Notes: generated by a model not told the origin, from the sequence alone. A stretch of DNA of 52,733 nt from a virus (IMGVR_UViG_3300025418_000293:1-52733), one strand, 5' to 3'; positions 1-52,733 are shown, counted from the stretch's first letter. Made by a program: numbers and translations.

Positions 1-61
1 ACTTAGTACCACCGCTATGGAAAGGGTGGCCATGATGGGCAATTTTATCGTGATGTTTCAT
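1..61 (-). CDS. 20-residue His-rich peptide, cut by the window ends
   Basis: An ATG at 59-61 opens a minus-strand frame that runs off base 1. It begins MKHHDKIAHHGHPFH and is preceded by AAGGATCT, a plausible ribosome binding site. If base 52733 joins base 1, the frame ends at once with TGA (two bases from the right end, one from the left), giving 20 residues. The next gene's ATG then follows 8 bases later. The composition resembles the His-rich stretch of the neighbouring 75-596 protein. No function is known; it could be a real microprotein or a decayed fragment of its neighbour. Confidence 0.4.
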   Translation of the reverse strand, partial: MKHHDKIAHHGHPFHSGGTK

Positions 62-74
62 GATAGATCCTTAA

Positions 75-596
75 TTAACAGGCTTTTCCGCCACGTTTCA
101 TACCCAAGGGCTTAGCTGCACCCATTTTAGGTTCCATACCTTTAGTATGACCTTTCTTTTGGACGCCATGCTCACCGTGTTTGAGCTTACCGCCCATTTC
201 AGCTTTGCCCATCTTAGCAGTAGTAATACCGCTTTTCTCAGCAATGCCGTGCTTACCAGTGGTCATGCCACCAGAAGCCATTTTTTTAACGTGGCCGCCG
301 TGTTTCATCGCCTCTTTCAAGTGATGATGAGCCATTTTCATATGATGCGAGTGCATTTCGTGTTTTTCCATGATTCCACCTTTTTTCATTAAAGCCATTT
401 TGCCGTGTTTGGTCTCAGGCTTGTTGACACGTTGAAGATCAGCTCTGTCACCAGAGCCCTTACCAAATTTCAGCCCCTTGCTGGCCTCGCTGAAATCCTG
501 TCCAACAGACTGGGGAACCCCAACCTGTTTTGCGAATGCAGGGTTATGAGCCACCGCATCCATAAAATTTTTCTGTTTCAAACTAACTGCTGGCAT
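75..596 (-). CDS. His/Lys/Met/Gly-rich protein, DUF3008-like start
   Basis: A 173-residue basic protein. Residues 1-50 (MPAVSLKQKNFMDAVAHNP, then FAKQVGVPQSVGQDF) resemble small phage and bacterial proteins of the DUF3008 type. From about residue 60 it becomes repetitive, rich in H, K, M and G, with clusters such as MHSHHMKMAHHHLKEAMKHGG, and it ends RGGKAC. This composition could bind metal ions or nucleic acid, which is inference. It overlaps the upstream membrane-protein gene by 14 bases and sits just before the lysis genes of the circular map. It may be a virion or lysis-region accessory protein; the family resemblance is from memory. Confidence 0.75.
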   Translation of the reverse strand: MPAVSLKQKNFMDAVAHNPAFAKQVGVPQSVGQDFSEASKGLKFGKGSGDRADLQRVNKPETKHGKMALMKKGGIMEKHEMHSHHMKMAHHHLKEAMKHGGHVKKMASGGMTTGKHGIAEKSGITTAKMGKAEMGGKLKHGEHGVQKKGHTKGMEPKMGAAKPLGMKRGGKAC

Positions 597-828
597 GTTG
601 ATTCTCCATCAGTCTGTCAATCTTTGCTTCCAGCCTGTCTAACCGATCCAGCACTCTGTTGATATCGGCATGGACTTCTGCTTTTGTCACATACTCTTTG
701 GCCATCTCTTCCCGTGTCCGGTTTACCAAAATAGTTACGCGTTGCAATTCTGCTGATTTCTCTCTCAACACCCAGCCTAAAAGCGCGACAAGTAAGGAGA
801 GAACTGCATTCCATACTGGTGTGTCCAT
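583..828 (-). CDS. Small membrane protein with coiled coil (XhlA/holin-like layout)
   Basis: An 81-residue protein. I chose the ATG at 828, which overlaps the upstream stop in an ATGA, over an upstream alternative start at 867. Residues 4-20 (PVWNAVLSLLVALLGWV) form one membrane helix. The rest is charged and helical, with heptad-like LDRLDRLEAKIDRL near the C terminus. This layout is common in phage lysis-region proteins such as the XhlA type, and the gene lies a few hundred bases ahead of the spanins and endolysin on the circular map. A holin or anti-holin role is possible but unproven. Confidence 0.7.
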   Translation of the reverse strand: MDTPVWNAVLSLLVALLGWVLREKSAELQRVTILVNRTREEMAKEYVTKAEVHADINRVLDRLDRLEAKIDRLMENQHASS

Positions 829-1118
829 CAGACATTCTTTCCTTTGGTCAACCCACGCACAGCGCAACCATCAGCACATTTCCATACACGCAAGCTTTTG
901 TTAATCCGGCTGTTTGGGTCGTGGGCAGTTTTTGAGGAAGTTAATTTCTTCTTCATGCCCTCCATCCGAGCACAAAAACTTTTCTTCCTTGATCCGCCCT
1001 CGGGTTGGGGAGCTTTTAAATTCATCCCCTCCTTCTTTGCCGAAGCACGACCCTTGGCGTTTAGACCACCATTCGGATTCTTCCCTTCTTTGCGCTGCCA
1101 TGCTGGTGACTTAGCCAT
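828..1118 (-). CDS. DUF6321-like small basic protein
   Basis: A 96-residue basic protein. The N-terminal half has the pattern AWQRKEGKNPNGGLNAKGRAS followed by RKKSFCARMEGM, which I recognise as the DUF6321 type found in many phages beside structural genes. The C terminus, KCADGCAVRGLTKGKNV, resembles a separate short motif seen in small phage proteins, so this may be a natural fusion. The stop overlaps the start of the next gene by four bases, indicating coupled translation within the late operon. The function of the family is unknown. Confidence 0.75.
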   Translation of the reverse strand: MAKSPAWQRKEGKNPNGGLNAKGRASAKKEGMNLKAPQPEGGSRKKSFCARMEGMKKKLTSSKTAHDPNSRINKSLRVWKCADGCAVRGLTKGKNV

Positions 1119-1120
1119 GA

Positions 1121-1894
1121 TTAGGTGTTCCCAGAATCTACGTTAAAGATCTGATAACCTTCAACCACAATACCAGCAGCTACGGTTCCTGTACTTGCTT
1201 TCAATTGCCATTGAATATCAGTCCTTGGGCCAAACTTGAATGGGATTGTTTTGGTCACAATGAAGTTATTGATGAATGGCTCTTGCAAAACACTTAATTG
1301 AACACCGGTTGCATTGTTGTACGCCACAGCTTGATAAGTCAAAGTTGTAGACGATGTGTATGCGTTATTGGTGTTGATGGTGATTTGCGTAAAGTCATAT
1401 TCTGAGTTGTTGGGCACAGAATAAACAGCCATTTGACTTTTGCCAATACCTGCATTGATATAAGCGTACACACTGCTATTTGAAGCAGTGGCGGTGATCT
1501 GGCCTACGTTTGTTTTTTGACCAGAACCGGGAGTGGTTAGTGTCAATCCATTGATGCGTAAATACTTGCCAACGGTTGTACCACTTGGTGTTGAAGTTGT
1601 CATAAGCACTTGCTCAGACAATACGTTGTAGTTTGCGTCCAGTCCAGTCACCAACACCACTGCATTTTGATCTGATGCAGAAGCGCTAGCAATTGTGAAT
1701 GTGGAAGCAGTTGTTAGGTATGCAGGATATGCAGAAGTTACTTCCCAAATTGGGATAAAACTTGTACCGATAGAGGGCTGGTAACCAAAAATGTTAACGC
1801 CACTATGAAACCCAATTTGCCCACGGGCAACTTGCAACTCAAAAGGCTCATACCTTCCTTGTTGCGTAATCGATTTAGCCTTTGGTGTAGCCAT
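1121..1894 (-). CDS. Virion structural protein (beta-rich, tail or decoration)
   Basis: A 257-residue Ser/Thr/Ala-rich, beta-type protein with a good ribosome binding site (AAGGAGATTATTC before ATG). The opening GRYEPFELQVARGQI, then HSGVNIFGYQP, matches a family encoded in the structural region of many uncultured aquatic phages. The remainder looks like a beta-sandwich. It lies after the capsid genes and before the lysis genes. Candidates are a tail-fibre or capsid-surface protein; the sequence alone does not decide between them. A UUCG-loop hairpin lies between it and the upstream gene. Confidence 0.7.
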   Translation of the reverse strand: MATPKAKSITQQGRYEPFELQVARGQIGFHSGVNIFGYQPSIGTSFIPIWEVTSAYPAYLTTASTFTIASASASDQNAVVLVTGLDANYNVLSEQVLMTTSTPSGTTVGKYLRINGLTLTTPGSGQKTNVGQITATASNSSVYAYINAGIGKSQMAVYSVPNNSEYDFTQITINTNNAYTSSTTLTYQAVAYNNATGVQLSVLQEPFINNFIVTKTIPFKFGPRTDIQWQLKASTGTVAAGIVVEGYQIFNVDSGNT

Positions 1895-1920
1895 GAATAA
1901 TCTCCTTAAAGGTTAAAGAT

Positions 1921-1936
1921 AGGGGCCGAAGCCCCT
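1921..1936 (-). terminator. UUCG-loop hairpin, weak terminator or processing site
   Basis: On the minus strand a perfect 6-bp stem AGGGGC/GCCCCT is closed by the stable tetraloop TTCG and followed by ATCTTTAACC. The U-tract is short, so termination would be partial at best. It lies between the 1942-2640 and 1121-1894 genes and may protect or end the upstream capsid-region message. Confidence 0.45.
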
Positions 1937-1941
1937 AGAGA

Positions 1942-2640
1942 TTAATCAAAGTTACCGTAAGGGTAAGTTGTGGTTGTACCGATGTTTCCGTCAGCCTGTG
2001 TATAACGCACAGTCAAGTACAAAGTACCAGTCGTAGGAGCAGGAGTACCTGTACCTGTAATCACCAAAGTCATCACAACTTGTGAGAATGTAGCTGGCTC
2101 AATTGTACCTGTGGGGTTAGTAAAGTCAGCGGTAGTTGCTTGGATGTTGGTCAACTGTGTACCAGTAAAGGTTGTAGAGTAACGACCTGCCACCAACACG
2201 TTTGTTGTAGCAGTCAAAGTTACTGAACCGTACTGAGTACCGTTGAATTGATTACCAATGTTTACCACGCCAGCAGTGATTGTAGAACCACCTGTAATAC
2301 CTGTACCGATATCAACTAAAAAGTCGTTGATCTGTGAACCTGTGGGCAAATAAAACACTGCGCCACGATACACAGTGGTAGCGGCATCAGCAGTGATTGT
2401 TGCGGCTGTAGGAGGATATACAGAACTAGAGTTTGTATAAACAACAGCGTTTACGTTAGGAATCAAATTACCATTGACAAACTGACCATTACCACCAGGG
2501 TAACCAGCAGTACCATTTCCGCCAGTATTGGCGAAGTTCATGTCAATGTTTTGAGCGAGGTCGGTATAACCTACGTTACGAATTGGGCCAAAGCGTTGAT
2601 CGCCCGATAGGATTGGGCCAGAGAATGTGGAACGAGCCAT
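1942..2640 (-). CDS. Virion structural protein (Gly/Thr-rich, beta)
   Basis: A 232-residue protein beginning ARSTFSGPILSGDQRFGPIR, a start shared by phage proteins encoded next to the capsid gene, followed by a long Thr/Gly/Val-rich beta region. It is directly downstream of the HNH gene, so without that insertion it would follow the major capsid gene. This suggests a head-decoration or fibre role (inference). The ribosome binding site is AAGGAATTATC before ATG. Confidence 0.65.
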   Translation of the reverse strand: MARSTFSGPILSGDQRFGPIRNVGYTDLAQNIDMNFANTGGNGTAGYPGGNGQFVNGNLIPNVNAVVYTNSSSVYPPTAATITADAATTVYRGAVFYLPTGSQINDFLVDIGTGITGGSTITAGVVNIGNQFNGTQYGSVTLTATTNVLVAGRYSTTFTGTQLTNIQATTADFTNPTGTIEPATFSQVVMTLVITGTGTPAPTTGTLYLTVRYTQADGNIGTTTTYPYGNFD

Positions 2641-2661
2641 GATAATTCCTTATGCAAAAGT

Positions 2662-2710
2662 CTCTTGTTAATCGTTGCATCGTGACCCCTGGGCGGGCTG
2701 GCAACAAGAG
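2662..2710 (-). repeat. Long hairpin in the leader between HNH and structural gene
   Basis: CTCTTGTT at 2662-2669 pairs with AACAAGAG at 2703-2710, with a GC-rich loop between. It lies in the 98-base gap after the HNH stop and before the 1942-2640 gene. It could be the downstream border of the HNH insertion or a weak terminator. The stem is the only evidence. Confidence 0.3.
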
Positions 2711-2738
2711 AAAAATCCCAGACAAGTGGCAATATACA

Positions 2739-3329
2739 CTATTCTTTGGGTGTGTCAAGAAGTTTATTGGACTTTTTTAAGTTTTCTTCCTGAGTGATTA
2801 CACGGAGATTCCAAGGCACATGAAGGCCACAAACATCTTCACCCCGCAAAGGAATAATATGGTCAACGACATATTGTTCCCCAGTTGTTTTAGACATGGT
2901 TATGGCAATTTTATAAAGCTCACGAATTTCTGCTTTTTCTTTTTTGGTCAACCATTTGGGTGTAGCATTTCTATGTTTACGTCTGCGTGCTTTTGTATCG
3001 GCTCGTACCCATGTTGTATTACGTTCCTTCCACGCTTTTTGATACACACGTTTAACTTCTATTGGCCGTGTTTTTGCGGCGTCAATTACTTGCTCTTTGT
3101 GTTCTACATACCATTCATTCTTTTTGTCTTTCACATCTTCACGCTGGTTATATTGCCTAAAGTATTCTGCGCGAGTTTCATTTCCTTTAGCCCATTCAAC
3201 CTTTAAACATTCAACACACGCTCCTTTGGTTTTGCGTAATGCTATGTGCCCATGTTTGCAAGGTATTCCTGTAAAGTAGTGAGTTGCACCTATACGTTTA
3301 GCTTCTTCTCTTGTTGTTGGGTATTCCAT
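2739..3329 (-). CDS. Free-standing HNH homing-type endonuclease
   Basis: A 196-residue basic protein. The HNH core lies at about 156-190: VVDHIIPLRG (D156, H157), GLHVPWNLR (H170, N174) and EENLKKSN. An N-terminal CKHGH...C..C cluster (about 24-41) is a likely zinc-binding element, as in many phage HNH nucleases. Such enzymes cut DNA and can spread as selfish genes. It interrupts the tightly packed late operon between the capsid gene and a structural gene, with a terminator and its own promoter upstream and loose spacing on both sides, which fits an inserted mobile cassette. No introns or self-splicing signals were seen. Confidence 0.9.
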   Translation of the reverse strand: MEYPTTREEAKRIGATHYFTGIPCKHGHIALRKTKGACVECLKVEWAKGNETRAEYFRQYNQREDVKDKKNEWYVEHKEQVIDAAKTRPIEVKRVYQKAWKERNTTWVRADTKARRRKHRNATPKWLTKKEKAEIRELYKIAITMSKTTGEQYVVDHIIPLRGEDVCGLHVPWNLRVITQEENLKKSNKLLDTPKE

Positions 3330-3337
3330 TTATTACT

Positions 3338-3356
3338 CCTGTGACTTAGTTACAGG
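3338..3356 (-). promoter_or_regulatory. Hairpin overlapping the HNH ribosome binding site
   Basis: On the message, CCTGTAAC-TAA-GTCACAGG forms an 8-bp stem with one mismatch. The right arm ends inside the CAGGAG ribosome binding site 8 bases before the HNH ATG. Pairing would hide the site and limit translation. This is a known way of silencing homing endonuclease genes in T4-like phages; here it is inference from the fold. Confidence 0.5.
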
Positions 3357-3358
3357 TA

Positions 3359-3367
3359 ATAATAGCA
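3359..3367 (-). promoter_or_regulatory. Extended -10 promoter for the HNH gene
   Basis: On the minus strand, TG-C-TATTAT (3367 down to 3359) fits an extended -10 element; the -35 region is poor. It lies after the capsid-gene terminator and before the HNH gene, so the nuclease would be transcribed on its own. Confidence 0.4.
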
Positions 3368-3375
3368 TAAGTTTT

Positions 3376-3405
3376 AGAAAAAGAAAAGGGGCCTCAAAAG
3401 GCCCC
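3376..3405 (-). terminator. Rho-independent terminator after the capsid gene
   Basis: On the minus strand a perfect GGGGCC-TTTTGA-GGCCCC hairpin is followed by TTTTCTTTTTC. It sits 26 bases after the major capsid stop codon and would end or reduce the capsid transcript before the HNH gene. Confidence 0.8.
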
Positions 3406-3430
3406 AAAAAGTATTAAAAGTAATACTTTA

Positions 3431-4342
3431 TTAGAAAGAACCTGAAGAACCCCAGATTCCAAGTGGATCAGACCATCCAAAAGAGTAACGCTCGCGAGCT
3501 TTATAACGTACGTTACCTGTATCGAAGTCTCCATCCATTGACTGGCTCAAAGGTGTGCGCTCAAAGTGCTTCATACCATTTGGAACGTCAGTGGTTAGGA
3601 ACCAAGCGTTGGGATCTGTCAAGAAGTGATTGACAGTGTAGCCCTCTGGGATTGCGCCCATTTGCTTGATTGCATTGATATCGTTATTTGTGGTAGCGAC
3701 ACGAAGTTCGGTATCCAACAAACGTTTTGCAACGAACATCAATGATGGAGGAATGATCATCTTCTTGGGTCTAGCAGCGATCAAGAGGCCACGCTCGTCT
3801 GTCCAAGCAGCGATCTGAATAACGGCGGCTTCCAAAGAAGTCTCGTTCAAATCAACTTGGGTTGTAGGAGTGTTGGCATTAGTGCCACCGTTCACCAATG
3901 GGTGAGCAGAGTTAAACAAAGAGACACCATCACCACCAATATAGCTAGAGTTGAAGCCGTTGTTAACAACAGCAGCAGCTTTCACTTGTTTGGTGTAAGC
4001 CATACCGCGAGCAAGAGCTTTGGTGTAACGGCCAGACAAGCTGTCGTACAAGTTATCTTCAATCGCCTCTTCGGTGATTGAAAAACCCAAAGCAATGGTT
4101 TCGTGGTTATAGCGAGTTGTCCATGCTTCTTGAGCATTGTCATAAGCGATGGCTGTGCCCTCGTTTTTGACTGGTGCTGCTGAGAAGCCAGACAATTTAG
4201 TCTCTTCCTCGAACGAACGCTCAGAGGTCTCTGTTTCGTAGATCTCTTTGTGTTCTTCACCATAACGTGCATACTCTAAACCGAACAAAGCGTTCAAGCC
4301 TGGGAGCAGCTCTTTCAATAGTTGTGCGCGTGAAATAGCCAT
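3431..4342 (-). CDS. Major capsid protein, HK97-like (Mu gpT-like type)
   Basis: A 303-residue protein in the expected position after scaffold and before the first strong late terminator. It starts MAISRAQLLKELLPGLN, has an N-terminal helical E/K-rich arm (YGEEHKEIYETETSERSFEE, about 27-46) and then an alternating alpha/beta core with a spine-helix-like stretch (DSLSGRYTKALARGMAYTKQV). The motifs NSAHPL and GLLIAARPKKMIIPP are typical of HK97-fold capsid proteins of this group. It forms the procapsid shell around the scaffold. Assignment rests on family resemblance and synteny. Confidence 0.85.
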   Translation of the reverse strand: MAISRAQLLKELLPGLNALFGLEYARYGEEHKEIYETETSERSFEEETKLSGFSAAPVKNEGTAIAYDNAQEAWTTRYNHETIALGFSITEEAIEDNLYDSLSGRYTKALARGMAYTKQVKAAAVVNNGFNSSYIGGDGVSLFNSAHPLVNGGTNANTPTTQVDLNETSLEAAVIQIAAWTDERGLLIAARPKKMIIPPSLMFVAKRLLDTELRVATTNNDINAIKQMGAIPEGYTVNHFLTDPNAWFLTTDVPNGMKHFERTPLSQSMDGDFDTGNVRYKARERYSFGWSDPLGIWGSSGSF

Positions 4343-4357
4343 TTGTTAGCTCCTTAA

Positions 4358-5218
4358 TTAAACGCCAGTAGCATTGAAGTAACTGTGGAAACCAAAGTTC
4401 CAAGTCACCAATACTTCGGGATAGCCAGTGAATGTAAACGCAGTAGCGGTAGACTGAGCAGTAGAAACTGCGCGGTTAATCGTCACTGTTGTACCGTTTA
4501 CGGTGGTAACGTAGGTATTTGAACCTGCGTTAATGCCTGGGCCAGAAATAACCATACCTGGGTAGATTGCACTGTTAGATGCAGACAATGTGATTGTCGT
4601 AGAGCTAGAAGTAGCATTCTGAACCACGCTGATTGCTGTGTCAGGCACAACACCCACGCAACGGAAGGGAGCACCGCCAGTTGCAGGAGTAACAGATGAA
4701 GTGGTTGTAGCAGAAGCTGACAACGCAACACCACCTAGTGAGTCACCAGTAGTAGTGCTTCCGCCTGGGCCTGAGTAGAACATATTAGCGCCAACATATG
4801 CTGGGTTAGCGTATAGAACCGTTTGGCTTTGTGCAGAACCGCCGTTAACAACGACAGCTTTGAACACAGCTTGAGGATCATCCACAACGTAAGCAATAGC
4901 ATCGGGAGCAGTTGTGCTAGCTTGCCAATATTGGAAACGGTTTTTGCCGTAAATTGGGCCGCCAGTAGTAGAGTACTCACAACCAACAAACACACCAATA
5001 GTTCCAGCTTGGGCTGAAGTAGAGTTGTATGCAAGTTGTGTAGGTGTAACACAGCCAATATTATTGCCTGTGCCAATATCAACAACGTCACCGTTGAAGA
5101 TTGAAGTGCTATAACCATTTAAGATGGGGAACATGCGGGTTGAACCAGCATATACTCGGCCACCAATCAGGTTATACGGTTTCAGCCCGTAAGGGGCTGG
5201 AATAAGCGGATAAGCCAT
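4358..5218 (-). CDS. Head decoration / capsid-stabilising protein candidate
   Basis: A 286-residue beta-rich protein immediately upstream of the capsid gene. It starts MAYPLIPAPYGLKPYNLIGG and has many G/S/T turns. About residues 203-270 look like an inserted Ig-like or beta-module (TTITLSAS, GMVISGPGI, TTVTINRA), a type common on phage surface and tail proteins. The last residues, VLVTWNFGFHSYFNATGV, appear to return to the parent fold. Cementing the capsid lattice or displaying the inserted domain is an inference from position. Confidence 0.65.
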   Translation of the reverse strand: MAYPLIPAPYGLKPYNLIGGRVYAGSTRMFPILNGYSTSIFNGDVVDIGTGNNIGCVTPTQLAYNSTSAQAGTIGVFVGCEYSTTGGPIYGKNRFQYWQASTTAPDAIAYVVDDPQAVFKAVVVNGGSAQSQTVLYANPAYVGANMFYSGPGGSTTTGDSLGGVALSASATTTSSVTPATGGAPFRCVGVVPDTAISVVQNATSSSTTITLSASNSAIYPGMVISGPGINAGSNTYVTTVNGTTVTINRAVSTAQSTATAFTFTGYPEVLVTWNFGFHSYFNATGV

Positions 5219-5234
5219 GTTGTTTCCTTAAAAT

Positions 5235-5684
5235 TTAAGAACCAGAACCAAAACTAACCCTGCTTTCTCTCTGTCTAAAGAGAGGCATGCGAGGATCACT
5301 TTCGCGCATGAATTGATTGTCGACTGAATCCACCTGTGCTTGGTTTTGTTTGCCGTAGTATTCGGCGCGCTGAACCAAAAACTCAGTAGGAATTCTGCAC
5401 AACAACAATCCGCCAATCTCAATATTGCCTTTGAATTGGCCGTCTTGAGTGGCATGTACCATCATCTCAGGATACTCTTCTGCTTTGCAGGGTTCATATC
5501 CTTCGCGCAATTTAGAAGAAATATTAGCGGGATCGGATTGACCCATCATACTAATACGGATATAACGATGCTTCCAACCTGGACGCTCATCGGGCATTGG
5601 GAGAGTCTCGGGGGCGCGCCACTGTTGTGGGCGTTGTGTTGTTGCACGAGTCTCTAATTCGCGAGCCATTCTATTTTGTGACAT
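5235..5684 (-). CDS. Conserved head-region protein of unknown function
   Basis: A 149-residue protein. The conserved elements are ERPGWKHRYIRISMMGQSDP, a REGYEPCKAEEYPEM stretch, an IGGLLLCRIP segment and NQFMRESDPRMPLF near the end. Similar proteins occur between scaffold and capsid genes in uncultured aquatic phages. The gene is 2 bases from the scaffold stop. Its place suggests a role in head assembly, but no enzymatic motif is visible. Confidence 0.7.
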   Translation of the reverse strand: MSQNRMARELETRATTQRPQQWRAPETLPMPDERPGWKHRYIRISMMGQSDPANISSKLREGYEPCKAEEYPEMMVHATQDGQFKGNIEIGGLLLCRIPTEFLVQRAEYYGKQNQAQVDSVDNQFMRESDPRMPLFRQRESRVSFGSGS

Positions 5685-5685
5685 G

Positions 5686-6648
5686 TTATTTCCTCATTTC
5701 TTCTGCTACTTTACGAGCATAGAGTTCCAATGGAACACCTAGCTTCTTTGCTAATTGAACCTGTGTTGCATTAAGCACGATTTTCTTGGGTGCAGTGCTA
5801 CGCGTCGCAGGGGCAACTACATTTGCTTTTTGGCGCTGAGATTCAGGTGCATCAGCGGATTCCACAGCAGCAAATTTTTCTGGGAATACTTGACGAAGCC
5901 TACTGTTGAGCCTTGTGTAGTACTCATCAGAATTGGGATCGATTCCGTCTTCTATGACCATTTTTTCGTGCAACGTAAGCGCATAGCCAGTCATCTCTCG
6001 GTCTTTCCCATACCATGGGTTGGATTGAAACCAACGTTCTGCTTTGGGGTCAACCTTCGGCGCTTGCGTGAGTTGAGTAGTTTGTACTACGTTCTTGTCG
6101 TCTTGTAAAGGGGTATGCTTAAAATTATTAACTTTATCAGCACGGATTGTTGCTGCAGTGAGATCTTTCTGCGCTTTGATCATGGCATCAGGGTCACCCG
6201 ACTCATAAGCTGCGCGGTATGATCTCTCTGCGGCTTCCACTTCACTCAGAACAACTCTTTTAGCTTGCTCAAGTAATACTTCTTGATTAGTATTAAGCGA
6301 ACCTTTGAGCTTTTTGTTTTCTTCAACAACAGCTTGCGCTAGTCGAAGAGCTTCTTCTTTTTCACGGAACGCGGCCTCTTTGGCGCGACGCTCGTCGTGG
6401 TATCCCTTGCCCAACTTGGCTAGTCTATCCTTCAGACGTTTGTCTGTGTATTTTTCTAGCTCATCGTCGGTAACATCAGCAGGGGGCTCAGCCATGGGCG
6501 TGATATTTCTATCATCCTCTGGCGTATCATCCACCACCTCAATCTCGGGTTTGTCTTCTTCAGCGGCAACAACTTTGCCACCTTTGCGAGACTGTTTATC
6601 TTCCACCTCGTCTGGAAACTCGAATTCAACTTTTTCAAAATCAGCCAT
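5686..6648 (-). CDS. Capsid assembly scaffold protein
   Basis: A 320-residue protein with the usual scaffold architecture. There is an acidic disordered N terminus (about 1-70), a long charged coiled-coil region (about 70-150, with KGYHDERRAKEAAFREKEEAL) and a Lys/Arg-containing C-terminal helix (VQLAKKLGVPLELYARKVAEE) of the type that docks on the capsid protein. It precedes the capsid genes. The scaffold directs procapsid assembly and then leaves or is cleaved. No protease domain is visible here, so removal is probably by exit. Confidence 0.8.
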   Translation of the reverse strand: MADFEKVEFEFPDEVEDKQSRKGGKVVAAEEDKPEIEVVDDTPEDDRNITPMAEPPADVTDDELEKYTDKRLKDRLAKLGKGYHDERRAKEAAFREKEEALRLAQAVVEENKKLKGSLNTNQEVLLEQAKRVVLSEVEAAERSYRAAYESGDPDAMIKAQKDLTAATIRADKVNNFKHTPLQDDKNVVQTTQLTQAPKVDPKAERWFQSNPWYGKDREMTGYALTLHEKMVIEDGIDPNSDEYYTRLNSRLRQVFPEKFAAVESADAPESQRQKANVVAPATRSTAPKKIVLNATQVQLAKKLGVPLELYARKVAEEMRK

Positions 6649-6658
6649 GGTCTACTCC

Positions 6659-7063
6659 TTATGTTGCGCGGGAAATGCCACGGGGATCTTGAACCACAGC
6701 TTCAACAGAGTCATCATTGATGATCCTGAATTCTTTACCGTGAATCTTTAATCTTGTGCCCGTGTTGGGTCTAACAATCACAAAGTCCCCGACCTTACAA
6801 GAAGGCCCACTGGGAAAACGTGTTGCATCTTTATAGGCATCAGGGCCTAGTTTCACAACAAATAGTACTGGAGACAGCACTTCTTCATAGTGAATAGTTG
6901 TGCCTGACTTAATCAACCCACTCTCATATTTTTCATCAATCTCTGGTAAGACTGTGAGAATCTGAAAACGCACAGGATCAGGCAATTGTTTTGCCTTCTC
7001 ATCAGCCGTTGCGGGAAGTACAGTCGCGGTGGCACCGTCTTGGCTTACGAGTAGTTCACTCAT
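6659..7063 (-). CDS. GroES-like co-chaperonin
   Basis: A 134-residue protein whose residues about 28-128 follow the GroES fold. PDPVRFQILTVLPEIDEKYES resembles the first strands and mobile loop, VLFVVKLGPDAYKD the central strand, KVGDFVIVRPNTGTRLKIHG the GDxV and GT-EVKIDGE region, and EFRIINDDSVEAVV the final strands. Phage co-chaperonins such as T4 gp31 replace host GroES so that GroEL can fold the capsid protein. The location, between portal and scaffold and three genes from the capsid gene, fits that role. The match is by pattern only, and the N-terminal 25 residues are extra. Confidence 0.75.
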   Translation of the reverse strand: MSELLVSQDGATATVLPATADEKAKQLPDPVRFQILTVLPEIDEKYESGLIKSGTTIHYEEVLSPVLFVVKLGPDAYKDATRFPSGPSCKVGDFVIVRPNTGTRLKIHGKEFRIINDDSVEAVVQDPRGISRAT

Positions 7064-7247
7064 TATTTTCCTTCTTTACTTTTTCTTCGAGGTCTTCAAG
7101 GTGGGAGTTGGCTCGGCTAAGACCCCGAATAAATCCGACCAACTCACGATACTCTGCCCAATCTTTGGCCCCGCCACTCACTAGCGGTTTCATGGCCATG
7201 TCGATTAAATCTTGGTTCTGCTTTTTTAAATACTCAATCTCTGTCAT
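7056..7247 (-). CDS. Small conserved helical protein
   Basis: A 63-residue protein, charged and helical. It begins with MTEIEYLKKQNQDLIDM and contains KDWAEYRELVGFIRGLSRA, a pattern I have seen in small phage proteins next to portal genes. Its ATG overlaps the portal stop by four bases and its stop overlaps the GroES-like gene, so translation is coupled to head morphogenesis genes. The function is unknown. Confidence 0.7.
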   Translation of the reverse strand: MTEIEYLKKQNQDLIDMAMKPLVSGGAKDWAEYRELVGFIRGLSRANSHLEDLEEKVKKENNE

Positions 7248-9868
7248 TCAGTCGCTCCTGGTTCTGGCTTGTTCTCAGCCGCTTGCTTGGCCAAGTCCAT
7301 CTGCAACCTAGCTTTCTGTGCAGTGGCTAACAAGTCAGTCAAATGTTTCTGTTTGGTCTGCACTTGCTTTTGGTTTTGGTTGCGCGAATTCAAAGCCAAC
7401 TCCTGTTGCTTTGTTTGTGCACTATGTGCTAACTCCTGCTGCTGAGTCTGCTCGTTGTGCATCATCTGCTGCTGGTGCTGTTGTTGAGCTTGTTGCATCT
7501 GCTGCTGAGCCTGCTGCATCTCCATGGCGTGGCGTTGCGCCATCATCTCTGGAGTCTCGCCTAACTTGCTCTGAAGTTCTTGCGCTTTCAACTGCAACTC
7601 CTGCTGTTTAATCTGCAGCTCGCCTTGAACCTTTTGCTGACTGATCTGAACTTCTTGTTGCTTGATTTGCAACTCAGCTTGCTGCATCTGGATGAGCGGG
7701 TCTTGCGCTTGTTGCAAGGCTTGTTGCTGCGCAGTTTTCTGCTGATTAAGTTGTAACAACTGTGTGCTAGCTTGTGCAACCAACTGAGACAATTGAACCT
7801 CAACTTGCTCTGGCATATCTTCATCAGGTGGTGGCAACAACACACCCAACTGCTCTTGCAATTTCTGTCTATACAAAAACGCAAGATGCTGCGCAATATG
7901 GGCATTTACTGCCGCAGACATCTGCTGAGCCATCGGGTTCTGCCCAATTTGCTGAGCAATCATTGGGTCTTGCAAGAACGTTGTGTGCACTGCAATGTGC
8001 GCATCGTGATCCTGATAGATAAACGCTTTAGTCGGCGAGCCATTCAAGAACGCCATGTTCTCTGATACTGGGTCACGCGGTTTTTGATCCTCGTCAATCG
8101 GCACGAGCTTCTCTGCGTTCGGAACACCCAAGACATCAATCATCTGTCTGTGCAACTGCGCCAAGTTATAAATCTGCGGAGCCTGCGCCGACATCTGCAT
8201 CACAGCTTGGTATTGCATGATGCGTTGAGCCATCGTCGATGTATTGGGATCGCTAACGGGTATGACATCCACCATGTCATAGTCTTCCCTCTTAGCACTC
8301 TTCTTGGCCATGACTGGCTCATAGTCATAAGAGCTTGGGGTGTGATCTCTTATGATTTCTTTGAGTAACTTAAACTCTTCCTTCATCGAGTTGTGCACGC
8401 GAGCTTGCACAGCGCCCATCACTTTGAGTTGCCTCTCCAACAGCGCCAGTGTTGTACCCACAGGAGCTTGGCTCGACATGTCGCTGACCTTCATGTCGGC
8501 GATCGATCCCAATCTTCTAGCTTCGTCGGTGATTTGATTCAAAAGAGCCAACAAAACTTGTGACGGCTCCTTATAGGGAAGCGTCATGATGTTGTCTTTG
8601 ATCGCGCCGCTTGGCACATCAACATCCCTGAACTCTCCTGGGGCGATTGGTGTATCGTCACCCTTGACACGCAAGCCGCGAGATTTTAGCCCACCTGGTA
8701 GGTTAGATAAAGTTCCCGCGTCAACAAGCTGTCTAATGATCGATGTGCCCGCACGCGCGTAGCCACCAATGATATGAATCAAACCCATACCATAAGCACC
8801 GAACCCAGGAATATAACAATAGTCTACAAAGTGATTTCTCTTTTGCTTAAACTCTGTTTTCTTTTCTTCATTCCAATTCTCATAGATTGACAAAACTTTA
8901 TTTGTCCCTCTGTCGATCGAGATAATGTAAGGCTCTGCAACCTCAACATCTTTTTCTCGCTCAGACTTATCAAGCAGCCAATCAATCTGCACTTCATAAA
9001 TCTGATAACGATCATCATCGGTCAGTGAGTAGCCTTCGTCTTCGGCTTTTTTCTTTTCGATATCTGTGTAAAGTTGTTGTGGCTCGCCTAGTTCTATCTC
9101 TCTATAAAAACCTGCGGCTTGTAACTTCTTAATTTCATTTTTGGTCTTACGCATCATGTGAGTGACACGCTCTGCGTTCCTCACACCACTCGTACCATGA
9201 GGAATGATTACATCTTCTGCAGGTACAAACATCGACACCTGCCGACCAAGCCCTGGATCAAAATAAATTTTCTTGAACGCCGATCCCGCAAGCCCCAAAT
9301 TAAAGAGCATCTTCTCATGCTCCATCCTATACTCGGGCATCACCTCAGTCAGCTCATAGTTCATGTCTTCTTGGACACGTCTAGCAGCTTCTTGTTTCAC
9401 CTTATCAATAGCGCCAATGATCTCAGTCTTGACTGGGCCCGCTGGAGGAAACGTTTCCATGATAGATTCAGCCTGGAACCTAATCGCAGCTTCTGTTAAG
9501 ACAGTGCTATAAACTCCACAAGCTCCATTCCAAGGCTCAGTGCGCTCTTCATACTTCATCCCAAGCACTTCTAGACCCTTAACATAGGTCTCAACCCAGT
9601 CTTTTCTGGACGAAATATCGGCTTCAATGAGCCCAACAATCTCGCCCGCCATGCTCTGTAATTCGCTTTCAGACATGTCTTCGGCAAGATTTTTGCTCCT
9701 TTTTGGCCCTTTTTCGGGTATTAAAGTGATCTCAACTGACCCATCTGCCATGTGTACAGCGTCAGGATTCTCTATTTCTATCTCCAAATCGGAGTCATCG
9801 CCAGGGTTTTGACCCATTAAACTGGGCATTCCCTGGGAATAAAGCGCTTTATCTACGTTGGTTGCCAT
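7244..9868 (-). CDS. Portal protein, P22-like type
   Basis: An 874-residue protein following terminase. It has the hallmarks of the long podovirus portal: an N-terminal region with DWVETYVKGLEVLGMKYEERT, a core around FETFPPAGPVKTEIIG-like text and GSAFKKIYFDP, the GFGAYGMGLIHIIGGY segment and a QAPVGTTLALLE helix near the channel. From about residue 660 to 870 it becomes very Gln-rich, with repeated LQIKQQE and QQAQQQ heptad-like units. This matches a long helical barrel in position but is far more glutamine-rich than usual. The portal forms the dodecameric DNA entry ring and terminase docking site. Confidence 0.85.
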   Translation of the reverse strand: MATNVDKALYSQGMPSLMGQNPGDDSDLEIEIENPDAVHMADGSVEITLIPEKGPKRSKNLAEDMSESELQSMAGEIVGLIEADISSRKDWVETYVKGLEVLGMKYEERTEPWNGACGVYSTVLTEAAIRFQAESIMETFPPAGPVKTEIIGAIDKVKQEAARRVQEDMNYELTEVMPEYRMEHEKMLFNLGLAGSAFKKIYFDPGLGRQVSMFVPAEDVIIPHGTSGVRNAERVTHMMRKTKNEIKKLQAAGFYREIELGEPQQLYTDIEKKKAEDEGYSLTDDDRYQIYEVQIDWLLDKSEREKDVEVAEPYIISIDRGTNKVLSIYENWNEEKKTEFKQKRNHFVDYCYIPGFGAYGMGLIHIIGGYARAGTSIIRQLVDAGTLSNLPGGLKSRGLRVKGDDTPIAPGEFRDVDVPSGAIKDNIMTLPYKEPSQVLLALLNQITDEARRLGSIADMKVSDMSSQAPVGTTLALLERQLKVMGAVQARVHNSMKEEFKLLKEIIRDHTPSSYDYEPVMAKKSAKREDYDMVDVIPVSDPNTSTMAQRIMQYQAVMQMSAQAPQIYNLAQLHRQMIDVLGVPNAEKLVPIDEDQKPRDPVSENMAFLNGSPTKAFIYQDHDAHIAVHTTFLQDPMIAQQIGQNPMAQQMSAAVNAHIAQHLAFLYRQKLQEQLGVLLPPPDEDMPEQVEVQLSQLVAQASTQLLQLNQQKTAQQQALQQAQDPLIQMQQAELQIKQQEVQISQQKVQGELQIKQQELQLKAQELQSKLGETPEMMAQRHAMEMQQAQQQMQQAQQQHQQQMMHNEQTQQQELAHSAQTKQQELALNSRNQNQKQVQTKQKHLTDLLATAQKARLQMDLAKQAAENKPEPGATE

Positions 9869-9877
9869 GATTTATCC

Positions 9878-10684
9878 TTAAATTAACTTGCTGTTGCCCT
9901 TGATGGGCTTGTCTACTAAGCCGCCACGCTTGAAAACCTGGTTTCCCATGACGTCTACAGCGGGTTGATTTGAATTATCAGGCGAATTTGCTTGGTCTGT
10001 TGGTTGTTTTACGTCAGGTGTTGTCAAATCTACGGCAGGTTTAGATGGATCCACGTTGGGTGTATTGGCTTCTAGCTGATCGTTGTAGTGATCGGCAATA
10101 AAGTCCAACATCTCTTGGTTCTTTGGATGCGTAGCAGCGTAGCTTTCTGCGTTGGAGTCCGCCGCGTATTTCCTGGCTTTGGGGCCCGCGCCATTCCACA
10201 CCTCTAAAAATTGTTTTTTGCGTCTACCTGCTGTCTCTGATTTACCATAAATAGCAGCGGCAAACTTAGCGGCGTCGTCGTCGTGCCCGTTGCCAACCAA
10301 GTTCTTGTATATCTCAACTTGCTTTTTATTAGCAACATCCATGGCGTTGTAGTTTGTGCCGAAATCATCCCGACCTTCGTGCAGCGCCATGTTTGTTAAT
10401 TGTTCTGGAGTTAATTTAGGCACGCCAAAATGTGTGCCAGCCGCCGCGGCTCTCACAAAAGTCTCCATGGTGGGCGCATGAAACTTCGTAGGCAGGGTTT
10501 CCATCCTGTCTTTTGCACCAAACTTATTCTGCGGGTTTGCTCTATACCCCTGTATAAATTTAGCCTGCCCAGATGAGATGGGAATCGGGGTTGGTGTAAC
10601 GGGCGCTATATCCTCTGGGTCAACAGCATCCACCATAGGTTTCAACAGAGGTATCGAAGCCAATAAATCTCGTAAGCCAGCCAT
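9878..10684 (-). CDS. Unknown virion-associated protein, possible muralytic domain
   Basis: A 268-residue protein between terminase and portal. Residues about 80-190 form a helical domain with FVRAAAAGTHFGVP, LTPEQLTNMALHEGRDDFG and GHDDDAAKFAAAIYGK. The E-G-R-x-x-F-G-T-N pattern is reminiscent of lytic-transglycosylase-like enzymes, with a Glu as possible catalytic residue, but I cannot confirm this. The C terminus is disordered and rich in P/D/N, ending VFKRGGLVDKPIKGNSKLI. An RGG/GG-type tail recurs in other virion proteins of this phage. It could be an internal virion hydrolase or only a structural protein. Confidence 0.6.
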   Translation of the reverse strand: MAGLRDLLASIPLLKPMVDAVDPEDIAPVTPTPIPISSGQAKFIQGYRANPQNKFGAKDRMETLPTKFHAPTMETFVRAAAAGTHFGVPKLTPEQLTNMALHEGRDDFGTNYNAMDVANKKQVEIYKNLVGNGHDDDAAKFAAAIYGKSETAGRRKKQFLEVWNGAGPKARKYAADSNAESYAATHPKNQEMLDFIADHYNDQLEANTPNVDPSKPAVDLTTPDVKQPTDQANSPDNSNQPAVDVMGNQVFKRGGLVDKPIKGNSKLI

Positions 10685-10692
10685 ATCCTGTC

Positions 10693-12225
10693 CTAGTAGA
10701 AGACCGCGTTGCGGCGTTTAAAGTATTGTTGTTCTTCAGGCTCATCAATTGGCAGCCTCAAAAACCCACCTTGTCGGAACCGCATCAGCGCTAAAGTCGT
10801 TGCATCAACCAAGTCATCGTGTTCCCCAGATGGGAAAGCAGCTATTTCGTCAACCAATTCTTCAGCCCAGCGTGTTCGTGGCAGATAAACTTTGCCAGAC
10901 GCAATGATATCCGACACTGAGTTCAAGCGGGCAATTTTGTCTTGGCCCCTACTGGGCGTATATTCCTGCACGGGAATACCCATGGCGCGCAACTCATAGA
11001 TCAACGGAGCACCTGTGGCTTTCTTTTCCACGAGTAGCCCATCAGGTTCCCACTCGTTGTACTCCGCCAGCACATCTTTCTTTAACTCTACCCACTCAAC
11101 ACGCTTCTTATAAGTATTAAGTAATATGATATGTGGCTTACTTCTGTCTTCATCTTTATAGAATATCCCCCACGTCGTGCCCGCTGAATAGTCAGCACGC
11201 TGGTTCTTTTCAAATGCAGTATCCCATGTCTGCAAAATGTAATCGCAAGGAGGCGGCACTTCATCTTCCCACCACTGCCACCAATCCCGTTTAACAATCG
11301 CACTCTCATTACCCACTGGGTTTTGCTGATACTGTGCTTGCCACTTACTATTTGGCAACTCATCTCTCAGAGCTTCCAATTCAGGCAGTGACCAAAACTC
11401 TGGCCATACGGGTTTACCCGAAGGCATAATGGCAGGAAACTCAATCACCTCCCATTGTTCTCCGCCACGGGCGGCGGCAGCTTTGAGCACTTGCCCTGTC
11501 AAATCCCGCATCGCCCAGCGCGTCATCACAATCACAATAGCTCCGCCTGGTTGTAGACGTTGACGCGGGCCAGACGTATACCACTCGTACACTTTATCAA
11601 AGACATCTGGGTTACTCGCAGCCAGCGCGGCTTCTTGTTCAGAGTGCGGATCGTCAATGATCAAAAGGTTTGCACCCTTACCTGTAACTGTACCGCCAAC
11701 ACCAATAGCAAAATAATCACCACCCTTGGAAGTGTTCCAGCGGCCCGCTGCTTTGGAATCTTGCTGTAATTGCAAATTGGGAAATATTCCTTTGTAGACT
11801 TCTGAGTCAACTAGGTTCCTAACTTTCCTACCGAATCCAACTGCCAGCTCTCCAGTATTGGAGGATTGGATAACTTTTTTATGGGGGAATCTACCCAGAA
11901 ACCAAGCAGGGAGCAAGTAAGAAGCGAATTCTGACTTAGTATGTCGCGGAGGCATATTAATAATAAGCCTTTTAGTTTCTCCATTCGCGACCCTTTCAAA
12001 AGCCTTCGCCATGATTTTGTGGTGTCGCCCAGATATAAACTCTGGCCAGACTTGATGCACAAAACCCATAAACGTATTTTGCGCAAGCTCTTTCTCCATC
12101 ATCTTCTCACGATGCTCTAGATCGCGGAGGATTTGTTCTTTCTTAGATTGGGGCAGTTTGTCTAGCTGCGCTAAGAGCAGCTTAAATTCAGGATCAAGGG
12201 TTTCTACCAATTGATCATCCCTCAT
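10693..12225 (-). CDS. terL: Terminase large subunit (TerL)
   Basis: A 510-residue packaging motor. I chose the ATG at 12225, which has AGAGGA 8 bases upstream, over an upstream TTG. The ATPase half has an atypical Walker A, PPRHTKSE (about 92-99, T where G is usual), and Walker B LLIIDDPHSE (about 188-196). The nuclease half has acidic clusters in LQTWDTAFEKNQRADYSAG and FPSGEHDDLVDATTLAL, typical of the RNase H-like fold. TerL uses ATP to pump DNA through the portal and cuts concatemers. It overlaps the small subunit gene by 11 bases. Confidence 0.95.
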   Translation of the reverse strand: MRDDQLVETLDPEFKLLLAQLDKLPQSKKEQILRDLEHREKMMEKELAQNTFMGFVHQVWPEFISGRHHKIMAKAFERVANGETKRLIINMPPRHTKSEFASYLLPAWFLGRFPHKKVIQSSNTGELAVGFGRKVRNLVDSEVYKGIFPNLQLQQDSKAAGRWNTSKGGDYFAIGVGGTVTGKGANLLIIDDPHSEQEAALAASNPDVFDKVYEWYTSGPRQRLQPGGAIVIVMTRWAMRDLTGQVLKAAAARGGEQWEVIEFPAIMPSGKPVWPEFWSLPELEALRDELPNSKWQAQYQQNPVGNESAIVKRDWWQWWEDEVPPPCDYILQTWDTAFEKNQRADYSAGTTWGIFYKDEDRSKPHIILLNTYKKRVEWVELKKDVLAEYNEWEPDGLLVEKKATGAPLIYELRAMGIPVQEYTPSRGQDKIARLNSVSDIIASGKVYLPRTRWAEELVDEIAAFPSGEHDDLVDATTLALMRFRQGGFLRLPIDEPEEQQYFKRRNAVFY

Positions 12226-12907
12226 AGGAATTTTCCTCTGAAGGTTTATTTTCAATAACTAGGGTTTCCTCTAATTCCTCTTTAACATCTAGATCAATGG
12301 TGGTGACCTCTTGGGCATGCAGTCTCATCATCTTTCTGATCTTATCCTTGATGGCGTTGTCTATATCATTGACCGAGTTATACGTCACAGTAATTTCAGT
12401 CTTCTCAGTGAATAAGCCAACGTCGGATACTTTACCCAATAGCTCAGTTGCCTTGATCTCAATCCGTGGGTCACCGCACATTGTTAGATCAAGCAGTTTA
12501 TTAATAGTCACTTGGCGTAGCTCGGCGGCATCAGCGACTATCTGGCTGTTGTACTCCTGCAGCATGGAACCAATTCGTTCGGCGACAGAACGTTTCTCTA
12601 GCTCTCGGGGATTAGCAGATGGTTTTGGTTCTTTTCGTTTCTTTGGCTTCTCGGCCATCGCATCTTCGTATTGTTGCTTAGCCAGCGTTGCGAAGTCCTC
12701 AAATACTTTGTCCGCTTCTTGCTGGGCAGTGGGATCTGTTTCTATTGTGGTGCCTTCTAGTTCACCGCCCTCCAATTCGCTGAGCCCGCGTAGCAGCGCC
12801 GCCGTGTTGGCAGCGATCTGCATATTTTCACGAAGAGTAGAAGCAACCTCTGGCGCTGCAGAAGTTGGATATGGAACCGTATGTTCGGGGTGAAGAGGTA
12901 TAGCCAT
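12215..12907 (-). CDS. Terminase small subunit (probable)
   Basis: A 230-residue protein if started at the ATG at 12907 (MAIPLHPEHT). An upstream ATG at 12943 would lie inside the -10 box of the only good promoter, so I reject it. The N-terminal half is helical and Lys/Glu-rich; the middle, KLLDLTMCGDPRIEIKATELLGKVSD, resembles the helical recognition/oligomerisation region of phage small terminases. Position directly before TerL is the strongest evidence. No strong Shine-Dalgarno is visible before 12907, so the start is not certain. Confidence 0.65.
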   Translation of the reverse strand: MAIPLHPEHTVPYPTSAAPEVASTLRENMQIAANTAALLRGLSELEGGELEGTTIETDPTAQQEADKVFEDFATLAKQQYEDAMAEKPKKRKEPKPSANPRELEKRSVAERIGSMLQEYNSQIVADAAELRQVTINKLLDLTMCGDPRIEIKATELLGKVSDVGLFTEKTEITVTYNSVNDIDNAIKDKIRKMMRLHAQEVTTIDLDVKEELEETLVIENKPSEENSYEG

Positions 12908-12941
12908 GGAGGAAAGTGGGCACTCCAAAAAAGATGTTTGC

Positions 12942-12971
12942 ATTGTAGCAGCATGGAACCAAAAAATGCAA
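12942..12971 (-). promoter_or_regulatory. Late-operon promoter
   Basis: On the minus strand, TTGCAT (12971-12966), an 18-base spacer and TACAAT (12947-12942) make a sigma70-type promoter with the start expected near 12935. It is the only good promoter-like sequence I found at the head of the minus-strand late genes. Confidence 0.5.
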
Positions 12972-13017
12972 GGGGGGTGTTTTTGGTAGTACCTTTTTAG
13001 TGACGGGGGGTGTTTTT
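12972..13017. repeat. Direct repeat GGGGGGTGTTTTT
   Basis: Two identical 13-base copies at 12972-12984 and 13005-13017, start-to-start distance 33 bases. They lie just upstream of the late promoter -35 box and could bind an activator or repressor of late transcription (inference). Confidence 0.6.
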
Positions 13018-13142
13018 TAAAATTTGCTGATCAATTGTACGGAATACTGTGTATGTGTGCGGGGTGTACCTTTCCCGCAGTTTGGGGGGTGCCCAGGTAG
13101 TGGGGGTCGCCGTGTCCCCGAATTTTTTTCTCTATCGTCAAA

Positions 13143-13223
13143 GGTCTAGTCGGAGAAGATCGTTTTTATTTTCGAGGTTTAGTCGGAGAAGATCGTTTTT
13201 ATTTTCGAGGTTTAGTCGGAGAA
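13143..13223. repeat. 33-bp tandem repeat, 2.5 copies
   Basis: Unit GGTTTAGTCGGAGAAGATCG plus TTTTTATTTTCGA, at 13143-13175 (one mismatch, GGTCTAG), 13176-13208 and 13209-13223 (partial). It lies in the divergent region between late and early promoters. The 33-base period equals the spacing of the G-rich repeat nearby and is close to three DNA turns, as expected for stacked protein-binding sites. Together with the flanking sequence this is all I see in the gene-free stretch 12944-13397 apart from the promoters and inverted repeat listed separately. Confidence 0.85.
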
Positions 13224-13269
13224 AAGCGAAATTTTTTTTCTGGTGCTTTGTTACCCTGTGTGGAATTTT

Positions 13270-13297
13270 CCCCTGCTTTCTGTGGTTATGTCATACT
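13270..13297 (+). promoter_or_regulatory. Candidate early promoter (extended -10)
   Basis: TG-T-CATACT (13289-13297) fits an extended -10 element; the -35 region around TTCCCC is weak. Transcription would start near 13304 and read through the first 31-bp inverted repeat into the 13398 gene. Confidence 0.3.
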
Positions 13298-13328
13298 AAA
13301 CACATGGGGAAATTGATTGCTTCCCCGT

Positions 13329-13359
13329 CGGAAACATCGACACAATGTCGATTGTTCCG
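13329..13359. promoter_or_regulatory. 31-bp inverted repeat, copy 1
   Basis: CGGAA-ACA-TCGACA-CAA-TGTCGA-TTG-TTCCG: the complete consensus with perfect arms. It lies 38 bases before the start of the 13398 gene, after the candidate early promoter. Confidence 0.85.
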
Positions 13360-13397
13360 TGAGCGTTTTGCTCGTTCCTTTATTTGGAGAATTAATC

Positions 13398-14054
13398 ATG
13401 ACTAAAAATCAAAACCCTGTTGCATCGGCTACGGCTGTTGTTGTTCAAACCATTGCGGGCAAACCTGCTATCGAGTTGCAAGATACGATCTTCACTATCG
13501 GTGAAGAATCGTTGATCGCTGAAAAGAAAATGTCTGAGGGCAAGCAAGCTCTCGATGTGCTCGATGCGAACCTCAACGATATCATCAAGGGCTTGCCTTA
13601 CGCTGAGTTCATGCTTGTTCGTGACTTCTACAAAGCGGGCGTGATCGACAAAGGCGTGAGCGACGATGGTGCTCAGAAACAATGGGAGCGCGCGGTCAAT
13701 CGTTGCGTGTCGACTTTTAATTTCATTAAGCCCAAGTCGCAAAGCGCCGACGCGTTGCGCAAAGCTGAAGCGAAGAAGAAGAAAATCGAAGAGCTCGCAA
13801 AGTTTGACGATGAGAAAATCGAAGAGAAAAAAGCTGAGCTCATTGCGCAGGGTACTGTGCAAGCGTTAAAGCAAGCGCAAGTTATCGCTCAGGAAATCGA
13901 GCGCCGTAACTCTGATGTACTTGAAGCTGAGAAGGCTCGCCGTAAAGAGCAAGCCGAAGCTATCATCAAGCGTATTCGTGAGTTAGTCAAGGCGGGCACG
14001 CCTGATGCTGATGATATCTTGTTTCAGTTGCACGCTATCGCGTCTGTTTATTAA
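13398..14054 (+). CDS. Coiled-coil early protein of unknown function
   Basis: A 218-residue protein, the first gene of the early block. The ATG at 13398 has GGAGA 7 bases upstream; an upstream alternative start at 13317 lies inside regulatory sequence. Residues 1-110 are mixed alpha/beta (TIFTIGEESLIAEKKMSEG, IIKGLPYAEFMLVRDFYKAG). Residues about 120-200 are a long charged coiled coil (RKAEAKKKKIEELAKFDDEK). It is flanked on both sides by 31-bp inverted repeats, so it could itself be the regulator or be regulated by one. I do not recognise the family. Confidence 0.8.
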   Translation: MTKNQNPVASATAVVVQTIAGKPAIELQDTIFTIGEESLIAEKKMSEGKQALDVLDANLNDIIKGLPYAEFMLVRDFYKAGVIDKGVSDDGAQKQWERAVNRCVSTFNFIKPKSQSADALRKAEAKKKKIEELAKFDDEKIEEKKAELIAQGTVQALKQAQVIAQEIERRNSDVLEAEKARRKEQAEAIIKRIRELVKAGTPDADDILFQLHAIASVY

Positions 14055-14063
14055 TTAACCTTT

Positions 14064-14093
14064 GGGAAATGTCGACACTTGTCGATGTTTCCC
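14064..14093. promoter_or_regulatory. 31-bp-class inverted repeat, copy 2 (30 bp)
   Basis: GGGAA-ATG-TCGACA-CT-TGTCGA-TGT-TTCCC. The centre has 2 bases instead of 3. It lies between the 13398 gene stop and the 33-residue microprotein. CCCTTTTCTTT follows, so it could also work as a weak terminator. Confidence 0.85.
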
Positions 14094-14115
14094 TTTTCTT
14101 TATTTGGAATTTATT

Positions 14116-14217
14116 ATGTTTGATTTTAATTCTTTTATGGCGCTCCTTATATTGGCGTGCGGGTTTGTTTTGTTTCTTTGGGCGTTGCTCATTATTTTGG
14201 AGGACTTAATGAAATAG
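14116..14217 (+). CDS. 33-residue membrane microprotein
   Basis: The frame MFDFNSFMALLILACGFVLF, then LWALLIILEDLMK, ends in TAG. It is almost entirely one hydrophobic helix (about residues 8-28). TTTGGAATTTATT before the ATG gives a weak ribosome binding site, in a context (TTTATTTGGA) like that of the 13398 gene. It sits between inverted-repeat copy 2 and a strong terminator, so it ends the first early transcript. The function is unknown; small membrane peptides of early phage genes often modify the host envelope, which is inference here. Confidence 0.55.
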   Translation: MFDFNSFMALLILACGFVLFLWALLIILEDLMK

Positions 14218-14237
14218 TTTGCGCTGAGTAAACTCGC

Positions 14238-14277
14238 GCCCGCCTCGGACTTCGGTTCGGGGCGGGCATTTTTTTTT
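14238..14277 (+). terminator. Strong rho-independent terminator
   Basis: GCCCGCC (14238-14244) pairs with GGCGGGC (14261-14267), extended inside by TCGGA/TTCGG to a C-UUCG-G tetraloop, and is followed by ATTTTTTTTT. It ends the first early transcription unit. Confidence 0.95.
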
Positions 14278-14312
14278 GGCCCGCTTTTTGCTTGGCCGTT
14301 CCGCGCCCTCGC

Positions 14313-14328
14313 GTGTCGCGCGCGACAC
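14313..14328. repeat. 16-bp perfect palindrome
   Basis: GTGTCGCGCGCGACAC. It carries the TGTCG/CGACA half-sites of the 31-bp inverted repeat in reversed (everted) order, so it might bind the same protein or be a local cruciform. Confidence 0.6.
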
Positions 14329-14448
14329 CAGTTCCCGTGAAGTAACGTGATAGCTCGTTGCCCAGCGGGCGATGCTTAGCGTGGAGTTTCCCCGCATTCC
14401 CTGATTCTATGTTACCAGTTCCCGAAGCAACGGCCTAGCCCGCGATGC
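14327..14448. repeat. Diverged duplication, ACCAGTTCCCG block
   Basis: 14327-14374 and 14414-14448 both begin ACCAGTTCCCG, continue with AAG-x-AACG, an AGC and a (C/G)GGGC or CCCGC stretch, and end GCGATGC or GGGCGATGC. It is an imperfect local duplication inside the non-coding region. Confidence 0.5.
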
Positions 14449-14478
14449 GGAACAATCGACACGTTGTCGTTTTTTCCC
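14448..14478. promoter_or_regulatory. 31-bp inverted repeat, copy 3
   Basis: CGGAA-CAA-TCGACA-CGT-TGTCGT-TTT-TTCCC, with one mismatch in the inner arm. This is the only copy not next to a gene start or end; it lies inside the candidate origin region. Confidence 0.8.
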
Positions 14479-14774
14479 AGCCGTGCTCGCGAAGAGTGCT
14501 CGGCTAGTGCAACCGTAGTTAAGCATCAACCTATTCTACAAAATGGATTACGAATGAACGGACTAGCTCAGCGCGGGCCCAGCTAGCTTCGCGGAGGGGT
14601 ATGCACAGAGGGAAAACCCCGTCTGAACGGCCTAGCATATATCGTACCAATAATACATAACGTATCGCTCAAAACGTATATAACGGAGTTTTGAATCTCC
14701 CCAGCAACGTTATGCTCATTTAATGTTATTCTTTTACTAGATCATATGCAGAGGCTCAAATTCTCTAAGTCCTT

Positions 14775-14830
14775 GTTATATATATATATTTTAATAAAAA
14801 TAATAATAATAGAGTAAAAAATATCAAATA
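14775..14830. other. AT-rich tract (candidate unwinding element)
   Basis: Runs of TATATATATATATTTTAA and AATAATAATAATAG-type sequence with almost no G or C. Easy melting here would suit an origin, next to the GC-rich repeat cluster. Confidence 0.4.
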
Positions 14831-14846
14831 TCATAGCCTTTTTTTA

Positions 14847-14946
14847 GGAATTATGAAGCCCCAAATTTGTCTCCACCCAAACACAGAAAAAGTTGAGAAT
14901 CAGGTGTTTTGACGAAAAATGTTTTTCTTAACCCTTTCATAATTCC
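14847..14946. repeat. 11-bp inverted repeat spaced by 78 bases
   Basis: GGAATTATGAA at 14847-14857 and TTCATAATTCC at 14936-14946 are exact reverse complements. They frame a gene-free segment directly after the AT-rich tract. Confidence 0.75.
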
Positions 14947-15019
14947 GAAAAGTGGTCAATGGTATTTATTATTTATTATCTAAAAATAACAAAAATCTAT
15001 GTATTTCGGGGTAAACCTG

Positions 15020-15048
15020 TTGACAAACGTAATATACAAAGATAACAT
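15020..15048 (+). promoter_or_regulatory. Promoter for the 15152 gene
   Basis: TTGACA (15020-15025), a 17-base spacer and TAACAT (15043-15048). A good -35 and a moderate -10, about 100 bases before the 15152 ATG. It begins GTTGACAAACG and so resembles, but does not share, the 14-base element of the other early promoters. Confidence 0.65.
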
Positions 15049-15151
15049 ATCTAAGCCATAACGTTGTTGAACACCCCCAAAACTACCCCCAAAAAGGGTG
15101 GTGTTGGCCACGCGCAACAGTCATTTTACCCACCAACTAGGAGAAACCCTA

Positions 15152-15820
15152 ATGAGAACCGCGAAGTACACCAATGCCGATACCTTGCTCGACAACTGCA
15201 CCATTCATGCCGACACTTGTTGTTGGACATGGCCCGAAGCCAACTTGCCGATCCCGCAGATCAGCCCTACCGCCCCGATGGCGAAGTTGATGGGTACAAA
15301 CTCCGTTACCCGTATTCTTTTCTGCATACTCCGACACCCGCCCGCATGCCGACGTCTGGTGTCCCGTTGCTCCACACCATTCTGTGTTAACCCCTACCAT
15401 CACGCAGAATCCTATAAGGTGTTACGCAAACGCAAACAAATCGAATCCTTGGGTTTGCCTTTTGATACCCCAATCAAAGACACAATTGACCGAAGCGTTT
15501 ATCCTGACGATGATGTGCTTAGATCACTAGTGTTTAAAAACCCAGTATATGTTAAAGCGTTGGGCGAAGCCGCGATGCGGGCAGGGACACATGGCAACAT
15601 GATTAGTAGGAGCGCAACTGCGCCTCGCCCCAAAATAAAGATAGCTATAAAGCGCAATATCGAGAAGCCCGTTCAGCGCGAGCTAAGCGAAGAGGACAAA
15701 AAGCTAGCCGAGATGGATATAGATCAGATATTCGACGCCGTGATGATGAAGAAAAAACGAAAAATGATTGAAGACTGGGATGACAGCTATTCCACCCCTA
15801 AAAACGGCGCAGGTGCTTAA
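15152..15820 (+). CDS. HNH_3-like zinc protein, catalytic His apparently lost
   Basis: A 222-residue protein started at the ATG with AGGAGA 9 bases upstream; in-frame upstream starts lack this. Residues about 20-85 follow the HNH_3 layout: CCWTWPEA, a hydrophobic TRILFCILRHPP stretch, then RCSTPFCVNPYHH (C73, C78, H83). The family normally has His at the position occupied by R72 just before the first Cys, so cutting activity may be lost. The C-terminal half is basic (PRPKIKIAIKR) and ends in acid/Lys-rich helix. Likely DNA-binding, perhaps a regulator or origin-region protein; it lies beside the candidate origin. Confidence 0.65.
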   Translation: MRTAKYTNADTLLDNCTIHADTCCWTWPEANLPIPQISPTAPMAKLMGTNSVTRILFCILRHPPACRRLVSRCSTPFCVNPYHHAESYKVLRKRKQIESLGLPFDTPIKDTIDRSVYPDDDVLRSLVFKNPVYVKALGEAAMRAGTHGNMISRSATAPRPKIKIAIKRNIEKPVQRELSEEDKKLAEMDIDQIFDAVMMKKKRKMIEDWDDSYSTPKNGAGA

Positions 15821-15835
15821 AACCCGACCAAGGAC

Positions 15836-15864
15836 TTGACAAAGTCTAGTTTTTGTGGTATACT
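15836..15864 (+). promoter_or_regulatory. Strong early promoter with the shared -35 element
   Basis: TTGACA (15836-15841), a 17-base spacer and TATACT (15859-15864). The text ACTTGACAAAGTCTAGT over the -35 is an imperfect palindrome (ACTWGAC-AAA-GTCWAGT), and 14 bases of it recur exactly at the 22343 and 30390 promoters. Confidence 0.9.
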
Positions 15865-15879
15865 CTACTATGTAGAGTA
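15861..15879. promoter_or_regulatory. Operator-like palindrome on the transcription start
   Basis: TACTCTAC-TAT-GTAGAGTA is a perfect inverted repeat with 8-base arms that covers the end of the -10 box and the expected start site near 15871. A protein bound here would block the promoter. Confidence 0.75.
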
Positions 15880-15917
15880 AAAACTACAGGGTTATTCATG
15901 CGCAACACAACAACAAT

Positions 15918-15948
15918 CGGAATAGTCGACACCATGTCGATTATTCCC
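15918..15948. promoter_or_regulatory. 31-bp inverted repeat, copy 4
   Basis: CGGAA-TAG-TCGACA-CCA-TGTCGA-TTA-TTCCC. It lies in the leader between the 15836 promoter and the 15966 gene, 17 bases before that ATG. Confidence 0.9.
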
Positions 15949-15965
15949 TTCCAAAGGAAAACAAA

Positions 15966-16133
15966 ATGGGAACACCTTACTACCACACCGCCGAGTCTGT
16001 GTTTGAAACAATCAAACGCTACAAAGATCTTCATGGGTTCGAGACCATCGAAGAAGCAATCGAGGACATGGCATCTTGCTATGACGACTTGGATGCTGAA
16101 GACAAGAGTGCATACGATTACACGAGTAATTAA
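15966..16133 (+). CDS. 55-residue acidic early protein
   Basis: Starts at an ATG with AAAGGAAAAC upstream, encodes MGTPYYHTAESVFETIKRYK, continues GFETIEEAIEDMASCYDDLD and ends in TAA one base before the next gene. It is acidic (many D/E) and helical, the first gene after the strong 15836 promoter. Small acidic early phage proteins often inhibit host enzymes or mimic DNA; that is only a possibility here. No family was recognised. Confidence 0.75.
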   Translation: MGTPYYHTAESVFETIKRYKDLHGFETIEEAIEDMASCYDDLDAEDKSAYDYTSN

Positions 16134-16134
16134 T

Positions 16135-16428
16135 ATGAAGTTCCTATTATCACGCAATTCTAAAGAATCAGATGACGATGAAGGCAGCAGCGCGTCCTCG
16201 TCACTTACCCCATTTCATCCCTGCACACGATGCGGAGATGATGTCCCCGCACAGCGTTGGTACAAAATATCAAAGCTGTGCTTATTCTGCGGTGAAGAAG
16301 CCGCAGTTCTTGAACGTGCCTCTTGGTGCGTTGTTCAACCCTACAACAAAGGGCCTTATATGCTAGTGACTGTAAGTTCTGCACCGCAGACGCTCATGGA
16401 CACGAACCAAAAGGCAACGCGTTCGTAG
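16135..16428 (+). CDS. Small zinc-ribbon protein
   Basis: A 97-residue protein begun at the ATG one base after the preceding stop. Two CxxC pairs, CTRCGDD (about 30-33) and CLFCGEE (about 48-51), form a likely zinc ribbon. The segment ASWCVVQPYNKGPYMLVT resembles a conserved motif of small phage proteins of unknown function. A longer in-frame version upstream would read through the inverted repeat and is rejected. The function is unknown, perhaps nucleic acid or protein binding. Confidence 0.65.
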   Translation: MKFLLSRNSKESDDDEGSSASSSLTPFHPCTRCGDDVPAQRWYKISKLCLFCGEEAAVLERASWCVVQPYNKGPYMLVTVSSAPQTLMDTNQKATRS

Positions 16429-16431
16429 TAT

Positions 16432-16462
16432 CGGAATCTTCGACACGGTGTCGATTATTCTT
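16432..16462. promoter_or_regulatory. 31-bp inverted repeat, copy 5
   Basis: CGGAA-TCT-TCGACA-CGG-TGTCGA-TTA-TTCTT, with only the last two outer-arm bases diverged. It starts 4 bases after the 16135 gene and lies 31 bases before the MoxR start. Confidence 0.85.
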
Positions 16463-16492
16463 TTTTATCTCAATCTTTAATTGGAAAATAAA

Positions 16493-17569
16493 ATGTCAGA
16501 AATCAAATTCTCTCGTCGCGTCAACTTCGCAGAAGCGGTTGACATCATACTCAACTCTGGTAACAACTCAGTTCACCTTACTGGCGAGCCAGGCGTTGGC
16601 AAGACTGCAATCCAAGACGTCATCGTCGAGCGCACAGGCTTTCACAAAGTCTACATCGACGGGCCAAACACCGACGTAGGCCAAGCGGGCATGCCGATCC
16701 CCAATCACACGACTCGCACCTTGGACTTCTACCCTGCGGAAAACTTTAAGTTGCATCTCAACGAGCCATGCGTAATCATGATCGACGAGTGGACTAAGAC
16801 CGACGACTATGTGCGCAACACTTTGCATCCCCTCTTGCATGAGCGTCGCATGAGTGATCGTTATCTGCATCCTAAGTCAATTGTCTTCACTACTGGTAAC
16901 AACGACGGCGATGGCGTCGGTGACTCAGCCAAGGCGCATACTCGCAATCGTCAGACATGGCTCACCTACATGAAGCCCACCGCAGAAGAGTGGCTCAAAT
17001 GGGCTATCAATAACGGAGTAGCAGAAGAGTTACTTGCATGGGTTACTGAGTATCCTCATTGCCTAGCATCCTACATAGATGGCGGGCAGAAAGAAAACCC
17101 TTACATCTTCAACCCATCGGATGCGTCGCAGATTGCGTTCGTGTCGCCTCGCTCTTTATTCAAGGCGTCGCATTGGGTCAAACGTCGTGACGTGATAACA
17201 GAGAACGCATTGATTGCGTGTCTCGACGGCACTCTTGGCTTTGCCGCATCGCGGGATCTGCAAGCCTATATCTCCATGGCTGATCAGCTACCTACGCGTG
17301 AGGCGATATCCAATAATCCTGAAACTGCTTTGATTCCAACGAGTCCTGCGGCTCTTTGTATCTTAGCTTTCAAGATCGTAACTGCATCCACCCGTGAAAC
17401 ATTCGGTACTTGGATGAAATACATACGTCGCATGCCCAAGGAAACGCAAGCGGTGTTCGTCAATACTTTGCTCGAAGATCAAAGTAAAAAGAACTGGGCC
17501 CTATCGCATCCTGCGTTTGTGACGTGGGCCCGTGAGAATCAATATATGTTTGCAGGATTGAAAGGATAA
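16493..17569 (+). CDS. MoxR-family AAA+ ATPase
   Basis: A 358-residue protein. I chose the ATG at 16493 after TTGGAAAATAAA. Walker A is GEPGVGKT (31-38), Walker B VIMIDE (94-99), with sensor region FTTGNNDGDGVGD (about 131-143) and an arginine-containing helix after it. MoxR ATPases act as chaperones that load or remodel partners carrying VWA domains. Such a partner is encoded two genes downstream, as in the CobS/CobT and MoxR/VWA pairs of bacteria. Why a phage needs it is unknown; possibilities are metal insertion, modification of a host complex or counter-defence (inference). Confidence 0.9.
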   Translation: MSEIKFSRRVNFAEAVDIILNSGNNSVHLTGEPGVGKTAIQDVIVERTGFHKVYIDGPNTDVGQAGMPIPNHTTRTLDFYPAENFKLHLNEPCVIMIDEWTKTDDYVRNTLHPLLHERRMSDRYLHPKSIVFTTGNNDGDGVGDSAKAHTRNRQTWLTYMKPTAEEWLKWAINNGVAEELLAWVTEYPHCLASYIDGGQKENPYIFNPSDASQIAFVSPRSLFKASHWVKRRDVITENALIACLDGTLGFAASRDLQAYISMADQLPTREAISNNPETALIPTSPAALCILAFKIVTASTRETFGTWMKYIRRMPKETQAVFVNTLLEDQSKKNWALSHPAFVTWARENQYMFAGLKG

Positions 17570-17572
17570 ATC

Positions 17573-17830
17573 ATGAGTATCAAAATTGGAACAGCAACAC
17601 GCGAAGAAGTAGAAGATGAAATGGCGGATCAGACGCGTAACTTGTACATAGCCATTGGTGCGGTGCTTGACTCGCGCCGCATTGATGTTGTGCTATCTGC
17701 ATTGAGCAAGCACTTCATTGAGACTTGCTTAGAGGTAGGCATGAACCGAGATGACTTCACCGAGGTCGCTCTGCGTGTCTACGATGTAATCAAAGAAAGC
17801 AACGAAGAGGAAAACAAATATGTTAACTAA
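17573..17830 (+). CDS. Small acidic helical protein in the MoxR operon
   Basis: An 85-residue protein, acidic and helical, with TATREEVEDEMADQTRNL and VLDSRRIDVVLSALSKHF. It starts 3 bases after the MoxR stop and overlaps the next gene by 11 bases, so it is translated with the ATPase and VWA protein. No family was recognised. It could be an adaptor for the pair. Confidence 0.7.
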   Translation: MSIKIGTATREEVEDEMADQTRNLYIAIGAVLDSRRIDVVLSALSKHFIETCLEVGMNRDDFTEVALRVYDVIKESNEEENKYVN

Positions 17831-19106
17831 ATCCAAACTAACTGCGGAGCAACGCATTGAGCTGGTGCATGTCAGCCTTATGCGTTCAAGGGAGTTCGCG
17901 TTGTTCGCGGGCTTGTTCATGGTCGGCTCGGTCGAGGTGATCGACGCGCCCGTTACTGCGTGTACGAATGGTCGTGACGTCAAGTATGGTCGAGAGTTCA
18001 TCGCTGAGCTAACCGATAAAGAGTTGGCCTTTCTTGTTCTGCATGAGAATATGCACAAGTGCTACCGCCATCTCACAACGTGGGCGAAGCTATACGAAAC
18101 CCATCGTGCATGTGCCAACATGGCATGCGACTATGTCATCAACATCCAACTGTGCGATCTTGACCCGCATGGCAAGCTCATCTCGTTTCCTATTAACAAG
18201 GAAACAGGAGAGCGTATGGGTCTGGTCGATGAGAAGTATCGTGGGTGGGATGCCAAGCAAGTCTTTGATGACTTGATGAAGCACGCCAAGCCCATTCCTC
18301 CCCGTAGCGGGCAGGGCGAGGATGGCGAAGGCCAAGGTCAAACCCAAGGAGATGGGAATAATCGACAAGATGTCGAAGATTCCGATGGCGTACCATCGTT
18401 CGATGAGCATGACTGGGAGAATGCGAAAGAGATGACCGAGAAGGAGAAAGACGAACTCGGTAAAGAGATCGACAGTGCATTGCGCCAAGGTTCTATCTAC
18501 GCGGGCAAGGTCGGTGCTAACGTACCACGAGAGATCGGCGAGCTTCTGGCCCCGAAGATCGATTGGCGGGCGGTGCTACGTCGGTTCGTCAAGACGCATC
18601 TCAAAGATCGTGACGCACCATCGTGGCGTAAGGCTCATCGTAATTACTTATGGCAAGACGTCATACTGCCAAGCATCATTGGCAAACGCGTCAAGCATCT
18701 TGTGATTGCAATGGACACATCAGGCTCGGTCGCGGGCAGACTGCTCGACATGTTCCTCACCGAACTTAATAAGATCGTTGTGGATACGCGGGCTGAGCGC
18801 GTCGACGTCTTGTACTGGGACACAAGCATATGTGGTCATGAGACTTACAAGAGCACTGATAACAAGTCTATTGTGCATCGCACTAACCCACGCGGGGGTG
18901 GCGGGACTAACCCCGACTGTATTGCTGACTTCTTCCGCGCCGAGCAACTCAAGCCCGACGCGTTGGTCGTTATCACAGATGGGTATATGCACAGCAAGCC
19001 AGAGAACTGGCGTCACGTCGGCGTTCCGTCGCTGTGGTGTGTGATCGGCAACGACAGTTATAAGCCACCACATGGTCAGTTGTTAACCATTAAGGATGAA
19101 TCATGA
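17820..19106 (+). CDS. DUF2201-type protein: HExxH metallopeptidase-like domain plus VWA
   Basis: A 428-residue protein. The N-terminal domain (about 1-130) carries FLVLHENMHKCYRH with HENMH (75-79), an HExxH zinc motif. A disordered acidic linker (about 160-210) follows, then a VWA domain with MIDAS DTSGS (299-303), a TNP-type second site and VVITDG near the end. This is the PF13203/PF09967 layout, which is usually encoded beside MoxR ATPases; the pair here is close and overlapping. It may be a MoxR-dependent peptidase or chaperone with Mg-dependent ligand binding. A 31-bp inverted repeat lies inside the linker coding sequence. Confidence 0.85.
   Translation: MLTKSKLTAEQRIELVHVSLMRSREFALFAGLFMVGSVEVIDAPVTACTNGRDVKYGREFIAELTDKELAFLVLHENMHKCYRHLTTWAKLYETHRACANMACDYVINIQLCDLDPHGKLISFPINKETGERMGLVDEKYRGWDAKQVFDDLMKHAKPIPPRSGQGEDGEGQGQTQGDGNNRQDVEDSDGVPSFDEHDWENAKEMTEKEKDELGKEIDSALRQGSIYAGKVGANVPREIGELLAPKIDWRAVLRRFVKTHLKDRDAPSWRKAHRNYLWQDVILPSIIGKRVKHLVIAMDTSGSVAGRLLDMFLTELNKIVVDTRAERVDVLYWDTSICGHETYKSTDNKSIVHRTNPRGGGGTNPDCIADFFRAEQLKPDALVVITDGYMHSKPENWRHVGVPSLWCVIGNDSYKPPHGQLLTIKDES
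18354..18384. promoter_or_regulatory. 31-bp inverted repeat, copy 6 (inside a gene)
   Basis: GGGAA-TAA-TCGACA-AGA-TGTCGA-AGA-TTCCG, with the exact 31-base spacing, embedded in the VWA protein gene where it encodes part of the low-complexity linker (about residues 179-189). A perfect element in a region free of protein constraint argues for selection on the DNA. Confidence 0.85.
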
Positions 19107-19258
19107 GCCAAGCCGCTTATTCTATTAATCTCAATCGGGAAACTTTCGAGTTGCTCGAAGATGTACGCGAACGCCTAGTCGCTGAACTAGGGTTCGAGCC
19201 AACTCTCGGTCAGGTGGTTCGCCACTTGATTGCCATTTACCATGCAAGAAAGGTGTAA
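19103..19258 (+). CDS. 51-residue ribbon-helix-helix-like DNA-binding candidate
   Basis: The frame overlaps the VWA stop by four bases (ATGA) and encodes MSQAAYSINLNRETFELLED, then VRERLVAELGFEPTLGQVVR and HLIAIYHARKV. The order strand (SINLNRE), helix, FEPTLGQVVRHLI helix is like small CopG/Arc-type ribbon-helix-helix repressors. Such dimers bind palindromic operators, and the operon carries inverted repeats, so it is a candidate for the protein that reads them. The length is typical of the family, but the match is only by pattern. Confidence 0.6.
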   Translation: MSQAAYSINLNRETFELLEDVRERLVAELGFEPTLGQVVRHLIAIYHARKV

Positions 19259-19260
19259 CC

Positions 19261-19443
19261 ATGCCACTCATCGCACTTGGTAAAGGGCAGGTCGTTTACG
19301 AGCGACCTAGTGAGCGCGTTCGCATTGGCAGACTTGTTTGTATTAACGAGATCGTCAACGCACGCAAACGTAGGAATGCGACCGAACAACTCTCGGTCAG
19401 CATGTCCATTATCCAAAAAGCATATCTTTTCAAAGGAAAATAA
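19261..19443 (+). CDS. 60-residue basic protein (uncertain)
   Basis: The ATG is 2 bases after the previous stop, with AAAGGTG upstream. The product MPLIALGKGQVVYERPSERV is basic and continues RIGRLVCINEIVNARKRRN; the rest is helical. Coding signal is modest. The last third reads through a degenerate copy of the inverted-repeat sequence (ATGTCCATTATCC), so it may be a real gene or a leader with an accidental frame. Confidence 0.45.
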   Translation: MPLIALGKGQVVYERPSERVRIGRLVCINEIVNARKRRNATEQLSVSMSIIQKAYLFKGK

Positions 19444-19444
19444 A

Positions 19445-20512
19445 ATGGGTTGGAATACTGCGCGAGTATCGAAACTTAATAGTTTCGACGAAGCGAGAAA
19501 GAGATTTCTCGATACACCACCGATAAAGGGCAATCCTCTCAAGGTTCGCCCTCTCGGAGCGAGACGTTATTACAGGTTGGCGAGCATCTCGATGCCCAAC
19601 GACAGCACTGTGAGTCTCGACTACTGTGGCAGACCACTTGTGGTTTGGCATAGCGACAATACGTTTGAAGTGCATTATCCGTATTACACATCTGCGTATG
19701 TGCCCGACAACATCTTCAACTACGTTCCTATTGGGTTCGGGTTTGGGTGGTCGAAGTCTCGTCTGACGTTGCGCATGAGCGGGGAAGAGTTTGTTATGGA
19801 ACGTGGCGAAGTGTATAAATTTCAAAACATCAAAAACAAATTCTTTTTCTTGAATGCCCCTACGTCATACAACTATCGGTTGAATGTGCGTGAGTTCAAG
19901 CAAAAGTTTGACCCTGTGCAGAAGTTCTTGGACTGGTTCAACATTGTGTCTGCTATCAATAACGAGCACACTTCATTAGCTATTCAAGAAGTCTATGCAA
20001 ACTTCAAACTTGCACATGAAGTACCGCCTTTGTTGCTTTTCGATGAACTCAGAGAACGATGCCAAAAGCATCGTAATAACGACGAATTGAATAAGATCTG
20101 CATGCAATGCTGGGATGAGCAACGCGACTCTGAATGGTTACCCGTTGGGGGCAATCAACGTTACCATCATCGGTACACTGGGTTTCATCGCCCAACGGCA
20201 GAGACGTTATACAACTGGATCATTGATCGCGATGGCGAGCATTGGACTGAGGCGTTATACGTCATACTCAATTCGCAAGGCACACGCGTTGATCGCGGAG
20301 ATTCATTCACAATTACGCAGAAGGATTTGCGTGAGTATGTGGTGAACATCGTTAAGTTCTTGTTTCGTGACGAGGTGTTCAACCGCGTGCGTCTAGACAA
20401 GGGCGTGGTTGCGTCGAAGACCAACTACAACTTCTTTGAACCCGAAACAGTGTTCAGTATCAACAGCGGAACAATCGACATCGTGTCGAAAATTCTTGGA
20501 GAACTAAAATGA
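19445..20512 (+). CDS. Conserved phage protein of unknown function
   Basis: A 355-residue protein; I start at the ATG preceded by AAAGGAAAATAAA rather than the alternative start at 19277. The N-terminal region has LNSFDEARKRFLDTPPIKGN and KVRPLGARRYYRLASI, a pattern (PI-G ... RPLG-RR) I recall from other phage proteins of unknown role, followed by beta structure. The C-terminal half is helical. It lies between the MoxR/VWA genes and the DUF3150-like gene with ATGA coupling to the latter, so it probably works with them. Confidence 0.75.
   Translation: MGWNTARVSKLNSFDEARKRFLDTPPIKGNPLKVRPLGARRYYRLASISMPNDSTVSLDYCGRPLVVWHSDNTFEVHYPYYTSAYVPDNIFNYVPIGFGFGWSKSRLTLRMSGEEFVMERGEVYKFQNIKNKFFFLNAPTSYNYRLNVREFKQKFDPVQKFLDWFNIVSAINNEHTSLAIQEVYANFKLAHEVPPLLLFDELRERCQKHRNNDELNKICMQCWDEQRDSEWLPVGGNQRYHHRYTGFHRPTAETLYNWIIDRDGEHWTEALYVILNSQGTRVDRGDSFTITQKDLREYVVNIVKFLFRDEVFNRVRLDKGVVASKTNYNFFEPETVFSINSGTIDIVSKILGELK
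20467..20497. promoter_or_regulatory. 31-bp inverted repeat, copy 7
   Basis: CGGAA-CAA-TCGACA-TCG-TGTCGA-AAA-TTCTT. It overlaps the last codons of the 19445 gene and lies 11 bases before the next start; its end (TTGGAGAAC) contributes to that gene's ribosome binding site. Confidence 0.8.
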
Positions 20513-21366
20513 ATGCAATATCTTTATCCTCAATGGCAATGTTAGTGGAACTGCGTATCAGCACATGGACTGCACGCAAGCGTGACAACGAGACGACTAT
20601 GGATGTCAACACCGAGAAGAACGCAGATCAGGATGCGGGCTCGGTGTATAAGTATCTCATGGCGGGCAGTGATCACCTCAAGAAGATCGAGAAGTATGCG
20701 GCGAAGGCTAGGGCTTGGAACTCGTCGCAGACTCTCCCTTGGATGAAGGGTGTTAGCCTTTTACCCATGGAGAACTTCTTCAAGTACCGCGAGCAACTCG
20801 GTACGATGGAGTCAAACTTCTATGCGCTTGTCGATGAGTTCATCATTGCGTATCCCAAATTGAAAAGCGATCAGGCTTTCAAGCTGGGCAAGTACTACAA
20901 GGCTGAAGAGTTCCCCGACGTGGAGACGCTACCGCGTCGCTTCAAGTTCGAGTATAACTTTCTCCCTGTTCCAGAGAAGGGTGACTTCCGCATCAACTGC
21001 GAAGACCGCGTGCGCGCTGACCTTGCTCAGCAGTACGAGAAGATGTACACGGACAAGCTGGCCGAAGCTATGCGTGAACCATGGAACAGACTGCATGAGG
21101 TGCTGACTCACATCAGCATGACCATGACTGACAAGCAAAACGGTGATCGTCGGATCTTCCGCGACACGCTTGTAGATAACGCAACAGGTCTTTGTGATCT
21201 GCTGACTAGACTCAACGTGACCAATGATCCAGAACTTGAGAGCGCTCGTCGTTTGCTAGAACAGGCAATCGTTGGAGTCGATCCCCAGGATCTCCGCGAA
21301 TCATCTCATGCTAGGCTAGAACTGAAAGCGTCTGTCGACGATATCCTCAACAAATTTAAATGGTGA
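20509..21366 (+). CDS. DUF3150-like protein
   Basis: A 285-residue mostly helical protein. It starts at an ATG overlapping the upstream stop (ATGA), with GGAGAA in the copy-7 repeat as ribosome binding site. ELRISTWTARKRD, then DAGSVYKYLMAGSDHLKKIEKY, QTLPWMKGVSLLPMENFFKY and a YNFLPVPEKGDFRI stretch follow the DUF3150 layout as I remember it. In bacteria and phages this family tends to lie near MoxR and VWA genes. That neighbourhood is repeated here and supports the call. No catalytic residues are known. Confidence 0.7.
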   Translation: MNAISLSSMAMLVELRISTWTARKRDNETTMDVNTEKNADQDAGSVYKYLMAGSDHLKKIEKYAAKARAWNSSQTLPWMKGVSLLPMENFFKYREQLGTMESNFYALVDEFIIAYPKLKSDQAFKLGKYYKAEEFPDVETLPRRFKFEYNFLPVPEKGDFRINCEDRVRADLAQQYEKMYTDKLAEAMREPWNRLHEVLTHISMTMTDKQNGDRRIFRDTLVDNATGLCDLLTRLNVTNDPELESARRLLEQAIVGVDPQDLRESSHARLELKASVDDILNKFKW

Positions 21367-21370
21367 AAAC

Positions 21371-22240
21371 ATGATACCTACAAACATTAAACTAACAGAC
21401 GACCTCGTCTTAGATCCATCCTTTGCGTTGTTCCTCGAACCGCTAGCGTTGGCTAACCCTAACTGGGAGTTCACACCGCAGACTGCGAACTACAACGACA
21501 CGCGCACTACGGCTCATGTTCAACGTGACGAAGACAATCAGTATCTTTCCGCGCCTGCTGGTACTAAGTTTCTGAACAACGTCAAAGTAAAGCAAGACGG
21601 GCAGAGACTAGGTTTCTTGAAAATGGATAGTAAGCATACGGCAGAAGGCCATGTGCCCAACTACATTATTAAGTCGTGGCGTATCCACAAGTCGCGCGGG
21701 ACTTACGACGAGACAGAGACAACTAAACTTAAAATTGCACTACGCAATGCGAAGAAGTTTCTCAAGCCTCGAACGTTGGTAGAGTTATTCACTAAGAAAA
21801 GCAACGAACTCCAGAGTGGTTTTGTTAATGCGACAGCATCGCTTGTGCAAGCGTTTCGATACATTGGGCAAGACTTTTCTGGCGATGTACAACTGTATGC
21901 GTATTGTATACTGACCAATCGAGACGTACCACAAAAAACAAAAGCAAACGTGGAGAAAGTCATGACAGCATCTACTTACGAGAGACAGATCGGTGACTAC
22001 CAACTTGCCCTTAACATGAAAGAGTTGGAGAGTGCAGGTCGTTTGATGAGTATTGTCAAGACGCGAGACGACAAGTATATGTACGCATCCAAAAACGCTG
22101 ACCCTATCGTTGTAGAGTATGAAGAACTACCTGTGCCGTGGCAGGAGAAGCTGGCTGTGTTACAGCTCTTGCAAAACGACGAGTTAGCTGGAGATATCGG
22201 CTACCGACATACGAGTCACACGTTCATGATCGTGACATAA
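21371..22240 (+). CDS. Unknown protein closing the MoxR/VWA operon
   Basis: A 289-residue protein, 4 bases after the DUF3150-like gene. Visible parts are an N-terminal region with LDPSFALFLEPLALANPNWEF, a helical centre rich in K and E (KLKIALRNAKKFLKPRTLVEL), and a C-terminal EELPVPWQEKLAVLQLLQND. No known motif was recognised. It ends 17 bases before a strong terminator, so it is the last gene of the unit that begins at the 15836 promoter. Confidence 0.75.
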   Translation: MIPTNIKLTDDLVLDPSFALFLEPLALANPNWEFTPQTANYNDTRTTAHVQRDEDNQYLSAPAGTKFLNNVKVKQDGQRLGFLKMDSKHTAEGHVPNYIIKSWRIHKSRGTYDETETTKLKIALRNAKKFLKPRTLVELFTKKSNELQSGFVNATASLVQAFRYIGQDFSGDVQLYAYCILTNRDVPQKTKANVEKVMTASTYERQIGDYQLALNMKELESAGRLMSIVKTRDDKYMYASKNADPIVVEYEELPVPWQEKLAVLQLLQNDELAGDIGYRHTSHTFMIVT

Positions 22241-22257
22241 TAATTTGCTAACCAACT

Positions 22258-22282
22258 GACCCGCTTCGGCGGGTCTTTTTTT
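22258..22282 (+). terminator. Rho-independent terminator with UUCG loop
   Basis: GACCCGC-TTCG-GCGGGTC followed by seven T. It ends the MoxR/VWA operon. Confidence 0.95.
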
Positions 22283-22285
22283 GCT

Positions 22286-22316
22286 CGGAATAATCGACAC
22301 GATGTCGGTATTTCCC
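22286..22316. promoter_or_regulatory. 31-bp inverted repeat, copy 8
   Basis: CGGAA-TAA-TCGACA-CGA-TGTCGG-TAT-TTCCC, with one mismatch in an inner arm. It lies between the terminator and the next promoter (-35 at 22343), so it can affect only what starts at or reaches this boundary. No copy was found further downstream. Confidence 0.85.
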
Positions 22317-22342
22317 CCTATAAAATATTTTTAAAATACTAC

Positions 22343-22371
22343 TTGACAAAGTCTAGACATGCCACTATATT
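22343..22371 (+). promoter_or_regulatory. Promoter of the replication block, shared -35 element
   Basis: TTGACA (22343-22348), a 17-base spacer and TATATT (22366-22371). CTTGACAAAGTCTA is identical to the 15836 and 30390 promoters. The expected start coincides with the ATG at 22378, so the message would be leaderless. Two related sequences, CTAGACATGCCAC and CTAGGCATGGCAC, lie 19 bases apart around the -10. Confidence 0.9.
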
Positions 22372-22377
22372 CTAGGC

Positions 22378-22731
22378 ATGGCACAAACACCTGAATCAAA
22401 AGTTAAAGCAAAAGTAAAAGCCGTGCTTGATTTTCACGGCGCATACTATTTCTTCCCCGCTAGTAATGGCTATGGTCATGCGGGCATACCCGACATCATA
22501 GTATGCCACTGCGGATACTTCTTTGCAATAGAATGCAAAGCGGGCAAGAAACAACCAACAGCATTACAAGAACGAGAACTACGGCGCATCCGTGAACACG
22601 GAGGCGTAGCACTCGTCATCAACGAAAGCAATATCAACGATATTGAAATTTACCTCAACTACGCAAAGGAAGAATATGATAGAACGACTAATGCGATTAC
22701 CTCTCGCGCCACAAATACAAGCCTTATGTGA
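22378..22731 (+). CDS. VRR-NUC family nuclease
   Basis: A 117-residue PD-(D/E)xK nuclease. E6 near the start, GIPDII with D39, FFAIECKAGK with E52 and K54, and PTALQ followed by GGVALVIN are the VRR-NUC signature (PF08774). Stand-alone phage members are thought to cut branched DNA such as Holliday junctions or flaps. It is the first gene of the replication block, right on the promoter start with no room for a ribosome binding site. The last 56 bases overlap the next gene. Confidence 0.9.
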   Translation: MAQTPESKVKAKVKAVLDFHGAYYFFPASNGYGHAGIPDIIVCHCGYFFAIECKAGKKQPTALQERELRRIREHGGVALVINESNINDIEIYLNYAKEEYDRTTNAITSRATNTSLM

Positions 22732-23026
22732 AAAGATCGATGTTTACGAGCCCAACGACACCAGTTCCGATGATTCATTTGTGCTTCATGTTGAAAAGTT
22801 ATCCAAACATTTAGGTTTTTGGGAGCGTCGTTGTGTTACTCGCGCTTTGAATAAAAACAAACGCTCTCGCGTACTCAATCGTGCTATGGAGCTTGTGATT
22901 GGTAAAGAAACCCAAGAGCAACCAATTAGAGATGTGTACAGGTGGACGACTCTAAGGAATGATAACTTGCGTGACATGCTCGAAGCCCACGAAGAATATG
23001 TTGCTAAATTAAACGGCGCACAATGA
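22676..23026 (+). CDS. Unknown small protein before the polymerase
   Basis: A 116-residue protein. The chosen ATG has AAGGAAG upstream; an earlier alternative start lacks this. It is basic and helical, with KIDVYEPNDTSSDDSF, then LGFWERRCVTRALNKNKRS. No family was recognised. It overlaps the nuclease gene by 56 bases in another frame and the polymerase start by four, so it is probably a replication accessory protein. Confidence 0.65.
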   Translation: MIERLMRLPLAPQIQALCEKIDVYEPNDTSSDDSFVLHVEKLSKHLGFWERRCVTRALNKNKRSRVLNRAMELVIGKETQEQPIRDVYRWTTLRNDNLRDMLEAHEEYVAKLNGAQ

Positions 23027-24849
23027 TTACAATAGATTTTGAAACGTATTACGACAAGGACTATTCTTTGTCGAAGCTAACGACTGAGGAGTACGTTCGC
23101 GACCCTCAGTTCGAGGTCATTGGTGTGGGCGTCAAAGTAAACGACGAGCCCAGCGTTTGGTTCTCAGGAACGTTTGAAGAAACGGCAGAGTTCCTTGCGC
23201 AATACGACTGGGGCGATCATTTCGTATTGGCCCACAATGCTATGTTTGACTCGGCTATTCTGACATGGCTCTTTGGGCAGAAGCCCAAGGCGTGGCTTGA
23301 TACCCTATCCATGGCGCGGGCGTTGTTCGGCACGCAGGTGGGGGGCAGTCTTAAATCTTTGGTTCAGCACTTTGGGTTGGGCGAAAAGGGTGTTGAGGTT
23401 GAGGACGCTAAGGGATTGAGGCGCCAGGAGTTTCCCCCTCAACAGTTAACACAGTATGGTGAGTATTGTAAGAACGACGTAGAGCTAACCTATTCTTTGT
23501 TTAAAGAGCTTGACCGAGCTTTTCCCGTAAAGGAAAAACGTCTCATAGATATAACTCTGCGTATGTTCAGCGACCCACTGCTAGAGCTAGATGTGGACAG
23601 ATTGGAAGATCATCTGCAAGGCGTGCGTGACCGCAAGGAAAAACTATTTGCCGACGCCAAGATTACAAAGGAAGTCCTTAGTTCGAGTAACCAGTTTTCC
23701 GAGTTGCTGATTGCGAACGGGGTAACCCCGCCAATGAAGATCAGCCCCGCGACGGGCAAGGAGACCTTTGCGTTCGCCAAGAGCGACGAGGAATTTACAG
23801 CCTTACTTGAACATCCGAACGAGGTAGTCCAAGCCTTGGTCGCGGCGAGGCTAGGCGCAAAATCGACGCTGGAGGAAACAAGAACGGAGCGTTTCATAGC
23901 TATAGCCCGTCGTGGTCATATTTGTGGGGCGTTGCGCCGTGTGCCAATTCCTCTCAAATATTACGCGGCTCATACGGGGCGGTGGGGTGGCGCGGATAAG
24001 ATTAACTTGCAGAACTTGCCTAGCCGTGGATCAGAGGGTGGTAAGTTGAAGAGGTGCATTGTCGCCCCGCGCGGGCATGTCATCATTGACTGCGACTCGT
24101 CTCAGATCGAGGCACGCGTGTTAGCTTACCTGACTGGATCGCGCGACTTGTTGAATATGTTTAGTAATAAAGCAGATGTGTACAAGTACATGGCTATGAT
24201 GATCTATGGAAAACCGCCCGAATACATTACACCCGAAGAACGATTCATTGGTAAGACCACAGTGCTTGGCGCGGGCTACGGCATGGGTGGGGAAAAGTTT
24301 CAACGCCAGTTAAAAAGCATGGGCAAAGACTTGGATTTGGATATGTGCAAATACATTATCAAGACCTATCGTGCTAACGCTAGCAACATTGCAAGTTGGT
24401 GGCTACATCTGACCAATGTATTGGATGCAATGACCAAAGGCAAGGAGTTGATCATTGATTACCTAGATATCATGACGCTCGACCCGTTCACTGGAATCAA
24501 ACTGCCGAACGGCCTGTCTTTGACTTATCCCGAACTAACTCGTCATAGCTCGGGAGAATTTACCTATAAGACACGCATGGGAATCAACAAAATCTATGGT
24601 GGCAAAGTAGCTGAAAACCTATGTCAAGCAGTGGCAAGGTGCATCATTGGCGAGCAGATTATTGAGATCGAAAAGAAATACCGTGTGGTGCTGACTGTGC
24701 ATGACGCCATCGCTTGCGTCGTCCCTGACGAAGAAGCGCATACGGCTAGAGCATACATTGAAGAATGCATGAGAACTCCCCCTAGGTGGGCGCCTGAGTT
24801 ACCCCTTGATTGTGAGTCAGGCATGGCTCAAAACTATGGAGATTGTTAA
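23023..24849 (+). CDS. Family A DNA polymerase with 3'-5' exonuclease
   Basis: A 608-residue protein. The exonuclease domain begins with IDFETYY (D5, E7), followed by HNAMFDSAIL and the YCKNDVELTY motif. Polymerase motif A is CDSSQIEARVLAY (D358, E363), the O-helix is R407-xxx-K411-xxx-L415-xxx-Y419-G, and motif C is VHDAIA (H560, D561). The residue equivalent to Phe762 of E. coli Pol I is Leu415. In surveys of viral PolA, Leu at this site goes with slower, often temperate-type replication, but no integrase is present here. It replicates the phage genome and partners with the helicase, primase and SSB downstream. Confidence 0.97.
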   Translation: MITIDFETYYDKDYSLSKLTTEEYVRDPQFEVIGVGVKVNDEPSVWFSGTFEETAEFLAQYDWGDHFVLAHNAMFDSAILTWLFGQKPKAWLDTLSMARALFGTQVGGSLKSLVQHFGLGEKGVEVEDAKGLRRQEFPPQQLTQYGEYCKNDVELTYSLFKELDRAFPVKEKRLIDITLRMFSDPLLELDVDRLEDHLQGVRDRKEKLFADAKITKEVLSSSNQFSELLIANGVTPPMKISPATGKETFAFAKSDEEFTALLEHPNEVVQALVAARLGAKSTLEETRTERFIAIARRGHICGALRRVPIPLKYYAAHTGRWGGADKINLQNLPSRGSEGGKLKRCIVAPRGHVIIDCDSSQIEARVLAYLTGSRDLLNMFSNKADVYKYMAMMIYGKPPEYITPEERFIGKTTVLGAGYGMGGEKFQRQLKSMGKDLDLDMCKYIIKTYRANASNIASWWLHLTNVLDAMTKGKELIIDYLDIMTLDPFTGIKLPNGLSLTYPELTRHSSGEFTYKTRMGINKIYGGKVAENLCQAVARCIIGEQIIEIEKKYRVVLTVHDAIACVVPDEEAHTARAYIEECMRTPPRWAPELPLDCESGMAQNYGDC

Positions 24850-25511
24850 TGGGAAATATAACGTGGTCATATAGTAGCTTGAGCCTGTACCAACAATGCC
24901 CCAAAAAGTATTATCACTTGCGGGTTGCCAAAGATGTGAAAGAACCGTTAAGCGAAGCGATATCGTTTGGTAATGAGATTCACAAGATTGCGCATCAATA
25001 TGTACAAGATGGTGTTCCTGTTCCTGAGAAGCACAAGAAGATTGAGGCAGCTTTGGAATCAGTACGCAAAATGGAAGGCGAGAAGTTGTGCGAGAACAAG
25101 CTCGGCCTTACCGCTGATCTTGATCCCTGCGGGTTCTTTGACAAGAAAGTATGGTGGCGCGGCATTGCAGACATTATTATTTTGCAGGGCGACAAGGCGG
25201 TCACGATTGATTACAAAACGGGCAAAAGCAAATTCCCCGATTTGAAGCAGTTGGAGATTGTTTCGTTGGCAATTTTTAAGCACTTCCCACAAGTTAAGAA
25301 AGTCAGAGCGGGCTTGATGTTCTTGTTTGCAGATGACCTAGTCAAAGCAACATACGATGCTAAAGATCAGGAAACGATGTGGGGCCCATGGATAGCAGAC
25401 ACGAGTCAGTTGCAAAGCGCAGTTGAGCATAACATTTGGAACGCTAAACCAAACTTCACATGTCGTGGTTGGTGTCCCGTTAAAGACTGCTTGCATAACG
25501 AGGGGAATTGA
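24849..25511 (+). CDS. Cas4/RecB-like PD-(D/E)xK nuclease with Fe-S cysteines
   Basis: A 220-residue protein whose ATG overlaps the polymerase stop (TAATG). The nuclease core has FGNEIHKIAH (H45), GIADIIIL (D108) and TIDYKTGK (D121, K123). Cysteines C17 in YQQCPKKYY and C205, C209, C214 in CRGWCPVKDC are placed as in Cas4/AddB-type enzymes, where they bind a 4Fe-4S cluster. Such phage exonucleases resect DNA ends for recombination and replication. No CRISPR array or other cas gene is present, so a CRISPR role is unlikely. Confidence 0.9.
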   Translation: MGNITWSYSSLSLYQQCPKKYYHLRVAKDVKEPLSEAISFGNEIHKIAHQYVQDGVPVPEKHKKIEAALESVRKMEGEKLCENKLGLTADLDPCGFFDKKVWWRGIADIIILQGDKAVTIDYKTGKSKFPDLKQLEIVSLAIFKHFPQVKKVRAGLMFLFADDLVKATYDAKDQETMWGPWIADTSQLQSAVEHNIWNAKPNFTCRGWCPVKDCLHNEGN

Positions 25512-25512
25512 T

Positions 25513-25620
25513 ATGGTAGATGCATTAGTTTGGGCGTTGGCATTTGGTGGTGTGATTGCCGTCGTTATTTATGCGGCGGTATTGGCATGGATGTTTGTGC
25601 AGGAGCATAAAGATGACTAA
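25513..25620 (+). CDS. 35-residue single-pass membrane protein
   Basis: ATG with GAGGGGAA upstream, 1 base after the nuclease stop. MVDALVWALAFGGVIAVVIY, then AAVLAWMFVQEHKDD: one hydrophobic helix (about residues 5-28) and a short charged tail. It overlaps the next gene by 8 bases. The function is unknown. Confidence 0.65.
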   Translation: MVDALVWALAFGGVIAVVIYAAVLAWMFVQEHKDD

Positions 25621-25858
25621 AGAAGAAATTTTAAAGATAGCACAAGAATGCAATTTATTAGGAATGCGCCCACATCTTGATGGTATTTATTCTGAATCAC
25701 TTGAAGCCTTTGCCAAACTGGTAGCAGAAAAAGAACGTGAGGCGTGTGCTGAAATTTGTGATGGTTTTTACTTATCATGGATAGACATACAAGGTAGATA
25801 TGAATTCATGGGTGAGGGAGCAAGCGAATGTGCTGGTGCAATCAGAGCAAGGAAATAA
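25613..25858 (+). CDS. Small EREACA-motif protein (array member 1)
   Basis: An 81-residue protein starting MTKEEILKIAQECN, the same opening as several neighbours. AFAKLVAEKEREACAEICD and the closing GAIRARK form a motif pair common in small phage proteins of unknown function. It begins a run of about eleven small genes to 28547 that share parts with one another. Most of the run overlaps by 4-14 bases. Confidence 0.7.
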   Translation: MTKEEILKIAQECNLLGMRPHLDGIYSESLEAFAKLVAEKEREACAEICDGFYLSWIDIQGRYEFMGEGASECAGAIRARK

Positions 25859-25860
25859 TA

Positions 25861-26040
25861 ATGACTAAAGAAGAAATTGATTATTTTTTAATACAAGAAC
25901 ATTTTGTAAAACTTTGTAGATGGATAGCAGAACTAGAACGTGAAGAGTGTGCCAAGATTTGCGATGAATATGCGCTAGAAGATGAGAATTGGGCAGGCGG
26001 TTGTGCTTTCGCTATTCGTAAAAGGGGAAAAAATGACTAA
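25861..26040 (+). CDS. Small EREACA-motif protein (array member 2)
   Basis: A 59-residue shorter relative of the preceding gene: MTKEEIDYFLIQ, RWIAELEREECAKICDEY and CAFAIRKRG. The 2-base gap and shared opening suggest duplication. No catalytic residues are visible. Confidence 0.65.
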   Translation: MTKEEIDYFLIQEHFVKLCRWIAELEREECAKICDEYALEDENWAGGCAFAIRKRGKND

Positions 26041-26587
26041 AGAAGAACTATTTGATATTGCAGATCAAATATTAACCATGCCATACAAAAAAGAAGATGT
26101 ATTGTATTTGGCAAATTATTTGATGGAAAACGGCAGGCAAATGATGTTGAAAAACGCAGAGTTACAAATCGAAGTGGCAATACTAAAAGAACGTGAGGCG
26201 TGTGCTGATTTACTTATGGGATTACATGAGGCGCAAAGTAACAATGACAACCATAACTATTACCACTTTGCTTCAAACGCCATCAAGGAATTAAGAGGCA
26301 AGACTATTACCATTAAAACTAAACAATATAAACCACAACGCACATGGGTAGGACTAACTGAACTAGACTGCGTAGGTTGGTTTGGCTATGACACGGGAGT
26401 TGGCGCTTGGTTTGAAACAAACAAAGGTGATGATGACTCTATTCCGTTATACAAAGAACCACCACAGCGTGAATGGGTAGGACTGACTGATGAAGAGATA
26501 CAAGAATGTCTGCAAGGTTTGCCAACACAGACCATCGATGTGTATGCAAGACGCATTGAAATTAAGATTAAGGAGAAGAACACATGA
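26033..26587 (+). CDS. Array member 3: EREACA region plus two WVGLT modules
   Basis: A 184-residue composite. It starts MTKEELFDIADQIL, has KEREACADLLM (about 60-70) and then two copies of the module QRTWVGLTELD and QREWVGLTDEEIQE, with the closing KIKEKNT. It appears to fuse the EREACA type of the preceding genes with the WVGLT type of the following ones. The function is unknown; the module recurs in other phages at the ends of small proteins. Confidence 0.7.
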   Translation: MTKEELFDIADQILTMPYKKEDVLYLANYLMENGRQMMLKNAELQIEVAILKEREACADLLMGLHEAQSNNDNHNYYHFASNAIKELRGKTITIKTKQYKPQRTWVGLTELDCVGWFGYDTGVGAWFETNKGDDDSIPLYKEPPQREWVGLTDEEIQECLQGLPTQTIDVYARRIEIKIKEKNT

Positions 26588-26967
26588 CTGACGAAGAAAT
26601 ACACAACATTTATTTGCACATGAGTGGCAAAGCGGAAGGGTTAGTTGAAGCGACTGGCACGGCTGACTTTCCTGTATTGTTTGCTAGAGCAATACTTGAG
26701 TACGAAGGACTGACAAAAGATATGCAAAACATGGCATCTAAATCTACTTATAAAGAACAACTAGAAACAAAAAATGAACCTGTGGCGTGGGAACAGTTCC
26801 ATGAACACATGGCGGGGCCAAATTATGTTGCACCACAACGCACATGGGTAGGACTGACAGAAGAAGATTTAAAACTACTATCTGCTGAATGGCGAATTGT
26901 TTATGGCGCATGGATGGATGACTTTGCCAAAGACATTGAAGCCAAGCTGAAGGAGCGTAACACATGA
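26584..26967 (+). CDS. Array member 4: WVGLT-motif protein
   Basis: A 127-residue protein overlapping its neighbours by 4 bases at each end (ATGA). It starts MTDEEIHNIYLHMSG, has KNEPVAWEQF in the middle, then PQRTWVGLTEEDLK and closes with FAKDIEAKLKERNT. The last two pieces are shared with members 3, 5 and 6. Confidence 0.7.
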   Translation: MTDEEIHNIYLHMSGKAEGLVEATGTADFPVLFARAILEYEGLTKDMQNMASKSTYKEQLETKNEPVAWEQFHEHMAGPNYVAPQRTWVGLTEEDLKLLSAEWRIVYGAWMDDFAKDIEAKLKERNT

Positions 26968-27293
26968 CTAAAGAAGCATTACAAATTGCATTAAATGCGT
27001 TGACTGATTTTGATTACGACAAACGCATCAAGGCTATTGAAATTATTAAAGAAGCACTAGAAACAAAAGATGAGCCTGTGGCGTGGATGAACAGACACGG
27101 TGCTTGTAAGACTTCTTTGTTTAGGGAGATGGAAGCTGGCGCAAAAGAAGAATACACCATTCCTCTTTACACCACAACACAACGCACATGGGTAGGACTG
27201 ACGGATGACGATGAAATTCCTTGGGATGGGGTCGATGCCAAGTCTTTTGCCAGAGCCATTGAAGCCAAGCTGAAGGATAAGAACAATGGATGA
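26964..27293 (+). CDS. Array member 5: WVGLT-motif protein
   Basis: A 109-residue protein: MTKEALQIALNALTDF, KDEPVAWMNRHGACKTS, TTQRTWVGLTDDDE and SFARAIEAKLKDKN. The DEPVAW element matches member 4 and the ending matches members 4 and 6. The ATG overlaps the upstream stop. Confidence 0.7.
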   Translation: MTKEALQIALNALTDFDYDKRIKAIEIIKEALETKDEPVAWMNRHGACKTSLFREMEAGAKEEYTIPLYTTTQRTWVGLTDDDEIPWDGVDAKSFARAIEAKLKDKNNG

Positions 27294-27597
27294 AAATACA
27301 CGCCCTTGGTACACCATTGATGAACTAAATGCGTGGGCTGATAATTACCAAAATGAGCAGTGGCATAAAGCCGCAATCAGGCTTGGAGAAGAATTAGCAT
27401 CTGTTGGGCCTGTTGGCTATTACGAAATGGACGCAAAAGAATGGCTTGATTGGGCTATGTCAACCGTACAAACTCGCACATGGGTAGGACTGACGGATGA
27501 TGAATTTAATGAACTTTACGATAAATATGTTCCAGAATCTTGCTACGCATTGTTAATTGAAAAAGTAGAAGCCAAGCTGAAGGAGCGCAACACATGA
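27286..27597 (+). CDS. Array member 6: WVGLT-motif protein
   Basis: A 103-residue protein with a different N-terminal half (MDENTRPWYTIDELNAWADN, GEELASVGPVGYYEMD). It then has the shared TRTWVGLTDDEFNEL and ending KVEAKLKERNT. The new front and shared tail suggest recombination at the module borders. Confidence 0.7.
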   Translation: MDENTRPWYTIDELNAWADNYQNEQWHKAAIRLGEELASVGPVGYYEMDAKEWLDWAMSTVQTRTWVGLTDDEFNELYDKYVPESCYALLIEKVEAKLKERNT

Positions 27598-27779
27598 AGA
27601 AACCTGAAGACGATGGTTATGAATACAAAATATATGACATGGCAAGATTTTATGTACCCGAAGGTTTGTATTCAATTGAAGATATTGAAAAAATGCTTGT
27701 TCACATGAAAAAAACAAAACAAAAAACAGAAGCATACCTTGCAAAAACATTAGAGCCAATTAAGGAGAAGAAAACATGA
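27594..27779 (+). CDS. Array member 7: small Lys/Glu-rich protein
   Basis: A 61-residue protein without the WVGLT motif, but with the same kind of ending (EPIKEKKT) and ATGA-type overlap at both ends. The opening MKKPEDDGYEYKIYDMARFY is unfamiliar. Confidence 0.6.
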   Translation: MKKPEDDGYEYKIYDMARFYVPEGLYSIEDIEKMLVHMKKTKQKTEAYLAKTLEPIKEKKT

Positions 27780-27949
27780 TTAGAAAAGACATACAAAAAG
27801 CATGGAACATGATGTCTATGCATAACAGTGAATTGTTGTTGGAGAACTATGAGCTGAAGGAGCGCATCAATAAATTAGAAGCACAACTATTTAAAAGAAC
27901 ATTTTGGGGGTACATCAAATGTTTGTGGGTTAATAGGAGGGTGTTATGA
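27776..27949 (+). CDS. Array member 8: 57-residue coiled-coil peptide
   Basis: ATG overlapping the previous stop, frame MIRKDIQKAWNMMSMHNSEL then LLENYELKERINKLEAQLFK and a basic, aromatic C terminus. The central part is a short leucine-type coiled coil. The stop overlaps the next start (ATGA). It is too small for a confident family. Confidence 0.55.
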   Translation: MIRKDIQKAWNMMSMHNSELLLENYELKERINKLEAQLFKRTFWGYIKCLWVNRRVL

Positions 27950-28158
27950 CTGAAGAAGATGAAGAGTTTGATCGTATACAAAAACGCATTGATCGGTACA
28001 AAGAAAATCCACGATGGAGAGACCACAGTATTTGGGTAGGATTAACGCCTGATGAATTGAATGAAATTTTTGATTCGTTTAAGACATGGAACAGTTTTCA
28101 AATAACAGATGTTTATTTTGCAATTGAAACTAAATTAAAGGATAAAAATGGATACTGA
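27946..28158 (+). CDS. Array member 9: WVGLT-motif protein
   Basis: A 70-residue protein: acidic and basic helix at the front (MTEEDEEFDRIQKRID), then HSIWVGLTPDELNEIF and the closing AIETKLKDKNGY. This is the shortest form of the shared tail module; a GGAGGG ribosome binding site precedes it. Confidence 0.7.
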   Translation: MTEEDEEFDRIQKRIDRYKENPRWRDHSIWVGLTPDELNEIFDSFKTWNSFQITDVYFAIETKLKDKNGY

Positions 28159-28387
28159 AGAAATTATTGAGTTGGCTAAACAAGCGGGGTTTTTTATTAA
28201 CGATGAACTGACAATTACATCTCCATTTATTGAAGATATTTGTATTTCGCCGATGCTTAAAGAGTTTGCCAAGTTGGTAGCGCAAAAAGAACGCGAAATC
28301 TGCGCTGACTTTGTAGCGGGCTGGACGGGCCCTGATGGTAAGCATGGCTGTGCTAGAGCATTACGAGGTCGGTCTGATGGAGAATGA
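28148..28387 (+). CDS. Array member 10: EREACA-motif protein
   Basis: A 79-residue protein returning to the first type: MDTEEIIELAKQAGFF, EFAKLVAQKEREICADF and CARALRGRS. It overlaps both neighbours. It brackets the array with members 1 and 2. Confidence 0.7.
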   Translation: MDTEEIIELAKQAGFFINDELTITSPFIEDICISPMLKEFAKLVAQKEREICADFVAGWTGPDGKHGCARALRGRSDGE

Positions 28388-28547
28388 TTTCCCATTGAAC
28401 CTACGCGATTACTTTGCATCAGCGGCAATGCAGGGCATGTTGGCTAACCCAAATTTAGAAAACACATCTGCTTTTGACATAGCAGACTGGGCGTACTACC
28501 AAGCAGACGCAATGATTGAAGCAAGGAAAGCAAATGAGGTGTCCTGA
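28377..28547 (+). CDS. Array member 11: LRDYFA-motif protein
   Basis: A 56-residue protein: MENDFPLNLRDYFASAAMQG and YQADAMIEARKANEVS, a known pattern of small phage proteins (LRDYFA ... ADAMLEAR) of unknown function. The ATG lies inside the end of the previous gene; the stop overlaps the next gene by 14 bases. Confidence 0.65.
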   Translation: MENDFPLNLRDYFASAAMQGMLANPNLENTSAFDIADWAYYQADAMIEARKANEVS

Positions 28548-28770
28548 ATGCGCAGTATGGACAATAGTAGTATCGACAAGACAGACTGCTAAAAGCTATA
28601 CTAGACGGCGAGAATGTGCAAATGGGCACAGATTCACAACCCATGAAACGGTAATTAAAAAGGAGAAACAAAATGCCTTACGTCAACACGCCGAGACCAT
28701 ACAAGAAAGAGTATCAGGAACAGAAAGCAAGGGGCGAGGAGAAACGCAGAGCGGAACGCCAAAGAGCTAG
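28534..28770 (+). CDS. NrdR-like zinc-ribbon protein without ATP-cone
   Basis: A 78-residue protein. MRCPECAVWTIVVSTRQTAK and RRRECANGHRFTTHE match the zinc-ribbon head of NrdR, the repressor of ribonucleotide reductase genes, but the second metal pair is C28...H32 and the ATP-cone domain is missing. The tail is a Lys/Glu/Ser-rich extension that overlaps the next gene for 98 bases. It may be a DNA-binding or decoy regulator; no ribonucleotide reductase gene is in the window. Confidence 0.65.
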   Translation: MRCPECAVWTIVVSTRQTAKSYTRRRECANGHRFTTHETVIKKEKQNALRQHAETIQERVSGTESKGRGETQSGTPKS

Positions 28771-29017
28771 ACGCGCTATCGACAAAATGTATCCCGATAG
28801 GGACAAAAACGGAGAAGCCGATATTCGCCAGGGCAAAGACGTTGCCCATGTTAAAGCATTAGATAAAGGTGGCTCGAACAAAGCGGGCGTCTTTATTGAA
28901 AGCGCACATGGCAACAGATCATTCAAGCGCGACTCTAAGAGAAACCTTGTCTCTGAGACTACCAAGTCCGAGAAAGGCGAAAAGAAACTAAGCAAAGTAA
29001 TAAAGTTAAAAAAATGA
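28673..29017 (+). CDS. Small HNH-like basic protein
   Basis: A 114-residue protein with AAGGAGAAACAAA before the ATG. A very basic N terminus (YKKEYQEQKARGEEKRRAER) is followed by KDVAHVKALDKGGSNKAGVF and HGNRSFKRD. The H-V-K-x-L-x-K-GG-x-N ... NRSF layout resembles small HNH-type proteins of phages, although the metal-binding His residues are few, so activity is doubtful. It is largely in another frame than the overlapping 28534 gene. Confidence 0.6.
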   Translation: MPYVNTPRPYKKEYQEQKARGEEKRRAERQRARRAIDKMYPDRDKNGEADIRQGKDVAHVKALDKGGSNKAGVFIESAHGNRSFKRDSKRNLVSETTKSEKGEKKLSKVIKLKK

Positions 29018-30393
29018 TATTGCAAAATTACAAGTGGCCTAGACCGATGGGGTTTACGCCATTTGAACATCAAAAAGTAACTGCGGATTTCTTGGCTAAC
29101 AACACCCGTGCGTTTTGTTTTAACGAGCAAGGCACTGGCAAGACTGCTTCTGTAATTTGGGCCGCTGACTATCTAATGTCAGCAAAGATCATTAAGCGTG
29201 TGCTTGTGATTTGCCCTTTGTCCATCATGCAATCCGCATGGCAAAACGATTTGTTCAAGTTTGCTGTACACCGCACTGTTGATGTAGCGTATGGTAGCGT
29301 GGATAAGCGAAACAAAATAGTTAATGGGTCGGCTGAATTTGTAATCATTAACTATGACGGCATACCATCTATTGCTGAGTCTGCATTAGATAAGTTTGAT
29401 TTGATTGTGATTGACGAAGCCAACGCATACAAGAATGTGCAGACCAAAAGGTGGAAGACCATGCGTAAGCTAGTCACTCCTAATACTTGGGTTTGGATGC
29501 TAACTGGAACGCCAGCGGCTCAGTCGCCTGTGGATGCGTATGGCTTGGCTAAATTGTGTGTGCCCAATAGCGCGCCTAGATTCTTTGGCGATTACCGCGA
29601 GTCAGTAATGCAAAAGATCAGCATGTACAAGTGGATACCACGGCCTGATTCAAACGCCACAGTATTTAATTTACTTCAGCCCGCGATTAGATTTGAGAAG
29701 TCTCAGTGTCTTGACCTGCCTGATAAAATGTACATCAGTAGACATGCACCACTAACAAGCCAACAGGAAAGATACTATAAAGAGTTGAAAACAAAACTTC
29801 TAATGGAAGCGGCGGGCGAGGAGATTAGTTCTATAAACGCGGCGTCCAAGATGAGCAAACTATTGCAAATATCTTGTGGTTCTGTATATTCAGATAGTGG
29901 TGCGGTGATTGACTTTGATGTATCAACACGACTCAACGCTATCGAGGAAGTTATCAATGAGGCGAGCCATAAGGTTCTAATCTTTGTGCCGTTTAGGCAT
30001 ACGATAGAACTACTCAGCGCTCACTTGAAGAAGGCGGGCATAGAGATCGATGAGATACACGGCGACGTACCAGTGCGCAAGCGCACAGAAATCTTTAAAC
30101 AATTCCAAGAAGGGACTAGACTCAAAGCACTTGTAATCCAACCCCAAGCGGCGGCGCACGGTGTTACCCTAACTGCCGCTGACACTATCATATGGTATGC
30201 TCCTGTGACGTCATGCGAAACGTACTTGCAAGCAAATGCACGCATCGATAGGCCAGGCCAAAAGAACGCCATGACTATTGTGCATATCGAAGGTAGCCCA
30301 ATAGAGCGTAAGCTCTACGCTATGCTCCAGAACAATATCAACAATCACGAAAAGATTGTTGAGTTGTACAAAAAAGAACTCGAAGACACTTGA
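29014..30393 (+). CDS. SNF2-type DEAD-box-like helicase
   Basis: A 459-residue superfamily 2 helicase. Walker A is FNEQGTGKTAS (36-46), motif II VIDEAN (132-137), motif III MLTGTPAAQSP and motif VI ANARIDRPGQKN near the end; HGDVPVRKR lies in domain 2. Phage SNF2-like helicases remodel forks and recombination intermediates. It follows the array and lies before SSB and primase-helicase. The last bases contain the -35 box of the 30390 promoter. Confidence 0.95.
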   Translation: MILQNYKWPRPMGFTPFEHQKVTADFLANNTRAFCFNEQGTGKTASVIWAADYLMSAKIIKRVLVICPLSIMQSAWQNDLFKFAVHRTVDVAYGSVDKRNKIVNGSAEFVIINYDGIPSIAESALDKFDLIVIDEANAYKNVQTKRWKTMRKLVTPNTWVWMLTGTPAAQSPVDAYGLAKLCVPNSAPRFFGDYRESVMQKISMYKWIPRPDSNATVFNLLQPAIRFEKSQCLDLPDKMYISRHAPLTSQQERYYKELKTKLLMEAAGEEISSINAASKMSKLLQISCGSVYSDSGAVIDFDVSTRLNAIEEVINEASHKVLIFVPFRHTIELLSAHLKKAGIEIDEIHGDVPVRKRTEIFKQFQEGTRLKALVIQPQAAAHGVTLTAADTIIWYAPVTSCETYLQANARIDRPGQKNAMTIVHIEGSPIERKLYAMLQNNINNHEKIVELYKKELEDT

Positions 30394-30417
30394 CAAAGTC
30401 TAAAGAGTTCCTACAAT
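30390..30417 (+). promoter_or_regulatory. Third promoter with the shared -35 element
   Basis: TTGACA (30390-30395, overlapping the helicase stop codon), a 16-base spacer and TACAAT (30412-30417). CTTGACAAAGTCTA matches the 15836 and 22343 promoters. It drives the 30443-35007 genes. Confidence 0.85.
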
Positions 30418-30442
30418 AATCTTTCACTTCAAAGGAAATAAT

Positions 30443-30844
30443 ATGGATGAACAATCTGTAGAAGAACTGTCCACTGAATATCTCAAGATACGCAAAGAGC
30501 GTGAAGAGATTAAACAGTACTACGATCATATGGACAAACTGCTCGTCGATAAGATGGCAGACGTAGAAACTAAATTGTTGGATATTTTGAATGCGCAAAA
30601 CGCAAGCAGTATATCTACAAAGACTGCAACAGTAGTGCGTCGCATTACAAGCAGATACAACCCATCAAACTGGGATGCTGTATATGACATGATATACAAG
30701 TACAAAGCGTTTGGGTTGCTTCACAAAAGAGTGCATGACACAAACATGAAGCAGTTTTTAGAAGAAAACCCCGACGTGTATCCCGAGGGTTTAAATGTTG
30801 ACAGTCGGTACACAGTAGTAGTTAAACGTAAATCACAGGAGTAA
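30443..30844 (+). CDS. Conserved phage protein, unknown function
   Basis: A 133-residue protein with AAAGGAAATAAT before the ATG. A charged N-terminal helix (MDEQSVEELSTEYLKIRKER) and a domain with SISTKTATVVRRITSRY, NPSNWDAVYDMIYKYKAF and LLHKRV. I recognise the overall pattern (a VETKLLD helix, a short beta strand, W-D-A, HKRV) from phages, usually beside SSB genes, but not a role. It is the first gene after the 30390 promoter. Confidence 0.75.
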   Translation: MDEQSVEELSTEYLKIRKEREEIKQYYDHMDKLLVDKMADVETKLLDILNAQNASSISTKTATVVRRITSRYNPSNWDAVYDMIYKYKAFGLLHKRVHDTNMKQFLEENPDVYPEGLNVDSRYTVVVKRKSQE

Positions 30845-30846
30845 TC

Positions 30847-31713
30847 ATGGGTAACATCACCACATTCAAAGACAATCTTCCCGCCCACTTACAAAACGTA
30901 AAGTTGGATGACTTCACCAAAGCATTCACTTCAAGCGGTGGCTCAAGCAAGCGCATCTCGTTGCGTGGCCGTGTATTCCGTCTTGTTGACGGCGGTAAAG
31001 AGATTGCAAAAAATACTGACCCGCATTTAGATGTAGTAATTGTCAACGGCAGTAAATCTGTACAGAAGAAATATTTTGCAACAGACTACAATCCTGATGA
31101 GGCCGCACAACCCGATTGCTGGTCTAGCAATGGCGAGCGCCCCGACGCAGAAGTGGCTGACCCACAGGCTGACCACTGCAAAGAATGCAAGCGCGCTATC
31201 AAAGGCTCTGCGAGCGGTGGCAAAACACAATGTAAGTTTTCATGGAATCTTGCATTAGTTTTGAAGAACAACATGGCGGGCGACATTTACCAATTGGTTG
31301 TGCCATCCAAGTCTTTGTTCGGCACGGGCGACGTTGACCATATGCCCTTTATTCAATACGCTAAGTATGTTGCGCAGTCAGGCTACAACTTGAACATGCT
31401 CACAACACGTTTGACGTTTGATACGGATTCTGATTATCCCAAACTTACATTCAGCAATGTAGCGTTTCTTGATAGCGACGACTACGATATCTCTGTTAAG
31501 CAAGGCGAGTCGCAGATTGCCGTCAACGCAAGTAAGCTAAGTTTCAGCGGTAAGAAACCTGAACCCACATTGCCTAAGATGGTGGCTCCAGCGGGCTCGG
31601 CCGCAGCGGCTTTAACAGCTCCTACTAAGAGAGCAGAGACAAAGAAGGCAGACGCGCCAAAGCCTAAGACTGGTCTGGCTACTATGGTTGACGACTGGGG
31701 AGATGATGCGTAA
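30847..31713 (+). CDS. Probable single-stranded DNA-binding protein
   Basis: A 288-residue protein. RISLRGRVFRLVDGGKEIAK and LDVVIVNGSKSVQKKYF suggest an OB-like beta barrel. A Cys/His cluster (PDCW ... DHCKECKRAI ... TQCKFSW) looks like a zinc ribbon inserted in the fold, as in T4 gp32-like proteins. After a disordered A/K/P linker the C terminus is acidic (TMVDDWGDDA), the usual tail for partner recruitment in SSBs. It precedes the primase-helicase. The family is a frequent one in phages annotated as ssDNA-binding, but my call is by architecture. Confidence 0.7.
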   Translation: MGNITTFKDNLPAHLQNVKLDDFTKAFTSSGGSSKRISLRGRVFRLVDGGKEIAKNTDPHLDVVIVNGSKSVQKKYFATDYNPDEAAQPDCWSSNGERPDAEVADPQADHCKECKRAIKGSASGGKTQCKFSWNLALVLKNNMAGDIYQLVVPSKSLFGTGDVDHMPFIQYAKYVAQSGYNLNMLTTRLTFDTDSDYPKLTFSNVAFLDSDDYDISVKQGESQIAVNASKLSFSGKKPEPTLPKMVAPAGSAAAALTAPTKRAETKKADAPKPKTGLATMVDDWGDDA

Positions 31714-31940
31714 TGATTGGTTACTCACAGCAAACTGTTCGTTTGAATAGAGATGCTGATGGGAAATCGCTGGGAGTAAAGCTCGGGCGAGTTTGCATCG
31801 CCCGAGACATCCCAGTCTCTGATGTCATGGAATTTTTTAGCGTCTCAAAACAAACTGTTTACAATTGGTTTTGTGGCGTCCATGTCCCAGGAAAAACCCA
31901 TGCGGCTAGTATTCAAGATTTTTTAAACCGCGTCAGATAA
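31713..31940 (+). CDS. Helix-turn-helix DNA-binding protein
   Basis: A 75-residue protein whose ATG overlaps the SSB stop (TAATG). VKLGRVCIARDIPVSDVMEF and FSVSKQTVYNWFCG (about residues 35-54) form a clear helix-turn-helix, and AASIQDFLNRV closes the domain. The closing layout is typical of small phage regulators. It could bind the shared early promoter element or the 31-bp inverted repeats, or act at the origin; nothing visible decides between these. Confidence 0.8.
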   Translation: MIGYSQQTVRLNRDADGKSLGVKLGRVCIARDIPVSDVMEFFSVSKQTVYNWFCGVHVPGKTHAASIQDFLNRVR

Positions 31941-31955
31941 CCGTGAGAGTTTCCT

Positions 31956-34778
31956 ATGGCAGACACCAAACTACTTGAAAATGTAGTTCCGCAGGGTCTG
32001 GGTTGGTATGTTGTTCTTGGATTAGCAAAAGACAAAAAGTCAATCCAAACTTTTCATAAGACCCTTGAAGAGGTTGAAGCACAAGCCGAGGATTTAGTTT
32101 CACGGTCATACAACGCTTTCTTTGGTTGCGGTAAATATAAAACAAGTGATAACAGAGAAGCCACAAATTGTGGTTGGATGCAGTCATTCTTCTTAGATAT
32201 TGACTGCGGGCAAGACAAGGCTATGCCTGACAAGACGGGCAGGATCAAAGGCTACATAGACCAGCAGACTGGAATGCAAGCCATCAAAGAACTGTGCAAG
32301 ATACTCAAGCTACCTAGACCAACTGTGGTTGACTCGGGGCGTGGGTGGCATATCTATTGGCCTTTGACTGAGCCTGTTGAGATTAGCAAGTGGCTTCCTG
32401 TTGCACATACATTCAAAGCCCGTTGCATAGAATCCAAGATCATTATTGATCCTGATGTACCCGCCGATGCCGCGCGGGTGTTGCGTATTCCAAGTACCAA
32501 GAACTTCAAGGACGATCCTCCTAATGATGTTGTCTTGATGTACGAAGCTAAGCCTATGCGGTTTGAGGACTTTGCGGGCTTGATGGGGCCGCTTGTTCCT
32601 ATTAAACCAGCGCACGTTCCCAAGCAGTTGGATGAACTAACCAAGGCGGTGATCGGTAACAAGCAATCTAGGTTTAGGCTTATCTTTGATAAAACACTTG
32701 AAGGCACGGGATGTGAGCAGTTGCGTTACATCATGGAGCACCAAGATCAGATTGAGGAGCCGTTATGGCGTGCGGGTCTCTCCATTGCAAAGCATTGTGT
32801 GGATGGTGATAAGGCTATCCATATCATCTCCAATAAGCATCCACAGTACAGCAAGAGCGAGACTGAGCGCAAGGCGCATTTGATTAAAGGCCCGTACACC
32901 TGCGAGACTTTCAACGACTTCAGACCCAATGTTTGTACTGTATGCCCGCACTGGCAGACTATCAAGTCTCCTATTGTGATTGGACACGAGATTGCTAAGT
33001 CCGAAGAGAATGTGGTAATAGGTAATGGTGAGGTTGAATTTGTCGCGCCGACGTTGCCCAATGGATATTTCCGAGGGCGCAACGGCGGTATTTATTTCAC
33101 GGCAAAAAAGAAGAAAGCCGACGACGCAGACAAAGAAGAAGATGTGGTTGTGTGCGTGTACAAGTACGACTTGTTCGTAACTAAAAGATTAAACGATCCC
33201 ATACACGGCGAAACTATTTTGATCAGACGCACGTTGCCACGCGACGGGCATAAAGAATTTCCGATAACAATTGTTGATACGTTAAGCAAAGATGAGTTTA
33301 AAAAAGTCATGGCGTTTAACGGCATCATTGAGTTGCCCGATAAGATGCAACACATTCTCGGGTATATCGTGGCTTGCGCCAAAGAACTACAAATAATCCA
33401 AGAGGTTGAAACTATGCGACTACAGTTTGGTTGGACAGATGACGACGATAAATTTATTTTGGGAACTAGAGAGATTGGCCCGAGCTATGTACGCTACAGC
33501 CCTCCTTCTAAAGCAACAGGTGAGATTGCCAACGCGCTACGGCCAGTTGGCGATCTAGATACATGGAAGAATATTGTTAACGTCTATGACCTGCCTGGGT
33601 TTGAACCGCATGCGTTTGCGTTATTCAGTGCATTCGGCGCGCCTTTGATTAAATTCATGGGCATCAAGGGTGGCATCATCAACTTGATTAACAACAAATC
33701 AGGTACGGGTAAGTCAACCATTTTGCAGGTGATGAATAGCGTATGGGGCCATCCTGATGAGCTTATGCTATCGTGGAGAGACACGATGAATGTGAAGATG
33801 CACCGCCTAGCAGTCATGTGTAACCTACCTATTGGCGTAGATGAGATCACTAAGATGAGTGGGGATGAGTTTTCTGATATGGCGTACAGCGCAACGCAGG
33901 GCGCACCTAGGCGCAGGATGAAAGCAAATGCAAATGAAGAACGATTAGCCGAAGGCTTTTGGGCTACGCTCATGGTTTGCACTTCTAACTCCAGCATGAT
34001 TGATAAGCTACAGGCATTAAAGAGCACCTCAGAGGGTGAACTAATGAGGCTGATGCAGTACAAGATTGAGCCTACAAACAACCTTGACAAGCGCGAAGCC
34101 AAGAGATTGTTTGGTAAACTGCAGAGTAACTATGGCCTTGCAGGTCAGCCGTACGCCCAATACTTGGTGCAGAATTTAGAAGAAGTTATAGACACGGCTA
34201 TGAACATCCAAGCAAAGTTTGATAGTAGAGCAAACGTAGAAACCCGAGAACGGTTTTGGTCTGCTATTACTGCCAGCAATATTGCGGGTGCCATGGTTGC
34301 TAAGAAGCTAGGGCTTCACGACATAAATACCAAGCGTGTATTTGACTGGGCGGTATCACAGGTGGGGGATATGCAGGTGGAAACCCAATTGTCGATGGAT
34401 GATTACGCGGGCGTAATCGGCGAATTTATGTTGAGATATAACGCTAATATTTTAGTTATCAACCATAATAGTACATCCAGAGCGGGCATCGCGGCCGCGC
34501 CTATCTCGAACCCCAAGGGTGCGATTATGATACGCTATGAGCCAGACACTCAGCGTCTCCTGATTCTAAGAAATCCCCTGCGTGAGTTTTGTGTGGAACG
34601 CCAAGTTACATTCACCGACTTGCTCGCCGCGCTTAACAAAGAAGGCTCGTTCATTGGCGTCAACCGCGCCCGTATGGAGGTTGGAACGGACATGAAAGCG
34701 CCGCCCGTAGAAGTGTTGGAGTTTGATTCCAACAAACTTGGAATAGCCCCTGATGTTGCTGTGACCAATGAGGATTGA
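31956..34778 (+). CDS. Primase-helicase (AEP-like domain plus DUF927-type ATPase)
   Basis: A 940-residue two-domain replication enzyme. The N-terminal 200 residues match archaeo-eukaryotic-type primases: FFLDIDCG (D81, D83), SGRGWHIYWPL (H132) and DAARVLRIPSTKNF. Then comes a Cys cluster near VCTVCPHW, and a C-terminal ATPase with Walker A NNKSGTGKST (about 579-588) in the DUF927 arrangement, ending PTNNLDKREAKRLF and after. Such proteins prime and unwind the DNA at the fork. It is the largest early gene and probably works with the origin at 14.3-15.1 kb. Confidence 0.9.
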   Translation: MADTKLLENVVPQGLGWYVVLGLAKDKKSIQTFHKTLEEVEAQAEDLVSRSYNAFFGCGKYKTSDNREATNCGWMQSFFLDIDCGQDKAMPDKTGRIKGYIDQQTGMQAIKELCKILKLPRPTVVDSGRGWHIYWPLTEPVEISKWLPVAHTFKARCIESKIIIDPDVPADAARVLRIPSTKNFKDDPPNDVVLMYEAKPMRFEDFAGLMGPLVPIKPAHVPKQLDELTKAVIGNKQSRFRLIFDKTLEGTGCEQLRYIMEHQDQIEEPLWRAGLSIAKHCVDGDKAIHIISNKHPQYSKSETERKAHLIKGPYTCETFNDFRPNVCTVCPHWQTIKSPIVIGHEIAKSEENVVIGNGEVEFVAPTLPNGYFRGRNGGIYFTAKKKKADDADKEEDVVVCVYKYDLFVTKRLNDPIHGETILIRRTLPRDGHKEFPITIVDTLSKDEFKKVMAFNGIIELPDKMQHILGYIVACAKELQIIQEVETMRLQFGWTDDDDKFILGTREIGPSYVRYSPPSKATGEIANALRPVGDLDTWKNIVNVYDLPGFEPHAFALFSAFGAPLIKFMGIKGGIINLINNKSGTGKSTILQVMNSVWGHPDELMLSWRDTMNVKMHRLAVMCNLPIGVDEITKMSGDEFSDMAYSATQGAPRRRMKANANEERLAEGFWATLMVCTSNSSMIDKLQALKSTSEGELMRLMQYKIEPTNNLDKREAKRLFGKLQSNYGLAGQPYAQYLVQNLEEVIDTAMNIQAKFDSRANVETRERFWSAITASNIAGAMVAKKLGLHDINTKRVFDWAVSQVGDMQVETQLSMDDYAGVIGEFMLRYNANILVINHNSTSRAGIAAAPISNPKGAIMIRYEPDTQRLLILRNPLREFCVERQVTFTDLLAALNKEGSFIGVNRARMEVGTDMKAPPVEVLEFDSNKLGIAPDVAVTNED

Positions 34779-35007
34779 CGGAATAGATTACGATTTAAAC
34801 TGGCAAGAATTTACAATAGGTAGTTCTTTTTTCGTACCTTGCCTTGCCGTTACCCATGGCAAAAGGGATATTGTGCGTAAGATGAAGCGGCTTAGATATG
34901 CCGTTATTGTAAAAATTGTTATAGAAGATGGAATAAAAGGCTTGCGCGTTTGGCGGATTCCTCGTAAACTGTCTATGCAACCGCAGTTGCTTTTTCCTTT
35001 GGATTGA
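34768..35007 (+). CDS. Small conserved phage protein
   Basis: A 79-residue protein overlapping the primase stop by 11 bases. QEFTIGSSFFVPCLAVTHGK and GIKGLRVWRIPRKLS form a short beta-rich pattern (FFVP ... GLRVWRI) seen in other phage proteins at the end of replication operons. The function is unknown. It is the last plus-strand gene, 7 bases before the terminator. Confidence 0.75.
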   Translation: MRIDGIDYDLNWQEFTIGSSFFVPCLAVTHGKRDIVRKMKRLRYAVIVKIVIEDGIKGLRVWRIPRKLSMQPQLLFPLD

Positions 35008-35014
35008 GGTATTT

Positions 35015-35046
35015 ACCCCGCTAAGTAATATTAGCGGGGTTTTTTT
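35015..35046 (+). terminator. Terminator between the convergent blocks
   Basis: ACCCCGCTAA-GTAATA-TTAGCGGGGT followed by seven T. It stops the plus-strand block; its T-tract overlaps the stop codon of the minus-strand 2337-residue gene. On the other strand no T-run follows the stem. Confidence 0.95.
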
Positions 35047-38000
35047 AATCCATATAGTCTTTGTTACCCAACAAATCTACTAAACGTTTGTCTACAAACA
35101 AACCATGCTCTGTTTGGTCAGATTTAGTCATACGTTCTTTAATAGAATTATTTAAACTTTTTAAAGGTATTCCGACATCTGGGTAGTTACTATTAAATTT
35201 ATCAATTTTTTCCATAGCAGTATCCAAAGATTCATCATCGTTGGACATAAAAGATATTGCATAAAGATTTAATAAATTTTGGCGTTTAGATAATATGGCT
35301 TGTTCTTGGCTCTTAACAGTGATGTTGTAGAACTGACGCTCAGATAGTTCTGAAGAGCGAATACCAAGAGATTGCATAAGCAAGTAGAACGGGCTTACTT
35401 CTTCCATTAGTGGATCGCCACGCAAAGTATTGACACCTTCATTAGCATAGCGGGCGGCGACCATTGGGTTTTTAATGAAAGCTGGCATTAGGGTTTCTAA
35501 TCCTCTATCCGCTTGCCCTTGGTTAAATAATTTTATAGCCTGTGCTACGTTAATGCCAAGACCAACAGTTGGGCCCAAGGCATCAATTAAATGACTTTGT
35601 AACCATTCAACTTCATCTTGATTTTTGCGGTTATCGCGGAACCACATGTCGTCTAGTTTAACGCGATCGGCAAGGTCAATACCTGCTGCGTTACCAATAC
35701 CACGGGTAAGCAATGTACCTACGTTTTGGCCAAACGTTTCAACCATTGTATTAACAAACTCTAGTTCAAAATCAAACGGTTCTTCGTCATCATCGTCGTC
35801 TCTTAAACCATTGATCACAGCGTTAGCAATCAATGATACTGTTGAGAAGCCCCAGAGACCAGTTCCCCCCGCAAATATGCCCGCCATACCCATCGTACCA
35901 ACAAATCTTGCAGTAGCTTCACGTTTTACTTCAGGTGATGCCCCTTTAAACATATTGACAAAATTATGCATTATAAAAAATGTCATTTGTTGCGGGAATT
36001 GTTTGAACTGCAATACCACGCGGGCAGTGGGATTTTGAAAATAACGCGGTTTGTTTGGTGAAGAGTAGTCAAACATTGAACGAGTGGTTGCATCTTTTGC
36101 TTCTGCAACAGATTCAGCAAACGCCCTTTGTTGATCGGGATAACTCTTACGTTTTTCCATGGCCGCGCGGAACGCTGACATCGCAACAACTTCACGGTTA
36201 AATCGTTCTGTGTTATGGAATAACGAAGTTAGGGCTTCCATAATCCTATGAGACGCACCAAAATATTTATCCGTTGGGGCAGATGCAAGACCAGATTGAT
36301 CATAAGTTGCAGTAATATCGATAAGCCCGTCTGCTACAAATCGTCTATATGCCGCTTGGTCTAGTCTAGACATTTTGTTTGATCGGTCTAGCGTGGGGAA
36401 CAATACGCGGTTATCGCGCAGACGCGCACCTGTTTCTAGCCCAAATCCTGTGCCTAATATTTGACCTGTTACTTTACCCATTTCGCCAAGAGCTTTTACA
36501 GTGGCTTTGGTATAGCTCATGTTTGGGTTTGCTTTAACATATTGACCCACCAATGTGGGCAAGCCAATCATCATACCACCTACCACGTTAACAATGGCAG
36601 AAGCGGGCGCAGTCAAATACCAGATAAAACCAACATTAGATAACAAAGAAGGTATTTTGCCTATATCTGTAGGGTTTAGCATCAATTTAAGACGCTTGTC
36701 CATTTCGTCTACATAATCGCTTAGCTCATTGTTTTCCCGCACTGTGCCTATTTCTAAGCCTTTATTAACATCAATTCTGTTTTTGATTTGAGCTTTTGCG
36801 GCTTCAATTTGTGAGAACATTTCAGGTGCATGTTCTAAGCGGGCTAGTTGATACGCCATTTGAAACGACGATGCAGCAAAATTACGCAGAGCATCTTCAG
36901 AGTAACCAGCTATGTTTTGACGATGCACAAACTGATTACGGAAACTACGCTCGGGTTGTATAGACAAAAAAGATTGATAAATACTATCTTTTAATTCTTG
37001 CTTTTGGTCTGTTGTAGTTGCTCCAGAAAAATCAGCTTTTTCCACTGCGTCAAATACAGACTTTAAGAAATTAGATTCTTTAGCATGATGGTCTTGTTGT
37101 TCTGCATAATTGTAGAATGGTTTGACTGTAGTTTCTAATTCTGGGTTCTCAGCCAAACGCCATTCTAAATGAGCTTCCATTTGCCCCAAGGATTCAAACA
37201 TATAGTACTCACGCGTAGCGCCTTTGCCAATCTGATAGGCAAAACGACCATGACGCATTAGCGGGAAGTACGGCCCTTTCATCTTAGTCTTTTCAAATTC
37301 ATTGCGGATTTCTAAAAGAGTTGCTTCAGAAATACCGTGTTTACGCATCATAATGATGCGCTTATTCATGTAGTTTCTATATTCGCTAAATCTATTTTCA
37401 TAGAAATTACGCACATCCTGATAAATTTTTATTGCTTCAGGATGTTTTTTTAATTCTTTCCAATCTGCAAATAGTTCTGAATTATTAACGTCGTTTCTTT
37501 CTGCGTTAGATGGCTTATCTGGATCAACTTCTTTAATCGTTGCAGCATGCATAACCTTAGCCAACAACTTAGAAACCTCTGGCTTAGCAGCCTGCATACG
37601 TTCCCAGCGCTTAGATATGTCGCCTGATACGCGCAAAATATTATTTTTGCGGGCAAGGAAATCTTCAGTAACGCGGACAAAGTTATCTATCTGTGGTATG
37701 CGTTTAGCAACCAAATCACCAATTTGACGTAAAGTTAACGCACCCAATAATGCTGGTCTAAGAGATGCTTTAGCACTGTTGTAAAAAATTGGGAATCTTT
37801 CTTTAACTTCGTTCCAGTTTGATGAATTTAATAACCGTCTAAATGAAGACTGCTGAATACCCATACCCTTGGGTACTACTGTAATTCGTTTTGCAGCGCG
37901 TAGCGCTTTTGGTGTGGAAACAGTTTCTTTGCCTGTCACACCGCCAGATAGCAACAAGTCCGTAGCCCGCATGGCTTCAACCATGACGTTGCTTTCATGG

Positions 38001-41000
38001 CCAGGTTTGACACCAAATAATTTAGAGATTGAATTGGTAAATTGAGTCCACAACGAGAACGGCGCGGCTTTGTAACGTAGCCCGCGTAATAAGTATTGAA
38101 ACTCAGGGTTGGTCATTGCCTCTGACACAAACTCGTGCAAGTCTTGTAGACCATAGATGTTATCGTCGGTCATACCTTGCAAAGACAACACACCCTTGGC
38201 GTGATTGTACAACTCTAAGAGTTTGTCGTAGCCTTCTTTGCGAGCACCTGTCAACTCATCTGGGTTGTCAATCAATCCGATTGTTGCCGCATGTAACGCT
38301 TCGTGTAGAAATAGATGATCAGTTATGCCCGCGCTACTGCCGCGCAATACTATTTCATCAGTGCTTGGGTCGTATTTACCAATCCAAGCAAATTGTTTTT
38401 GAACTAATTCGGCCGTCTGTTGCAATATTTCATTATGCGCGCTATCAGGCTTAAACGAACCTTTTAGTCGTTCAAGTGCTGCTTGAATCTCATTGAGCTT
38501 ATTTGAATTAAGCAATGACAAAAGAACTGCGTGTTCACTAGCGGGTAAAAGTGCAACCACTCCATCTGACAACGCTTTTAATTGCCCGTTTAAAGTTTCT
38601 TTAACTTTTGGGTCGCTAGATAAAGACTCAACGGCGTCTTTGCTAATCAATCTTGATGTAGCAGTAATACCTGCGTCAAGCAAACGATTGGCCAACTCTT
38701 TATAGTAAGTATTACCTTCAGCTTCGGCTACAAGTTGCAGTGCTTGTTTAACATTACCACTTTCCAGCAAACGTCGAATGGCTGGATGCACTGAAGAAAT
38801 TTCTCTAACGTGAGGCAGATTACGCCTAGAAGTTTTTGGTTCTTCTATTTCTTCCTGTTCACCTGCTTCAGTTTCAGCTTCTTTTATAGCTTCATATTTA
38901 GGAGCTCTAGGTATTTTGCGGCTTGAAGATTTTTCAGCGCGCTTAATTTTGTTTTCTGTTTTTTGCAGTCTTCTATCAATATTGTATTTTGAAACTGCAT
39001 TGGCGTGTTTTTGTTGCTCTGCAATATGGTCGCGTTGTTCTTGAATTAATTTTTTAAGAACTTCAACTGTGTCTTTGCTTAAATTTTGTTCAATCCATTC
39101 TTTAAATCTAAGCGCATATTTTCCGCCTTCGCCATGAAAAGTAGAGTTAGCGCCGTGATTTTTAGGGTAGGCTTCAAAGTGTGCAATATCATAAGCTAAG
39201 TCAGTCAACGCATCGCCAAATGATTTACGGCTCATATTGTTTAAATATGAGAACGCAGCTAACGCATTTTTTGAAGGTTGATAATATACAACATCCGCCA
39301 AACTTCTTATTGCTGCCCTTAACTTAGGGTCTTGAATAAGATGTTTTTTTTCTACGTTGCGTATGCTGGGCCTGCGTGGAGAACCGTCAGGCATTTTACC
39401 TGGAGCTACGGACTCACCAACAATGTGAGACACTTCTTCGGGATGAGGCATTATGGCCCTGTGCTCACCTGTCCCATACACGGGTGTGTTTCTACGGGGT
39501 ATATTTATACCTGTTCCGCTATTTTTTATGTTGTCTAATCGACGTTGCAATTCGCCGCTAAATTCTTGCAATCCACGACGAGTTGTTAAATCAGGTAGAT
39601 TGTGGTCTTTAAATAGTCTTGACTGCTGAAAGATAGTTGAATTTTTCAAACGCGCCATTAACGCTTTTAATTTTTTCGCGCCACCCACACGGTCGGCAAG
39701 AAAATCTAATACTTGTTTTAGACCTTCACTTGTTCTTTCACCTGGTTTTGCAATATCAAATTCAAATGTTTTGTTTGTAAGAACTTTTTTTAGATCGGCG
39801 TGTTTCTTTTTTTCGTCTTCTGTTTCGGAAGCAGATTTAATATCATCAAAAAAACCTTTGATGATTTGGCCTTCTTCTGTTTCGGCTATATGCTCTTCTT
39901 CTGCTTCTTTATCAGGCGCACGATTTGATGTTTCTTTTTCTCCTTCTTCTCTTTCTTCACCTATTAATTCAGTTTCTTCTGGCTCTTCTAACTCTTTTGG
40001 TTCTTCAAAATCTTCTTCGGTTAAATTTTCATTTGCATGTGCGCCAAACTCTTCAGCTTTAGCTTGTCTTTCTTGGCGTTTCTTTTCAATCTTTTCTTTT
40101 AGCTCTTCAGCTTGAGCTTGTGTCTCAGCTCTCTTTTTGCGCTGATCCTCAGTAAGCATCATGTCCAACATATCGTATTGTGTTGGAAATCTTTCTCTAG
40201 CAGTTTTTGGTTTAGGTGGTGCGTTTTTAGCTTCTATATCTTTAGATAATTCTTGCGCACGTTCATTGGCTAAGTCTTCTTTTGTTTTACCAAATACAGA
40301 ACCAAGACTTTCTGGTTCTTCTATACCAACTTTTTCTTCCTTACTGCCTTTGAACAGTTCGCCCTGCATAGCACGGGGTTTACTTACTACTTTTTCCCCA
40401 AACTTTAAATGCATTGCAGTTGTATTGTCTAAACCTTGCGCATCTACCAATTTACGCAAATCCGCCTGCATCTTATAAAGAGTATCAAACTGACTTTCCG
40501 TTTTATTGGGTTTATCATTAAGTTCGATTATTCTATTTAGCAAATAATCGTAAGAATCTACAAAATCAGTTGTAGCCAAAGGCTTGGTAGCGGGCGTTGC
40601 TTGTCCTTGCGGCGTTGTTTGCTGGGTTTCAGAGGTTTGAGTGCCACTTACTGTTGTTCCTTGTTCAATTTTTTCGTTCTTAGGTATTACACCTAATTTT
40701 TTACCAGCCTCAAAAATTTGATTTTTTACTTCAGCAGTAATAGACGGATCATTTGCAATAGACTGTCTAAAATCTGCATTGCCTAAATCAACGGGAACAA
40801 AAGGCCAATCTGGATTCCATCCCGCTTTCTTTTGCTCGTCTAAAGCTAGTTGACGTACTGTACTTACTGCAGGGGGTTGGCCCGCTTCTCCAGCATTAGG
40901 TGATCCAACATTCGCTCCAGGAGAAACCACTCCTGCGGTTTGAGTTGCTGGAGCTCCTGCGGGAGGGGCCACGTTTGTACTGGGTTGTCCAGCCAGTCCA

Positions 41001-42058
41001 GTGCTTGTTCCACTTGGTGGATTGATAGGTTGTTTAACATCTTCTGGTTCCTTTGTCATTTGGTCTATTACAGACCCTTGAGATACGCCTTTTAATATGT
41101 TTTGTGCGCCAGGTTTCTGGCGGGCATTGTAGGTATCGGAAACATGACTATACGCTCCCATGGGGCCACCTAGCAATAGGGCTCCGCCCGCAGCATCCAT
41201 ATATTCTTTGGCTGCGTCGGGGTCAGAAAATGGGTTTAATGGTAGCCCTGCTTGCCAGCGCTCCAACACTTGCTGTGCAACTTCTTGAGGAACCTCAAAC
41301 GCCAAGCCTTCTGCAGCTCCTTTAGCCACGGCGCGTCTGTAAGCGCCAGGTTTTGTAGCTGCTTGAACAATTTCCATTGCTGTCTTTTCAGCAGCTTCTT
41401 TGCCCTCTATGCCAACCAAGCGGCCAAGTGGTTTGAAAAACTTGAAGCCCATAACATCAAGCGCCGTCTGACCTGCCGCCGCTACTAGTGCGGGCATGCG
41501 GTTGATGTCTTCGTATTTCTTACCAGCTTTCTCCTGTTCTTGCTTTTGGCGAGATATGTTATCTGCCAGGTAAGAACCAAGAGCGGTCAAACCAAACGCA
41601 GCCGTACCAATTGCAGCGGCGGGTAATTCAAGTGGCGCGGCCAGCACAGTCGCTGCGCCAAGACCAGCCGCATAGGCTGGGGCCATTGTGCCTAGTGATG
41701 ATCCTGCGACTTCTTTGAACTTATCAACTGTTTGACCAAGAGCTTGACCATAGTTGCCTTCGTTGAAGGCTTTACCAATGTCGCTAAATTGAGTCTGTTT
41801 ATAAGCATTATCTGATTCCTGACTGGCTTTGAGGATGTCATTTGTTGCTTTCTTTTGTCCTACGCCCGCAAACAACGCAAGGGTAGGTATGGCAGTTTTA
41901 GCACGTTCTCTTAATGAAGTTCCAAATGATCCAAAGAACCCACCTTTTTCTGTGGGTTCTTGCTTTTGTTCAAAAGGATCCACAATAGGTGTTTGCGTTT
42001 CCGCAAACGAATCTACAATAGATGGTTCTTTTGCAGCAAATGGATCAACAATCGCCAT
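35045..42058 (-). CDS. Giant internal virion (ejection) polyvalent protein, LPD38-like
   Basis: A 2337-residue protein, the last gene of the late block. It has an N-terminal disordered region, hydrophobic stretches at about 120-165 and 1840-1860, a long Lys/Glu-rich coiled coil (about 600-760), a domain with FLHEALHAAT holding an HExxH site (H1252-H1256), and a C-terminal half with KGPYFPLMRHGRFAYQI and GYSEDALRNFAASSFQMA, which I match to the LPD38 large-polyvalent-protein domain. Such proteins are packed inside the capsid and injected ahead of or with DNA. The HExxH domain could act as a metalloprotease in the host. The size suits a short-tailed phage. Confidence 0.8.
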   Translation of the reverse strand: MAIVDPFAAKEPSIVDSFAETQTPIVDPFEQKQEPTEKGGFFGSFGTSLRERAKTAIPTLALFAGVGQKKATNDILKASQESDNAYKQTQFSDIGKAFNEGNYGQALGQTVDKFKEVAGSSLGTMAPAYAAGLGAATVLAAPLELPAAAIGTAAFGLTALGSYLADNISRQKQEQEKAGKKYEDINRMPALVAAAGQTALDVMGFKFFKPLGRLVGIEGKEAAEKTAMEIVQAATKPGAYRRAVAKGAAEGLAFEVPQEVAQQVLERWQAGLPLNPFSDPDAAKEYMDAAGGALLLGGPMGAYSHVSDTYNARQKPGAQNILKGVSQGSVIDQMTKEPEDVKQPINPPSGTSTGLAGQPSTNVAPPAGAPATQTAGVVSPGANVGSPNAGEAGQPPAVSTVRQLALDEQKKAGWNPDWPFVPVDLGNADFRQSIANDPSITAEVKNQIFEAGKKLGVIPKNEKIEQGTTVSGTQTSETQQTTPQGQATPATKPLATTDFVDSYDYLLNRIIELNDKPNKTESQFDTLYKMQADLRKLVDAQGLDNTTAMHLKFGEKVVSKPRAMQGELFKGSKEEKVGIEEPESLGSVFGKTKEDLANERAQELSKDIEAKNAPPKPKTARERFPTQYDMLDMMLTEDQRKKRAETQAQAEELKEKIEKKRQERQAKAEEFGAHANENLTEEDFEEPKELEEPEETELIGEEREEGEKETSNRAPDKEAEEEHIAETEEGQIIKGFFDDIKSASETEDEKKKHADLKKVLTNKTFEFDIAKPGERTSEGLKQVLDFLADRVGGAKKLKALMARLKNSTIFQQSRLFKDHNLPDLTTRRGLQEFSGELQRRLDNIKNSGTGINIPRRNTPVYGTGEHRAIMPHPEEVSHIVGESVAPGKMPDGSPRRPSIRNVEKKHLIQDPKLRAAIRSLADVVYYQPSKNALAAFSYLNNMSRKSFGDALTDLAYDIAHFEAYPKNHGANSTFHGEGGKYALRFKEWIEQNLSKDTVEVLKKLIQEQRDHIAEQQKHANAVSKYNIDRRLQKTENKIKRAEKSSSRKIPRAPKYEAIKEAETEAGEQEEIEEPKTSRRNLPHVREISSVHPAIRRLLESGNVKQALQLVAEAEGNTYYKELANRLLDAGITATSRLISKDAVESLSSDPKVKETLNGQLKALSDGVVALLPASEHAVLLSLLNSNKLNEIQAALERLKGSFKPDSAHNEILQQTAELVQKQFAWIGKYDPSTDEIVLRGSSAGITDHLFLHEALHAATIGLIDNPDELTGARKEGYDKLLELYNHAKGVLSLQGMTDDNIYGLQDLHEFVSEAMTNPEFQYLLRGLRYKAAPFSLWTQFTNSISKLFGVKPGHESNVMVEAMRATDLLLSGGVTGKETVSTPKALRAAKRITVVPKGMGIQQSSFRRLLNSSNWNEVKERFPIFYNSAKASLRPALLGALTLRQIGDLVAKRIPQIDNFVRVTEDFLARKNNILRVSGDISKRWERMQAAKPEVSKLLAKVMHAATIKEVDPDKPSNAERNDVNNSELFADWKELKKHPEAIKIYQDVRNFYENRFSEYRNYMNKRIIMMRKHGISEATLLEIRNEFEKTKMKGPYFPLMRHGRFAYQIGKGATREYYMFESLGQMEAHLEWRLAENPELETTVKPFYNYAEQQDHHAKESNFLKSVFDAVEKADFSGATTTDQKQELKDSIYQSFLSIQPERSFRNQFVHRQNIAGYSEDALRNFAASSFQMAYQLARLEHAPEMFSQIEAAKAQIKNRIDVNKGLEIGTVRENNELSDYVDEMDKRLKLMLNPTDIGKIPSLLSNVGFIWYLTAPASAIVNVVGGMMIGLPTLVGQYVKANPNMSYTKATVKALGEMGKVTGQILGTGFGLETGARLRDNRVLFPTLDRSNKMSRLDQAAYRRFVADGLIDITATYDQSGLASAPTDKYFGASHRIMEALTSLFHNTERFNREVVAMSAFRAAMEKRKSYPDQQRAFAESVAEAKDATTRSMFDYSSPNKPRYFQNPTARVVLQFKQFPQQMTFFIMHNFVNMFKGASPEVKREATARFVGTMGMAGIFAGGTGLWGFSTVSLIANAVINGLRDDDDDEEPFDFELEFVNTMVETFGQNVGTLLTRGIGNAAGIDLADRVKLDDMWFRDNRKNQDEVEWLQSHLIDALGPTVGLGINVAQAIKLFNQGQADRGLETLMPAFIKNPMVAARYANEGVNTLRGDPLMEEVSPFYLLMQSLGIRSSELSERQFYNITVKSQEQAILSKRQNLLNLYAISFMSNDDESLDTAMEKIDKFNSNYPDVGIPLKSLNNSIKERMTKSDQTEHGLFVDKRLVDLLGNKDYMD

Positions 42059-42069
42059 ATTAAATTCCT

Positions 42070-44364
42070 TTATTTATATTTGGAATTGTAATACGTTGTT
42101 AGTGCTGCGTCTGAAACTCCTGGGTTCAATGTTCTAGCTGCGTTTAAAAAAGTATCTAAATCAGGTTTATTCCCTGGTGGTGGCATATTAGTTTCTGGTT
42201 TAAATGGAAATTCTCTTCGCACATCTTTTTCAATTTCTCTTCTTGCAGCCAGTAGTTTATCGCGATCTTCTGGTTTTAATTTAGGACTTTGTAATTTACT
42301 GTCAATGAGCCCAACACGCTTATCTATTTGCGTTTGAATCATATTTTCATGTTCAACTTTTTTATCTGGCTGATCATATTTTTTACCTTGCACTGCAGAT
42401 TCTGCGGTCGCGCGAGTTTTAACTAATGCTTCAACAGCAGCAGTTCCAGAACCAGGCTTTGCTTTTTCTGCAGCAGCATATGTTTCATTCATTTGTTTTT
42501 CAAAACGTTCTGCTTCAGAAGGTTTATTTGCTGTAACTTGTGCAGCTAAAAGATGCAACTGAGCCGATCTAAGTTGGAAGTCTCCACTAATTTGTTGGCC
42601 AATAATATGACCAGCAGTTTGTTGCGCCGCAGCATCGGAAGAACCACGAGTTTTAGCAAGCGTTTCTATAAGGGAAACTCCTTTATTGTTCCATTCTTGT
42701 AAGCCTTTAGCTTTTTCTTTTCTAATAGCACGAAGTTCTGTAACATTACCAACCCGTATTGCTTGATCTTCTTTTTCAATAGACTCCAAAACTTTGTCTT
42801 TGGCTTCAGCAAATTGCATTTGTGCTTCGCGTTCTTCGCGCATTTGTTTAGCACCTGTTGCGCCAACATCCCCATAGCGGGCACCGCGTGCAGAGTAAGT
42901 ATGACCTAATTCAAGCAATTGCTCTAATGTAGATGGCCTATTGGCTTGGAACATTTTTTCTAAATTGTCCAATTGAGCACGGCGGTTTTCACTAAACTTG
43001 CCAAGGTCAAAAGCGTTTCCTTCAGATTTTAGTCTTTCCACTTCATTTTTTTGACTATATTCTTCAGGTTTAGTTTTTTCGTGTTCCGCTATTGCTTGGG
43101 CTTCAAATGGATTAGCCATTTTTAAAGCATTAGTTAACTTAAGAATACCAGCAGGAGTAGCGTCTACATTACTAGATTGTAATTTTGGTAGACCAGAAAT
43201 ACCAGGAGCTCCAGCAGCGGGTGCTGCGCTAGCGCCAGGAGCAGCAACGGGCGCGGGTTTCCCATTTTGTGTATTTTGTATAGCTTCTAAAATAGCTCTT
43301 TGTTTTGGATCAGTAACTGCTTTTACACCTAGTCCAGGATTTGCTGGAGTATTGTCAACGGGCATAACACTTGTATTACCAAATGGTGCAGGTTGTATAG
43401 TAGGCGCAGCGGGCGTCGTTGTTGGCGCAGCGGGCGTTAAATTAGCGGGGCCTTGGGCCGCTATATTTCTTTGAGATCCAGTATTTGTATTACCAAAATA
43501 GTCAAGTACGCTGTTTAATTGATTTAAAGCTGAACCTTGGCCACGAGGCAAAAGATTGGTACGTTGAATAGCGCCACTTGCTTCTCCTGGAGGAGCTGCA
43601 TAATCTTGGGAGTTAAGCAAAGCAGCAAGAATTGCAGGGTCTATATTCCTGCGTGCTGTATTTGCTGCTGCGCCTTCTTCGGGGGTCACTAAAAGTCTAT
43701 CTTTACCTAATGGTAAAGTTTGACCATCGTTGCTTAGTTGAGCAATACCGCCTAAAGCAGGTTGATTGCTGTCATCAGAAGGCAAAGTTTGATTGTCATT
43801 ACTTAGCTGTGGGATTACTAATTTGTCTTCTACTTTACCTTTGCTGGCAAACGCAACAATACCACCATCAGCAAAGTTAAACATGCGAGGATCAACGGGC
43901 GCATGCATAATGCCACCACCAGCAGCAGCTTGTTCTGCTGGTGCCTGTTCAGGTTCAGCTTGTTCTTCTTGCGCTCCCATATTTGGGGTTGCAGAAGGCT
44001 GGGGGACAGGATGAGGAATGCCGCCTGAAGGCACAACAGCCCCAGGTACAGGCGCGCCCATAGCATTTCGTTGTGCGTTTTGCAAAGCCAAGATACCAGA
44101 CATCTGCTGGGTCTTTTGGGCGATTGTGGGGGGAGGCCCGCCTTGGTCGCCTTGCAATGCTTTTTGTCTAGCGTCGGCCGCTAGAGCTTTATTGATCTGT
44201 TCTTGTTTTCCAAGCAACAAAAACTGCGCAAACGGCGAAGTAGGATTGCTTAAAAGTTTTTGTATTTCTTGAAGCGAAGAAGTATTGTTGGGCATACCCT
44301 CCAACAAAGCCTGTTGCTTGTCGTAGTTTATTTGCCCAGGTTGGGGAATGTTAGAGCCGTACAT
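42070..44364 (-). CDS. Virion structural protein (low-complexity front, coiled-coil end)
   Basis: A 764-residue protein. The first 400 residues are rich in G/A/P/Q/N, with a repeated LSNDNQTLP/LSNDGQTLP element and NFADGGIVAFASKGK. The rest (about 400-740) is helical and charged, with coiled coils. It lies next to the giant protein and overlaps the gene before it by one base (TAATG). It probably belongs to the ejected or tail-core set; the exact role is unknown. Confidence 0.7.
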   Translation of the reverse strand: MYGSNIPQPGQINYDKQQALLEGMPNNTSSLQEIQKLLSNPTSPFAQFLLLGKQEQINKALAADARQKALQGDQGGPPPTIAQKTQQMSGILALQNAQRNAMGAPVPGAVVPSGGIPHPVPQPSATPNMGAQEEQAEPEQAPAEQAAAGGGIMHAPVDPRMFNFADGGIVAFASKGKVEDKLVIPQLSNDNQTLPSDDSNQPALGGIAQLSNDGQTLPLGKDRLLVTPEEGAAANTARRNIDPAILAALLNSQDYAAPPGEASGAIQRTNLLPRGQGSALNQLNSVLDYFGNTNTGSQRNIAAQGPANLTPAAPTTTPAAPTIQPAPFGNTSVMPVDNTPANPGLGVKAVTDPKQRAILEAIQNTQNGKPAPVAAPGASAAPAAGAPGISGLPKLQSSNVDATPAGILKLTNALKMANPFEAQAIAEHEKTKPEEYSQKNEVERLKSEGNAFDLGKFSENRRAQLDNLEKMFQANRPSTLEQLLELGHTYSARGARYGDVGATGAKQMREEREAQMQFAEAKDKVLESIEKEDQAIRVGNVTELRAIRKEKAKGLQEWNNKGVSLIETLAKTRGSSDAAAQQTAGHIIGQQISGDFQLRSAQLHLLAAQVTANKPSEAERFEKQMNETYAAAEKAKPGSGTAAVEALVKTRATAESAVQGKKYDQPDKKVEHENMIQTQIDKRVGLIDSKLQSPKLKPEDRDKLLAARREIEKDVRREFPFKPETNMPPPGNKPDLDTFLNAARTLNPGVSDAALTTYYNSKYK

Positions 44365-45317
44365 TATTTGCCCCCAGTAGTTCCACTAGATGTTGATGAT
44401 GTTGTTGGCGTTGTATTGTATAACCCTAATGTTTTTAACAATGTAGCCATATCTGTTGTTGCGCCAATAAGTTGTTGCGTTGGCGTTTGCTGCATCGGTA
44501 TGTTGGATACAGTAGAAATTGGCAATCCAGTTAATAATGATTGCAAAAACTGCACTTGCTGTTCTGGGTAGTTTCGTTGGTTTACAAACTCATTGTAATC
44601 CGCAGTGACGCCCGCTTGGTTAAGAGCTTGCTGTTGACCACCAATACCAGCCAATGTGTTAGCCAAATTTTGGCCTTGAGTTTGCTCAGTATTAAATTGA
44701 TTAACTGCGTTGTTATACGCAGTGTTATAGCCTTGACCAATCAAACCTGCTTGTTGAGCCAATAAATTACCTTCACCAACACCTTGCGCCACGGCTTGGC
44801 GGCTACCACCAAATGCGCCTTGGCTAGTTAGATTACCCAACAACTTTTGTTGATCTTGCTGAGATTGATATGTTAATGCATCAAGCTGGGGTTGCAATGA
44901 AGCCTGCAAATAAGGGTTCATGTATTGGCTAGCAATACTGTTATTTGCACCACCTGTTACGTTTGGCGTCTGCCCAAACCCACCTGTTTGTCCTGCACCT
45001 GCTTGTGAAACTAACGAAGTTTCAGAAGGCGTATTTGTATTAGGAGCAGCAGGTGCACCTGCGCTAGAGAAACTTTGACCATAGTTTTGAGGCAAATTAA
45101 TACTACCTAAACCTTGGAATAAATTCTGTTGCAGACTAGATGGGCCAGCAGTCAGTGGGCCTTGATATGTCTGATAAGGCATGTTGGCAAGGGCTTGACC
45201 TTGTGCCAACATACCTGTTACATAGGGGCCCGCCCATGAAGATACATTACCTTCATTAGCTGATCCAGCATTGGGAGAACCTTGAGCGCCTGGGGCTACG
45301 ACTGATGTAGTTGTCAT
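44364..45317 (-). CDS. Conserved virion structural protein
   Basis: A 317-residue protein. The segments YVTGMLAQGQALANMPYQTY, YQGPLTAGPSSLQQNLFQG, ASQYMNPYLQASLQPQLDAL and TSQGAFGGSRQA recur in a family of structural proteins of uncultured phages of this kind. The middle is Gln/Gly/Ala-rich helix, and the end Thr/Ser-rich. A tail or neck/core assignment is likely but not proven. Confidence 0.7.
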   Translation of the reverse strand: MTTTSVVAPGAQGSPNAGSANEGNVSSWAGPYVTGMLAQGQALANMPYQTYQGPLTAGPSSLQQNLFQGLGSINLPQNYGQSFSSAGAPAAPNTNTPSETSLVSQAGAGQTGGFGQTPNVTGGANNSIASQYMNPYLQASLQPQLDALTYQSQQDQQKLLGNLTSQGAFGGSRQAVAQGVGEGNLLAQQAGLIGQGYNTAYNNAVNQFNTEQTQGQNLANTLAGIGGQQQALNQAGVTADYNEFVNQRNYPEQQVQFLQSLLTGLPISTVSNIPMQQTPTQQLIGATTDMATLLKTLGLYNTTPTTSSTSSGTTGGK

Positions 45318-45326
45318 GATTGATCC

Positions 45327-47636
45327 TTATCCTGGAAGATACTTCTCTGCCCTAGTATTGGCAGCAACATTTTTGGTTGTTTTTTTACGCGCATTTTGAA
45401 TACGATCCATCATAGCGTAAAGTTTGCGTGCCCCTGCGTCACTTGATCCATTTCCAATCTCAGACACAATGCGGGCTGGGATAACAAATTCTCCGTCGGC
45501 CAGCGCTGCTTTTTGATGCCCGCCTATGGTAGCAGGGATTGAATCAGATACGCCATCTCCTGGGCCTTTGAGCATGCGTCCACCATCTGAATATGTACCC
45601 AACGATGATATGCCACCTTGGGCATAACCGCCTCTAGCATAACGCTTTGTAGTCATTAGGCCACCAGCGGCGGCAGTATCGTACCCAAACGATGCGCTAT
45701 TATCAACAGGAGGTGTGTAATATGAAACGGCTGGGCTGACAGTTGATGTATCAAACCCAGGGAACATATTTGAAATATCAGTAGATGTCAATTGATTCGA
45801 TGCAAGAATATTATTGACGGTGCTTATATCCCCAGAATTGTATGCGCTGGCTAATTGGTCGGCTACGCTTGGAGCTGGTGCGGGAGCAGCAGATGTACTG
45901 ACTGGTGCGGGAGCAACAGATGTATCGACTGGTGTGGGAGTAGGTGTAGCCGCTATTCCCGTGGGAGTAGAAACAGAATTACCTACGGCATTATTTGTTG
46001 CAGCAACAGATGCGGGAGTTGCAGGTGTAGCAGGTGTCGCTGGAGATGGAGGAACGGTAGATACTACTGTGCCAGGCGGTGTCGAAGCAGCAATAGCAGC
46101 TTGTAAAGCGGCCAAATTAGATGGGGTTGAAGTTGCGGATGAAGACGCTGTGGGCGTTGGCGGTTGATATGTTGAAGCACCAACTGCTCCTGATCCTATA
46201 CCTGCTTTAAGATATGGTGTTAAATCAGCGCCAGGAAACATCGATTGAATTTGGCTGATAGTGATGCCAGGATTGGCAGCAATAATGTTATTTATTGTAG
46301 CTCCACCGCCAGTCTTATCTGTCGTGTTGTACGCATTCGCAGCATTCGTCAATTGACTTTGTATGTCGCTCAATGAAGTTGTTTGAGGTGTTGCTGTAAT
46401 GCCTTTAGCTTGGTTATACAAGTTAGTAATTTCACCAGTACTTAGCCCAGTGGCTGCAGCCATTTCTGCTGGAGTTACTTTCCAAGTATCCATCAAATTA
46501 GCAATTGTTTTATTAGTTGCTGGTGTCCCAGGGGAACCCACGGCGTTCAATGCATTTTGAATACCAGATGTAATTTGTGATGGCGTACCTGCTTGAAATT
46601 GGGCAATACCCGAAGCTGTAGGGTTTTGCAAACTAGCAAGGAGTTGTTGAGCAGGAGTCAACGTAGTTGTTGTGGGTTTATTAACTGTTGTGTTATTAGT
46701 GTCAGTATTTGTAGTACCAGTATTTGTAGTACCAGTATTTGTAGTACCAGTATTTGTAGTAGTTGTGGTTGTAGTTGGTGGCACATAAGTATTGCCCACA
46801 GTAGTAATACCACCAGGCAATAATGTATTAGTTGGTGTTAAAGAACCAGCAGATGTTGGGCCTGTAATATTACCTGTTGCGTCTCCCTTGTTCATGGGCG
46901 AGCCACTACCTGCAACACCTGACACTACATTACCACTAGAGTCTGTAAATGTTACAGGAGAAAAATAACTCATTCCTCCACCACCTGGCCTGTAGTTGGC
47001 AGGTATTTGATTCATGTTGCGCGATGCGGTCAACGTTGGAATACCACCTTGATATCCACGATAAACACCTGCAGTTCCGCCCGCTAAACCACTGCTTGAT
47101 CCGCCGCCCAAAGCCTTTGCTAACGCAGCTAATCCTGCGGTAGTAGCGGCTGAGCCAAGCCCGCCACCTTTTAAAAGGTTTTGGATTTGAGTGCCTAGAT
47201 TTGTAAGTGGGTTTGTTGGTGGGGGAGTCGAAGAAGCTGGAGTTGATGCTACTGCAGAAGGGTCACTTGCATTTTTATTAAACTCATCTGCGCTTGAATT
47301 GTAAACATTGCCCGCTTCATCTACATACTGATAACTACCATCTTTATACTGATAATAAGTGTTACCGTTTAAAGTATATTGTTTAGCAACCCCAGATGAG
47401 TTAGGGGTAACACCTGAACTATTATCTGTTGTACCACTTGAGGTCGAATCGTTTGATGAAGAACTTGGTAAAGATCTTGATGAAGAATTAGGTGTAACAT
47501 CAGACCCTGTAGCCTGACCATTGCTATCGCCGATGCTAGGGGGGCTATCAGTAGTTATATTATTAACTGTACCATCGTCGTAAGTAACTTCATAAGTTTG
47601 GTCACCTGTATCAACAACGTTTGTTACTTTAGCCAT
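45327..47636 (-). CDS. Long low-complexity virion protein with ADGEFVIPARI tail
   Basis: A 769-residue protein rich in S/T/G/N/P, largely without regular domains. It has a TNTGTTNTGT repeat (DNA period 15) and at the C terminus a conserved piece: ARGGYAQGGISSLGTYSDGG, GPGDGVSDSIPATIGGHQKA, ADGEFVIPARIVSEIG and AGARKLYAMMDRIQNA. The last part is a conserved module in many phages, often at the end of tail or virion proteins. The repeat region may be an elongated linker or fibre. Confidence 0.7.
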   Translation of the reverse strand: MAKVTNVVDTGDQTYEVTYDDGTVNNITTDSPPSIGDSNGQATGSDVTPNSSSRSLPSSSSNDSTSSGTTDNSSGVTPNSSGVAKQYTLNGNTYYQYKDGSYQYVDEAGNVYNSSADEFNKNASDPSAVASTPASSTPPPTNPLTNLGTQIQNLLKGGGLGSAATTAGLAALAKALGGGSSSGLAGGTAGVYRGYQGGIPTLTASRNMNQIPANYRPGGGGMSYFSPVTFTDSSGNVVSGVAGSGSPMNKGDATGNITGPTSAGSLTPTNTLLPGGITTVGNTYVPPTTTTTTTNTGTTNTGTTNTGTTNTDTNNTTVNKPTTTTLTPAQQLLASLQNPTASGIAQFQAGTPSQITSGIQNALNAVGSPGTPATNKTIANLMDTWKVTPAEMAAATGLSTGEITNLYNQAKGITATPQTTSLSDIQSQLTNAANAYNTTDKTGGGATINNIIAANPGITISQIQSMFPGADLTPYLKAGIGSGAVGASTYQPPTPTASSSATSTPSNLAALQAAIAASTPPGTVVSTVPPSPATPATPATPASVAATNNAVGNSVSTPTGIAATPTPTPVDTSVAPAPVSTSAAPAPAPSVADQLASAYNSGDISTVNNILASNQLTSTDISNMFPGFDTSTVSPAVSYYTPPVDNSASFGYDTAAAGGLMTTKRYARGGYAQGGISSLGTYSDGGRMLKGPGDGVSDSIPATIGGHQKAALADGEFVIPARIVSEIGNGSSDAGARKLYAMMDRIQNARKKTTKNVAANTRAEKYLPG
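46703..46761. repeat. 15-bp tandem repeat in a coding region
   Basis: Almost four copies of CAGTATTTGTAGTAC on the plus strand, encoding Thr-Gly-Thr-Thr-Asn units on the minus strand in the 45327-47636 gene. In-frame length change is likely between relatives. Confidence 0.9.
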
Positions 47637-47637
47637 A

Positions 47638-48906
47638 TCAGCCTCTCAAAATATTTAAAATATCGTCAAAAGTGACATCACTACTGGCGATGTTGTCAAC
47701 AGAAGGCGTTGACGCATTTTCGCTGGTTTGCGTTGTATTTGCAACAGGCGTATCGGTTACGCCAGCAGAAGGTACAGGGGGCAAAGTGCTGGGGTCAGCG
47801 TTTACAAATTTTACTTGACCTGTCTGTGGGTCAATCTCTTCAACACTCGCCCCAAAATATTTCGGCTTTTTAAATATTGCAGACGTAGGAATCCCTAAAG
47901 CGCTTGCCAGTTGCATGGATTGTATTACATTTGGCCCCCCAGAACTTTGGGAAGATTGGCTAGTTTGAGCAGGCGCTGGCTGAGTAGGCGCTGGCTGAGT
48001 AGGCGCTGGCTGAGCAGGTTGTGCTGATGTAGCGCTAGGAGTTGTTGAGCCAGATGTTAAAGCGGATGTCGCTGCGGATATTGCTGGTACTACAGTATTA
48101 CCAGAAATACTGGGGTCAATTTGCTTTAGTACGGTTGTAGCTAAACTAGCTACTTTAGGGTCTACACTATTTGTTAGATTATTTAGTGCATTTAGCGCCC
48201 CAGCTACGTCACCTTTTTGCAAAGCTGTGGCGGCATTCATGCCATTCATAACCGCTTTAACATCAGACGATGCGCCAGTCATCTGAATTACGCTGTTAAT
48301 TAAACCAGTTACATTGCCTGTTTTTAATGCATTTGCGACAGATAGTGCCTGATTTGCTGTTTTAAGGGCGGTCGCTGCTTCTGGCGGAATAATATTTGTG
48401 CCTGATAATGCGGTAGCGGCATTTAATACCGTGCCTATATTAAGAGGTTTACCACTTAAAATACTATTAGCTGCGTTGAGTCCTGCCACAACAGGCGCTA
48501 CACCTGGTATAAAAGTAGCTCCAGGTAGCCCAGCTACCATTTGATTTACTGCGTTTGTAGTAGATGCTAAAAAACTGCCAGGTGAACCACCTGTATACCC
48601 TACTTGTTGGTTGTAGTCAGTAATAGGCGCAACTACACCAGTCTTAGGGTCAACACTAACTGTTGTATGGATTGTGCCGCCCGCTGAACCTATTTGAATT
48701 TGGTACTGACCATTAGAGCCAGGAACTACGGCATCAACAGGTAATTGATTACCCTTGGCATCAACCAATACAGTCTGTGTTGATTCTGCGCCTGTATTAT
48801 CATCAAATACAGGCACTTGGGTAACTTTAGCTGACCCTGTTTGGATAGCGCCATAAGTCTGGTTAAACGCCTGACTTGGGTCATTAACTGTTGCTGGTGC
48901 TGCCAT
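47638..48906 (-). CDS. Ala/Val/Gly-rich virion protein with PAPTQ repeat
   Basis: A 422-residue protein. The first 130 residues are beta-type (VTQVPVFDDNTGAESTQTVL and similar), about 130-270 are hydrophobic helical (NAATALSGTNIIPPEAATAL, GKPLNIG), then a PAPTQ repeat (DNA period 15) leads to a short folded end around KPKYFGASVEEIDPQTGQV. It lies with the other tail-region genes. It could be a tail or ejection accessory; the family was not recognised. Confidence 0.65.
   Translation of the reverse strand: MAAPATVNDPSQAFNQTYGAIQTGSAKVTQVPVFDDNTGAESTQTVLVDAKGNQLPVDAVVPGSNGQYQIQIGSAGGTIHTTVSVDPKTGVVAPITDYNQQVGYTGGSPGSFLASTTNAVNQMVAGLPGATFIPGVAPVVAGLNAANSILSGKPLNIGTVLNAATALSGTNIIPPEAATALKTANQALSVANALKTGNVTGLINSVIQMTGASSDVKAVMNGMNAATALQKGDVAGALNALNNLTNSVDPKVASLATTVLKQIDPSISGNTVVPAISAATSALTSGSTTPSATSAQPAQPAPTQPAPTQPAPAQTSQSSQSSGGPNVIQSMQLASALGIPTSAIFKKPKYFGASVEEIDPQTGQVKFVNADPSTLPPVPSAGVTDTPVANTTQTSENASTPSVDNIASSDVTFDDILNILRG
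47966..48018. repeat. 15-bp tandem repeat coding PAPTQ units
   Basis: TGAGCAGGCGCTGGC, then two copies of TGAGTAGGCGCTGGC and a partial TGAGCAGG on the plus strand. It lies within the 47638-48906 gene and gives a Pro-rich linker. Confidence 0.85.
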
Positions 48907-49256
48907 TAAACCGCCTCACCACCGCTAATGGTAATAGTTAGTCCAGTAGTTGAAGCCTTGGCAGATATAAAAGAACTTGTAGGAAGAACCTGTACGCCTG
49001 CATAGGAAAACGTAGTATTGGCTGCTACGTTTTGAGTATAAAAAAGCGCATTTCCTGTGCCCGCTGCACCGCTTACAGGAACAATATGCAGGTTAAAAGT
49101 GGCCGCAGAACCTGTTGTATTGCACACATCAATCTGTTTTAAATATGTTCTAGTCGGCGTAGTTGCATTGGTTGGAACTGTGTATAGCGTAGCATAGCTA
49201 GTCGTTAACGCAGCCTGCGCAATCTGTACTGGGGTTACATTTTGATAGGCGGCCAT
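48906..49256 (-). CDS. Small beta-rich virion protein
   Basis: A 116-residue protein. I start at the ATG at 49256 (TAATG overlap with the upstream stop) rather than the earlier TTG. ALTTSYATLYTVPTNATTP, QIDVCNTTGSAATFNLHIV and ASTTGLTITISGGEAV show a single beta-sandwich like small head or tail proteins of phages. The stop shares one base with the next start. Likely a tail/neck component. Confidence 0.7.
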   Translation of the reverse strand: MAAYQNVTPVQIAQAALTTSYATLYTVPTNATTPTRTYLKQIDVCNTTGSAATFNLHIVPVSGAAGTGNALFYTQNVAANTTFSYAGVQVLPTSSFISAKASTTGLTITISGGEAV

Positions 49257-49438
49257 TAGACCCCCAGCCAAATAAGAGTTTGATTGGTGGAGACTTGGTT
49301 CATACCAATTTGATTGACGTTATCATTGCTCACAAAATATAAACGAAGCACTTTGGTTAAGGTATCAAAGTATGCTTGATCATATTCTTTAGGAGGCAGC
49401 GGTAAGTTAGGAGAAACATTAATGACTGGAATACTCAT
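49256..49438 (-). CDS. Small conserved tail-region protein
   Basis: A 60-residue protein: VINVSPNLPLPPKEYDQAYF, then LTKVLRLYFVSNDNVNQIG and a short hydrophobic end. The LPLPPKEYD...LRLYF pattern occurs in phages in the same gene order. It overlaps both neighbours by a few bases. The function is unknown. Confidence 0.65.
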   Translation of the reverse strand: MSIPVINVSPNLPLPPKEYDQAYFDTLTKVLRLYFVSNDNVNQIGMNQVSTNQTLIWLGV

Positions 49439-51363
49439 GTGTTGCCCCTTCTACCGTCAAGTTTCAATTCAATCCTAGGCGTACCGATTTGCCACTGCAA
49501 GCCTAACTGATTTCCTTCGATCTGGAAGATCATTTGGCGGCCACGAACACGCAAAAATACTTGTCCAGTAAATTGTTCAATAGGTGCTGTAGCCGTGCGA
49601 GTCACCGTAGCTATGTTAGTACCGCCTGTAGCCTGTGGTGAGTTGTATCCTGAACCTGAGTTTTGCATTGGGGTCAAAGTCATAATCACTTGAGGATTCG
49701 CCGCAGTAGACTTTCTAAAGGTAACATCAGGAAGAATGCGGTTAATAAAAGCAAAACTATTACCAAACTGAACATCAAACTCAGAAGACTGAATATACGA
49801 GTCAATAGGGTTATCTGTGCCTGTTGTGTTGTCATTTAAGCCATACTCATGGAATACCAAGGTGTTGTTGTAGGTAGCTGCAACGGGGTATGTAAGTACA
49901 GTTGAATCAATCCAAGCTGTCCTACCCATCTGCCCATAGTACCAAATATCGTCTTGATAGTTGTAGATTACATAGTTGTTAATCGTGGTGCTTGTACCCG
50001 AGCAGTAGAACCACCAAACTTCGTTGTATCCTTCGTTAGTACCAGAGAATACTTGCTGTGACTGTTGCTGATTAATATTAGCAAAGATGTATTCACGCAA
50101 GTCACAACGAAGCGTAGATACTGTACCGTTGTACTTATAGAACTTGTCAATACCCATCCAATAGGTCGTGCCCGCCGCCAAAACCGCAGAGTTTTGACTC
50201 AAGATAGAGATATTGTCACCCACAATGTTAGAACCCCAGACACCTGGCGTTCCGATGTATTGGAATGAATAGACTGAAGTATCAGTAAAAACAATAATCT
50301 CTTGTCTGTTTTGCACGCAACTGATGATCTGCGAACCACGAGATAGCCTGATATCTCCTGCTTGATTGGTCGCAGCGGGTGTCCACATGGTCACAGATTC
50401 CTGATCAGACCAACGAACCAGCATAGGATCGATAGTAGAAGTACCCAATGCGTTAGTACCAAATGCAAACACAAAACGACTAGCATCGGAGACAAAGATA
50501 AAATTAGCAACAATCGGTACATCTGACGCTCCCGATAATGTTGAAATGTTTACTGCTGGGCTGGTAATACTAGTGGTATAACTCCAATAATATACACCGC
50601 CACCTCTAGGGCAAAAAATTAAATCTTGGCCAAAATTGGATTGACTCCATAGCCGCAGGCTAATTGTAGTATTTGTACCATTTCCCCATGTCCCAGCGCC
50701 CCATGCCCCAGCGCCCCAACCAGATAAAGGCACTTCAATTGCTGGGCCAGTATTAATTTGATAAGTTGCTGTAACTGTACCACCGCCAGGTGAACCAGAT
50801 GCATCCGTGGAATTTGCTGTAGCTGTGGCTGTAAATGTAAATGTATTAGCATTTAATACAATTACTTGGTATTGTTGGTTTAAAACGGCTGCGGTTATAT
50901 TACCGCCTAAACCAGTAGCCCCACTAAATGTTACAAAATCTCCTGTTATAGCGCCGTGTGCAGTGGCTGATACTGTAATTGTAGATTGTCCAGCTACAGC
51001 CGTAAATGGATTAGTTAATGTAGCTGTGCCACGAACAGGTGTGATATCAAAATAAATACCAGCCTTAGTAATATAAAATTTTAAATTTGTACCTACACCG
51101 ATCAGTGAAGTGCCATCAAGAGCAGACCAATTAAACAATGACCTGCATGTGCCTTGGTAAGTGGAAATACTAAGGGGATACCAGCCCCCTATTTTTTCGG
51201 GAAAACCTTGGCGAAACCGCACATTTTGAGATGCGTACCAACCCCCAGCAATTGAAAAATTAGCTGAGATTGTGCCTACTGTTTCGGCAGTATATTGGGT
51301 TTGCTCCCGATTTACACCAGGGCGAAACACCATTGGGAGCATTTGATAGGGTGCTGTGGCCAT
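49435..51363 (-). CDS. Tail hub / DNA-stabilisation protein (P22 gp10-like layout)
   Basis: A 642-residue beta-rich protein. GGWYASQNVRFRQGFPEKIG, GTCRSLFNWSALDG and later IDPMLVRWSDQESVTMW, QIISCVQNRQEIIVFTD and VWWFYCSG form a repeating WD-like propeller pattern. An Ig-type insertion lies near 110-200. This is the layout of the stabilisation protein that closes the portal channel after packaging in P22-like phages; with the P22-like portal the match is reasonable, but other tail roles are possible. Confidence 0.7.
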   Translation of the reverse strand: MATAPYQMLPMVFRPGVNREQTQYTAETVGTISANFSIAGGWYASQNVRFRQGFPEKIGGWYPLSISTYQGTCRSLFNWSALDGTSLIGVGTNLKFYITKAGIYFDITPVRGTATLTNPFTAVAGQSTITVSATAHGAITGDFVTFSGATGLGGNITAAVLNQQYQVIVLNANTFTFTATATANSTDASGSPGGGTVTATYQINTGPAIEVPLSGWGAGAWGAGTWGNGTNTTISLRLWSQSNFGQDLIFCPRGGGVYYWSYTTSITSPAVNISTLSGASDVPIVANFIFVSDASRFVFAFGTNALGTSTIDPMLVRWSDQESVTMWTPAATNQAGDIRLSRGSQIISCVQNRQEIIVFTDTSVYSFQYIGTPGVWGSNIVGDNISILSQNSAVLAAGTTYWMGIDKFYKYNGTVSTLRCDLREYIFANINQQQSQQVFSGTNEGYNEVWWFYCSGTSTTINNYVIYNYQDDIWYYGQMGRTAWIDSTVLTYPVAATYNNTLVFHEYGLNDNTTGTDNPIDSYIQSSEFDVQFGNSFAFINRILPDVTFRKSTAANPQVIMTLTPMQNSGSGYNSPQATGGTNIATVTRTATAPIEQFTGQVFLRVRGRQMIFQIEGNQLGLQWQIGTPRIELKLDGRRGNT

Positions 51364-51377
51364 TACTTATTCTCGCA

Positions 51378-51974
51378 TTAGGAGGCTAAAACGGCAAGGG
51401 CTTTACGGGTTAATTCATTGCGTTCATTGAGGCCAAAAAGCCCTCCGTTGATACGTTTACATAGTCCCTCGTTATTACCGCTTTCAGCCAATTCATTGCA
51501 TCCGTGGGTTCTCCAGAACCACCCTGCGCTTAGAGCAGCATACATGGGAGTAGCAACCAACTGGGGATTTATCACAAAATTCTGATTAAGTGCTTGCCCG
51601 CAGTGGAAATAGTTATCGTGAAATGTGAGCTGGATACAGCCTCGTCCGTGGAAGCGATGCCCATCTCCTGACGCCTCATCTCGATTACCGCCTCGATTGG
51701 CGTAAATACGATTGGCGATTTTCTCGGGATTGTGAGCGTAAAGCTCAACTTCTCCTGCTTTGAACTTATGACCGAACAACTTTTGAAGGGTTTCGGCTCT
51801 ATAGTTGAGATTTTCTTCCAGAGTTTTGAAATGGTTGCACTCATGGCTGCATTGCCCTATAAAAGCCGCCTGTTCTTTGGCGGTAAAAATAGTGAAGGTA
51901 ACAAATGTTGTGGTCAATGGCTCAGACCACTCAGGCCCAATACCAAGCGCATGGAGCTTCTCAGGGCTTAACAT
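51378..51974 (-). CDS. GH19-type endolysin (chitinase-like muramidase)
   Basis: A 198-residue protein. FIGQCSHECNHFKTLEENLN (E45 as catalytic acid), NRIYANRGGNRDEASGDGHR, FHGRGCIQLTFHDNY and the end GLFGLNERNELTRKAL are signature segments of the GH19 family that phages use to cut peptidoglycan. There is no signal peptide, so release needs a holin. It overlaps the i-spanin gene by 14 bases. Confidence 0.93.
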   Translation of the reverse strand: MLSPEKLHALGIGPEWSEPLTTTFVTFTIFTAKEQAAFIGQCSHECNHFKTLEENLNYRAETLQKLFGHKFKAGEVELYAHNPEKIANRIYANRGGNRDEASGDGHRFHGRGCIQLTFHDNYFHCGQALNQNFVINPQLVATPMYAALSAGWFWRTHGCNELAESGNNEGLCKRINGGLFGLNERNELTRKALAVLAS

Positions 51975-52428
51975 TGACCATCTCCCTTACTTTATTGTAG
52001 GTGTCGATGCAGGCGTTGAGTTGGGTGATGGCGATGTCCCCGTCTGCTGCGATGGCTGCAATAGTCTTAAGAGTCTCTCGCTCAGATTGGCCGTCATTGG
52101 TTGAATCTCCTCTGGCAGGGGTGGCATCTGGACTGGCTTGAACGGGACATTGGGGACTGAGGCGCAACTCGCCAGAGTCAATCCTAGAGTTAATACTAGA
52201 CTGCTTCGTTTTAACATCATTTCTCGCCTTTACAAGTGCCGTGGTTACGCCTGTTAACTTTTTGTTCAGTTCGGCTTCTTTGGCACGAGCTTCGTCATTA
52301 AGTCGGATAATTTCTGCTTGATCTTCAGCAACGCGTTCTTGATAGCCTGCATGGTGTCCATAAAAATATACTCCTAAGACGGCGCAGATAGCGCCTAAAA
52401 TAAACCAAGGATTGAGGAAACTAAACAT
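51961..52428 (-). CDS. Rz: i-spanin (Rz-like inner-membrane spanin)
   Basis: A 155-residue protein. The ATG at 52428 has GAGGG 8 bases upstream; earlier in-frame starts lie inside the previous gene. FNPWFILG-like segment and AVLGVYFYGHHAGYQER give one N-terminal membrane helix, then a coiled coil (AEIIRLNDEARAKEAELNKK) and a periplasmic domain. This is the Rz layout, the inner half of the complex that joins with the o-spanin to fuse inner and outer membranes. The o-spanin gene is fully nested in it in another frame. Confidence 0.85.
   Translation of the reverse strand: MFSFLNPWFILGAICAVLGVYFYGHHAGYQERVAEDQAEIIRLNDEARAKEAELNKKLTGVTTALVKARNDVKTKQSSINSRIDSGELRLSPQCPVQASPDATPARGDSTNDGQSERETLKTIAAIAADGDIAITQLNACIDTYNKVREMVNVKP
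51987..52220 (-). CDS. Rz1: o-spanin (Rz1-like lipoprotein), nested
   Basis: A 77-residue protein in another frame inside the i-spanin gene. MMLKRSSLVLTLGLTLASC is a lipoprotein signal peptide with lipobox L-A-S-C (C19). The mature part is Pro-rich (PFKPVQMPPLPEEIQPM), as in Rz1. AAGG lies upstream of the ATG. Full nesting of the outer-membrane spanin in the inner one is a classic arrangement. It shows the host has an outer membrane. Confidence 0.85.
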   Translation of the reverse strand: MMLKRSSLVLTLGLTLASCASVPNVPFKPVQMPPLPEEIQPMTANLSERLLRLLQPSQQTGTSPSPNSTPASTPTIK

Positions 52429-52723
52429 TGCTAGCCCTCGCATGTGCCATTCTCTCACGTTCTGCGTCATCTTCCAAGGTGGGGTGAGACATGGGTGGAG
52501 GGGGTGGAGTCCAGCCAGACGGAGAAGATGGAGCCATCATAACAACTGGAGCTGGCGGTGGGGGAGGAGGTGCAACGTAAGCATCCTTATTGGCCTTGGC
52601 TGCATTCATCATGTTGGTTGCCTCATTGGTTAAACCCTTGGTCAAAATACCGCCTATCCCGCCCACGATCAGTAACACGATATCATTAAGCATCTTGGTG
52701 TATGCTTGATCAATGGGAGCCAT
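52421..52723 (-). CDS. Holin candidate with Pro-rich tail
   Basis: A 100-residue protein. MLNDIVLLIVGGIGGILTKG (about 11-30) gives one membrane helix with small residues, then an amphipathic helix, a proline run (APPPPPPAPV) and PPPPPMSHPTLEDD. It is directly before the spanin and endolysin genes, overlapping the i-spanin by 8 bases, where a holin is expected. One-helix holins are known. No other holin-like frame was seen apart from the 583-828 protein. AAGG lies upstream of the ATG, next to the right end of the window. Confidence 0.6.
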   Translation of the reverse strand: MAPIDQAYTKMLNDIVLLIVGGIGGILTKGLTNEATNMMNAAKANKDAYVAPPPPPPAPVVMMAPSSPSGWTPPPPPMSHPTLEDDAERERMAHARASNV

Positions 52724-52733
52724 AGCCTTGATC

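Follow-up and report, generated by a model that had tools for sequence, protein, structure and literature searches.

A group of freshwater phages carries 6 to 20-odd copies of one palindrome across the early genes, and the sequence of the palindrome is specific to the lineage. The set was recognized in a viral contig of 52,733 nt (IMGVR_UViG_3300025418_000293:1-52733), the whole of which is referred to here as the window. Judging from sequence comparison, the palindromes are probably double-stranded DNA sites of a phage-encoded regulator, most likely the first-gene product gp13398, that would exert a stoperator-like control over the early block.

The palindrome set and its block

The sites lie in the first rightward block of the genome, which begins immediately past the divergent terminase genes and ends at the terminator that precedes the nuclease/PolA operon (Table 1). 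The block encodes gp13398, a fast-evolving 222-aa protein, small ORFs, an AAA ATPase, a VWA/DUF2201 protein, a ribbon-helix-helix (RHH)-like protein, gp19445, a DUF3150-like protein and gp21371, and its position suggests that it is transcribed early. The AAA/VWA gene pair is of the same kind as that annotated in N4-like phages. A stretch of about 930 nt (14218-15151) is devoid of a convincing gene and partly AT-rich, and contains a strong terminator at 14238 together with S3. Direct repeats of about 33 bp (AGTCGGAGAAGATCGTTTTTATTTTCGAGGTTT) are found just upstream of S1, at 13140-13220, and a run of small ORFs at 25556-28158, several with a common WVGLT motif, constitutes an apparent local gene family.

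The 29-bp sequence GGAAN3TCGACAN3TGTCGAN3TTCC was matched seven times with 0-1 mismatches, starting at 13330, 14449, 15919, 16433, 18355, 20468 and 22287, and none is expected by chance (0 matches in 100 dinucleotide shuffles). The eighth palindrome, S2, differs at its centre and accounts for the single 30-base copy that the first-pass annotation had listed beside seven copies of 31 bases. In a position weight matrix (PWM) scan of the window the seven sites score 38.7-44.4 bits, against 3.5 bits for the next best place, and no further copies occur anywhere in the 52.7-kb record, all eight being located between 13329 and 22316; the earlier count of eight copies and none elsewhere is thus borne out. 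The sites are strongly biased towards gene borders and leaders, as had been claimed. Six of the eight are non-coding (1.4 under random placement, p = 0.0009) and six lie at most 75 nt 5' of a start codon (0.9 under random placement, p = 0.0001). The distances from site to start range from about 11 to 61 nt, a pattern that S3, S6 and S8 do not fit. The copy described within a gene linker corresponds to S6.

Table 1. Palindromic sites, genes and transcription signals discussed in the text, in window coordinates
Feature	Coordinates	Strand	Remarks
S1 palindrome	13329..13359	.	38 nt 5' of gp13398 start; syntenic in relatives covering S1
S2 palindrome	14064..14093	.	2-bp centre; just 3' of gp13398, 5' of small ORF
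S3 palindrome	14448..14478	.	in ~930-nt non-coding stretch
S4 palindrome	15918..15948	.	17 nt 5' of 55-aa ORF, downstream of 15836 promoter
S5 palindrome	16432..16462	.	30 nt 5' of AAA gene; place conserved in relatives
S6 palindrome	18354..18384	.	within VWA gene (linker GDGNNRQDVEDSDG)
S7 palindrome	20467..20497	.	overlaps 3' end of gp19445, 11 nt 5' of DUF3150 gene
S8 palindrome	22286..22316	.	between block terminator and nuclease/PolA operon promoter
gp13398, 218 aa, proposed reader	13398..14054	+	first gene, flanked by S1 and S2
Sigma-70-like promoter TTGACA-17-TATACT	15836..15864	+	upstream of S4
AAA ATPase (phrog_1297, MoxR-like)	16493..17569	+	
VWA/DUF2201 protein (phrog_1314)	17820..19106	+	carries S6
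51-aa ribbon-helix-helix-like protein	19103..19258	+	
DUF3150-like protein	20509..21366	+	24.0 bits, just below the 24.9 cut-off
Intrinsic terminator ending the block	22258..22282	+	directly before S8
Sigma-70-like promoter TTGACA-17-TATATT, nuclease/PolA operon	22343..22371	+	after S8
75-aa helix-turn-helix protein	31713..31940	+	outside the block

An exact-match scan of IMG/VR for the window motif retrieved 39 stretches that contain it. The relatives with long contigs carry mostly 8-9 copies, confined to the 9-10-kb block that separates the PolA operon from the terminase genes. Gene and site maps of these relatives place the sites syntenically: before and after gp13398, in the following non-coding stretch, after gp15152, before the AAA gene and in many genomes also after it, inside the VWA gene, before the DUF3150 gene and after gp21371. 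Most relatives retain the site at the same place within the VWA gene, with protein identities of about 60%. In all relatives and motif classes inspected, the last site immediately follows an intrinsic terminator and precedes a TTGAC-type promoter. The motif is therefore neither equally dense across the genome, the rest of which is free of it, nor missing from the same gene borders in relatives, two of the outcomes that the first-pass annotation had set against its own reading.

DNA-level and RNA-level readings of the sites

The arms of 101 distinct sites of the window clade show 54 one-sided and 6 compensatory changes, in agreement with the earlier description of conserved arms and freely varying N3 blocks that lack compensation. 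Across the same 101 sites, pairing between the N3 blocks does not exceed that of shuffled letters, and at two positions it is clearly lower. A search of Rfam gave no relevant RNA family. The one-sided arm changes, the unpaired N3 blocks and the location of S8 between a terminator and a promoter favour a reading at the level of DNA.

Alternatively, the palindromes could form intercistronic hairpins in the transcript that act in processing, attenuation or translation control and are read by a phage RNA-binding protein. Most sites are indeed placed about 11-60 nt 5' of start codons, three of the eight in the window score as terminator-like, many copies in the cultured phage Pag-Yong1 lie 21-22 nt 5' of the start, and several sites of the TTAACA class overlap the Shine-Dalgarno sequence. 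Moreover, of the 86 oriented window-clade sites 23 are followed, in the sense of transcription, by a T-rich run and 1 shows the mirror image (an A-rich run before the site), and such a direction is not required of a pure DNA palindrome. Against transcript hairpins, the conserved feature is the sequence of the arms rather than a structure, as the one-sided changes and the at most random pairing of N3 indicate; the last site keeps its place after a terminator and ahead of the next promoter throughout; and the class CTAACA-N1-TGTTAG has room for a short stem only. We regard RNA-level elements as unlikely on balance, and a double role in DNA and RNA is possible at some places.

The hairpin promoters of the N4 virion RNA polymerase are also inverted repeats with a 3-base centre in the early region, and the AAA/VWA gene pair is a second feature in common with N4. 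N4 hairpin promoters have a conserved loop and asymmetric downstream bases, whereas the sites described here are symmetric and neither their central N3 nor their spacers are conserved. No polymerase match was found among the large proteins of the window phage that were scanned. Promoters of the N4 type thus appear unlikely.

Palindrome classes and the protein that changes with them

Loci were further fetched by means of the AAA protein, and many lacked the window motif and contained another palindrome family in the same block. These lineage-specific families comprise CCGACA-N3-TGTCGG (full site GAAC-N3-CCGACA-N3-TGTCGG-N3-GTTC), ATCGAA-N5-TTCGAT (outer GAAC and GTTC), ACCCTT-N5-AAGGGT (outer GGAA and TTCC), TTAACA-N2-TGTTAA, CTAACA-N1-TGTTAG, CTGAGA-N2-TCTCAG, GTGACA-N2-TGTCAC and CCCGTA-N1-TACGGG. 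More distant phages carry CCTAACAwTGTTAGG (17 copies), ATTAACANNTGTTAAT, CTGAGAWWTCTCAG, CCCGTANTACGGG and CGTGACATATGTCACG. Shuffled sequences yielded at most 2-4 copies of such alternative families. The Planktothrix cyanophage Pag-Yong1 (OL906435; loci L127, L129 and L130) has about 35 copies of GGTTCAG-N-CTGAACC (GGTTCAGNCTGAACC), with at most one mismatch, over its whole genome, and those close to start codons in the early operon are situated between the stop codon and the Shine-Dalgarno sequence. Some of its copies are found in late genes.

Several sites of the TTAACA class (L116-L119) read TTAACAGGAGTTAATAAATG, the centre of the palindrome doubling as the Shine-Dalgarno sequence. Among distant relatives of gp13398, L196-L199 (27-30% identity) contain weak TCGACA-N4-TGTCGA families, a possible spacing variant. 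No clear palindrome family was seen in L186, L187, L194 and L195, three of which (L186, L194 and L195) show a weak TACCAA-N7/8-TTGGTA family that may represent a further class. None was clear either in L109 and L115, distant relatives with an AAA gene, or in the stretches read of three terminase relatives, the cultured pelagiphages HTVC027P and HTVC023P and phage DSL-LC04, in which no AAA/VWA block is annotated.

Two pairs of near-identical phages differ in the palindrome, and all copies are changed in both. L095 (ATCGAA) and L097 (CCGACA) share 93% identity in TerL, 92% in AAA, 96% in RHH and 97% in DUF3150, and their first-gene proteins are only 37% identical; L095 and L087, which have the same motif and are less related overall, are 73% identical in this protein. 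Low values were also observed for gp19445 (49%) and gp21371 (46%) between L095 and L097, as between most other pairs. In the second pair, L124 (CTGAGA) and L123 (GTGACA), most proteins are 88-97% identical, the first-gene protein is 34% identical over half its length, and nine of nine syntenic sites are switched. The first-gene family of this pair is unrelated to that of gp13398, yet it repeats the switch pattern.

The association was quantified in 27 loci as the residual identity gap between same-motif and different-motif pairs, corrected for genome distance, with a permutation test that does not model phylogeny. gp13398 displays a gap of +12.7 points (p = 0.0005), the other proteins tested ranging from -3.1 to +4.1. 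Smaller gaps were obtained for p7244 (+3.1, p = 0.0005) and gp19445 (+4.1, p = 0.0145), and no tracking was seen for AAA, VWA and DUF3150. Fast evolution is shared by gp19445, gp21371 and gp15152. The signal within gp13398 is strongest in residues 24-135 and disappears in residues 136-153 and 201-218. Because gp13398 alone shows a large gap after distance correction, it is favoured as the reader.

Loci were independently sought by the first-gene protein alone and then scanned for palindromes. The L117 protein retrieved 44 loci, 43 of them newly scanned, and TTAAC-type palindromes were present in at least three copies in 37 of the 43, in two copies in 5 and in none in 1. All four loci retrieved with the L123/L124 protein carry the palindrome expected from the protein, and the loci found by gp13398, as far as they cover enough of the block, contain palindromes of the TCGACA, CCGACA or ATCGAA families.

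Both candidate readers put forward in the first-pass annotation were discarded. The 51-aa RHH protein shows no association with the motif (residual gap -0.9, p = 0.82) and is 96% identical across two phages with different palindromes. The 75-aa helix-turn-helix protein has a weak residual gap (p = 0.0125 in 12 loci, with a permutation that ignores phylogeny), and its recognition helix, V[ST][KR]Q[TC][VI]Y[NS]W, is near-invariant across motif classes.

The reader could instead be another phage protein (the AAA/VWA complex, gp19445 or gp21371) or a host protein, the first gene being merely exchanged alongside S1-S3. The proximity of gp13398 to these three sites and the residual gap of gp19445 are consistent with such an exchange. 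Nevertheless, the distal S7 and S8 switch too, while the adjoining DUF3150 gene stays 95-97% identical, and neither AAA, VWA nor DUF3150 follows the motif. A scan of species-representative bacterial and archaeal genomes (GTDB) gave no exact match to the window motif, which argues against sites of a host regulator. A reader other than gp13398 thus appears improbable.

The predicted structure of gp13398 (mean pLDDT 86.6, pTM 0.52) consists entirely of helices, the C-terminal one being long; no recognized DNA-binding domain was detected in it, and no match was retrieved from Pfam, PDB or viral structures. A structure search with a model of the L117-family first-gene protein likewise gave no match. 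The symmetric site of constant length suggests a dimeric or tetrameric reader. As no homology was detected between the first-gene proteins of the main clades, a mechanism shared across clades would need unrelated or extremely diverged readers.

Comparison with known systems and proposed role

In the phage-plasmid N15, a few inverted repeats that bind SopB are dispersed through early and replication genes and are able to affect transcription; N15 encodes both ParA (SopA) and ParB (SopB). The palindromes could similarly serve in partition or genome organization, as centromere-like sites bridged by a ParB/SopB-like protein. They resemble the N15 sites in being few, palindromic and spread in early and replication genes, and the first-gene protein of L124 (L124:6232-6879) has a sub-threshold match to the ParB-family PF08775 (E = 0.004, residues 105-191). 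In contrast to N15, the ParA-type ATPase (PF13614) and ParB_N (PF02195) are found in none of 20 records, some perhaps incomplete; PF08775 has no match in the gp13398 family or in L123; and window-clade sites avoid the rest of the genome. A partition set is, therefore, very unlikely. Integrase and resolvase families (PF00589, PF00239) are equally absent from these 20 records, some perhaps incomplete, and attachment sites for either enzyme were rejected. Of the explanation by a DNA-binding protein advanced at the outset, the regulon-like site set stands, in view of the site variation, the synteny and the place of S8; the proposed readers are not supported and the partition set is disfavoured.

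A search of the literature for prior descriptions of such a palindrome set returned only mycobacteriophage analogues. Cluster A mycobacteriophages (L5, Bxb1 and Trixie) possess stoperators, 13-bp asymmetric and oriented sites of the immunity repressor (PMC6550527, PMC9283540), at which the bound repressor stops elongation (PMC6550527). The likeness to stoperators stems from the location of the present sites, which are many, dispersed, at gene borders and mostly away from promoters, and in both cases the site sequence varies between lineages with the regulator, here a putative one. Unlike the transcription-oriented stoperators, the sites are symmetric palindromes of 13-29 bp (29 bp in the window), the candidate reader is unrelated to known repressors, those of the L5 type included, and has no recognizable DNA-binding domain, and, unlike in the temperate Cluster A, no integrase or ParABS was found in the 20 records, some perhaps incomplete. 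The system would work like stoperators, yet departs from Cluster A in several defining features.

A second analogue is provided by the SAS/ESAS repeats of Cluster K. Each genome has 11-19 repeats at translation starts, about half of them bearing additional inverted repeats, and conservation follows the gene family; the SAS are asymmetric and a role in translation initiation has been proposed (PMC3203893). The tie to translation starts is shared. Unlike SAS, the present sites are symmetric and undergo a protein-linked lineage switch, none being described for SAS in the available part of that report (PMC3203893). The fixed short distance to the start codon expected of SAS/ESAS is absent in the window (11-61 nt) and partly present in the TTAACA class.

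In the stoperator-like model, gp13398 would be made between S1 and S2 and form a symmetric oligomer on each 29-bp site, with residues 24-135 setting the sequence specificity and the long C-terminal helix pairing the subunits. From the gene borders of the block, the bound protein would regulate early transcription, probably as an obstacle that blocks or pauses the elongating host RNA polymerase, and would repress its own gene; early shut-off with autoregulation appears as the most likely function. At S8, bound gp13398 may insulate or control the PolA operon. Lineages would swap reader and sites together and each thereby acquire a private specificity. The diversification of the palindromes would be explained if the reader had an immunity-like effect on kin that co-infect; the corresponding proposal, that these are lytic phages with immunity groups in which lineage-diversified, unrelated all-helical readers shut off their own early block and that of kin with the same code, is a tentative one that we consider rather doubtful.

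One well-studied temperate group, the Cluster A mycobacteriophages, is known in which a regulator and all of its dispersed sites change in concert. The freshwater phages described here, which are widespread and in which lysogeny genes were not detected, show a corresponding change of a putative regulator and its sites; these sites are symmetric, and the proteins have no recognized DNA-binding fold. If the model is true, a stoperator-like system operates in phages in which neither lysogeny nor partition genes are detectable. The group offers about ten natural reader-site pairs, including two near-isogenic switches and one cultured phage, in which it may be asked how 8-20 sites and their regulator come to adopt a new code jointly, and whether immunity-like specificity groups exist in phages without lysogeny, and it provides a lead to the function of several unnamed protein families.
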